Below are positions 1 through 64,000 of a DNA stretch of 64,000 nt, piece by piece. This stretch comes from Pseudorasbora parva (Eukaryota; Chordata; Actinopteri; Cypriniformes; Gobionidae): the NCBI RefSeq assembly GCF_024679245.1, contig NC_090187.1, positions 25,458,495 through 25,522,494 of the forward strand. Direction: 5' to 3'. Within the stretch, counting starts at the first letter, position 1, and the number at the start of each line of letters is the position of its first letter. A model generated the notes under the pieces. That model was not told where the DNA came from. It worked only from the letters and a program-made list of their open reading frames with translations, and did no database searches. Made by a program: the position numbers and the translations under genes.

Positions 1-695
1 GTCGTCATGCGAAAACGGCCTTTTAGGCGTACATAAAGCAGATGAGCGCGATATCCCGTAGTCATATGTTGAACCTCGTTTCCCTTCTTCTGGAAACAGT
101 AGTTATATGCATAACTCATTGATGGTTTCACATGCAATCCAAATCATGAATCGATACGCTGATTCATAATGGTTTGAAGCTTTGTTTTAAAATCGGCCCA
201 TCACTATATAAGTCGTTATTTAGGTTTTTTTTTGCGCACAAAAACTATCCTCGTTGCTTCATAAAATTATTAAAATTATATAAATATAACATTAATGACA
301 GAATTTTCATTTTGGGTGAACTAACCCTTGAAGGCTATGTGATTATGTTGTATATAATCATTTAATGCATGGCTAGCCATGGATTATCCTGCTTATACCT
401 TGGTTATTTGCCAAGTTAAAAACAAGTTAAAGCTGTAACTGATGTTTACAATGTAATTTTTATCAGATGGGTTAAAATGACGGTTGTTTCCGCTTTAAAT
501 AGAGCCATTAAAATGTTTTTATATGAACAAATTATCACATTTATTTAAATTCATTATAAAAAGAGAGAGAGAACTGAAAGAGAAAGATCAGAGAGAGAGA
601 GAGAGAGAGAGAGATGCGTGCCCTCGTTGGCCTATAGGCTACATGTTCGCTAAATACTTAAAGGTTTTGTTCACCCAAAAATGAAATTTATGTCA
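1..695. repeat. Spacer with fragments of dispersed cyprinid repeats
   Basis: I see no gene here. Around 160-325 lies one arm of a common dispersed repeat: a segment reading like 'ttcataatggtttgaagctt', then 'actatcctcgttgcttcata', then the mirror of the widespread end 'gggttagttcacccaaaaat'. The same end sequence recurs near 666-690. A short GA microsatellite is at about 591-614. The same repeat family appears more completely at 23078-23816. Confidence 0.5.
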
Positions 696-699
696 TTAA

Positions 700-1913
700 A
701 GGGGGGGGTGAAATGCTGTTTCATGCATACTGAGCTTTTTACACTGTTAAAGACTTGGATTCCCATCCTAAACATAGACAAAGTTTTAAAAAACTAATAT
801 TGGGTGTTTGATGGAGTATTTCTGTGTTAAAAATACTCCTTCCGGTTTCTCACAAGTTTTCGGGGAGTTTTTTTTCGAGTATGGCTCGGCTCGACGTTAA
901 TAGAGCGGAAGGTCCTTGTATGGGCCGTATGGGCTCGCTCGCATTCGCGCGTGCGTGACTAGAGCGAGAGAGGAAATGCACGCCCGTAAACACTCGCTCA
1001 GCTGCAGATCCACTCGTCCGTGAACACTTATGTCGCGTGCCGCGCTCCACTTTATTCCTATGGGTGACATCAAGCGACTTCAACGCTTCAGCACAGCATT
1101 CCCGGAAGGATTTGAACGGAGAAATGACGGGAAGCTTCACAACATCGCTTCAGTCGCGTCGCAAAGTGGATCTCCACCGTTCACTGCTGTCAGGACTTCA
1201 CCAAATCATACCAAAGAAGTGTGTTTTTGACGGAGCGGTCCCAGCGATAATGGTTCGGTCCTGCTTTGGAAGCAGCCGGTGAGTAAAACTGCTTTAAATG
1301 TCTATGCTGTTTGGCTATCGTCACGTGAGTAAACATCAGTAAACGACACGATCGCGTGCTTCGTCATTCAAATGGGCTAACAGTCCGTTGTTCTATGTAT
1401 AACGTTACACTAGTCTGACGAGCAAAACCGTTTTGCTTGCTACTGCTAAGGTTTAGTCGCATACAATAGTCCATAAACCGAATCATGTCCTCATAAACTG
1501 TGAGTAAACACACACAAATGTTGACAGGCCACTAAATACAGTACATACCACAGAGACGGACGTCCTGCTGTTGCTGTTTCTCCTGTTCAATTTATTTCAG
1601 CCTCCGAATGTGATTCTGGATCATATATCTATTTAGCTGAGATGGATAGCCATGGGTTTCTCCAATCTCCACGCTTGAGGACGTCACCGCTTTTGCGTCG
1701 TCATTCTTTAGCTCCGCCCACACGATATGCCTCCAGGCGCTCGGTTTTTTCCGGAAAGACTCGGCACAGGTCATATTTCTTTTATAAATATAATAAAACT
1801 AAAGACTTTTCGGAGATATGAAGGATGCAATACAACTCTATAGGTAGGCTACTCAAGATTGACATGAGATTGACTGAAACTGAGACTGTGTGAGGTTGTG
1901 TTTCACCCCCCCT
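700..1913. mobile_element. TTAA-flanked DNA element with G-rich inverted ends, transposase lost
   Basis: The left end reads TTAA then AGGGGGGGGTGAAA. The right end reads TTTCACCCCCCCTC then TAA, so the tips are inverted repeats next to a TTAA-like target (the right copy has decayed to CTAA). The interior has no long open frame. The layout resembles teleost Kolobok-like elements, which target TTAA and encode THAP-domain transposases. This family assignment is from memory of related fish repeats, not from an intact protein here. The short open frames at 1030-1282 are debris of this element. Confidence 0.6.
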
Positions 1914-2544
1914 CTAATGATTATTAAATGGATTTATTAAAATGATTTATGAATGACAGGCAACACTGACAGTGACAAGGTACTCTTTATTTTATTTTTA
2001 TTTTTTTTAAACAGTTTGAAATTTCGTTTTTGGTTACTTATGTTTATAGTGGCGGATTAATTTCGAACTGTAATCAAACTGACTTTTACTGCACACCTTC
2101 CAGCCAATCAGAATCGAGTATTTAAACAGACCATGGTATAAAAATATACAAAACAAAAGTTTACAGCTGTGCATTTGCCGTATCCTGACCTCTCACTGCC
2201 TGTAATCTGATTTGCTTCACAAAAGCGCTCTTGTGTGTGAGAGAGACTGAAAGAAATGTTTGTGAAATTTTAACTCATTGATGTCACGTGAAAATCAACA
2301 GGCGTGCAAGACAGAGTCCGATTCCTCTAACTTACATGCAACTCCTGGATTTAAGATATGACAGTTACAGACGGCAAAACCTGGGAATCTACAGCATAAA
2401 ACTTTCTGCAAGCATCTTTGTGGATCTGGGCAGCTGAGATTTATCTGTTGAAGTGAGTGGAACTAAACGAACTATAATTTACTGAGTAAACTAACTATAT
2501 CTTGATAGGCTCTCGGAATCTTCATCTGGTCTTGAAAGGCCATC

Positions 2545-5500
2545 ATGATGTTTTATGGTACATTGATTGTGGTTATGCTAATTTCACGTATGGCAATTGT
2601 CAGAGGAAAACAAGAAAGTGAAACTCAACAAAAAGGCTTTTCTGTGCACACAACTGGGACTCGGACCATGATGTTTAACATACCAAACACTGAACAAAAG
2701 GAAATACATGAGAGCTTGGATGATATTTTTCTAGATGAGTCTTTAAACTTGCTCAAGAGCATAACATTTTATGATAATGCTGATGATTTTTCAAGAAACA
2801 CCGTGGCTGAATCAAGTGACATGCATTCAGCAGCTGATTCCATAACAACCAGTACTGCATGTAATGAAATGAACTGTGATGATGATAATATTGTACACAA
2901 GGAACCTGAGATAGATATTACTGAGGACTTGAAAAAAGTGGGATGTGATGGTGAATGCATAATTAATTCACTGGATCATACCTCTGATGGCCCTGATGAC
3001 ACGGCTAGTGAAGATCCAGTGGTCATCACACATCTTGGGCGAGTTCGAGGCCGTACTTTGGACAAAGCTTACGTGTTTTATGGCATTCCGTATGCTGACC
3101 CTCCTGTGGGAGATAAACGCTGGACTCCTCCTTCACCTGTGTCACCTTGGTCGTACACGTATGATGCCACATTTCCCCGTCCCGCGTGCATGCAGGTGTG
3201 TGCTGGAGAGTTCTCTAGGATGTGTCCTCCAAAGGTATGCAACATTCTAATCATGACACATCTTAAAACCATCCACCTATTAAAAATGAAATACAGTAAA
3301 TTATAATAATTATGCAATTATAGTATGCATCACATACATATTTTCAATGCCATGAAGGAATGCATGGTGCACCCACAAAATATTCAGTGGTAAAGGTGAT
3401 CATGTTTAAGGTTAAAGTTTTTTTTTTTAATGATTGAACTTAATTATGTCATTCATTCTGCACTGTTTGTGCAATATGGACATATAGGGACCCGAATATA
3501 AGCTCTAATGACTTGCGCCTGTTAACATCCATCTAGCAGTACCCTAGCAACCATATTGCAAAATGCTAAGAAACACTCAGAGCTTGTCAGCAATAGCATA
3601 GCAACTAGCCTACCTAGAAATCACACTACAACATGCTAAGAAACACTCAGAACACTTTAGCAACCACATAGCAAACCCTGACAATAATCCATTAATGCCC
3701 TGGATACCACACTGCAACATGCTAAAACCAGTCAAAAAAACTTTAGCAACCGCATTGCTATGCCCTAGCAACAATCTAGCAATGCCCTAGCAACCATATT
3801 CCAACATGCAAAAATCAGCCAAAACACTTAAGCAACCACATAGCAACACCCTGGCAACAATTTTTCAATGCCCTAGCAACCAAATTCCAACATGCTAAGA
3901 AACACTCAGAACACTTTAGCAACCACATAGCAAAAAAAAAAAACCTGTAAACAATCTAAAAATGCTTTAGCAATCACACTTCAGCCTGCTAAAAACAATC
4001 AAAAAACTTTTTACTACTGATTAGAAACCACACTTGAACATGCTAAAAACTCTCCGAACATTTTATCAAACACGCATCCTGACAACAATCTAGCAATGAG
4101 CTAGCAATCACATTCCAACATGCTAAAACTCAGAACACATAGCAATGCCCTGAGAACAATCTAGCAATGCCCTAGCAACCACAATACAACATGCTAAAAA
4201 CAATTAGAACACTTTAGCAACCACACTGCAACACCCTGACAACAATCTAGCAATGCCCTAGCAACCACATTTTCAAATTCGAAGAAACACTCAGAACACT
4301 TTCGCAACAACATAACACCCTGACAACAATCTAGCAATGCCTTCGCAACCACATCCCAAAATTCTAAGAAACACACTTTAGCAACCACATAATAACACAC
4401 ATTAATGGGTGTGTGTATCAATCTAAGAAATGATTCTTACTGCTGGTGTGAATGTGAATCTGCATTTACTGTACACAGGTTAGCGAGGACTGCCTATATC
4501 TAAATGTGTTTGTACCTGTGACCGTCAACCTGTCGTTGCCGATAGTAACAGCCCTACCAGTGATGGTGTGGATTCATGGCGGTGACTTTATTGCTGGTTC
4601 TGCCTCTAAACCTCTGTACGATGGCCGCTTCATCAGTAATTATAGCAACACAGTGGTTGTAAACATGGAATATCGTCTTGGTTAGTGAAAAAGCATTTCA
4701 ATTTCCATATTGTTGTATGTGCTGACATCTGAATGAGCAAGTTTGTAAGATGTTGTGGTCAATGTTTAGGTGCATTTGGCTTCTTAGTCACAGGCAAAGA
4801 TCCCGACAGCTCTGCTGTGGGGAATTATGGGATTCTAGACCAGCAGGCAGCATTGCGCTGGGTCCAAGAAAACATTGCTGCTTTTGGAGGAAACCCAAAT
4901 AAGGTATCAGAGCGCATGGGGGAGGATGAATGACGACAGTGTGAACATCTAATTACTGTATATATATTCGCATGTGTGTAGGTTACACTGTTTGGCGAGA
5001 GTGCTGGAGCCCAATCAGTGTGTCTTCATCTGATGATGGAGAGCAGTGAGTCTTTGTTTAGACATGCAGCCATACAGAGTTTACCATTCTCTTTACCACT
5101 GAAAACCAGGTAAAGCACACATAAAACACTCTTAACCTCTTTCCCAAAACTTTGTCAGCTGCCTGGAGCCAATGAATTTGACAATTAAATGTTGGGTTAT
5201 AATACAGTTCTTTCATCAATGAATAACTACACAGAAACAAATGAGTAACACAATATCAACACTCTAGTAACTAGTATTAACTACCAAGAAACTCTGTTTA
5301 ATGAATTATTAAATAATAGCACTTAGGGGTTGTGTCAGTTCTGCTGTACTTTTTACTAGGTTTTGGAACAGTGAACTTGAGGGCCAGCTCCATAGTCTTA
5401 CAAGTTAGTCATCACATTTGTTTCTTTAAACTTGTTCATGCCAAAAAGTAAGACTGATTGCCCCTTGACTAACTGCTAGTTGGTCATACTAGTAGGCCTA

Positions 5501-8500
5501 CTTAAGACAATATTGGCTATGTGTATGCAACTGGACCCTGATTTCACTAAGTCCAACCAACCAAACAGATTTGAGAGGACAAGTTTACAGTTTAGGCTGG
5601 CAACAAGGGTTAGCTGCTTCTATGCCAGCATTATTCACCTATCATTTCCCTCTGATTTTAGGGATAAGTTGTCGGTTGTTGGAAATTTTGTTCCGGGATC
5701 AATAAAATATGTTGTTCCAGGAACATGTCTTACTTGGCAAAATCACTGTTTTGCAACAGAGCCATAGCCTCCTGAAATGATACAGAAATGATGATAATAA
5801 TGTTGTTTATGTTGTAGATGGGATGCTGTGAAATTGGGCTGGGATTTTGCTAAACAAACTAATTGCTCAGCATTTGATCTTCCCTGCCTGCGCTCTCTCA
5901 GTTCACATGTTGTACTCAACGCCCAGGTTAAATCAGGTATACGTACTTACATCAGTGTTGTTAAATAAAACGATTAAAAATCCATTTCATTCATTGAAAT
6001 AAAATTGAAATAATTTAAAATATAAAATATTAGAAATGTTGCCTTGGTTAAAGAAGGGTTAACTAATACTAAAACCATTTGAAAAAAAAAAAATACTTAA
6101 AATAAATTTTAAATGTAATATTATAATGTTTAAAATATGAAAACTTCTTTAATTTTAGCTAATAGTTTCCATAATTTGATCCATGATGGTTGAACTCTGT
6201 GTTGTTAGTTTGGAACATATTATCGGTAGTCAGATTCCTGGATTAAGCCAGGTTCCTGGATAAAGTGATCCACTGAAGTGGGGAAGTGAACCCGAGGTTA
6301 ACCCGAAGGTCAAGGACCAAATTAAAGGAACTGTATGTAAGAAATGTATTTCAATTAATCATAAAATGTAACTAGACATTAAAGGGGTACTTCAGCGCTG
6401 GGAAGATGAATCTGTATTTAAACTGGGTAATTAATGTAGTAGAAATGTGAAATTATTTTTGAATTTGGTTCTTTCTAGACTGAGAAAAGACAGAAAATTT
6501 ATTTTTGTCTCCTGGGCATGAAAGATTACAATTCCCAGAATGCTTTGCTGCCCTGTGAGGCCACTCCCAAAGCCACCGCTACTGAATCACTTTTACTTTC
6601 CCACCACCATGTTCATCTTCATAAAATCAGTTCAGTTAGAGAACAGACACTACAATTAAAAACTGAAAGTGTCTGTTCAATATATTGCGATTTAGCCGCT
6701 GAGGAAGTGTCAGCACAAACGCAGCAGGAGTCAGATTACAAGCATCGTGATGAGCTGAATGAGCTCTTGTGATGAGAGCTGAGGTAAACGCGTCCACGCT
6801 CGCGGCAGTAGTCAGCTCTGCTGACTGTAGTCTTTGCCGTCTGGCCTAACATTTTACCGATGATGCAAATCGACGATATTTGCGTCACCGGATTAATTTT
6901 TCCAGAAATAAAATGCATAAATCTCTCTTCTCAGGGGGATATGAGAGGCGGGAGCGCGATCATTCGAATATACTCCAGGGTTTCTACTGATAGAAAGCCA
7001 TATGCTAATCGCTGAAGTAACCCTTTAAGAAATCATGTTAATTTCAAATACTTATATCACTGACAAAAGTAGTCCGGCGAAGGATATTGTCATTTAAAGG
7101 TTGTTGTTGCAGCCCTCAACTGATGTTGATGTTGACATGTTGTATTCTGAAGCTCCACCCTCCACCTATCGACCAATCACAAAGTCAGTAGTGTTTCAGC
7201 ATCTGGGTTGCTAGCTCTGCTCTAGTTACCACAGATTCAGCTACAAACGTTCCTGCAGCTTATCTGGCAACCTCGAGTCAGGGGGGAGGGGGAGAGAGGA
7301 TACACAAGTGATTCTTACATACACTTCCTTTAAACAAGAGCACCCCTTGAGTGCAGCCTAGAGCTCCCCTGTCCAATTTCAGGTGAAATTTTTGACCTTT
7401 CTGGAGACGTCTAGATTGTAATATAGGTGTGACTAGCTAATTCAAAATATTATTAAATATTAGTATAATATTGAAATAACACTGACTCATACAGGTTAAA
7501 TACAGACACAAAATTATGGGGGTTGTATCACCCTGATTGGGTTTATTTTATTTATCCCTCTACAGCTATTTGACAAATAAATAAATAAATACATGTTTAT
7601 GTTAATTTATGCTGAAATTATTTATCATGTGAACAAAAGCATATAGTGTGATTTTTTTTTTTTTCTGGGTTGACATTCAAATTAACAATTTAGTGAGCAT
7701 TATATAAAAATGTAATGCATAGTATCCAGATTGGTCAATTAGAATCATGAATTCCAGGGAGCCATGTAATAAATGCATACATCAGACAAAAATATAAGAC
7801 ATCAGACATATACAAACACTGAAATAATTCAATTACAATCTAATTTTGTCTTTTGAAGGTTCTAAGATCATCAACCCCTTCCATTTCCTCGAGGTATTTG
7901 AGACATGGGGGCCATTCATTGATGGAGAGCTTATCCAGGAACAGCCAATTACAGCCTTCCAAACAGGCAACTGGCAGAGTTACAAGCCTGTTATACTAGG
8001 TTTCTGATACTTTCTACATAAACTCTAACAACATCATCAGCATATTCTAGTTTGAATACAAGTTAAGCTGTGACACATAGATCTTTATTAATTTAGAACA
8101 CTCTAAAAAATGCTGGGTTAAAAATGGACAAACTCAGAAATTGGGTTGTTTGAAAGGGTCCATTCACTGGGTTCAAACAACCCAATTTCTGAGTTTGTCC
8201 ATTTTCAACCCAACTTGGGTTGTTTTTAACCCAGCATTTTTTAGAGTGACTATAACTGCTATGGGACAAATATAACCAAAGCTAACCTTGAATTTAACCC
8301 GGGATATTTTATGAGATTTGCATTTTTTACCTTTGTGTGTTTTTGTCTGGTCTGCACTGTAGGTACAACCTCTGAGGAGGGCTTGACCTTTGTGTACGGC
8401 GTTTTCAACCAGTCCGTGTCAGTGCTGGAATGTGTGCTGTATACTGTCGCCATTTTTAAGCAACATGCGTTCAGAATTCTGCACAAATACATTCCTTTCT

Positions 8501-9091
8501 ACCGAAACCAGGACAGACGAGTAATGCTTTCACAAGTAAGACTTCAGCATTCTACATAGATAAACAACTGCAAGAGGAACAGCATAAGACAGAGATTAGA
8601 CATTATGAGTTCTTATAATTTCGGGGCTTTTTTTGCAGATTGTGACAGATTATGTGTTTCTGTGTCCGGCTCGATGGTCTGCTCGTTCTGGAGTAAGTGT
8701 TGGCGGATCTGTTTGGTTGTATGTATTTGACCACGCTCCATCTGATCCCAACATATGGGCTGGGCTTCCATTCTGCTACAATCATACCTGCCATGGGGCG
8801 GAGCTTCCCTTTCTGTTTGACTCCGCCCCCAGCACTAACTTCACACTTACACCTCAAGAGAGCCTTCTGGCCAATCGAATGGCGTGCTACTGGGGAGCGT
8901 TTGCCCACACGGGAGACCCAAATTCTCGAAGTGAACAGACGAGTTTCTGCAGAAAGCAGAGGCTTGCTGTTTGGCCACGGTACACGGCTTCAGAGGGCTG
9001 GCCCATCCTGAACCTGACTTTACAGTCACACCCACAACACGGGGACAGGGATCATTTCTGTGACTTCTGGGACCGGCTGGACATCTATTGA
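2545..9091 (+). CDS. Secreted cholinesterase/carboxylesterase-family hydrolase with long acidic N-terminal extension
   Basis: Eight coding exons: 2545-3234, 4479-4680, 4770-4903, 4982-5109, 5818-5936, 7859-7999, 8363-8535 and 8639-9091. All have GT-AG borders and the frame closes to 679 aa. The product starts with a signal-like hydrophobic segment (residues 3-18). A roughly 135-residue Asp/Glu/Ser/Thr-rich stretch of no known domain follows, and the alpha/beta-hydrolase domain begins near residue 158. The triad is complete: Ser349 in FGESAG, Glu476 or Glu477 in TSEEG, and His581 in CHGAEL. The oxyanion-hole motif WIHGGDF and the SEDCLYLNV motif are present. There is no GPI signal or ER-retention HxEL at the end (last residues DRLDIY), so secretion is likely. 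It resembles fish proteins annotated 'cAMP-regulated D2 protein-like'. The substrate is unknown. Of two adjacent ATGs, the first is used here. Confidence 0.88.
3515..4400. repeat. Degenerate minisatellite in esterase intron 1
   Basis: The stretch repeats variants of 'agcaaccacatagcaacacc', 'ctgacaacaatctagcaatg' and 'aacatgctaaaaacactcag' about ten times, with a unit near 80 bp that drifts in length. It fills most of the first esterase intron. No coding potential is seen on either strand; the 75-aa open frame inside it is a by-product of the repeat. Confidence 0.8.
6326..7329. mobile_element. TTAA-flanked element (family A, copy 1), interrupted by a second element
   Basis: The ends are inverted copies: AGGAACTGTATGTAAGAA on the left and its complement on the right, each next to TTAA (6322-6325 and 7330-7333). 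A second, shorter copy lies at 34618-34928. Aligning the two shows that the sequence 6383-7024 was inserted into copy 1 only. The element sits in the intron between esterase exons 5 and 6. Confidence 0.75.
6383..7024. mobile_element. Nested TTAA-targeting element with AGGGGTACTTCAGCG ends
   Basis: The terminal inverted repeat is AGGGGTACTTCAGCG on the left and AGGGTTACTTCAGCG read inward from the right. It is flanked by duplicated TTAA at 6379-6382 and 7025-7028. Copy 2 of the host repeat (around 34675-34700) carries a single TTAA at this point, which is a true empty site. No transposase is encoded, so it is non-autonomous. Confidence 0.8.
8099..8248. mobile_element. Snapback MITE
   Basis: A 150-bp near-perfect hairpin. 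The left end CACTCTAAAAAATGCTGGGT and the right end are exact complements. Inside, 'gacaaactcagaaattgggt' is mirrored about 60 bp downstream. It lies in the esterase intron just before exon 7. This is a very common short inverted-repeat element in cyprinid genomes. Confidence 0.85.
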
Positions 9092-9229
9092 GACATCTAA
9101 GACACACAACATCATGGCTCTGACCACATCTGTCTAATATATAAATCAATTTTGACAAACTTTTGCATCTACTCGTACATATAATCAGTGACAGGACCAG
9201 TAGGTTAACAAGATATTATTTTTAAAGTA

Positions 9230-10857
9230 CAGTATTGTTCAAAATAATAGCAGTGAAATGTGACTAACCAGAATAATCAAGGTTTTTAGTATATTTTTTA
9301 TTGCTACGTGGCAAACAAGTTACCAGTAGGTTCAGTAGATTGTCAGAAAACAAACAAGACCCAGCATTCATGATATGCACGCTCTTAAGGCTGCGCAATT
9401 GGGCAATGAGTTGAAAGGGGTGTGTTCAAAAAAATAGCAGTGTCTACCTTTGACTGTACAAACTCAAAACTATTTTGTACAAACATTTTTTTTTTCTGGG
9501 ATTTAGCAATCCTGTGAATCACTAAACTAATATTTAGTTGTATGACCACAGTTTTTTAAAATTACTTGACATCTGTGTGGCATGGAGTCAACCAACTTGT
9601 GGCACCTCTCAGCTGTTATTCCACTCCATGATTCTTTAACAACATTCCACAATTCATTCACATTTCTTGGTTTTGCTTCAGAAACAGCATTTTTGATATC
9701 ACCCCACAAGTTCTCAATTGGATTAAGGTCTGGAGATTGGGCTGGCCACTCCATAACATTAATTTTGTTGGTTTGGAACCAAGACTTTGCCCGTTTACTA
9801 GTGTGTTTTGGGTCATTGTCTTGTTGAAACAACCATTTCAAGGGCATGTCCTCTTCAGCATAGGGCAACATGACCTCTTCAAGTATTTTAACATATGCAA
9901 ACTGATCCATGATCCCTGGTATGCGATAAATAGGCCCAACACCATAGTAGGAGAAACATGCCCATATCATGATGCTCTCACCTCCATGCTTCACTGTCTT
10001 CACTGTGTACTGTGGCTTGAATTCAGAGTTTGGGGGTCGTCTCACAAACTGCCTGTGGCCCTTGGACCCAAAAAGAACAATTTTACTCTCATCAGTCCAC
10101 AAAATGTTCCTCCATTTCTCTTTAGGCCAGTTGATGTGTTCTTTGGCAAATTGTAACCTCTTCTGCACATGCCTTTTTTTTAACAGAGGGACTTTGCGGG
10201 GGATTCTTGAAAATAGATTAGCTTCACACAGACGTCTTCTAACTGTCACAGTACTTACAGGTAACTCCAGACTGTCTTTGATCATCCTGGAGGTGATCAT
10301 TGGCTGAGCCTTTGCCATTCTGGTTATTCTTCTATCCATTTTGATGGTTGTCTTCCGTTTTCTTCCACGTCTCTCTGGTTTTGCTCTCCATTTTAAGGCA
10401 TTGGAGATCATTTTAGCTGAACAGCCTATCATTTTTTGCACCTCTTTATAGGTTTTCCCCTCTCTAATCAACTTTTTAATCAAAGTACGCTGTTCTTCTG
10501 AACAATGTCTTGAACGACCCATTTTCCTCAGCTTTCAAATGCATGTTCAACAAGTGTTGGCTTCATCCTTAAATAGGGGCCACCTGATTCACACCTGTTT
10601 CTTCACAAAATTGATGACCTCAGTGATTGAATGCCACACTGCTATGTTTTTGAACACACCCCTTTCAACTAATTCAACTAATTGCCCAATTGCACAGCCT
10701 TAAGAGCGTGCATATCATGAATGCTGGGTCTCATTTGTTTTGAGAATCTACTGAACCTACTGGTAACTTGTTTGCTACGTAGCAATAAAAAAATAAACGA
10801 AAAACCTTGATTATTCTGGTTAGTCACATTGTACTGCTATTATTTTGAACAAGACTG
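9230..10857. mobile_element. Complete Tc1-like transposon with IR/DR ends
   Basis: The element is bounded by TA dinucleotides (9228-9229 and 10858-10859). The outer tips CAGTATTGTTCAAAATAATA and CAGTCTTGTTCAAAATAATA differ at one base. Each terminal inverted repeat is about 210 bp and carries a second inner copy of the same motif (about 9421-9444 and 10640-10660). This is the IR/DR arrangement known from Sleeping Beauty-type elements. One transposase gene lies inside on the minus strand. The element begins about 140 bp beyond the esterase stop codon. Confidence 0.92.
9527..10522 (-). CDS. Tc1-type DD34E transposase, uninterrupted
   Basis: A single 331-residue open frame from ATG to stop. The N-terminal part is helix-turn-helix ([20 protein letters not shown] onward), followed by an AT-hook-like GRKRK, a second helix-turn-helix, then the catalytic domain. 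The acidic triad is in place: Asp in LWTDESK, Asp in QQDNDPKHT, and Glu in NPIENLWG 34 residues after the second Asp. The length is slightly short of the 340 aa usual for Tc1 elements, but no frameshift or stop is seen. It would bind the inner and outer direct repeats of the element and insert it at TA. Activity is not shown by sequence alone. Confidence 0.93.
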
Positions 10858-10956
10858 TATGTAATGCAAGAATGACTTAAGCATCCATTACTTTTTTGGG
10901 GCCACTACGTTTAAACAGCAGTGTATAGAAATTACACATATTATAGGCTTGGAGGT

Positions 10957-12993
10957 TCAGTACGGCTTATGCAACTGTTCTTTGAGTGGCTTTTGAGAGC
11001 TCAGGGTTGCTTCCTCCTCTTCCTCATCATCGTCAGAGTGTGTTTGTGCGCCGGTGCGTAATGGAGAGCGGGTGTGTAAAATAGCCCCTACGCTTAAGAG
11101 TCTGTGCAAACACTGCAACACAGAAACAACAAGCTGCTGTTTACCACTGACCGACTCTAGACACGGTGGCTCACTAAATCCGAGCCCAAACTTTAAGTCC
11201 GGCAGTTCTGACCCTTGCAGTTTGGCGCGGTCCGATTGCTTAAGATCGCTTAAGAAAGATGTCTGGATATTCAAGAAGCATCTTTGATTGTGAGAGTATA
11301 AAGCTCTAGGCACACACAACAAAGCCTCTGCCAGCAGTCTACAGCACTCTGGGTCACCACAGTTACGTTCGTTCAGGAGGAAATCATGTAGCAAGAACTC
11401 AAACATGCCACCAACAGGAAGCACTCCACCTGCGCGCATAATTCCACCCCACAGGTCTTGAGTTGAAAGCGTGCTTTGTGATTGGTCCAAAGAAGGACTC
11501 TTTGATTGGTCGGCAGCCAGAACAGAGCTTTGAAACTGTTTATTAAAGCTGTCATGTATCCGAGACAGATGCTGCAGCATTGCAAACACACCTTGGCTCA
11601 CACACACAGTCTGGTCAAGCAATCCTGGTGCTGGTGCACAAAGAACAAGTGTGTGTGTATGTGAAAACGTTCCCAGACAGGCATAGCGATGCCCACCAAG
11701 TAGCACACTTCTACAGTACTTTAGCTTCACAAGGTGTTGAAGAGGTGGATGAGAGAGTGTTTCTGCTGCACTAATGTTGGAAAGGAAGTCCAGCTGGGCA
11801 GAGTCGACAAACTCAAGTAGAGCGATGTGATTCAGTCGAGCCCACTGCACCACACTTTCTGGCTGCTTCACGGATGAGAGCAGAACATGCACCTGTAAGT
11901 CTAATAAAATCAATAACTTTTGCTTCATGATGCTCTCTGTACGGTGCAGCCAGTCTTGCTGAATGGATACGGATATGTTGTCAACAAAAGAAGGCCCAAA
12001 ACTCTCATATAAAATGAGTGCTTTTACTGGTCCTTGCAGTTCAGTCCACACCGACCAATCACGAGTCACAACCAAGCCTTCGATCACCTCTGAGGCGCCA
12101 ACAGGAAGTCCTGTCACTGGCGTATGCAGTAAAGAGAAGTGCGAATGTATGAATGAGATTGTTTCAATTATGTCTTGATCTTGACAGACTTTGTGGTAGA
12201 ACTCACACAGGACTCGTTTCAGTATATCAGCCTGGCCAATCGCCACTCTTCCAGAAATATACCCGCCAATCAACAAATCAAGGATGCAACCCTCCAGTTT
12301 GTAACTATGGTGACTACAGTATAATGAGACATATGGGGTAATTTTGTGTATTATGGCATCATCCAACTCTTTCCGGCTGACAGCAAGAAGGCGATTAGCA
12401 AGATTTTGAAGGCCAGGCCCAGTCCAAGATCCTTTGCGGTGCATATGAGCAGAGTTCTGAATTCCTCGTAAAAGTGCGGCCAGCAGGAGAATAAATGACT
12501 TTGTGCCGTCTCCAGTAGCTTTAGCATGTGCACACATGCAGTCCAACACCATCCTAAAGAACAATGACAACAAAAATATACTAAATAAATCTACATCATC
12601 GTCATATTATAATTCATAATAAAAATAAACCGTCAGAATGTCAGAATTGTTCGTTTCCCTCTAGGTTGATTTAGAGGCCTAATGGTTAGAGAGTCAGACC
12701 GGTAACCTGAAGGTTTCAGTTTTGATTCTCAACGCCAGCAGGAAATGACACTGAGGTCCCCTTGTGTGTGTCCATGGTTTGCAGTGTGTGTGTTTACTAC
12801 TCACTAGTCCTAATGTGTATGCAGTGCACTAATTTGGATGGATTAAATGCAGAGGACAAATTACGTATGGTGTATGGTTTACCATAATTGGCCTTCACAT
12901 GACACTTTCATTTGCCCTAAAACCCTACATTTAATAATATTTTATTACTTCTAATTTATCTAATTCTATTTATCTCTAGAAGACAGACAGAAC

Positions 12994-13056
<63 letters not shown>

Positions 13057-13708
13057 TTTTAAATACTTTTAATAAGTAGGGATTCATTAAAATAATCAAA
13101 TGACAGTAAAATCTATTATTGTTAATCTATTTAATTAATCCATCTAAATCTGTTCTTTTGAACCTTCTATTCATCAAATAATCCTGGAAAAAAATGTATC
13201 ATGATTTTTTCAAAAATTTAACAGCACAACTGTTTTCAGCATTGATAATAATAAGAAATGTTTCTTGAGCAGCAAAGCATCATATTAGAATGATTTCTGA
13301 AGGGTCATGAGACTCTGAAGACTGGAGTAATGATGCTGAAAATTCAGCTTTGCCACCACAGGAATGCTTTACATTTAAAAATACATTAAAATTGAAAATA
13401 AAAAAGGTATGTAAAAAAAAACCTGTAACGTTATTGCTCATAACGGTTAGATTGCAATATGACCCATCAAACAAAAGCATACCCCACTCAGTTATAAGCA
13501 ATACATTTTAATTGTTTTACTTTTAAAAGAGAGTATACCTGGCCACCGGGTGCTCCAGCTGTAGGGCGCAGAGAACTCGTTGTCCATGCCTGGTGATGAG
13601 TGTTTCTCCTGTGTCTCGAGTCAACAGCACACTTCCACCGTCTGGACCGAGACAGCGCCGGACGACACACTCCAGCGCTCCGAGCACAGACACACACTCC
13701 TCGAGCAT
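10957..13708 (-). CDS. bbs10: Bardet-Biedl syndrome 10 chaperonin-like protein
   Basis: Two coding exons, 13708-13539 and 12553-10957, joined at an AG/G codon, give 588 aa. The two-exon layout with a huge second exon is that of vertebrate BBS10. The product is a divergent group II chaperonin that works with BBS6 and BBS12 to assemble the BBSome, the cargo coat of primary cilia. It keeps two nucleotide-pocket motifs, LGPDG (residues 20-24) and GDGT (71-74). The family signature LEHPVARM spans the splice junction, and ISSVKQPE-like text (LLSSVKQPE) occurs further on. It is shorter than human BBS10 (723 aa) and ends with an acidic run. An upstream in-frame ATG at 13732 would add eight residues. 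An acceptor-like sequence just before 13708 leaves open a further 5-prime exon. Confidence 0.88.
12665..12915 (+). mobile_element. tRNA-derived SINE
   Basis: The head 'gaggcctaatggttagagag' resembles a tRNA with an A-box like TGGTTAGAGAG. It is followed by a decayed B-box (GGTTTCAGTTTTGATTC) and a body containing 'ggattaaatgcagaggacaa'. It ends in 'tggccttcacatgacacttt'. The B-box should read close to GGTTCRANTCC, so this copy is mutated. It lies in the single bbs10 intron in the opposite orientation. Confidence 0.7.
12994..13056. repeat. GATA tetranucleotide microsatellite
   Basis: An uninterrupted run of GATA units of about 60 bp in the bbs10 intron. Confidence 0.95.
13245..13400. repeat. 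Dispersed repeat, copy 1 of 3
   Basis: The sequence runs 'aatgtttcttgagcagcaaa', 'atttctgaagggtcatgaga', 'ctggagtaatgatgctgaaa', 'attcagctttgccaccacag'. Further copies are at about 16905-17050 (next to an AAT microsatellite) and, inverted, at about 36110-36370. It is one of the most abundant dispersed repeats in cyprinids. I cannot see its class from these fragments. Confidence 0.7.
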
Positions 13709-14798
13709 CTGCACGCGACACAACAAAAACATCGGTGACACTAACGAAGAAAATGCATCTAAGTAAAATCATCAAGCACCTCACAGCAACATAGACTAAT
13801 ATATACGGAAAGACACAAATGATAAATCATATTTCTAATGAACAAGCAAACTTGACAGCATTTATCTTTAAACAGTAGCACATTTGTAAAACAGACAGAT
13901 GCACAAGGCGCCAACGAGTTCAGTGATATATCTATAACACAACTGAATATACAGAAGAAACAGAAAAACAAGAAGCCAATCTACTGAAACAAAACAAACC
14001 CAAAACTTCATGTCGTGATCGAATCTTAAAACTTAAACCGAATAAAAAAATAAGAGAAGATTAATATCAATTTAAGTGTCAGGAAATTTACAAAAACGAT
14101 CACTTTAACCTGTTTAAAATGATCTTAAAATGATAAAAACCTTCTAATCTGATGAGCATCCTTAAGCTTCATGCAGTATCCAGGCGACGCTCTTCTTCTA
14201 CCATGTGTTATTTTTGTCATTCCAGCATAGTTGGAATATACTGACACCTATCGGACAGACAGCTGTAATACAAGATTAATGCTATTTGAAATTAATAAAA
14301 GTAAACATTTTAAATATATTGCATCATGCTTCCTTTCGCATATAAATGATTTGATATGTTCCTTACAAACTGGCACATTTCATATTTTCAGTAAAAAAAA
14401 AAAAAACTGTTATACCAGAATCTGTTAAATAAACATTTAAATTTTGAAAGCCTACTGCTAGAACTGTAATGAATATAATAATAACCAGTGGATTTTACTA
14501 CCATTAAAATATGATTATTTAAACACACAAAGAGGTAATGAGTAAATGATTGTACTTCAATGATATGCTCTTTATCAAACCATTTCTATGCAAAAGGGAA
14601 AATATGATATATTTTTGGAAGCTTTTAGCCAAGGAGAAGAAGAAAAAAAAAAAAAGTTAATTGTGACTTGTGAGGAAGTTGGTTCCTCGCCATTGGTAAT
14701 TGTGAGGAATTCCTCACAGTTTGTTACAGTCTTTAAAATAAAGGTACTTATTGTTCCTTGGATAACCTTTAACCACTGCACAAAAGTTCTTTACATAA

Positions 14799-14855
<57 letters not shown>
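14799..14855. repeat. AAT trinucleotide microsatellite
   Basis: About 19 AAT units in the spacer between the divergent bbs10 and synaptotagmin genes. The rest of this spacer (14.2-15.4 kb) is AT-rich with no recognisable gene. Confidence 0.95.
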
Positions 14856-14856
<1 letters not shown>

Positions 14857-16211
14857 TGTGTGTATGTATTTATGTATGTATATATTTAATTGTAAATTAT
14901 TATATTTTATGTAAATAAGAATGTTACACTTAAATGTTCTTTGGGGAACCTGAATGGATCAATGAACAATGAATCCATACAATTCTGATGGAAAAAAATG
15001 TGAAGTGTGATTCATAAACTCGGAATTGCGAGACAAAAGCTCAGAATTTCATGTTTATATCTCGCAATTCGAAAACTACAGTGATAAAAATCAACAAGTG
15101 AGTTAAAGTCTGACTCGAGAGATAAAAAGTCACAAACAATTACCTGTTTTTATTCTGTGGCAGAAACAAGCTGAATTCCATCTGGCTATACTTCCTCAAA
15201 ATATAGTATACAAATATTTTCTTATTATGCTACTGCAATTAAAACATTTACAGGTCTATTTGGAGTGTGACTGACAGACTGTTGGAAATTATGACATTTA
15301 GAAATGAGGAAATATTGCTTTATGTGACCCATAAATTTTACATCGTTTCTACATCCACGGTTATAACCTTTGTCATAATGTTGTACATATGGTTCCACCC
15401 ACTGCTGGACAGCTTGCCAATCGGATGCTTCTTACAGTCGGTCTCTCGCTCTCATTTTCTCTCTTGTAGAGGTCAGTCAATCATCTTAATATTTTCTTTC
15501 TTTTAAAAAAGTGTCTCTAAGACGCACAAAACATCTCTCCTTCATTATCTTTTTTTTTCAGTCTTTAATTTTCTGTCCTTGCTCTAAACTAGTTCAGATA
15601 AACTGCCAGTCCGAGTGCACTTCTCAAACCAGAGCAGCAGGTAAGTGTTGTTCCTCCTTAAATTTTGTGTGCGATTATACGATCCTTAGATTACATTTAA
15701 TAGTGAACTTTTATGTACGTTATAGAACATGTTGTGTCCCAGGTTCTGCATGTATTTTTGCATAAACTATATGATGCTTTGAATAAATTCTTCTATAAAT
15801 GAATGCCTCTGAGGTTTGCAAATATTAGAGGGATTTGTTGGTATATTGTGTAGTGCATATGCATGTTTATTATTATTTGTCCTGCATATTCAGGTATAAG
15901 TTTGACTCAGCAGTGCATCTAGGAGTATCAGTGTCACTGGCTTTCTGTGTCTCATTTCACTGTAAATAGAGAGAAAATCAATACATTCCTACTCAGCATT
16001 TCTCAAAATAATCCAAGGTTAAGGAGCATAATGTCACCTGCTGTGTGCGCTGAATGTGAACCTGTCTTTGACTTTACACCTTATAATGATCTTCTGATTC
16101 ATCAGCATTACGATCACTATGCAAATGCCAAAGGTCATAAGGGAATTAAAAACTTTATAAAGTCGCATGCAACTCTTCAGATAATGCAACTCTCTGTTGC
16201 TTGGATTTAGA

Positions 16212-19951
<3,740 letters not shown>

Positions 19952-20151
19952 AGCTGTCTGTACGTGTGAGCATTTGCACCTTCAAATATTCAGCAGTTTG
20001 CTTTTATTTGTGTGTATGTATGCATGTATGTGTTTGTGGGCAGAGGTTGTATTAATGTATTAAAGATGTAAAAACTGTATTAAAGAAAACATGAAACCGC
20101 ATTAACAATGTAGCTTCTGTTTCTGTTTGAAACAGCAAATAATGTAGACCA

Positions 20152-20400
20152 AGGGCCGTATTCACGGAACATTTTATCTTAGCACTAAGAGTAAATAGCA
20201 GTAAAATTTCTTAGGTAAGAGTTTTCTCTTAAAACCTATTTACAAAGCTGCTGAGACTAACTTTTACTAAGGAATAGAGAGAAGTCTTAGCCCCCGTCCA
20301 CACAGAGACGTGTTTAGCAGTATACGTAAACATTTTGTATCGTATCAGCATTTCGTCCACACGGATTCAGCGCTTTAGGAACCTGAAACTGTATTTTTCA
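20152..20400. repeat. Two short dispersed repeat pieces downstream of the synaptotagmin gene
   Basis: One piece starts 'gtattcacggaacattttatc' and contains TTAGTTTT/CTTAAGA-type snapback sequence. The next starts 'cccccgtccacacagagacg'. Both are recurrent fish repeats. No coding sequence is present. Confidence 0.45.
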
Positions 20401-20420
20401 AATAAATCTAAATAAATCTC

Positions 20421-21052
20421 AAACACAGTTTAAGATATTTTATATTTTAGTCCCAGAGCAAATGCAATCTATGCACACTTTACTGTCCATGTCCAAAAAG
20501 GGAATAAAAACATAATCAAAGTAGTCCATATGTGACATCAGTTAGTTGATTAGAATCTCTTGAAGCATCGAAAATACATTTTGGTCCAAAAATATCAAAA
20601 ACTACGACTTTATTCTGCATTGTCTTCTATTCCTTGTTTGTGTTCAATCATCAAATAAAGATTCAAACGGTTATGAATCAGTGAATCGATCAATGATTCG
20701 GATCGCCAATGTCACTTGATTTTAGCAGTTTGACACGCGATCCAAACTGTTAAAATCACGTGACAATGGCGATCCGAACCATTGATCGATTCACTGATTC
20801 ATAACCGTTTGAATCTTTATTTGAGGAACACGGAAGAGAAGACAATGCTGAATAAAGTCGTAGTTTTTGTTATTTTTGGACCAAAATGTTTTTTCGATGC
20901 TTCAAGAGATTCTAATTAACCCACTGATGTCACATATGGACTACTTTGATGATGTTTTTATTCCCTTTCTGGACATGGACAGTAAAGTGTGTATAGACTG
21001 CATATGCTCTGGGACTAAAATGTAAAATATCTTAAACTGTGTTCGAAGATGA
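20421..21052. mobile_element. Large snapback element (arms about 300 bp)
   Basis: The left arm starting 'aaacacagtttaagatattt' is mirrored by the right arm ending 'aaatatcttaaactgtgtt'. In between, 'gactttattctgcattgtct', 'gattcaaacggttatgaatc' and other blocks are mirrored about a centre near 20737. The right flank continues (to about 21135) into the common cyprinid end 'tttggctgaactaaccct'. The matching left end is missing, so the element looks truncated on that side. Confidence 0.75.
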
Positions 21053-21539
21053 ACGAAGGTCTTACGGGTGTGGAACGACATTAGGGTGAGTCATTAATGA
21101 CATACATTTCATTTTTGGCTGAACTAACCCTCTAAGTAATTAACCATGCTCAAGTCTGACCACAAAATATAGAACTAGTATCTTCTTTGCAGACTTTCAG
21201 CGATGGCAAAAGAAACACATCTTAAGACACAATTTAATATCCACATATAATTGCACATAAAAATATAAATATACAAAATCATTGATCCTCACAAATTACA
21301 TGCATATGTAATTAATGTATATAAATTATACGTTAGATATAACTTATAGATGCTATATTGTATTCAACAGATGGAGGTATGCTATATATATACTGTATAT
21401 TCAGGTGTTTGTTATATCACTGTTATTTGTCATAGTAAACTGGGTTGCAAATGCTAAAAAAATGTTTTAATTCTCTTGATAAAATATAAAAAGCCATAAA
21501 TTTGCTTGCATATATTTCTTGATTTCACACACTGACAGT

Positions 21540-24500
21540 TCAAATGCTGAACTGTTCATTTTCCAGTAGTGGATCTGTATGTTCTTCTGAGTTCTAAGAC
21601 ACACAGAGTCAGATATTGCATTAATCATAAAATAACCTTTACAATTGCATTTATAAAAGCATATTTTGATGTTTAAAGGTCTGAATACTGTACCTGCATT
21701 ACGCTGATGTAGTCCTTTCTGTAGGAGGCGCTGTAGGACTTCATACCTCTCCAAATAAGAAAAAGTATGTACATTGCTGCAAACATACACTGGAGGATGG
21801 ACACTACACCACTGCCCTTTAGTATATGCACACCAATGCGCTGACAGAAAGAGAGAGAGAGAGAGAGACAGATGGAGAGACATGAACTCATTTCCAGTGG
21901 TTTGCCAATGGCTTATTATTGAGTGTCAGTGTCTCTGTATTCATACCTGCTGAGGGGTGGCTTTGTCAAGTTGAGAGGATTTCATGAAGAATGTGAAAAA
22001 AGAACAAAATGCAAACAGCAAGCCGAAGATGTTCAGGCCCATCAGAGCCATGACCTACAACACAGCAAAGATCTCATATTACTCAAACAAGCAGCCTATG
22101 TGATTTGTTATGAAATACTATATAATAATGTTAACATATGACATGTTGCCAAGACAGAACTGCTTGTGGTTTTGGCCAATCCAACGCTTCATAAAAACTT
22201 CTACATTCATCTAGGCTTATCAACCATAACTCCTTCCCGGACAGCCAGGAACCTTGATAAGCTAAACTTCACAGACCACAAAACTGCAAGGTCTTGCATA
22301 TTTGCCTTAGACAACATGGGGGAAATCAGGCCTTTCCTATCGGAGCATGCTGCTAAACAACTCCTTGTCCAAGCTCTTGTTCTATCCAGACTGGACTGTT
22401 GTAATGCTCACTTGGCAGGCCTTCTATCCTGTAAGGTCAAACCGCTGCAACTGATCCAGAATGCTGCAGCGAGGTTACTTTTTTTCACACCTCTCATGAT
22501 AAATGTGCACTGGTTGCCTGAACTCATACCTAAACTCACTAGACTTATGCACCCTCCTGAAGCTTGCCTTCCGCCTTGAGATGCCATCCCAAAAAGGCAC
22601 AAAATCACTTCCATGGACCTTTACATTGACTGTACCCTGCTGGTGGAATGACCTACCAAACTCAATAATTTTCAAGAAACAGCTAAAGACGCATCTTTTT
22701 TGTCAACACTTGACCCATCAGTGCTAACACTTTCTATTCTATTCTATTTCTATTCATTTTAAAAAACAAAAAACTTGCTACGTATACTATGTTAAACTAA
22801 CTGGGACTAGGCAAAGCACTTAGATATTGTTGCTCTTTTGTTGGTTTAACTGTTTCTATTCTCCTTATTTACTCATTTTGGACAAAAGCGTCTGCTAAAG
22901 GATTAAATGTACTGATTGTAAATGTTGGAACATACACATTCAGTTGTCCCAAACTAAACAAGTATATAGTATATGTAGTATACTGCCTAAACATTTGATT
23001 TGGACAAAAATATCTGAATGTCATCAGACAACAAAACATCTGACATTTAATTAAAAAAGAGCACAAACACACTTTAAAGGGTTAGTTCACCCAAAAATGA
23101 AAATTCTGTCATTAATTACTCACCCTCATGCCGTTCCAGACCCGTAAGACCTCCGTTCATCTTCAGAACACAAATTAAGATATTTTGTTGAAATCCGATG
23201 GCTCGGAAAGGCCTCCATTGGCATCAATGTCATTTCTTGTCTCAAGACCCATAAAAATACTAAAGATGTTGTTAAAAAACCCATCTCACGATAGTGGTTA
23301 TAGAATAATTTGATGAAGCAAATTATTGAGAATAATTTTTGTGCGAAAAAACAACAACAGCGAAATTAAATCAAAACACTTTTTCACAAGCTTCGGAGAT
23401 TTATAAATCAGCATATCGATTCATGATTCGGATCGCGTGTCAAACCGCCAAACTGGTGAAATTACGTGACTTTGGCAATCCGAACCGCTGATTCGATACA
23501 CTGATTCATAACATTTCGAAGCTTCACTAAGCTGGTGGCACACAAAAACTATTCTCGTTGCTTCATAAAATTATTGTAGAGCCACTGTAGTAAGATGGAC
23601 TTTGTAACGTCTTCAGACTGGATGGACTTCGACGTCTTAGTACCTTTTGTGGGTCTTGAAAGAGAGGAAATGTCTTTACTGCCAATGGGGGGCTTTCTGA
23701 GCCATCGGATTTCAACAAAAATATCTTCATTTATGTTCTGAAGATGAACAAAGGTCTTAAAATTCGGGTGTCGAATGACATTAGGGTGACTAATAAATGA
23801 CAGAACTAGCCCATTAAACAAAATATTTTATATAAAGATGTTTGTCACATAAAACTGATAAAGCATTAAAAAAAATTCAAAAGGTAGGCAAACAGTAATG
23901 TGTCTTGATTAATGAAGTATGCTTATATACTTTTTGGGTCATTTTAGCTGGCTAAGATGGAAACTCATTAAGGTCATTAATAGACAAAACTTACTTTCAT
24001 TTTTTTGGGTTTTCTCTGGACATCAATTGCAAGTGACCCGGTAGCTACATACTGAGACATAAACATGAATATAATACAGACAGATATTTAAAAAACAACT
24101 AATTAGTAACTCTAGCACATCATATTTATAATTGCTTTGTTCTGATTTTCTGATCAAATCAAATTTGGGAACCAGAAGTGTTAATTTGAGCACTTACGAA
24201 CAGGCCACACCATACTGGAGCTGTCAAAGATGCAGAACAGCTGAAAGTCAAACAAGTATAAGAGAAGGTGGAGAGAATACAGGAGACAGCGCTGAAAATC
24301 TGAACAACCTAAAAACAAAAAAGACAGAGGAACAAAAAGGAATTACAGACTGCCTAAAATTGGTATTTTGTGGATGTGAAGCAGTTATGCATGTTTAATA
24401 AATTGAGTGGTGTTCATGGTTATCTTTTTGACAGTCCAATCAAATAATGAGTCAAGAAAAAGATAAATGATAAAAGATAAATATCACTGTTGATACAGCT

Positions 24501-25254
24501 ATCATTTATCAAATGTAAAGTTTTAGTCAAACTGAAATCCTAATCCTAGTCAAACTGAAAATAAAAGGTGAAGTTCTTCATCAAAACTTGGAAGGGATGC
24601 ATGTGTGTGTATTATTTTGCCAAGTAGTAAGTCATCCAGGGATTTTATATAATACAGAAAAATGAGCATACTATTGACAGTACACATACTATAATATATT
24701 GTAGAAATGTGGCCTGGTATGCTTTTCTGGATAGTCTAATACTTTATTAACCTTCAAAGATGAGCATACATGTTTCATGCAATCAGTTTTGGAGTTTTAT
24801 TGTGTGCAGTTAAACTAGATTTTTGTTACCCCAGATAGAAGGAGGCGGGTGTTGACCACTGTCCCAAACCAACGGACCAGTCTATCCTCCACCAGCTCTC
24901 CAGTTAAGGAGTCGGCAGCTAGAATTTGGCTGGGCAGAGGGCGTTCCTTAACAAACACCTGATGCAGTCCCTCCTGGAACATGTTCTGAGTTATCTGGGA
25001 CAAAAGAAGTGACATCACGAGTAACCATGGCAACAAATGGATTGGCTATATGGTTAAAATTCCGAAAATAATTTTGAATTTTTGTTGTGTAATTATTCGA
25101 TTGGTCAAAACACACATCTAGAGAAGTACATCATAGCATTTACAGTCATGCCTGGCAACATAAAATATAATACTATAGTCTATGGTGGCAGCTATTGACA
25201 AACAAGTCATCCCAAATGAAATAATTCGTAACTTACCTCTGGAATCCCAGGCAT
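21540..25254 (-). CDS. Four-transmembrane protein, TMEM253-like
   Basis: Seven exons: 25254-25237, 24994-24830, 24299-24198, 24051-23995, 22054-21947, 21840-21694 and 21593-21540. The frame closes at 216 aa. The product has a cytosolic head (MPGIPE then ITQNMFQEGLH), four hydrophobic segments, a QRKPKKMK loop between segments 2 and 3, and an acidic tail ending NSEEHTDPLLENEQFSI. Topology, length and the 'xxRxPxxxKVxAMMxxNxF' pattern after segment 2 resemble human TMEM253. The wider MS4A/TMEM176 four-span group is the alternative. Its function is unknown. The short first exon of six codons is supported by a GTAAGT donor. It is convergent with the synaptotagmin gene. Confidence 0.72.
22140..22910 (+). 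pseudogene. 3-prime end of an L2-like LINE (reverse transcriptase C-terminus)
   Basis: The translated pieces read like the end of an L2/Rex-type polymerase: AAKQLLVQALVLSRLDCCNA, then LQLIQNAAARLLF, then INVHWLPE. After a frame change comes WWNDLPNSIIFKKQLKTHLF. A tail follows containing 'tggacaaaagcgtctgctaa', the usual L2 ending in fish. Frameshifts and the missing 5-prime part make it a dead copy. It lies in the large intron of the four-transmembrane gene in the opposite orientation. Confidence 0.85.
23078..23816. mobile_element. Long inverted-repeat DNA element with 'gggttagttcacccaaaaat' ends
   Basis: The left end 'aagggttagttcacccaaaa' continues as 'ctgtcattaattactcaccc', 'cttcagaacacaaattaaga' and 'gaaatccgatggctcggaaa'. 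The right end carries the inverted forms ('aaatgacagaactagccc' and others). The arms are about 270 bp with diverged loops. The same end recurs alone at several points in the window, so this is the reference copy for those fragments. There is no open frame of transposase size. Confidence 0.75.
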
Positions 25255-25259
25255 TGTAT

Positions 25260-27780
<2,521 letters not shown>

Positions 27781-28026
27781 TCCAATGAGTTATTTTTTTG
27801 AGTGTATGCCAGTGCAAGTTGCTTTGAGTTAAAACAGCTCAAACAGGCATTTTAGTCTGCATTCAAACACTCAAAAACGCAAAGTAAAACTCCCTCTGCA
27901 CGGTGAGCATGCAATAGGATAGCGCTACAACCAACCAGAGCAATGAAAGTGAAGAAGAGCTAGTTGGAAGATTAAACTTTCGCTGTATCCGGTCGGCAAA
28001 ACTCAGAACACAACTTCCCTTATTAA

Positions 28027-28946
28027 AGGGATAGTTCACTTTGAAATTAAATTTTGATATGTTTTAGCTTACCTCATGGGCATGTAGATGTAGGAGTATT
28101 TATGTGGTGTGACAGGCAGCGGGGCGAGGGACCGCGAGAGCGGGCCGGTGATTAGTGTTGACAAGTGCCAGCTGCATGGCACACCGGTCTCGTCTCGCGG
28201 CCATGTGACGGGAGCATAAAAGGAGGAGTAAGGGCTGCGGAAGACGAGAGAGGACCAGGCCTGGACTTTATGTTGAGTTTTGTTTATGGTTTATTATGTT
28301 TATGTGGGCAGTCGTCCGTGAGGGGCTGCCCACGTTTTATTTAGTGGGTATTTAGTGCGGTTTTACTTTCGTTTTGTTTATTTATTTTGAATAAAGTTGT
28401 GAAACGTTCGTCGGTTCCCGCCTCCTTCCTTCCCAGCTACAAACTTCGTTACAATTTGTTTCCCCAGCAGTTTCAATTTTGATCATTTTAGGTCAAACCC
28501 TTCTTGTCTGTGCCTCACATAATGCCGGTCTATGGTCACCACCTCAAAGAGCATACACAGAGAAGTCCAAATTAAACAATCCCCCTTAGTAAGTACACAC
28601 TGATGGCCTAAGACACGAAACGAGCGGTTTGTGTGAGAAAACAAAACGTATTTATATAGTTTTTACCTCTTGTACACCACTACGTCCGACTGATCCGAGG
28701 GCGCACGTGCATGTTTCCTGTTGTGACATTCGCGCGTTCTGGCACAAATCTGTTAATTTGGACTTCTCTGTGTATGCTCTTTGAGGTGGTGACCATAGAC
28801 CCGCATTATGTGAGGCACAGACAAGAACGGTTTGACCTAAAATGATCAAAATTGAAACTACTGGGGAAACAAATACTCCTACATCTCGGATGCCCATGAG
28901 GTAAGCTAAAACATATCAAAATTTAATTTCAAAGTGAACTATCCCT
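28027..28946. mobile_element. TTAA-flanked element with AGGGATAGTTCACTTTGAAA ends
   Basis: The inverted ends are long and nearly identical (AGGGATAGTTCACTTTGAAA and on through 'gatatgttttagcttacctc', about 75 bp each). TTAA stands at both edges (28023-28026 and 28947-28950). The second copy of the host repeat has one TTAA at this site. The core also contains an inverted repeat ('aggtcaaacccttcttgtct' and its mirror). It encodes no transposase. Confidence 0.85.
28103..28453 (+). mobile_element. Probable solo LTR inside the TTAA element
   Basis: The sequence runs from TGTGGTGTGACAGGCAGC to AACTTCGTTACA, about 350 bp, and is far more G+C-rich than its surroundings. It carries a TATA-like GCATAAAAGG, a stem 'gtgggcagtcgtccgtgagg', and AATAAA about 55 bp before the end. 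These are in the right order for promoter and polyadenylation signals of an LTR. ATTT repeats at both edges, and the opposite arm of the host element reads straight through ('caaatactcc'), which shows the insertion. No gag or pol is present. Confidence 0.65.
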
Positions 28947-29422
28947 TTAAGAATGACTTCAGTGCTGTTCTTTGTTCTTTTTTCAGAGAAAAGCTTAACT
29001 CAAAGTCTTCCAGAGTCGTGGTCAAAGCTGATTCGAAAGACCGCCGTTCGCCAGTTTCTGTGTTTACTAGAAACACGCAAGCGCAACTCGGCCGTCATTA
29101 TGTTAAGACCCGCCCACCGACTCTATACTCGATGTGATTGGCCCGACCAGAGTTTGGCGTTTACAGCTCAGAAGTGTATTGAGAGTTGCTAGACGATACT
29201 CGCGGGCAGATTAGATTTGCTGCCGCTAGGGTGTGTCTTAATTTCTAGGCTAGAGCTTCATGACAATTTGCACTAGATACACACTTTGAAGCTTCAGTGT
29301 CATATGTAACAAGCTAAAGGTATAATTTTACTGACAGAATGCATTAATGCATTACAGCATATTTGGTAACAGATTTTACACTCACTTATAAAAACATACA
29401 TATAAACATATGAGGACATATA

Positions 29423-32400
29423 TCACTCATCATCTCCTACAGCATACATGTCAGCCAGTCTCCTGAACTGAGATCCCCAGTTCTGCAGATACTGGAAGTC
29501 CTGATCTCCATCGCTGATGGACGACTGTAGAGAGCTGAGAGATCCAGCTTCAGATCCCTCACCCTCATGAGCAAACACTAGCACGGAGTCATACGGCGCC
29601 ACATAGTGGTCATCATCAGCTGTGCACAGATTCTACAGAAACACAGAATCCAATATATTAAATGTGCATTTAACTCATGATCATGATGATGATGGTGATT
29701 CTGTTATGGATGTGTCATTGAATCTTTTGTTGGTCCGACCCCTATTCTTTTCCGTTGTTCCAGAGACAACAAGTATTATTAACTTGTAGAAATCATGGTG
29801 GCTCTCATTAACATATACACACAAACACTCTTACTATACATACTTCGTAAATGAAGTGTCCAATATCTTCATTTTCCTCTGGATGTTGGCGATAGAAGAC
29901 CGTATGCAAGGGTGGTGGGGCAATATCTGTAGAGAAAATCTCTGGTCCCCTGCACAACAGCATGATATCATAGTCCTGTAACAAACACATGTACATACAC
30001 AACAAAAACACAGAGTACAGTAAGGCTTAATAATAATAAATCGCTTCAGTGGATTCATTGAACATGACATTAGAAAGTCCATGTGCACCTGGTCCTGTTC
30101 GCCGCCTCCTTCCTCATTGTAACACAAAATATTGTCCCTGTCTTCTTGTTTCTGGCTAAACTGTTCCGACTTTCTCCCACACCTTCTCTTCAGGTAAAGA
30201 AACAGCAGCAGCACTAAAAAAAGAAGAAATATTTATATTAGTGCTGGAGAAAAATGTATTGTGATGAATTGCATCAAAATCCAATTAATCCAAAATAAAA
30301 GTTTGTTTACATAATATATGCATGTATATATTTAAGAACATTTTTATAGTTTTATAAAAAATATATCTATTTATATATAAATTATATATACAGTGTAGCA
30401 TGCAAATATTTCTTAAATATATACATACTTGTGTATTTATATACACATAATAATTATATGTATATTACACATAGATTATGTAAAAACTAACTTTTATTTT
30501 GGATGCGATTAATTGATTGCCCAGCACATATTTATAATATATTAAAGTACAAAGCAGTTCTTTAAATTGTAATTATATTTCACAACATTATTGTTGTACC
30601 ATATGTTTGATTAAATAAATGCAACCTTGGTGAGGAACTCTTATGCAAAATAAATAAATAAATAAACCTTTAACTTAAATGGTAGGTTACAAAAAGATTT
30701 GCAAATATATTAAGGCATTAAAGTGTCATATTTAGGTTTATACATCTATATTCAAAATGTTCTTGTTTGTAAACCCCTATTTATGGGTTGTTTGCTTACC
30801 AAGAATGCATAAGATAGCTGCTAAAACATAGAGGGACAGGATGGCGATGTTAGCAGCATACACACTGCTGGAGCAGGTAACATCATCACCTTTACAGTCA
30901 CACACCTCCACTATGATAGAACTGTCCTGAAATAACATCTTAGAGTCGTACACACGCAACAGAAGGCTGTGTTCGCCAAGAGCCAAACGTCTGAGTGGTC
31001 TCAACCACACCGCACAGCCTGAGAATTGAGAACAGTGTGAGATATCTAATTTACTTAAAACAGATGAACAATACTTGATGTTAGTTCTCTTACTGGGGTT
31101 GCTGATGATGGTCCAGTTGCTTTGATATTCTTTATGTAGCTCTGTGATGAATGGTGGGCCGTTTTCTGGCCCATCCGGATCTGTGATGGTCAAACAAATG
31201 GGCTTTGGTTCTGTAGAACATATTGGGACTCTGCCCTGCTCCAGCGCTGGAGCGTTGTCATTAACATCCAAAAGCGTGATCACTAATGTGCCTGTTCCTG
31301 TGGCTGGCTCATCATCTACAGAAAGAAATACATTGCAACAAATTGAAGCTTGATGCCTTGGTCAGACTAATTTATGAAGTGTGCAGTTTAAAAAAAAAAG
31401 AGAAGAGTAAAATTCTGTCATTTATTATTCATTTTTGACCTTCTTCTGTAGAACACACAGGGAAATGTTGAGCACAAAATCTACCCTGCTTCTTTCCAGT
31501 CCTTACTGGTAAATTACTATTAAAGGTGTCCTAGAATGAAAAATTGAATTAACCTTGCCATAGTGAAATAATAAGAGTTCAGTACATGGATATCACATAC
31601 TGTGAGTCTATTGCCTCCTAACTTCTTATGTAAATCTCGTGAATCAAAAACACCACGGAAAAATAAGTGCTTTTCAACATAACGCCAACCGTGACGGAAG
31701 CTTTGGGGATCATTTATATGCACGCCCCCAACATTTGCATCTGTCCAAACATGTTCATTGTCAGGCCGAACTGACGAAGCCGAATCATTGAGACTGCAGG
31801 TAAAGACACTCGAGGATAGCAAAAATGGCAGCTCTCATGACACACGTCATGTTTAGGCTGTGCAGGGGACTGTTGTCATATGTCAACAGTCATGGTTGAG
31901 GTTTATTATAATCGAATACCACAACAAATCGTTCATTTGTTCGGCCCATTTCAAGAAATCTTCGCTCGGCATCTTAAACTGAAGAAAGGGGCAACTGTAT
32001 TCCTGCAAGCAGTAACTAGTGATTTATCCACTTATTGACTAGCTGTTTAAACAATTTCTGATTAAACTGAAAGTTTCTTAGAGACCGCATTGTGGGGCGA
32101 TGCGCAAAAAAATGACGCAAGATGCCAGTACAGTAACAATAGGAAACTCCAAGTACCATACAAAACTAAATAGTGTGTCTAATGACAAAGGTTAATATTA
32201 TTTTGTATTACAAAATACAACCGTAGATACGTTACAGATCGTTCACTCGATCATTGTAGCAAACATCACCTTTTCTACCATATAAGTTAAAACGACTTAA
32301 ATGCAGCTTGTTATGGGAGGCCGTTTCAGCATAAAAACGTTCCAGCCTTACTCGTCGTAATTATATTTTTACTAGTAACAATTCAATTAAAGAGCTCTAT

Positions 32401-35400
32401 AATTTAATTTGTACTAGTAACAATTACAATTATAGAGCTCTATAATTCAATTTTTACTAGTAACAATTATGATTGTAGAGCTCTCTAATTGTATTATTAC
32501 TAGTAACAATTCCAATTAGAGAGCTCTACAATTCATTTATTACTAGTCATATGTCTCCATTGACTTCCATTCATTTTTAATTATAGAGCTCTGTAATTCA
32601 ATTGTTACTAGTAACAATTGGGATTATAGAGCTCTCTAATTGAATTGTTACTAGTAAAAATTACAATTGTAGAGCTCTCTAATTGAATTCTTACTAGTAA
32701 CAATTGGGATTATAGAGCTCTGTAATTCAATTGTTACTAGTAACAATTACGATTAGAGAGCTCTCTAATTGAATTCTTACTAGTAACAATTCAATTAGAG
32801 AGCTCTGTAATTCGATTATAGAGCTCTACAATTACACATATCCTTAATGTGTATTTTTACTAGTAATAAATCATTTGAAGAGCTCTGTAATTCAATTGTT
32901 ACTAGTAAGAATTCAATTAGAGAGCTCTCTAATCGTAATTGTTACTAGTAACAATTGAATTACAGAGCTCTATAATCCCAATTGTTACTAGTAAGAATTC
33001 AATTAGAGAGCTCTACAATTGTAATTGTTATACTAGTAACAATTGAATTACAGAGCTCTATAATTAAAAATGAATGGAAGTCAATGGGGACATATGACTA
33101 GTAATAAATGAATTGTAGAGCTCTCTAATCATAATTATTACTAGTAATAATACAATTAGAGAGCTCTATAATTATAATTGTTACTAGTAAAAATTGAATT
33201 ATAGAGCTCTATAATTGTAATTGTTACTAGTACAAATTAAATTATAGAGCTCTTTAATTGTATTGTTACTAGTAAAAATATAAATACGACGAGTAACGTT
33301 GGAACGTTTTTATGCTGAAACGACCTTCCATAGCTTGTTTATTGGTGTTTTCAGATCATCCGCCCATGAGAGCTCCCGTGCATATGGTTGCTAGATTGGA
33401 CATGTTTAGGTAAAACATTGGATAGCATACGCTTTTTTCACAGAAAAGCTCTGTTTGGGGGATTTGATATGATTGAAATCTGGCAACCGCACAAACACAA
33501 GCTCTTTCTCGTGCATGGATGATCTGAAAACACCAATAAACAAGTAGGCTGCATTTTATCTCCATTTGAGATGTTCTGCTTAAAGTGTCATTCAGTCGGT
33601 CTGTGTTCTGTCAGGATGGTCAGGACTCACGAGCCTCTTCGCTGAACAACTGAACTGCTGTGAGCTGCTGAATTAAGCCAATCAGAGCAGAGCTCAACAT
33701 TAATATTCATGACTCTTCCAAATAGGGCAAAAACAGAGCATTACATCCTATAGGGACAATTTATAGGGTTGTAAATGGACCTGTAAAACTGTATCAGGAC
33801 CATTTTTGCCCTTAAATAAGCCACATTCCCTCTATGTAGATATCAGAGAACAATTTAACATATTGTTTCAAATCATTCTAGGACACCTTCAAGAGATCGA
33901 TCCTATGTGAACATGACTTTTCAAAAAACTGGCAAATCGGTTCTGGCAATTTCCCAGTATAAGTAGTAACATTACCTTGTAGCATTGCCACATAAATTGG
34001 TACACTAAGGGGTAGGTTGTTTAAATTATTGTTGCATATGTATTGTTGATCCTTTTTTTTGTTTTACCCTATTGGATGTTGTCTTAACGTGTATAGGTGT
34101 CTGACCCTGAAACAAACTCTCACGAGATTGTGAGCGAGTCCTTGCATCAAAAAATGTTGATTCTTTAATAGAGCAAGTATTTTTTGAGTGTGTAACTCCT
34201 CAACTTATTTCAGACTCGGAGAATGTTACAACCTGTAAATTACTGGGAAGATGCTGTGTGTATACAAAGAACAGGATCACCGGTATGAGCACAGGGTCAG
34301 AACGTAAAGTCTGACGCAAGAAGTCTGATTTGGGTCAATCAAAAAGCTCAGTCTGAGCTGTTAATAAAAAGTTATGTTTTATCTCTTTTTCTATATAAAC
34401 AAGTGTTAGAAAGACATCTGGACGACTGTCGTGCCATCAGTGCCGTGGCTCTGGAGTATGTATGTGTATTTAAGAGCAAAACCGGATTCTGTGTAATCAT
34501 CCCTTACGCCTGTCACTCAGAAGTAAAGAATAAAAAAAGTTTAGTCAAATTGAACAGATAATGAAATAAAGCGTTTCTTCTCATCCAGGTGGATGAAGAA
34601 CACAGACTAGCATTTAAAAGAACTGTATGTAAGAATTGTATTTCAATTTATAATAAAATGGCCGTGATTTGTCACTAGACTTTAAGAAATCATGTTCATT
34701 TCAAATACTTATATCACTGACAACAGTAGTCCAGTAAATTTTTTGTTGTAGCCTTCAACTGTTGACATGTTGTGTTTCTAGTTACCACAGCTGCAGATCT
34801 ACAAATGTTCCTGCTGGATCCTGCAAGATCTGGCAACCTCGAGTCAAGGGGGAGGGGATACACCTCTCTACAGTCATTTGAAAGTGATTGCAGTACCAGT
34901 TTTGGCAACAATCTTACATACATTTCATTTAAAGGTCATTTAAATGTCAGAAATTTCCTTTTTGGGTTTCATTTTTCATTTCAACTATCCAAGTCTTTAA
35001 ACATCTAGATATTTTATTAAATTACCATTGTCGTATGCAACTACTAAGACTGTGTACTGTCCATCTTTTATAAACAAGGCCTCTCTGTCCAGTGAGCTCC
35101 TGATTCTGATGAGTCCAGTGTCCTCTGAGATCTCCAGCCATTTTGCAAAATCATGCAGCAACTTATATCTAGTATCAAAAAAAAAAAAAAAAAAAAAAAT
35201 GAGCATGACAGAAAAAGTGGTGCATAAATGATAAATTATAAATAATTAAAAAATTTATGAAAATGTGAATCATTCAATACCATATACATCAAAGTACCAC
35301 TGTTAAAATGGTGCCACCACAGTACTTTATTGTAAAGGCAATTTGTGATAAATAAAAACAGGTTTAGTTGCACAAACAAATGATTAATTCAAATTATTAA

Positions 35401-38400
35401 TTCAATTATTAATTCAAAATAAAATAACTATACCCAGACATCCAGCATTTCAATGTTTACTGAATCAACATCAGGTATCAAGGTTGAATCACTGTTGAAA
35501 TTAGTTTTAATTTAACGAAGTGGATCAATGTTGATATTAAATTTGTTCTAAGTTTGTTCATATATTGTTAACTTTTTTAAAACAAACATTTAGCATTATT
35601 TCAACATTGAAAAATCAACGGACATTATTACAAATTTGGTCATGGTAGTAGGTCACATGATAAATACGATAGATAAATACAAAAAAATGGGGGTTTCATA
35701 ATATGACACCGTAGAATTGTGCTGTTTTGTGTATCATGCAGGCAAAACCTTAATTTCTGCTCTCTAGCAGTGTCTGGGTCTTTAGCTGTGAATTTTTGGA
35801 TGGTGCTGCCCACCACAAGGTCCTCATGAACTTCGATCAATTTCTCTGCAGGCTCAAAGACAGGCGGCTCGTTTACATCCTGCACAGTGATGGTGACGGT
35901 AGCGGTAGAAGTGGAGGTGGGCAAAGGAACAGCAAAAGGAACCTCATTCTCTACCACTACCAGCAGAGAGAAATTGTTGGCCTGCTCGAAGTCCAGACCC
36001 TAAAAATACATGGACAACTGGATTTTATTTTCTAGGGCTCCAAAAAAAAAAATCATCATCACTAGAAGGCTGCACGCTGACCCAAAATGTTTAGGGTTAA
36101 TAATATTTATTACTTTTTTTTAAGGCTGCATTGATTTAATAAAAATAAATTTTAGCAGTCATTATTCCAGTCTTCACATGATCATTGAAAAATCATTCTA
36201 ATATGCTGATTTGCTGCTCAAAAAACATTTATTATTATAAATGTAGAAAAAAGTTCAACTTTGATGAATAGTTCAAATGAACAGCATTTACCTGAAAAAT
36301 AAACCTTTTACTGTGACTTTTGATCAATTTAATGCATCCTTGGTGAATACAATTAATTTCTTTCCAAAATATATAAATAAAATTATTACAGACCCTAAAA
36401 AAATCTAACAAAAGGTTTCTCAGTGGTTTACAATAGTATTAAATGTACTTAAAAACATACTAAAAGTTTACAAAAGTTTGACTCCAAGAAAGTCCCCATT
36501 TTCAAAATGGCGACCGTCAGGTCCTTAAAATGACCATTACTCATTTGTATTCTTCCTAGACCAGGAATACTGGTGCATCATGATACATATTTTGGCCATG
36601 TAATATTCTAATTAGTATATCTGCATGATAAATAAGCAATTACAAGTACAATTATATATTAAGGCAATTGGTTACAAGCATATTTATGAGAAAAAAATAA
36701 GTACAATTTCCATTAAGTAATTGCATTTCTCCTTTCTCATATCATTTTGCCTACACAGCAAACTCCACACTCAAGTGTGTTAAAATAACTTTGAAGCAGT
36801 GTTAAAGTTAATAAGATAATTAAATGATTGAGTCGTGATTGACAATTAATGATGAACACCTGCTGTTAACAAGTAGAGTCACATATCATGGCGATTAGTG
36901 TTTGCTGTAGTTGACTTTTACTTTTAAAACTTTGTTTTAAATTGGGCACCAAGTGCTGAGGGGGGCACCACGAGAATTTTCTCTCAGCATATATTTAGTT
37001 TTGTATGTGGGTATATTCACTTTTAATGTTGTGATAATTCCCTCCATCCTGCTGGGGCCCGTGCTGATGTTGAAGTACCCTTCCTCGTTGCCCTGGACGA
37101 TGGTAAACTTCGCCATCGAGTTTGCAGTTAAAGGCTCGTCTCTATCGGTGACAACCAACCTTGCAACAATTTCCCCAACCCTATTTTCTTGTACTGTGCT
37201 AGAAAACTGCCAAAACACACAAACAGGCACTTCATAAGCACTCAATGCCAGATGTTTGGAAAATAAAAGTGGAAGTTTAAAGTTGGAAAGTTTAAAGCCA
37301 AAATAACAATTGACTCGCCTTTCTTTTGCTGAACTTAGGTGCGTGATCATTGATATCAGTGATTTTGATGATGACAGTACAGGTGGAAGAAAGACCGCGA
37401 CCATCCATATCTGCCGCCTCAACAGCCAGCGTATACACATCATGAGTCTGTTACCATAGGGATGGCGACAGAGACAGATATGTTCAGATGATGGTTATAA
37501 AACAACTGTTTAATACAATGTTTCCCGACTCGGTTCATGGAGGCACACCAACAGTACACATTTTGGATGTCTCCTTCATCTGACCCATTTATCTCTGGTC
37601 TTTGAGCCTAATTTTTGGCCTGCATGTTTACATTCTCTTTAGACTGTTGGTGATCACTTTACTGTGCATATGGTAGACCCTCTGGTTTTGAATGGCCATG
37701 CTATTAAAATTATTTGGCAGCATGGACAAAGATAATAATCTGGTAAAAAAAAAAGATAGATAAAAATCTGCCTGAATGTACAGTATATACCAGAAAATAA
37801 CAGTACTTTTAGGTTCTAGATCTAGAATGAATTCTTAAGTGAAATAAAGTAGTGCTGTAAGATTGCATGAATTTAATTAATTAATGAGAGATTTACATTT
37901 TTATTTTGTTAAAGCTGCTGTCCATAACTTTTTTGTCTTGAAAATTTACAAAAATTATATAATGAGAATGTACAACATGAATCCATTTTCCAAACTGTGT
38001 TTTTGTTTTACCCTGAATCATTATGGTACACTTATGATAAGTGTTTATATTGGGACTATTTCAGAGCGGTCTGGTAGGCTGCGGAGGAGCAAAGTCACTG
38101 CGTTACTCGCCATAGACATAAACAGAGAAGTAGCTCCGGCAGTTCTGTTTATCAAATTATTTTGGCCCGATTTCCTACCTTCCGACAATCCTAGCTCGGT
38201 CCCCATTATCATGATGGTTCTAGAGATTATCTTATCAGAATTTCCTGTGGTGTAAAGTGTGTTAAGAGTGTCCGAATCTGCTCGAAAGAACATCAGAGCC
38301 GTCCCGATCGCGAATCGTAAATATTCAACATGCTCTTCTTATTTAGTATTTTTGCTTGTGTCCAGTTCAAATATATGAAAATTCTTAAATCAAGATGTAT

Positions 38401-41400
38401 TTACAAGATAAGTAAAATGACATAAGATATTTTTCCTTGTTTTCTGGGAAAAAATATCAAAATGAAGTGAGTTTTTGCTTAAAACAAGCTAAATGATCTG
38501 CCAGGGGGGTGAGCAAAATCTTATTTCTGTTTGGGACGAAAACAAGAAACCAGATTTCAACTAGATTATTTTTCTCACCCCATTGGCAGATCATTTGCCA
38601 AAATTTAAGCAAAAACTGACTTCATTTTGATTTTATTTACAACAAAACAAGAACAAATATCTTATGTCGTTTTACTTATCTAGTAAATGCATCTTGATTT
38701 AAGAATGTTTAAATCTTTAGACTGAAAACAAGACAAAATTACTAAGTAAAAAGAGCATTTTTTGCAGGGTATTCTATTTTGCCTGGAAATGCTTCCAACA
38801 CGCTTTCATGTTGAGTGAAAAATAGGCATCTGTTCTATTTCTAGCATGCACGTGTTTTCAGCGTGGCTCAATCAGTGCCTGAGACGCGCGTCACACTTGC
38901 AGTGTGTCACCGGCCTGAAGTCTCGCGAGATTTCCTGTATTTACAGTTCGAGACACTGGTTTAAAATCTGTTTGTGTGTGGTGTGCTGTCTATGTCACAT
39001 CATGGCACACCACACACTATAGGAGCAAAACGGTTCAATTTAGGATTATTTGTCCTCATGTTTGTGGTCTATCACATTTTGAAAATCTTATAAGATGTAA
39101 AAAATATTTTGGTGTGTACCCAGCATTATGGACTGCAGCTTTAACTATGTATAAATGTGTTATTTGTATATTTTCATTTTACTATTTTATCCATTTTTAA
39201 TTATTTTATTATACATTTTTATTTCAGTTTTAGTATTTTTAGTACTTTTTAGAGACTGACACGGAAGAGATGAAAGTCGTTATTTTAGTTTTTTTATTGG
39301 TCTTATGGGTTTGGAACGACATGAGGGAGAGAAATTAAAATTTTGGGTAAACCAACCCTTTAAGTTTTAGTACCTCTCTGTCCAAAATGCTCATAGAGGC
39401 CAGACTGATGACTCCATTTGATGGGTCAATGTTGAACACTGCATCGTTGGGTTTCTGTCTCACCAGTTTGTAACGCACAATGGCGTTTAAAGTATCAGGA
39501 TCATCCAGATCATCTGCTGTCACTTGTATGAGAGGCACGTCTGTATAAAACATTTTTTTTTGTGTTATTTTAACTTGATACAAACGTTTAGTTATTGAAT
39601 ACATTTGTGAGATGGATAGAAGAATCTTCATATCCTACTTTGTTTTGCCCTTTCCATGACCTCTCCCATAAAAGGATTTTGGGTACAGGAGGGTTTGTGG
39701 TCATTTTGGTCAAGCACTTTTATGGTGAGTTGGATAGGGGTTTCAGTGTAGTCTTGATCTTCTGCTGAGGCATGAATTGTGAGCTGCCCAAGTGCACACA
39801 CATAAACTTAAACATTTTTTTTAATATATATATAAAGTTACACACTAACTCAAACTGTCTTAACATGTTATGCTTGAGATACAGGTTCTTAGATTATGAA
39901 AGGTCACTCACAACATATTCTTCAGTTTCCTCTCTGTCCAGGTATTTGGTGACCAACAACATGCCTGAATATTTTTCTACTTTGAAAAGGCCTTCGGGCG
40001 GCTGGTCGGCTCCAGCACCTGTTATTTCATAAACCATTTTCATGGAATCACCAGCGGTGGACTTCATCTGTGAAGCAAAATAACACACAAAAAAACATAT
40101 TTTTTGGAATGTTAAAACAAAGACAGAGCAAAGAGGACAATAATATGCAAATTAAAAATAGTATACAAAGCAAAAAGGACACAAAGAGAGATACACCTTC
40201 ACCACTTGCTTTGGGAATGGGCCTTTGTCATTTTCTGAAATGCTGATCGGGGGAATCAACCAATCCCTCTTTCTTCTGATCATACCATTATATGGCTTTG
40301 GAAAGACCCACATCAAGACATCACGGGTCTCTGGAATTGTGCTATTCTGAATGACAGAAATGTAAAGAGAATAACCACATATGAAAACATTTAAAAAGAT
40401 TTTGAACTACAGTACAATAGTTAAAAGAACTCTTTAGTTGCATTTTAAAATCCAAAATACATCAAGTTGCCTTAATTTCAAAATGTTTGTTAGGTTTAAA
40501 ATTATATGCCAATAGATATACTATTCAAAATTATGATTAAAATGTATTTTGAAACATCTTATTTTGAAACAATGCATTGGTAAAACATTTTCATATTTGA
40601 TGGGATGATTATGAACTACACTTACTACTATGAACAAGAAACTGACTTGAATCCACAATTATTATTATTATTATTTATTTTTGTACAGGTTATATGTAAT
40701 GGCAGATATACCACTCGTTTTTGCAATGAACATCCAACAACTTTTTGGAACTACTAAATACTTTTAGAAATAATAAGGGAAATCAGAAAAAAAAGGTTTG
40801 TAAATATATCGGTGTAATTCATATACCTGCAAAAGCAGGCTGTTTCTCTTGTCAAGCACAAACTGTCCATGTTGAATGGCTCCTAAATACTCTAGAAGAA
40901 TTTTTCCTTGGATTGTGAATGTGAATATCACCTGTTAAAACAGATGAGCATGCATCATTTTTTTGTATGTGAATTCAAATAATAATAACTTTTAAAAAAA
41001 TCAAGTAATCAGACAATTCATGACTTTTCACATGAATCAGGTTGCATACAATTCCTATATTTAAGTTAAAACACAGAATACTATATTAATTCTGATGCAT
41101 TCATTTTCTCTCCAGTCTGTAATAAAATCTGTAGACTTAACTCAATTTAAGGAGTTATACACTCACACAGCAATTCATTTAAAAATAATGACATGACTCA
41201 GTAATAAAAATAGTTTCCATATAAAACAGTACATGTAAAATATTTCCTTTTAATTAAACTCCAAAATATAAATTCCATTATCTGGACTTAACTTTTCCAG
41301 ACAGAAATACACAGATGATGGTGTCGTCGTCACAACATGCATACAAAAACAATATAAGAAATAAATAAATGAATTAAAGAACACTCACCAGAGAGAAAAC

Positions 41401-41418
41401 ACAAGTATATCCCTTCAT
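29423..41418 (-). CDS. Classical type I cadherin, cdh1-like
   Basis: Fifteen exons: 41418-41389, 40931-40827, 40346-40197, 40067-39912, 39783-39639, 39540-39374, 37447-37319, 37206-37021, 35999-35749, 35168-35026, 31315-31094, 31018-30800, 30213-30089, 29975-29844 and 29632-29423. They give 789 aa. The order is: signal peptide ([19 protein letters not shown]); short propeptide; furin site RRKR followed by DWLIPPIS, whose Trp is the strand-swap residue; five cadherin repeats with LDRE and DxNDxAP calcium motifs; a CDC-containing membrane-proximal segment; one transmembrane helix; and a catenin-binding tail ([36 protein letters not shown]). So it should make calcium-dependent homophilic contacts and bind beta-catenin. 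EC1 has HAS where E-cadherin has HAV. Which paralogue (cdh1-like or a fish-specific relative) is not settled. Confidence 0.9.
30241..30527. mobile_element. Snapback MITE in cadherin intron
   Basis: The ends GTGCTGG and CCAGCAC enclose the mirrored block 'ccaaaataaaagtttgttt' / 'aactaacttttattttgga', with an AT-rich middle. About 290 bp, non-coding. Confidence 0.7.
31524..33888. mobile_element. TTAA-type element hosting a palindromic hAT-like insertion
   Basis: The ends are AGGTGTCCTAGAATGA and its complement. TTAA (31520-31523) is on the left and TCAA, one change away, on the right. With the inner 1,019-bp insertion removed it is about 1.3 kb and non-coding. It occupies the cadherin intron between exons 10 and 11. 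A small foldback (arms 33333-33361 and 33517-33545) lies next to the inner insertion. Confidence 0.75.
32313..33331. mobile_element. Giant palindromic hAT-like element built of 43-bp tandem units
   Basis: The 8-bp direct duplication AGCTTGTT flanks it (32305-32312 and 33332-33339). The tips are ATGGGAGGCCGTTTCAGCAT and ATGGAAGGTCGTTTCAGCAT. The whole element mirrors around position 32822. It contains 20 ACTAGT sites, starting at 32371, 32413, 32456, 32499, 32542, 32607, 32650, 32693, 32736, 32779 and their mirror partners up to 33268. Each unit also holds an AGAGCTCT dyad about midway between ACTAGT sites, so a dyad occurs every 21-22 bp. No open reading frame is present. The 8-bp duplication points to hAT-type transposition by an enzyme supplied elsewhere. 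Confidence 0.85.
34618..34928. mobile_element. TTAA-flanked element (family A, copy 2), uninterrupted
   Basis: This is the partner of 6326-7329. The ends AAGAACTGTATGTAAGAA and its mirror lie beside TTAA at 34614-34617 and 34929-34932. Internal blocks such as 'tctggcaacctcgagtcaag' are shared with copy 1. At about 34683 it shows the uninterrupted TTAA that is filled in copy 1. Confidence 0.75.
36105..36370. repeat. Dispersed repeat copy 3, inverted
   Basis: The reverse complement of the repeat at 13245-13400 and 16905-17050, including 'ccagtcttcacatgatcatt' and 'aatatgctgatttgctgctc'. It lies in the cadherin intron between exons 8 and 9. The rest of that intron shows nothing recognisable. 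Confidence 0.7.
37913..39140. mobile_element. TTAA-flanked element with AGCTGCTGTCCATAA ends
   Basis: The inverted tips are AGCTGCTGTCCATAA and AGCTGCAGTCCATAA, with TTAA at 37909-37912 and 39141-39144. It is non-coding. A second, snapback repeat (38335-38768) is embedded in it. The host is the large cadherin intron between exons 6 and 7. Confidence 0.75.
38335..38768. mobile_element. Snapback MITE nested in the TTAA element
   Basis: The left arm 'tcttaaatcaagatgtattt', 'ataagtaaaatgacataaga', 'gtgagtttttgcttaaaaca' and 'gatctgccaggggggtgagc' is mirrored by the right arm ('ctcaccccattggcagatca' through 'atgcatcttgatttaagaat'). The centre is near 38550. Non-coding. Confidence 0.8.
39240..39362. 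repeat. Truncated end of the 'gggttagttcaccc' element
   Basis: Contains 'gggtttggaacgacatgagg' and ends 'ttttgggtaaaccaaccctt', matching the inverted end of the element at 23078-23816. Only this one end is present. Confidence 0.6.
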
Positions 41419-41419
41419 G

Positions 41420-44330
41420 ATCACAATGTAATAAAGTAATAAAACATATGTGAAATATACCCTTTCTCCATGTATCTTTCGTTCTAATTTTCAACAGTAG
41501 CTGTGCTGTAAAGTCTGATCTCAGTATGTGTCCGCATTTGCATGTTTATGAGAAGGTGCTGTAAGCAAAACATCAGAGGACAATGAGGTTCACGACAGAT
41601 GACAGCCATGAAGTAGGCCTAGTATATGCAGGTATTGCATGGAACAGTTCAGTGACACCTTCGATAAACTACATCCATGGAGAATGTTTATTATAAAATC
41701 CTGCGCAGGACACACAACATCATGAGACCGGTTCCATCCAGCACACAGCTTTTTCTGCCTGCTTCCATCGGAGAGGAGATACAGGTCTCTTCAAGCCAGA
41801 GCTACCAGAATGGCCAATAGCCTCTATTCCCAGAGTACTGAATAAGCTGTTCTCCCACTCCATTCACTTAATTTGTCTTCTATGATTATTATCCAACAAT
41901 CGCAACAACTGTAAATTTAATTTTCCTGGTTATTTGCGGTTCTTCAGCTCATATACCCTATCCCTTGTGTTATATCGTTTTGCCCTGTTTATAAAATGTG
42001 CCATTGCTGATCTCTTGCACTCCATAAAATTGATTGATGCTCTAGTGTAATCTTGTATCATAACAATGACAATAAATTATTATTAGTATTATGTTTATAT
42101 AATAAATTGCAGATTGTTTGCAGGGTTTTTATACTTCAAGCCTTGGGCAATGAACAGACAAAAGTGCTGCTATGTCATGGAAAAATTAGTTCATGAGAAT
42201 TTTTGTTTATGGAGATGCTCCATATACTGTAAATAGCACTGACAGCAGTGCATCTGGTCAAGACTTTATAAAACTGTTCAATAATTAATATGTAAGTAAA
42301 CAATGTTGAAGGGGCACCACATAAACATGCAGTCACTACCATGAATTACAGTAGAAAGGAGACAGATTAATAGGATGTTAAATTTTAGCTAATCAATTAC
42401 AAAACCGTACATACTGGAGAACAACTATTTACTTACTGTTGGTCACCAAACACCTGGACTGAGAGGAAACTGAAGAATATGTTGTGTATGTCTACGCCGT
42501 GTGATTCCACATGACTCGCTATGCCTAAACGAACAATTATGTGTGTGTGTCAAACAAAAAAGCACATTAAACAAAGAATAGGAAAGAGATTTAGAAAATT
42601 ATAATAAAAATCTGTTGCTCCATCTCCAAAGACATACCTTCTGAACTATATAATTGGTTTTTGTCTTGACAACGATAAAGAATGTGTATTGAACTTTTGT
42701 TCGTTATTAGCACAAAAAAAAAAGTATACTAATATTATGGTCATCCCCTCGGGTACCTTCAGTAAATGAGTGGTTAAGTCAGGCCTCCACTCTTACCACT
42801 AGAAAGGCCAACTTGGGACCTCCATAAAAGATCAGATGCTTTCTGGTGTACTTTGTCCTCTCTTTGGAACTTTCTTAAAGATGTTCAATCAATGATTACT
42901 ATATCTCTTTATTTCAGTTGATATATTACCTGTGACAGTTATTTAATCATTATGACATGTATTTTTTTCCTTTTCATTGTTTTTTCCGGCTTGTATACGT
43001 CTAGACATTGAAAGCTAATTTTAGCATTTTTGTGAGATGCTGTGACCACTGCGGTGTTATTGTTCAATAAAAAATAAAACAAAAGATTCAATTTAGGCTC
43101 AAAGGAAAAACTAACACTTCAGGCTTTATCAGCCATATTTACTTTATAGTACCTTTACCAGGATATTTCATACAGTTTTATATAGTTTAACAGCAATAGC
43201 ATACAAGACCCTTGGCAAAAACACATACATGGCACAGAAACATTTCCTAACAGTCTCACAGTCCCTAGAGTTGCAACTCTTCATTCTCAAAACAATCAGA
43301 AGCTTCAAATAAACCTCAAAAAAGTCACAGGGTCATTCCTTGCTCACTTCCCCAGCAAGCATGGTAAATTATCATACAACATTTTCAGACTGATAGCTCA
43401 GTAGTGTTATTCTACATTTGCACATTTCAGATTTGAACCGAAGAACCCCATAAAACCATCAGATTAGAGTATAAACTCAATGGTTTCATTTATACTGGCC
43501 AGACTGTCTCCTAAAATTTAATGTACACCTCAGTAGACACAATGCATGGCCAGGTAATCCCAAAATCATTTTTGAAGTATACAACTGTAAATGTTTTTCA
43601 AAAATCAAGTCATATGGAGGTATACTATGAAACTATAATCCCAGAAAAATCATAAACTATATGATTCATGACATACTTCATATATTGTACATTCAAATAA
43701 AAACTATTCTCCCTTCCAAATGACAGTCAGTATGACAATCATATAAATTGTTTCCAGAGTAAATGAAAAAGCAAAAACATAAAAAAGCTTTAGAAGGCAG
43801 ACAAGAAGTGCTTCCCAACTAATGCTATAAACATATAATTTAGTGTAATTAAGGACACCCTAATACAGGAGCATAACCTGAAACTGATTATAGCATTAAA
43901 ATGTAAAACTTTCATTCAATAATGAGCAATTGTCTGAATAAGGCAGGAGATAAATAAACATTCAAATAGGCACTTCAGAGACTTACCTCATACATATAAA
44001 CTGGACTGCTCTTACTACATGGCTTACCTGAAAATTGATTGCAATGGCAAATCTATCCATCCTTAAAGAATATATAATAAAGTAATATATAGTAGATGGA
44101 TCAGAAATCTTAACTAATATGCCACTGTTCTGTATGCCTCTAGTAAAGCAGTAGAACACGCACATGTAAATATGTAGATTACGATACACTATTACGTAAA
44201 ACAGTACTGTTTTGGCTGCCCACAAGCTTATTCTCAGAAGCTCTTCATGTATTTTGTTTTTAGTGCCACATATGATCTTCTCAGAGATCTCCTTTCTTAG
44301 TGTTACATGGTGAGGTTTTACATTTTTGTT
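41420..44330. other. Spacer between the cadherin and anillin genes
   Basis: The stretch holds the cadherin promoter side (from 41419) and the anillin 3-prime flank (below 44334), which probably includes its 3-prime UTR. I could not fix a polyadenylation site. A LINE remnant lies at 41690-42085. No further exon is recognised. Confidence 0.5.
41690..42085 (+). pseudogene. 3-prime tail of a CR1/Rex-like LINE
   Basis: One frame reads LPSERRYRSLQARATRMANS before a stop. This matches the usual C-terminal end of fish CR1/Rex-type polymerases (RRYRSLRxRTxR, then NSF). It is followed by a non-coding tail ending 'tcataacaatgacaataaa'. Only the last few dozen codons survive. Confidence 0.6.
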
Positions 44331-44333
44331 GTG

Positions 44334-47300
44334 TTACAGAATGCTCTCACGAGAGGTCCCGGTGTTAGAGGATGTGCTGGCCCGGTTATCGTTGGAAGCA
44401 GGTTTCCTGTTCCAGGTAAGAGAGTCCAGTAAGGTTTGATTCAGTTTCTCCATCCAGTCAGACCTCTCTTCTCGTGTGTCTGCTGAAAACCAGCACCTGC
44501 ACAGCAAAATATAATTTACATACAAATTGAATTATAAACCTGTGTAAAGGGATAAAGAAATATTTCAGGACTGAATACAAAAATTTGAAGCTCATTCGAA
44601 CAAACCCCTTTTCACTTCTGATTTAGCATGAATATCTTTTTTTAAATCTCTACAAACATGATCACTATGGAAAAGAGCATGACATTTCTCCTTTGTGAAA
44701 GAAAATTAATTTCTGGCTGAACCATTGCATTAAACTGGTAATTTGCTGGCAAAATGGGTAAGAAAACTTCTGACACCCATAATGCACTCGGCATGTTGCC
44801 ATTAAAGACACATGTTGCCAGTGTGCTATGAATATAGTAGGAAATACTTTTTAGTAAACTTTGATATGTTGATTTGTATTCTTCACGGGGAGTAGAAATT
44901 CAAAAACTAAATGCTTGGTGGGAGCGAGTAACTTTTGGTTTCCAGCTAAGGATCCAGCGTGTTGCAAGCAGTGGCTAAAGGCTGCAAAGAATCATACATA
45001 TGGAAAGAACACTGTGGCAGAAAATCTGAAAAACATCAGTTGATCTGACTGTCCGTGGGCAGGGATACAAAAAATGCAAAAGTATTATTTGCAGTTTTCA
45101 GTAAAACACTGGGGCTCTCAAAAGTCTTCTGCTGACAAATAAATGTGAATCTCTCTGCCAAGCTAACACAGAGAATTAGTAACATGTACATACTATCCAC
45201 ATTGTAACAATACAAAGCTTGTTGAAAGAGTATGCATTACTTCTTCAAGATCTGGTTGTTTTCTTGCTGAAGGGTGTCAGTCTCTACTAACTCAAATGTG
45301 TGTGGCCGTGCACAGCACTCTCGCTCCACAGGCCTGACATTGCAGAAGCCATAGAGAGAGAGACTGCCATCAGCTGGCTGAAAGAAGAGATGATAAAATA
45401 CATTAATGAGTAGAAAGGACACGCATTACATTCAACCATAACCGCACAAACCCACCTTGTCACCCATCTCATTAGGGTTGTTCCAATAAAGCAGGTGTCC
45501 TCCTTCCAGAAGGAAGAAGAACCTCTGCCAGGCTCCAAAGCCACTCACATCCTCAAACATGGTCTACAATAGGAAAAGGAAAATAATAGCAGCATACATT
45601 TCACAGCACATTACAAGACATTCAAATAACAATAAAGCAAATCCCAAAATTATGTACTGGCTATGCAAGACTACTGCTTTTTGAGACCAGATGCAGCTAT
45701 ACTATGCCACACACTGAATATTCTCATTTCTAAAGCTGCCCAAACCGATCTTTCAATTAAAAACTTGCATTCAAATGGATCAGAATATGAAGATAAACTG
45801 CTCACGTATTTCACATATCTTCTTTAGTAAATATGTACTGCCAACTGTATCCTCACACTTTTGCTTGCATGGAAATCAAGGGAGTACCTATACGTTAGAC
45901 AAGAGCTATCAGTCAGGTTCTGGGACACATAATATACACCAACCTACCAAAAAACCTTGATGCTGGATATTGGAGTGGCTCTCACTATGTAGCCGCAGAT
46001 AGATGTGTCCCTCTAGAGGAGAGAGGAAGGGAACCTACCAAAAAAACAACAAATGGGTTAGTCACGACACAGGAAAAAGAAAACAACAGATGGCCATGTA
46101 AAACAGAAATACTGGTCAAATTAAAATATTTTTAGTAATATAACCCCATTACAGTGCAGCTTTAAGAAAATTTTACATTTTTTTAACAATAATCAAATAT
46201 CAAAGAACATTCATTTGAACTACATTTCTGAAAACAATTAAACTAAATCTAATGAATCACAGTTTGCTCACAACTGGGGCATCACTATGGCTTACAAACC
46301 AGTTTTGCTCAACCCATTTAGCCAGTGAATTTTTTTTTACAACAGAGAACTAGAAAAAAATTATAGTTAATTTTCCAGGACCGGAAAATAAAATTCCCTG
46401 ATATATCGGTAATAAAACAAAGATTCAAAAGATTTGAGATTCAAAGAAGGAATATGTCGTGGGATATTAGTTTAATTTGTCCCAAATTAAAACAAACCTG
46501 ACAAGGTCAGGACATTCACTAATAGCAAACAGATGCATAAAATGCCCAGCATTTTACTGTCACACACAAACACAGAAAAAGAGCAATGCCCACTAAACCA
46601 GAAACTGAGGCTAAGGTGAAAAGAGTGACACCTTTTCCTGAAACTCATCTCCAAGGAGTCGCCTGATTTTGCCTTCAAATTTCATCTGAGTGGAGAGAAA
46701 CAGGAGAGATGGACAGAGACCCAGTTACATCACCACAACTCCCACCACAGTGCAAACAAGACAAAACCTCAATACACTGTTCAACTACTGATGCCCTAGT
46801 TAATGCCTGAAGTGAAAAATTGTATGCAATATTTATTTACTTAAGGAAAAAGCTAATTTTTCAAGTCCCTTAGAGTTAAAAATAATAAACCCGTATCCGG
46901 CGCGACAACTCCGATCTTTCAAATATTCATATTCTTGTGTAATCGATGTGCCATCCTCAATAAACCTGTCTCTTGTGTGATACCCAGAAATTTTGAATAT
47001 TCCGATCTAATATGATTTCTGTCCTGTAAGGTTGCCAGAATAATAATCATACACTGTTTGTTAACCCCGACTGAGGGTGGCTTCTCCCACGGTTTATTTT
47101 TCTCCATCAAGCCCTGATGGAGTTTTGGTTCCTTGCCACTGTCGCCTTTGGCTTGGCTTGCTCAGTTGGGGACACTTAAATTTCAATCTAAGTTTTCAAC
47201 TAAATATCCAAATTAAATTAATGAATTAGTTCTTATTTAATTGTTTAAATTATAATACTATTCTGCCAACATTGTCGCTATATGATAAATTAAAATAAGC

Positions 47301-50300
47301 TGATAACATCACTTTTCTCCAGAACGACTGTACAGCCAAATCAAAATCTTTTGCAAAATTGTCCTGTTCAACACTGTGAAGCTGCTCTGAAACAATTGTC
47401 ATTGTAAAAGCGCTATATAAATAAAGTTGATTGATTGATTAAACAGTTGAGTTTTACCATTTTTGAATCCATTCAGCCGATCTCTGTATCTAGCGGTAGC
47501 ACTTTTAGCATCCCTTTCAAAAATGACCTTTATTTTTTCAAAGATAATATTTTTCCTATTTAAAACTTGACTATTCTGTAGTTACATTGTGTACTAAGAC
47601 CAACTGAAAATTAAAAGTTTAGATTTTTAAACCGATACAGATAGGAACTATTTTCTGATTCCTGCGTAGTAATCATGGAACTTTGCGGTCGTACCATGGG
47701 TTCAGCGGTGTGATGATATTACGCAACGCTTGACGGTAGTCCTCAGATAGAAAACTTCCAATGCAACCGGCACTAAGTTTGTGTCGTTATAGATAATGCA
47801 GAGTTGAAGCCGGCAAATTATGTTGTGGATTTACTGTGCGATTAGCCATGGTTCTGTGTTGTAAAGAGCTGTGATAGTGAGCCGAAGGTGTATTCTACCA
47901 TCATGTTTCACAGAAAACCAACGAAAATCAAGTAACGAAAGAATCAGTGGTTGACTGCTCTGAACACCGGTAGATTCAAACAAGAAACTGCGTGTTTGCT
48001 CAAAGCATTTGGGACCAGATGACTATTTGGAAAACATTGACAGTGTTACCACGGTACGGCGTCTAAAGAATATGGCCAGACAGGGCGAAGTCTCTCATGG
48101 CTGCAAGTATAACAATTTTCTGTTAGCTTGAACGACCAGATTAAAAAAAGCACTGCTGTTGTCTTTAGCTAACGTTACCTGTGAATGCAATTTGGTTTAT
48201 ACAGTATATAACGTTAGTAGTTTTGTAGTAGAATTCTGGTGGAGTAGTGTATAGTTTGATTAAAATAGAATGTGGAATTGCTGGTATTGTTTGTCTACAC
48301 AGTTTCTATGGTACAAAATACTACATTAGTGATGTTAAGTTCTGTGCCGAGGCATTGGAGCACGTCTCCTGCATTGAAAATTATTTGGTGGCCGCCCCAA
48401 AAATTTGTCCCATCTAAGCCTTATTTGATTAGCCTAGAAATCTAGACGCACCCTAGCAGCAGCAAATGCAAATGACGCAAGTGTCGTCTAGCCTCTCTAT
48501 AGACTTCTGAGCTGTAAAAACCAAACTCTGTCAGGCCAATCACATCGTGTATAGAATCAGTGGGCGGTGCCCTACATAATGACAGCAGAGTTGCTCTTGT
48601 GTGCTACTAGCAAACACAAAAGCTGGCGAATGGCGGTCTTTCGAATCAGCTTTGGCCGCGACTCTGGAAGACTTGGAGGTAAGGTTTTCTTTGAGAAAAG
48701 TACAAAGAACGGCACTGAAGTGATTCTTAAAAAGGTAAGATGTGTTTGAAGTTTTGCCAACCAGATACAGCAAAAGTTTAATCTTCACATGTTTACTAGC
48801 TTCAACTAGCTCCGCTTCACGTTGCTCTGGTTGGTTGTAGCGCTATCTTATTGCGTGAAGTGGGAGCTTGAAAGACAACCATTTATCCTGCCTCTCGAAT
48901 TGAGCCCTGTCAATGGTAAGTTTCCAGACCAAACCTCTTGATGTGGGTCTGGCTTGTCAGGCTATTATTTGATCAGTTGTTTGTGATTTATGAGTGATGT
49001 AGATGACAGGGTGCATGTAAACTGAGTGGAGCAGAGCGTGCGCACTCCTTCTTTCTTCATAATAAGCAGCACCGTCTTAGCATATTTCATTCATATATTA
49101 CGTTAGTCAAAATCAAAAGGTTGAAAGACCAAATCCATGTCGGACCATTTTTCCTTGAATATTGACTCTTCTCTGACTCACCAGTTTGAATCTGCTTTCC
49201 TCGTCCCTTCTGCCTCAGTCTGTTCCGCCACACTTTCTCGTTCACATTTCAAAAGCTCACATTCAGTGTAACTGTTATTCCGATTCAAATAGATACGGTT
49301 CGGGATCTGCACCAAAGTAAATATCTTCTGAATCGTCTCTCACAAACATCTCCATGGTTACAAGGCACGCTCTCTGTGCAAGCAGATCATCACGCTGGTT
49401 ATGCTGACGGAAGTTCGCCTAATTTCAGGCGCTGTGTAATATCACTGAGCCACTACATCCATGATGGCTGCAAAGTTCCTAGCAGGAATAAGAAAAATAG
49501 TTCCTAGCTATAACGGTCTAAAAAAGAAGAGGCAACTTTTAATTTTCCATTGGTTTTAGTACACAATGTAAATACAGAATAGTAAAGTTTTAAATAGGAA
49601 AAATATTAAAAGTCTTTGGTCATTTTTTTGAGCCCTGATGCTGATGGTCTAATATGATTCAATGATGTATACTAAGCTATGCTAACAGTGATACCGCCAG
49701 ATACAGTGAACGGCTGAATGGATTCAAAAAATGTAAAACTGAACAGTTTAACTCTAAGAGACTTGCAAAAGAAGCCTAATTTCAAACAAGTGGAGTGCTC
49801 CTTTAAAAAAAAAGTGAGAAGAATTTAAGAGAAATTCAAGAATTGTGTGATACAACAAGTGCTTAAAAAAAAGTGAGGACAACAACACACAAACACTTCA
49901 TCTCCTTTTTCTCTCTAATGTGAACCCAGTATTGCTGTATGAATACCTTGTCCAGAGGAAACTTGCTCTGTCCCAATGAATTCAAGGTGATCTTGTGAGA
50001 GCCCACTAATGTAAAGTTACTGGAGCGTTGGGCACTTAGACCAGGCAGAGTAGCAGCTATAACGGACAGAAAAGAAATATCAATATCTGATACCACCAAT
50101 CAACCAATGACTAAATGAGGAGCTTGGTTAAATACTTACACGTCACACTCTGGTTAGATTTCTAGGAAAACAAAAAGAGACATTTGGATTAGCTTAGGTT
50201 GCCTATCATTCAACAGCTTTTCAATTACAAATTTCCTACAAATTTAAACTAGACATGTTTTGATGTATAGGGTATTACGATTGATCACAGAAGTGAACAT

Positions 50301-53300
50301 GCACTATATTATCGTGGGCATTTCAAAATACTGTGAATAATGATTAAGAATTGCTCGGATTTTTAGTATGCATTTTAATAATGCTTTACCCACAACCATT
50401 TAAAATGAACACGTAAGAGTATACACGTATACATGAGCAGCACATTAATAAAACCAAAAGTTGTAACTATTGTTTAATTTACCTGAGCTAACACTAACAG
50501 TTGCTTTTTTAACTAATGTTATCAAAAAAGAATAACTTGTAAAAAATGAGCTATTCGCTCTTTGTTAATTCTTTAAATTGTGAGGCCCTTATTGTAAAGT
50601 GTTTACTATTGTTTTTTATAATTCTTTTGCAGTTTAATCTGTTTTAAAGGGGTGATGAATTGAGAAATCAACTTTCCCTTGAGCTTTTGATATATAAAAG
50701 GTCATCGTAATATAAGAAAATTCTGTAAGTTTCAGAGCTGAAAACATCCTTGTTAGTCAAGGACTTTTTATAGACACCAGGCTCAGAAAACCATTCTGTG
50801 CGCATCTTTACGTCATCATCGAACAACGAAACACCGCCTATACAGCGCGTCTAATTCTGTAGCCCCACCCACAGACTCATGGAGCTGCGAAGAAGATAGC
50901 AAGATATTGCACTATTCCTGGTTGTGAAAGAACACAGTCGCTGCATAAGCTTCCTTCGGATCCTAATATTAGGAATGAGTGGTTGAACTTTAATGAAGTT
51001 CTAGATGACGTGGGGAAGACATTTGTGTGTTCGCTTCAAATCACAGCGGAATCGTTTGTAAACAAATCTCAGGTGGCGCCTGTTTTGCAGACATTTGAGA
51101 TTAGTGGAGGCAATACAGAATTACTGTTGGTGAAACTGTAATCAGTTTATATTTTCACCTCCCAATCCCCCAAATAAAAAACTCTTCGGATCTGCACAAG
51201 TCACCCAAACTGACGTGAAAAAAGCAGGAGGCGCCAAAAAGCACCCTCTTTAAAAATCTAGTTCATGACATCTTTAAATATTTGTTTACTTTATACATTT
51301 TTGTGTTTTGCTTTATTGCATTTAAAATGTTCAGTTCTTTTTGTTATAAGAAAGTTATTAAACCTGTTATAGTATGACAACACTTTTTTGTAAACTTATT
51401 TTAACATTGTGTATACCGTGATAAAAGCTTCAGCAATTAATCACAACATGAAAAGTGATACTGGCACATATCTAATTTAAACACATTGTACCTCATTCAC
51501 AAAACATAAGCAGAATTATTTTCTGAATTGTGTTTGAAAGTATTCTTATGGAAGTTGTAACTTTGAATTAAATTATGTGAATTCAAAAAGAGTAATTTTA
51601 TAAACATTATAACAATAACAGAAAATACATGTTTCATGAGGAGATCATGGAGAGATACATACTGTGATGCTGTGGAGAATCTTCTTGGGTGTCACCTACA
51701 AACACAAACATAGTTGCAGCTATGCATAGATAAAATTATAAAAACACTCTGCTCGCTCAATATGTGTGAAAATGTACATACCCTTGACTTTGTTGAGCTG
51801 CGGAACTGTTGAGTATTAACGCTGCAGGTACTACTCTGAGTACTGGACTATAAAACAGAAATACACATGCACAATAACAACTTATTATGAACTATTCTAA
51901 AATAGAAAAAATTGAGCAAAAGCTTGAGGGAGAAACAATAAAACAAAAACAAAAAGAGTTTGCAGGACAGGCTATTTCCTTTCAATTTAATGAAAACTAG
52001 ATCATCTTCGTTTAGTCCATTTAACTACACAAGGTAATGTTGCAGAAATACATTTTTTGTATTGACTCAAGAGTATGTGCGGATTGCGGTTATATATCTG
52101 CGGGTCAAGAAGTTAATGTAATAAAAACATTCCAAACATTGCAAGTGGATGAGAGATAAATCATTAATGTGTTGATTTTAATAAAGACGCGGAACTCTCA
52201 TTTAACGGTAAAAAAGCCAACAATGCGTGTCATTCAACTTTCGTTTTCAGCTCATTTCAAGATCAAAGACCGCAATGTGAGAGTGCGGCATCAACACTGG
52301 TAATATAAGTCTTGCTATCTTTAAATGAAGACTGTGAGTTGAGCTTCAGGATGCGATGCTGAACATTTCAGTTTTATTTGCAACAGTTCATGGGTCAGCT
52401 AAAGAGATACGAGCAACTCCAAACACAAAGCAATCAGCATTAATGGAGTTTGCACATGCATAACTGTCATTGTGATGTGTATGTAAAATGTAATGGACTT
52501 TATATACTTGATATATAATTCTCCGAAATACACCATTCAAATGTTCTCAAAGCGAAGCGCAACAAATAGCAGAACAAACTGTAACTGTTGTGTGCGCATG
52601 ATGTGCACCACTCCTGCTTCATTGATTTGCCTAATTTAAAACTCACACTTTAATCATATTTATAGCTCTTAACTTAATAAAACAAACTGTGTTACTTTAA
52701 TGAATTATTAGCTCAAAGTCAAACTATAGATCTGTATGTGCGATGTAGGCCTACTACTTTATCGGAATATACAAACATCTCTCGCTCACTTTGGTTACTC
52801 CTCCGTGTGCTGTATCCACGCATCTCTACTCTTGTTCTTGTTCCTCTTCCTGTCCAATATTTTTTGCTTCTTGCAAAAGCTACAAAGCCTTCAGAAGACA
52901 GTAAAGGCTTAGGTCATGCCTGAGCTGAAGCTAAAACTTCAAAGTTGCACAACATAAATGCTTAGAATGTTTAGGCATTATTATTATCTTTAAGGTCTTA
53001 AAGATCTTCTTACTCCACAGTCGTCATCGAGATCATTAAGATCTTCAGACAAGGCTTGAATGGAGGTGGAAGAGCGTTTGAATGGAGGAGTCTTTTAGCC
53101 TACCTGTCCACTGGTTGATGCTTGCTTGTGCTTTCAAACGCTCCTGCTTTCAAAACCCTTTCAAACCCTTTCGTGTTCTTTCAAACCACTGCCGTGTTTG
53201 ACCAGTCAGAGGTGTTTACGATTTCAGCTCAACAGCGCTCAAAGCGTCACATTTTTAACATTTCAGTATCTATTTGGTATCGTGGTTGATGCTTTTGACA

Positions 53301-56300
53301 ACACTATCTTGCACCTTCCATTACTACTTTTAAAGCAAAATTGAAAACCTTTTTTCTCTAGCATTTTAATAGTATTATACTTCTGTCTGACTGTTTGCTT
53401 GTTCGATTTATTTATTTATTGTTTTTCATGTTGTTGTTTTTTTATTTATTCTATCTTTATTGTTTTAGTCTGTATTTTTTCTTAACTCTTAACTTTTCTT
53501 AACATTTAACTTATTAAATGTGCTATATAAATAAAATGTACTTGCTTACTTGTAGGTTTAGGTTGTACTGTGTATACCCTTTTAAACAGTATGCTTTTTT
53601 ATTTATATATTTGTATTTGAATTTTGAATACGGCAATTTAATGCAGGTTTAGTTTTCAGTAGGGGTGTGACGAGACCCTTTTCTCACGAGACAAGACACA
53701 AGATCGGGTTCATGAGAACGAGACAAGACGAGATTTTTACATATTTTTCAAATGTTTGCAATTCAAATGTTTTAACTAATCATCTTATAATGAATGTCAT
53801 TTAATTTCTACTTTCTTAATATGAATTATCATATACAGTAAAAGACAACAGTGCTGTATTCTTTCCTGTATGATTGTCTCTTCAGACCTTAGAACTGCAC
53901 ATGAGCTTCTTTTGACCTCCTAACTGAACTCCTTCCTACTAATTGATCATACATATAAAGTGCAAACAATAACCATAATTAAAGTACTCAGTGTCCAAAG
54001 TGCAAATAGAGACCATTTTTTTCATTCAAGCACAGATAGAGAGAGATGGTTACAACTAGCTTTAATATGGGGAGAAATTTTCATGCCTCAGGGAGCCACT
54101 TTCGTGGCACGTGCATGCTACTGATTAATCGTGTAATCGGATAAGAAGTACTTTTTCTTTATTAAAGAGCAATACTAAATATAAAAGAGAAAATAAGATG
54201 AAAATGAACAACTAATTTGTTTCCTTTTCAAAAAAAGAAAATTATTGCTGAAATTGAATCAATTACTAAAATAATTGATTGCTGCAGCCCTAAAAATAAC
54301 GTTTTTGGTCGTTTATGTGGTGTACCTACCAAACTGTAGACCTCAACATCAATCTCAAAACTGGAGCGAATGTCTTGTCTGTGGAAGCAAATATTAAAAC
54401 CATTTTAAATCACTACTCTTTTATTTAAAAGCCTTCTTCCAAAAACACAGGGCCATTTTAAACTGACATATTTTTAAAGAAGCAGCAGAGTAATGTATGC
54501 ACTCACAGTGTGATGGAAGTCGAAAATGAGATGGTGTCTCCATTTTGAGCATCTGCAGCTGTAGCCAAAGGTGTCGCAACAATGTTACATGGGCCATAAC
54601 GGATCAAAACGAAGAAGTAGTGCGTTGGACGGCCTTTATAGAGACAGCAGCAATAACAAATTGTATGTAAACACTGACCTTGTGCAATCAACTACTCCCA
54701 TTAATAAATATGCATTAACACTCACCTGTGCGAGCAGAGCACACAAACTCCACCTTGAGGGGCAGCTGGATGCTGCTGATGCTGACAGTGCCCCTGCAGG
54801 GCTGGGGAGTTGCATTCTGAGACTCTGGTTCTCCAGACTCACCCTCTCTCAGCCTGCTGACCTCTGCCAGTAAAGCTGCTCGCTTCTCATCTGCATTACG
54901 GGGACGGATTAGAGACAAATAAGAGAATGTTCCCTAGAAGGTTCAAGCTTTTCCACTACTGTACTTACTAGAGACAAGCAAAAGTTTCTCAGCCTCAGCC
55001 TCCTGCTGGGAACCCTTCCCATGTTCCTCGTCACTGCAGCAGCTCAGAGCTTGCAGAGTCTGTGTGATGATTGTCTGCAACTTGGCTGCCTCCTCATTTA
55101 AAGCCTTAAATGGACCAAATACAATCACCTGCATCAAATCCTGCATGCTTGAAATCTCTTAAAATACCCCAGAATAAATATCTCTACAAGTTGAGAAATT
55201 AATTAATTATCTTTTCAAACCTTAATTCTCTCCTTGATATTGATGGGCTTTTTTGAACAGGTCTTCTCTTGAACCTGCTTCTGAACTCCAGGGGTTAAGC
55301 TCTGAGTAGAGGGAGGATGGATCTTCCTCTGTAAGCGGTAGGCGTCAATGCTGTCAATCATAAGTAGGAAAAAAAACTGTCAATCATAAGGTAATGTGTA
55401 TGTGATTTAAAAGGTTAAATGCCAGTGACTGACAGATTTCTTCTCAAATAAATGCACCCCTGGTGAGCAGAAGATATTTTTTTTAACTTACAAATGCAAA
55501 CTTCTGAAAATTGGTGTGTATTATAATGTAAGAAAAACTAGTAGGCATCATGCATTACCATTTCTAAAAACCAAGCTGGATTAACACAATTAGGTTCTTC
55601 TTTCAAGTAAGGCATACCTGTATAAAGGTGGAACATTTTCAGATGGACTAGCTGTCATTTCTTCAGGTGAGGGTGGTTTGACTGATGGCTCAGACATAGT
55701 GATTTCAATCTTCTGTAGGAACAATAAAAAAAGGTCTCGTCAACCATCTAATGCTTTTATATCTCTATAATCTAATACATTCTTACACTGTAACTGTAAG
55801 TGGCATGTATCTGCATATTTGGATTTCTCATCTACACAAGGGAAAAAAGATGCAAAACATTGCCAGGGATTTCATATGGAAAGTGGCCTAATTATGCTAG
55901 AAGGCATATTGATGAAAACACTGACAATATCTTGGGTTTTATAGGCTACAAAATATATAGCCAAATTAATAGACTGAATACACACAGAACATAATGCAAT
56001 CTATTCCATTCATTGGCTGTCACTACATGAACAATTAAAATATGTGAAACCAGGCCAGTATACCAGTGGTGTGACGACAGCCTCCACAGATTTGCTAAGA
56101 GGAGAGAGGATACAGCTGGGCGGCAGGGTTAGAAAGTCGTCTTCAGCACCCATGTGAGCAATCCCCTGTTTCCCTTCCATTTCTCCTTCACCATGGTCAA
56201 CCGACTGGAGCTCCTTCTCTTCATCCATTGCAGAACTGGCATCAGGAGTTTCTACACTCTCTTCACACATCTCACTGTGGTCAAGATGCTCCTCATTTAA

Positions 56301-59068
56301 TGTGACTGTCAGCGGTTCTGGTTCGTCTTCCATTTCAACTGTGTCCAGTTCTGTTGTGTCTTCCTTTTCAGTCTGTGATGAATTGTTCTCATCTTTTTCC
56401 ACCTCCTCTTCCTTATTTCCATCTTCTCCTTTATCTTCATTTTCTGCATGCTGTAGGACATCCTCAAACATCTTGTCAATTAGGGCGGAGGTGCTCAAAG
56501 ACCCAGCTTCTGTTAAAGAAATAAATGTGGCAAATATGACAAATATGGTAGGTTAAATTAAATCCAACAAATTCTAGGAAACACATTTACCTGTTGAAGT
56601 ATAAAGTTCTTCATTGGGGAAACGGATGTCCACAGTACATGGAGGTGTGGTGTCCAGACTTCCATCAAATACCTTACTGTCACCTTCACAGGAGCTGAAT
56701 TCAGTTCCCTTTAGCTCTTCCTGAAGAACAAACAGAAGTTGACACTAGGTTTTACCCTAGATTCACAGATTAAACAGTGCGAAATGTAAAAGCACAAAAC
56801 TCTGCTCTCCCCAAGTGAGTTTGTGCAAAAAATCCCTCTGCCCCAGTGACCATTAGCAAATACATGAAGATGAATATCAAAACCAAGGGTGAAAAAAAGA
56901 AAGATAAAACAACTAAAATAGAAACCGAAAAATCAAATACACTTCAACGATATGTCTCAAATACATGCTCACACTCCCGGGCTGTAATGGAGGCCACTGG
57001 AGTTTTCGAGTTTTCCTGTAAACCCAGGGAGAGGATGTAGATGGAGATGCCCTCTGGGAAAATGGAGATTACTTACTTTTGTTCTAAACTTCTAAATACC
57101 CAAGAACAAGACAAGATTCTACAAGGAGCACAAAAACATCATAACCTGATTGGCTCACCTCAGTAAGGGAAGAGTCAGACAGACTCCTCTTCAACCACAT
57201 GTTGTCTGCCACTGGCTGAACCTTCAATAAACGCAACTCATCCTCACGTGCCTGCATAAGAGAGAGATGGTCTTAGTAACAAACGATACAGAGCCTGCTC
57301 TTTTTTTCTGATTTGTTTCTGAAGGGTTGAATAGTCAGAAAAGGTGGGTGGAACAGATCTACCTGGCGGATACGGGAGGCCTCTTTACTGCTGGGTGTCA
57401 CTGCAGCGTTCAGCTGCTGTTGGATGCCATGCACAAAGCTGGAGAGATTGCGTGTGCAGGGGGTGGAGCGACCAGGGCTGTTCAGAGGAGTAGGAGTTTT
57501 GAAGCGTTGCAGGCGAGAGCTAAACTCTCCCTCGCCTTTCACAAAAATACACATTTAGAAATATAGCCACAAATAAAGAGCATCTTTGACATAATGCAGT
57601 AAATGAAGAAGCAGTTGAAATGAAGCCAGTGTGTAAGAAAATACTCACCAATGTGACAGATTGCTGAGGTCATGCCGTCGGTGCAACCCTCAGACCCGGG
57701 GTCAGACAGGCAGCGCTGGACTAATCCAGTCCCACCTCACCAAACAGAAAAAGGACAAATTATTACTAAATTTTGAAAAAATATATTACAAAACATACTT
57801 AAGAGCATATCAACAGCACAGTTCTAAACACAATGAGGCAATAAAATGAGCATGCGTTATAAAAAGAGAACAAATGGTAGTTGATAAATAACATTGGCAT
57901 TTTTTTTACTTTTTTCCTAGATCAAGATTTTACATTTTAATTCACATTTAAAGGAAAGTGCATTTTGTAGATTTAACTGGTCACCATTTCCACACCACAA
58001 TTGTTATTTACTTATTATTTTGCAGTTCCTTTAAATAGTCTTGTAGTGGGGCAAATTTCCTTTTAAAACAGATAGCGTCTATGCACTCAAAATACAAAGA
58101 GCATTATAATACTTAATTATTCAATAAAATAATTTAGGGCCATACAGTTCTTAAGTGTTAGATTTATAGAAAGGAATGTATATTAGATTTATAGAAAACA
58201 TGCTATTATCGAAAAGAACAACTAACACGATCAATGACTGTTTGCTTTTTTTGTGCGCCATTCTGAAATATCAAAAGATCAACAAGAAAGATAATTTGGA
58301 TTAAACATCTTTTAATAATCAGAGGATTGGCATCATAAAAAAATAACATTCTAAATATAGTATCCATTCCCAAATTTCTGCTGAACAGAACAAATAACAA
58401 ATGTAAGAAGTAAAAACCGTTTTACTTAATGATTCTACATAAGACGTATAAAACAAAATCAACTATTTTCAAGCTAAATTATTTAGAAATGAAATATCAA
58501 CTTGCAAGTTAAAAGACATGGGGTTTGACATGAAAAACTGAAGAAAACAAAATGTAAAAGTTAAAGTATTTGTAAGTTGGCAGAGTGTTTTTACAAAAGG
58601 ATAAATCTAAAATCTTACCATCTCGTCTCTGGCTGAGTTGCTGGACCCTGGAGCGGATGGAGGATATGGCTGGAGTGTCTGGTTTCACCTCTAGCTCTGC
58701 CAATCTCAAGCGTGTCCTGGCAGGGGATTTCGTGGGGTCCAGGTTCTCCTCTCCCCCTGCTGCCAACCGCCTTTTCTTCAACACATTTTCAAGTTCTGAA
58801 AAACATTTTGTAGCCTAATGGTTAAACTGACAATGTCACATAATCTGTGTATATAAACAATAAAGCTAAGCTGCAAATGAATGAACAAGCTGACAAATTA
58901 GATGTCTCAACAATTAATAAATAAATATACTCAAAAATGCTGTCTAGGTAGGCATTAGACCAGTTTGTGTGTATAGTGTGAAGGAGGTGTGAGGTTAACA
59001 CTAGTCTTACCACTAGAGGTTGAAGTGTTTTCTTCCAGTGGATCTCTTTGTCTCTTCTGATTTTCCAT
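44334..59068 (-). CDS. anln2: Anillin-family cytokinesis scaffold (paralogue without the canonical N-terminus)
   Basis: 23 coding exons give 905 aa. In order: 59068-59011, 58795-58619, 57720-57649, 57535-57363, 57251-57159, 57015-56965, 56720-56591, 56509-56064, 55712-55618, 55350-55221, 55140-54969, 54890-54726, 54633-54507, 54378-54330, 51847-51782, 51695-51663, 50161-50140, 50056-49947, 46685-46632, 46034-45948, 45563-45456, 45377-45241 and 44496-44334. Anillin hallmarks are SIRSRVQQLSQRR, LSPLSKSVEAVVTP, LYSIDAYR, CSDEEHGKGS, the anillin-homology region, and a C-terminal PH domain (GFLTMFEDVSGFGAWQRF, CWFSADTREERSDWMEKLNQ). Anillin links actin, myosin, RhoA and septins at the cleavage furrow. 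The usual N-terminal formin-binding start (MDPFTEKLLERT) is absent, so I favour the second fish anillin; the symbol is tentative. The upstream exon ending at 59602 is untranslated. Confidence 0.88.
46632..46685 (-). other. 54-nt in-frame exon inserted in the anillin-homology region
   Basis: A 54-nt block reading MKFEGKIRRLLGDEFQEK, with a CAG acceptor and a GTGTCA donor, both in phase 0. It lies between the exons ending PLDK and starting VPFLSPLEG. In human anillin these two parts are adjacent, so the exon can be included or skipped without changing frame. It may be an alternative cassette or a paralogue-specific addition. Confidence 0.6.
46890..47445 (+). repeat. LINE-like 3-prime tail
   Basis: Carries 'ccatcaagccctgatggagt', 'tggcttgctcagttggggac', 'gtgaagctgctctgaaacaa' and ends 'agcgctatataaataaagtt' with a TTGA short tandem. 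This ending is typical of abundant cyprinid non-LTR retroposons. No polymerase frame remains. It lies in the large anillin intron. Confidence 0.6.
48410..48965 (-). repeat. Dispersed repeat (family B, copy 2), uninterrupted
   Basis: The inverted partner of 27790-29260. It reads continuously through the point where copy 1 is broken by the TTAA element, with one TTAA at about 48730. The three short open frames over it are not conserved between the copies. Confidence 0.7.
50648..51249 (+). pseudogene. TTAA-flanked element carrying a decayed THAP-domain remnant
   Basis: TTAA at 50644-50647 and 51250-51253 flanks ends AGGGGTGAT and (inverted) AGAGGGTGC. From about 50895 one frame reads CTIPGCERTQSLHKLPSDP, then NEWLNFNEV, then FVCSLQITAESFVNKSQ. 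This is the C2CH layout of a THAP zinc finger (C-x4-C, LHKLP, W, C-x2-H). The last His is Gln here and the frame soon ends, so it is a relic of the DNA-binding end of a transposase (Kolobok- or P-type). Confidence 0.65.
52700..53560 (+). repeat. Probable L2-like tail in anillin intron
   Basis: The 3-prime part contains KAKLKTFFL-like coding text, then T-rich sequence, then 'gtgctatataaataaaatgt', the usual retroposon tail. The 5-prime part (52700-53100) has no recognised content. No anillin exon is seen between 51848 and 54329. Confidence 0.45.
53660..54295. repeat. Dispersed repeat starting 'taggggtgtgacgagaccct'
   Basis: The left end 'taggggtgtgacgagaccct' with a run of 'acgagacaagac' motifs, and the right end 'gattgctgcagccctaaaaa', are recurrent repeat sequences of fish. 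The ends are not clear inverted copies, so these may be two abutting repeats. Confidence 0.4.
58215..58580. repeat. Diverged direct duplicate, copy 1
   Basis: Pairs with 60455-60840 in the same orientation. Shared blocks include 'gccattctgaaatatcaaaa', 'gataatttggattaaacat' and 'cattcccaaatttctg'. Identity is high in blocks and lost between them. It lies in the anillin intron between coding exons 2 and 3. Confidence 0.65.
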
Positions 59069-59601
59069 CTTTTCACCTGACAGTAGAAAAACAGCTTTAA
59101 GTTCAACGAAAGTTAACAAAAGTAAAATTATACTTTAGAACTTTCCGCCCCCCAAAAATATATACATATATGGAGCAACTCCAAGAGAATTCCTAAAAAC
59201 AACATTGGCAAAACTCATAAATCAGCTGTATCTAAAAGCTAGGCAAGTTTTTTTTATATGAAATTCGAAAAATTCAGAAGTGTTACGTTACTAACTTTGT
59301 TTACATAGCGCCTGTACAACAATTTATTAGTTTAACTTCAAATCTTCATACCAACAACAATAAACTACGACAGTTGCTGTTCATAATCGATTACGGATAA
59401 ATCTAAAAAAATCGAAAATATGTTTTTCATATATCGCGAGTGTACAAGGCCAATGCACTGCTAGCAAGCAATCGTTGTTGAACATTGTTGAAAATACGAA
59501 ACCCAAAATGGTCGGAGTAGTAAAAAGTAAAAGCTATGGTGTGCATTTAAATATATTAAGTATTTTTTGTCGGTTTTATTGCTAAAATATATTTCTCTTA
59601 C

Positions 59602-59715
59602 CTCAGTAAACAAAAAACCGTGTCAAGAGTTGGTGGAGTTTTCAAACGTCTGTCAGCTGAGCTCAAGTCAGTCAAGCGTTTGAATTTCCGCGGGTGCTCC
59701 GCGCATGCGCAGAGC
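59602..59715 (-). promoter_or_regulatory. Anillin untranslated first exon and promoter region
   Basis: A GTAAGA donor at 59601-59600 closes an ATG-free exon that splices to 59076. The upstream sequence is the most CpG-rich of the area. TTTGAA hexamers occur at 59679-59684 on + and 59641-59646 on -. TTTGAA is the core of the CHR element used by cell-cycle genes, anillin among them, but the hexamer is short and this reading is inference. Confidence 0.45.
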
Positions 59716-59919
59716 ATCAGCTCAGGTCGCTCCGCAGAGCCCTCCGGTGGCCACTGGCCAGATGATCAACGGCGTTATGAAATGCAGCCCCGCCTCGATC
59801 TGCAGGCTGCAGCCAGGTGTACTTGGGTATTTACGGTATTTACATAATATTTGCGCAAATTTAAACAATAATACTTACATAAATGTACCTATTATCATGC
59901 ATGTCTATCATTAGATTTT

Positions 59920-60284
59920 GCACTTTGAGATTCTTGCACTTTGAGATTCTTTGGAATGAAAAGTGCGTTATAAATAAAATCTATTATTATTTATTATTAT
60001 TAGTTGTTATGTAACAATACATTGGGTTAAGCATTCAGCTTAATTCTCAATCTCATTAAAAATAAAAATCTACACAGCTGACTTCAAATGTCATTTCAAG
60101 ATACTAATAACTACAGAATTTATAACGTAGAGTAAAATGTATATTTTACTACTACTTTATATTTTATATATTCATTTTTTAATAAATTTTTATTGTTGTT
60201 TTGATATCTTTTACACACAAAAATTACAAAGACAACATTCAGCCATGCATTACAACAATAAGTAAAATCAAATAATAATAATTA

Positions 60285-60338
<54 letters not shown>
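59920..60338. repeat. Retroposon tail and (TA)n microsatellite in the anillin-pdp2 spacer
   Basis: A short retroposon tail ('aagtgcgttataaataaaat' with TTATTATT) lies at 59920-60003. A TA/TATG run of about 50 bp lies at 60285-60338. Nothing else is recognised between the anillin promoter and 60455. Confidence 0.7.
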
Positions 60339-60341
<3 letters not shown>

Positions 60342-60454
60342 GGTCAGTTACACTAAAGTGTAAATGATTATATTAATCATTTTGAGGTGTTTTTGCATAT
60401 TATTGAATAACCTTGTTCTTATCAGGCATAACACAATATTTCCATGCTCAGACA

Positions 60455-60840
60455 CAACAACATGACTTAAAGAGGCTGTGGTTGCTTCTTTCTTTGTGCC
60501 ATTCTGAAATACCAAAAGATTAATGAGATAATTTGGATTAAACATGTTTTAATTACCAGATAGGCTGAATATAACAATAATATATCATAAAAATACAAAG
60601 ACAAAATTATGCAGTGAAAATATATTATCCCATTTCAAAATTTCCAAAAGGTAAGTCTCTGAAGTCTGTCAATATAACAATAGACAAAAATAACAAAATA
60701 TGGTGCATTTTACTTCATAAATCTACATAAACCATGTAAAACACAAATAAAAAAATTTCTCAAGCAAAGTGATTTTGAAATACACTTCCAAGTAGATGTA
60801 ATGTTGACATAAAATGTAACGTATAATAAAACTTTCCATA
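60455..60840. repeat. Diverged direct duplicate, copy 2
   Basis: The partner of 58215-58580, about 2.2 kb away. It lies downstream of the pdp2 stop codon, possibly within the 3-prime UTR. Confidence 0.65.
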
Positions 60841-61504
60841 AAACTGGCCCCTATGACCTTCATACTTTGCACTTTAAATATTATCAGTTTAACCATTGCC
60901 AAGAATTTTGTTGTGGTACTTTGACACAACCTACATTCACTACAAAGTGCAAAGTGAAAATGTCTTCATATCATAAGCCATGACATCCTAGAAACAAATA
61001 AAGCAAATTCATGTTATTTTCAGGCTTGCACAACAATTCTATTATTCCAACTCTACTGTTGTGAAAAATTCACTTCAAAGACCACTTACTTGAACAGATA
61101 TAATGAAAGATTTTAGACATAAAATATAAAAAAAAAACCTAAAAAGAACACATTTACACTAATCAGAGACATAAAAAGATGTGAGGTATAAGGAAAACAG
61201 CATTAAATTTCAGAGATGCTTTTGATTAGTGCCTCAACTACATGGACAGATAAAGACTTTATCTAATGTACCTTCACATTTTTAACCTAGTTTCGTTTAA
61301 AATGAGTCACAGAATTCTACCCTTGTTTGCATTCATATTTTTCCAAAACAAAATGCAAAAATATGTCATAAACTCAAATTAAAGTCACCCTGTAGACACT
61401 GATACATTTTTTAAATGCATAAAAATGCATTCAAAAAATTCACAGCTGAATTTATATATTATATTATATAAATTTTATATATATATTTTTAATGTTGTTC
61501 TTTA

Positions 61505-63088
61505 TTAGTTATTAGTTTTGTTGAAGTTTGGGTTCAAGTAAATCACGGTGGCAGTGATGTCATCACGGTACATGCGTGCTAAATCACTAGGCAAAGCCAG
61601 CATGGTTGCCAGTCTCTCCTGGTCCATCTCCCCATACTCGTTTGTGCCCAGGGCATGGCGAATCAAGTGTGTGGCTCCATTTAAATCCAAAGCGGGTGTT
61701 GCCCTGGCCCGTCGCCGCAACAGCAGCTGCTGCATTTGTCCTAAGTTGAGCTGGCTGGCTGAAACCGGAGCCTGCAGATGAATACCTGTCATATGTTCTG
61801 CCACAAGCCTGACTGCCTCATCATTGCTCATCTCGTCCCAGAGACCATCAGAAGCCAAAATCAAAAATCGGTCCTGTGGCCGTAACTTATGGTAAGTGAC
61901 TTCTGGTGTGGCCTCCAAGTAAGGTGGGGTGAGATAATTAGGTGGAGCATACTGATAAAGATTCAACGCTTCTAAATCTGAGTCTTCATTCTCTAGAACA
62001 CTCTGCTGTAGCTCACGACTCCACTTAAAGCGCACATCACCAAACGCACGCAGTGGCATCAGAACCCCGAGCAGCCTGTCATCTACGATTACAGTTTGCC
62101 GTTCACTGGGCGGGTGCTGCTGCCATATCCGCTCGAGCTCGGTTACATTGGCAGCGTTGTGGTCTTGTGTGAGTGGAAGAGCGCTCCAGCTCCCGTCATC
62201 CTCCTGGACACCCAACACTGCCCGGCAGTCTCCTGCATTTGCAACATGCACACCCCCTAGTCCAATGTAAGCCACACAAGCTGTGCAACCAGCGAAGGCG
62301 GCCTGGATGGCCGTGTTCCGCATCAAGTCATTTGCGAGGTGCACTTGTGCCTCAAGGGAAAGATCCGTGTCCAGTCGCTGGAATGCATAGCTGAGAGCAT
62401 CAGCAGGGCGCATGCCGTCCCCGTGTTCTTCACTTGCCAAAAGCTCCTGCCAGTAAACACGCAAATGATTGACGTAGAGGGCTGCTGACTCCCTGTAGTT
62501 GTAGTCATTATGGTGCTTATACCACTGCAGGATGGGCGGCACGGGTCGTAAGGTTTCCATGGCGGCCTCTAGATCCTCCAGGACAGACTCTGCCATCATC
62601 GCAACAGCAATGTAATAAGGCAGGCGCTCGCTGACCGCTTGAGCACACGCATGTCCGCCATGTCCATCAAACACACCAAAAAGCATGCCACGAGTCTGCA
62701 AGCAGTGGGCGCTGCTGCGTCGGTCCTCTAATGGAGTGTTGGCTGAGAGCTGGTTACTCTCAAACCTCAGAACTGGACTAGGACCACCACGGCCATCAAA
62801 TTCTGGAATACGAACAGACTGCTCGTTAGCACGCAAAATAGCATTGATCTGCAGCCGGCTCAACTGGAAGTTCATTTCATGTCTTGGAGTGCACAGCGCG
62901 TTCTCTCCTTCCTGTCCTGAGCTTCCATCTGATCGACCACTACGAGAGGAGAAGCTCTGGGCTTGGGAAGAGAACAGACAGGTTCTAGACAGTGTATCAG
63001 GTAAAACATGCTGGCCGGCTGCAGAGAAACGGGACAGAAGTCGTCCGCCAGTGTAAAAGAGAAGTCTTGAATGCAAATAGCCAGACAT
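61505..63088 (-). CDS. pdp2: Pyruvate dehydrogenase phosphatase catalytic subunit, mitochondrial
   Basis: One coding exon of 527 aa. The exon begins at an acceptor (exon start 63129), and an untranslated exon ends at a GTATGT donor at 63608. The start chosen is MSGYLHSRLLFYTGGRLLSR, an Arg/Ser/Leu-rich mitochondrial presequence. Earlier in-frame text is intron and UTR. PP2C motifs are EDRR (121-124), FDGHGGHACAQ (140-150), NAGDCRAVLG, ASDGLWDEMS and YRDDIT, which hold the metal-binding aspartates. The enzyme removes phosphate from PDH E1-alpha and so reactivates the pyruvate dehydrogenase complex in the matrix. NEYGEM and the DLARMYRDDITATVIY ending favour PDP2 over PDP1, although PEFDG and QTRGML are PDP1-like. 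A single-exon coding region is normal for this family. Confidence 0.85.
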   Translation of the reverse strand: MSGYLHSRLLFYTGGRLLSRFSAAGQHVLPDTLSRTCLFSSQAQSFSSRSGRSDGSSGQEGENALCTPRHEMNFQLSRLQINAILRANEQSVRIPEFDGRGGPSPVLRFESNQLSANTPLEDRRSSAHCLQTRGMLFGVFDGHGGHACAQAVSERLPYYIAVAMMAESVLEDLEAAMETLRPVPPILQWYKHHNDYNYRESAALYVNHLRVYWQELLASEEHGDGMRPADALSYAFQRLDTDLSLEAQVHLANDLMRNTAIQAAFAGCTACVAYIGLGGVHVANAGDCRAVLGVQEDDGSWSALPLTQDHNAANVTELERIWQQHPPSERQTVIVDDRLLGVLMPLRAFGDVRFKWSRELQQSVLENEDSDLEALNLYQYAPPNYLTPPYLEATPEVTYHKLRPQDRFLILASDGLWDEMSNDEAVRLVAEHMTGIHLQAPVSASQLNLGQMQQLLLRRRARATPALDLNGATHLIRHALGTNEYGEMDQERLATMLALPSDLARMYRDDITATVIYLNPNFNKTNN

Positions 63089-63169
63089 TACTGCCTGGAT
63101 GCAGTGATTGAAGCAGTCTACACCAGCATCTGGGAAAACACAATGTGAGATCTCAGTATTTGGTAACAT

Positions 63170-64000
63170 ACAGTTTTAAATTGAAATCACAATAAATTAA
63201 TAGCAATACGTTGTGCATAGGTGCAGAAATAGAGGTTTTACAGGCTCACGTCAGTAAAGTAACCAACAATGATTATGAAAATCAATACACAACACAGTTA
63301 CTATTCCAACTCTTAAATCAAGCAAGACCTTAAAACTATAGATATGTCTGTAATGTTATAAATCTAACATCCACCAAATAAAATCTATATAGGCCTACGT
63401 ATAAACACAGTGTACTTCTAAACCATGATTTTACAGTGAAACTAGCTTTACAAGCTAGCATGCCGGCAAATATGATGGTTATTTTTACATTTAAATTATG
63501 TTTGTCTGCAGATTTGTGTAATTTAATACATATGCTGGAACTGTCAAAGAAACAATTGTCTCAAAGAGCAGCTTATATTATTGAAATGCTGAGTCAAAAA
63601 GACATACCTGACACCGCTCTCCGAGAGATCTTCTTCTGGTTTTCAGTTCCATCGCAGCAGGTTGCAACAATGCAGCTCCCATCGCCCCCTACAGTCCTGT
63701 GTGTTCTCAAAATTTCACAGATTCACTCTTTTTCTTTCGTTTTTAAACACTGTATTTTCATAACTAAACGTATATACACATACATATGCGTCCAAAATAA
63801 ATAATATAAAAATAAATCAATGCGATTTTATGAATTATGTGGTTTTCTCAAATCACGTGATTAAAAAAAAGCATAGAGCGGGAATATGATTTTCTTCCGT
63901 TGAAATGTCGTTAATCAATAAGTAAAATTAATGCGTGACCAGAAGGATTTTAACCCCTCTAGACTAATCAACATTAATAAAACATAAAAAATTCTTTAGG
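63170..64000. other. pdp2 upstream intron, untranslated exon and flank
   Basis: 63130-63607 is the intron before the coding exon. The untranslated exon starts upstream of 63608, probably around 63700. Beyond that the sequence is AT-rich and no gene is recognised to the window end. The 122-aa open frame on + across this region overlaps the exon on the wrong strand and has no family resemblance. Confidence 0.5.

What the first reader, a model, noticed from the sequence alone, without database searches (positions are those of the whole stretch)
32313..33331. A 1-kb perfect-symmetry palindrome made of 43-bp doubly palindromic units, moved as a hAT-like element
Twenty ACTAGT sites mirror each other: for each pair, left start plus right end equals 65642-65644. 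The element's own edges (32313 and 33331) sum to 65644 as well. AGAGCTCT dyads alternate with ACTAGT, so a dyad occurs every 21-22 bp, about two helical turns, on one face of the helix. A perfect 8-bp target duplication bounds it. Ordinary MITEs are single hairpins; here symmetry exists at three scales (hexamer, unit, whole element). Possible roles, all inference: an array of transposase binding sites, a hairpin precursor of small RNAs, or an A-to-I editing substrate inside the cadherin pre-mRNA.
Basis: partly seen in the sequence, partly recalled or inferred. Interest (0 to 1): 0.85.

Follow-up and report, generated by a model that had tools for sequence, protein, structure and literature searches.

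The report
Palindromic fish jumping gene, IS3EU-like
A one-kilobase, almost fully palindromic piece of fish-like DNA is a recently mobile, protein-less jumping element that looks like it is moved by an IS3EU-type enzyme (not the hAT type first proposed), and its repeated small palindromes look like sites that the moving enzyme needs.

Summary
The mirror sums are right; "perfect symmetry", "8-bp duplication" and "hAT-like" are not borne out. The arms are 95-96% complementary on two offset axes, because one arm has an extra 43-bp unit; three inner site pairs mirror each other only through periodicity. The genome is held: 136 tip matches, reversed-pattern control 0. TATGG..CCATA ends with 6-bp duplications fit IS3EU (PMC12730594, PMC10045372). 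Copies run from 305 bp to 7.4 kb. In eight copies of 1146 bp a mini-hairpin sits at the midpoint; both arms of the one tested match the same end of a longer, non-coding member. All 34 keep 5-7 dyads within 200 bp of each end. Variants shared between copies avoid dyad cores (3 vs 10.1 expected); private ones do not (19 vs 18.4). Best reading: non-autonomous foldback-type IS3EU-like transposon with a transposase-binding dyad array. No transposase was found; binding is untested.

The parts
32312..33332 (.). whole element, corrected edges (TATGG...CCATA)
32306..32311 (+). left target-site duplication GCTTGT (6 bp)
33333..33338 (+). right target-site duplication GCTTGT (6 bp)
32312..32370 (+). left terminal inverted repeat up to the first dyad
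   Evidence: tip 29-mer (up to 3 mismatches) occurs 136 times in the genome, control 0
33274..33332 (-). right terminal inverted repeat from the last dyad
32371..32827 (+). left array of alternating ACTAGT and AGAGCTCT dyads, 43-bp unit
32859..33273 (-). right array, inverted copy, one unit fewer than the left when both are compared with a 1146-bp copy
32548..32584 (+). non-array insert CATATGTCTCCATTGACTTCCATT..., left copy
   Evidence: read; present in both arms
33060..33096 (-). the same insert, inverted right copy
32833..32853 (.). central mini-hairpin TACACAT-ATCCTTA-ATGTGTA, at the midpoint (within 0.5 bp) of all eight 1146-bp copies; 21 bp from the midpoint here
33339..33545 (.). rest of the small inverted-repeat element into whose end this copy inserted (far edge approximate)
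   Evidence: joined flanks align with its other end

Best explanation
A non-autonomous, foldback-type DNA transposon of an IS3EU-like family. It encodes nothing and is moved by a transposase supplied elsewhere, by a cut-and-paste-type reaction that leaves 6-bp (sometimes 7-bp) target duplications. Its palindromic form arose when the array-bearing end of a longer member was joined to an inverted copy of itself around a natural mini-hairpin. The dyad units next to both ends serve as multiple binding sites for the (presumably dimeric) transposase. Shown: dispersed copies with target duplications, ends, duplication length, dyads next to both ends in all 34 complete copies, similarity of both arms (of L007 and the window copy) to one end of the long member, depletion of shared variants in dyad cores. 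Inferred: IS3EU transposase as mover, binding of dyads, fold-back copying, direction of descent (long form to palindrome).
For: TSD exactly 6 bp in 21 and 7 bp in 7 of 34 complete copies, 8 bp in 0; in the 27-copy set 16 exact 6 bp and 6 exact 7 bp, against 1 and 0 of 702 mismatched-flank pairs. T..A ends 34 of 34. IS3EU is printed as 6-bp TSD with TAYGG..CCRTA (PMC12730594) and TA..TA ends (PMC10045372) (passages). 136 tips, control 0. Recent movement: copies at different places, L010/L011 (both on C4, 2.4 Mb apart), L005/L018 and L008/L009 (different contigs), differ by 0-0.5% per arm. Arms of L007 match the left end of long member L073 at 96-97% without gaps (537 and 573 bp) and its right end at 90% with gaps; in 8 of 8 copies of 1146 bp the colinearity runs about 750 bp through the mini-hairpin and then stops sharply. 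5-7 dyads within 200 bp of each end in 34 of 34 (the two stretches overlap in the 305-bp copy) while the total runs from 8 to 68. After removing changes that unit exchange could explain, shared variants hit cores 3 times of 23 (10.1 expected, p=0.0026), private ones 19 of 42 (18.4 expected); Fisher p=0.013 (27 copies). Precedent: Galileo's long repetitive TIRs hold multiple transposase-domain binding sites (PMC3688188, abstract).
Against: No transposase gene with these ends was found. The two long members read have no stop-free frame over 173 aa and no credible Pfam domain in six frames of their interiors; at least three more long tip pairs could not be fetched. The IS481 family search scored 68 of 7967 candidates; the one I read (C22) is a Gypsy-type retroelement. 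No exact tip with another base after CAGC exists. hAT families with 6-bp duplications exist (PMC12730594). Three of 34 copies have no recognisable duplication and three more have one mismatch. The constraint test is small (23 shared variants), copies are related, and singletons are only a proxy for post-insertion changes. The palindrome could be the ancestor of the long member's left end rather than the reverse.
Confidence: 0.7

Rival explanations
1. Same anatomy, but the mover is a hAT-superfamily transposase of the hAT6 type (6-bp duplications).
For: hAT6 families with 6-bp duplications are in print (PMC12730594, passage); the IS3EU mover was not found.
Against: TATGG..CCATA ends fit the printed IS3EU signature; hAT ends are recalled as CAG/TAG-type; at the corrected edges 0 of 34 copies have the usual 8-bp duplication.
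Confidence: 0.12
2. The dyad array has no function in movement: it is satellite-like DNA that rides between ends of about 58 bp that alone are needed, and core conservation reflects young age and unit exchange.
For: Length changes are mostly whole 43-bp units, with some half-unit steps; exchange among units can explain 84 of 107 shared variants; foldback repeats can seed satellites (Tetris, PMC4079207, passages).
Against: All 34 complete copies keep 5-7 dyads by each end, the first at 59 bp in 32 of 34; non-exchange shared variants still avoid cores while private ones do not.
Confidence: 0.3
3. The hairpin acts at the RNA level in the host gene's intron (small-RNA precursor or A-to-I editing substrate) and is kept for that.
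For: Either strand folds with over 470 pairs, -707 and -698 kcal/mol.
Against: 0 of 55 Rfam matches reach a gathering score; G.U pairs are few on both strands (9 and 5), giving no strand signal; the copy is one of many dispersed ones; any long inverted repeat would fold likewise.
Confidence: 0.05

Closest known systems
IS3EU superfamily (Repbase; described in PMC10045372 and PMC12730594, passages read)
   Same: 6-bp target duplications, TATGG..CCATA ends, inverted repeats over 30 bp.
   Different: No transposase seen here; the passages that I read mention no dyad arrays or kilobase palindromes.
Foldback elements: Galileo (PMC3688188, abstract) and Tetris (PMC4079207, passages) of Drosophila
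   Same: Long terminal inverted repeats with tandem repeats; in Galileo the repeats hold transposase-domain binding sites; Tetris copies are non-coding and its TIR repeats vary in number.
   Different: Galileo is of the P superfamily and Tetris has 8-10-bp duplications; here 6-7 bp and TATGG ends. Here the units are themselves palindromic and the commonest length is a nearly complete palindrome with a 7-nt loop.
Palindromic MITEs of fish such as Angel (recalled, not read)
   Same: Hairpin-like, non-coding, many copies in a fish genome.
   Different: Tandem dyad units, 1.1 kb length, IS3EU-type ends.
hAT MITEs (recalled)
   Same: Short non-coding inverted-repeat elements.
   Different: At the corrected edges the classical 8-bp duplication is absent in 34 of 34 copies.

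Membership tests
IS3EU | target-site duplication usually 6 bp | tested here: met
   21 of 34 exact 6 bp, 7 of 34 exact 7 bp, 3 more 6 bp with one mismatch, 3 none; 8 bp in 0
IS3EU | TAYGG..CCRTA (TA..TA) ends with TIR over 30 bp | tested here: met
   T and A in 34 of 34; ATGG was part of the search tip, so only the outer T and A are independent; the 100 tips listed match over 29 bp without mismatch, and the window arms are 96% complementary over 302 bp
IS3EU | IS3/IS481-like DDE transposase, in the element or in a partner with the same ends | tested here: inconclusive
   none in the two long members read; genome search dominated by long integrase-bearing frames, the one read being Gypsy; PF13683 search did not complete
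hAT | 8-bp target duplication (5 or 6 in hAT5 and hAT6) | tested here: not met
hAT | hAT transposase in a partner | not tested
   no hAT family search of the genome was made
Dada | 6-7-bp duplication inside small-RNA genes, no TIR | tested here: not met
   TIRs present and the duplications of 34 copies share no sequence; the flanks were not searched for small-RNA genes; Dada features from PMC3706591 (passages)
Foldback architecture (structural, not phylogenetic) | long terminal inverted repeats built of tandem repeats around a middle domain | tested here: met
   L072 and L073: arrays at both ends, about 6 kb middle without a domain found
Mutator-type foldback | 8-10-bp duplications (as for Tetris, PMC4079207) | tested here: not met

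The most novel reading that the evidence does not exclude
The first foldback lineage assigned to IS3EU: long ends made of palindromic dyads at two-turn spacing that work as a cooperative loading array for an IS3EU transposase, kept by selection in the mobile lineage, and spread as nearly complete 1.1-kb palindromes formed by copying one transposon end back on itself at a pre-existing mini-hairpin.
Probability: 0.35. Interest if true: 0.6.

Novelty: new variant of a known kind. Interest (0 to 1): 0.45.

Why it matters
Foldback transposons are put mostly in the Mutator superfamily, with exceptions (PMC4079207, passage). An IS3EU-like one would show that array-built ends arise independently of the transposase type. 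The copies give a natural test of whether repeats inside transposon ends are binding sites: private mutations in dyad cores occur at about the chance rate while inherited ones are depleted. It also shows that kilobase near-perfect palindromes with a 7-nt loop can spread in an animal genome.

Tried and rejected
hAT with an 8-bp duplication: rejected. Dada: rejected. Homogenisation of the two arms within a copy: arms differ 5.4% on average within a copy and 5.8-5.9% between copies, so no clear sign of it (27 copies). Centre-directed palindrome erosion: length changes of 10 bp or more fall all along the arms and the two centre bins are among the lowest, so not seen. Local dyad covariation (short hairpins as the unit of selection): not seen; complementary flank pairs are fewer than independence predicts, 204 vs 231 (S), 57 vs 174 and 335 vs 368 (X). 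Strand-specific RNA pairing: 9 vs 5 G.U pairs. Known RNA family: 0 of 55 matches at gathering score. Transposase inside the two long members: no credible Pfam match (one search gave three matches at E 0.027-0.071, each below its cut-off; searches gave none). Transposase by the IS481 model: mostly frames over 1000 aa; the one read is Gypsy. Copies outside this genome: none in viral contigs, plasmids or genome contigs, which hold no fish genomes as such. In print: tip and unit strings gave 7 papers, unrelated by title. Searches on fish IS3EU, foldback, Zisupton or palindromic MITEs listed 20 of 75, 13 of 13, 20 of 309, 7 of 7, 2 of 2, 16 of 16 and 20 of 116 papers, none of them such an element by title. 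Repbase and Dfam could not be searched.

The core-against-linker test in its first form (3 of 107 shared variants in cores, 33.6 expected; singletons 19 of 93, 29.2 expected) is inflated by exchange between units; I rely on the corrected form.

Rows dropped: L003 (same place as L018); loci without a facing tip pair in the fetched stretch are not counted as complete. Searches use 27 of the 34 complete copies; the other 7 (L043, L048, L055, L067, L068, L072, L073) come from later fetches. Only two of at least five long tip pairs were read.
Full report
What is there. At 32312-33332 lies a 1021-bp element made of two inverted arms of 43-bp units, each unit with one ACTAGT and one AGAGCTCT dyad, 20 of each in all. 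The symmetry is not perfect: the outer 302 bp and inner 165 bp of the arms are 96% and 95% complementary, with coordinate sums that differ by 41, because the left arm has one more unit. The periodicity makes the sites, though not the sequence, look mirrored throughout.

The ends. The genome that holds the window (1.23 Gb, 79 contigs) was searched: a 29-base tip pattern with up to 3 mismatches has 136 matches and its reversed control none (100 places listed). From all loci fetched, 34 distinct complete copies were extracted. With these bases counted in the element, the target duplication is exactly 6 bp in 21, exactly 7 bp in 7, 6 bp with one mismatch in 3, and not recognisable in 3; none has 8 bp. 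In the 27 copies flanks of different copies give 1 exact match of 6 bp in 702. The window copy has GCTTGT; its joined flanks align with the other inverted end of the small element into which it fell, apart from a 4-bp gap. Two copies sit inside a relative's end (L012, L073; and the flanks).

Superfamily. Print gives IS3EU 6-bp duplications with TA..TA ends (PMC10045372, passages) and TAYGG..CCRTA with inverted repeats over 30 bp (PMC12730594, passages). The element meets both. It fails the classical hAT length, the length given for the foldback Tetris (PMC4079207, passages) and the Dada description (PMC3706591, passages). The defining transposase was not found, so I call it IS3EU-like rather than an established member.

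Anatomy across copies. In each of the 27 copies of the first set 65-95% of bases pair in one main stem. Eight are exactly 1146 bp between the ATGG and CCAT edges, with 93-95% of bases in the main stem and a 7-nt loop. Against one of these, L007, copies differ by 0.3-5% in substitutions and, in length, mostly by whole units (41-43, 84-86, 128-129 bp), with some steps near half units (21, 105, 151, 237, 280) and two others (insertions of 121 and 15), spread along the arms. Copies at different places with arms 0-0.5% different (L010/L011, L005/L018, L008/L009) point to recent movement. The shortest complete copy found is 305 bp, the longest 7371 bp.

Long members and origin of the palindrome. Two long members, L072 (6940 bp, duplication AAATAG) and L073 (7371 bp, duplication CGCTGG), carry unit arrays at both ends and about 6 kb between them, matching each other in pieces at 89-98%, with no stop-free frame over 173 aa and no credible Pfam domain in six frames. 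Both arms of L007 match the left end of L073 at 96-97% without gaps, and its right end at 90% with gaps; the window copy's arms also match the left end better (95-96% against 89-91%), with unit-sized gaps. The eight 1146-bp copies run colinear with that left end for about 750 bp, through a mini-hairpin TACACAT-7 nt-ATGTGTA at their midpoint, and then stop at the same place. So the second arm is an inverted copy of the first end, not the other native end brought close by an internal deletion. Fold-back copying at the mini-hairpin is the simplest mechanism (inference); descent of the long left end from a palindrome by recombination within the arrays is not excluded.

Are the dyads functional? 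Three observations. First, all 34 complete copies keep 5-7 dyads within 200 bp of each end, the first at 59 bp from the left edge in 32 of 34, while totals run from 8 to 68. Second, across 27 copies, variants that exchange between units cannot explain fall on dyad cores as expected by chance when private (19 of 42, 18.4 expected) and rarely when shared between copies (3 of 23, 10.1 expected, p=0.0026; Fisher p=0.013; by position). That is the pattern of constraint while the lineage was mobile and none after insertion. Third, flanking bases of the dyads do not covary in the complementary sense, so sequence rather than local hairpin formation is kept. The numbers are small and the copies related; I take this as moderate support for protein-binding sites, in line with Galileo (PMC3688188, abstract), and not as proof.

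Context. The copy lies near cadherin-coding sequence on the minus strand (Pfam cadherin at 36937-37494); the intron placement rests on ORFs, not transcripts.

Verdict. A real, apparently recently mobile, non-coding transposon with an unusual foldback design and IS3EU-type ends; ordinary in being one of several palindromic elements in this window, uncommon in its dyad arrays and in the evidence that these were under constraint.

Noticed in passing
window 9228-10859: Tc1-like transposon with an uninterrupted 335-aa transposase frame (9527-10534, minus strand; Pfam HTH_Tnp_Tc3_2 and DDE_3) between inverted repeats of about 220 bp, 89% alike.
   Followed up: no
window 20419-21046: Another complete palindrome, 628 bp, arms about 90% complementary; no dyad arrays seen in its sequence.
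   Followed up: partly
window 38327-38761: Palindrome of 435 bp, arms 77% complementary.
   Followed up: no
window 33339-33545: Small inverted-repeat element whose end was the target of the insertion; its ends share AAATGCAG..CTTGTTTATTGGTGTTTTCAGATCATCC.
   Followed up: partly
L012; L073: Two family copies inserted inside the terminal inverted repeat of another copy (target GAAACG and CGCTGG): chance or preference for own ends.
   Followed up: partly
L073 1100-6890; L072 460-6630: Interiors of the C18 and C8 long copies match in pieces at 89-98%, with exon-like stretches by eye but no long frame; possible captured host sequence.
   Followed up: partly
G000 C3:17303451-17306541 and C18:1927547-1948417: Clusters of several copies and arrays within about 3 and 21 kb.
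   Followed up: no
window 32548-32584 and 33060-33096: A non-array insert CATATGTCTCCATTGACTTCCATT... at the mirrored place in both arms; also in L073's left end. Origin unknown.
   Followed up: no
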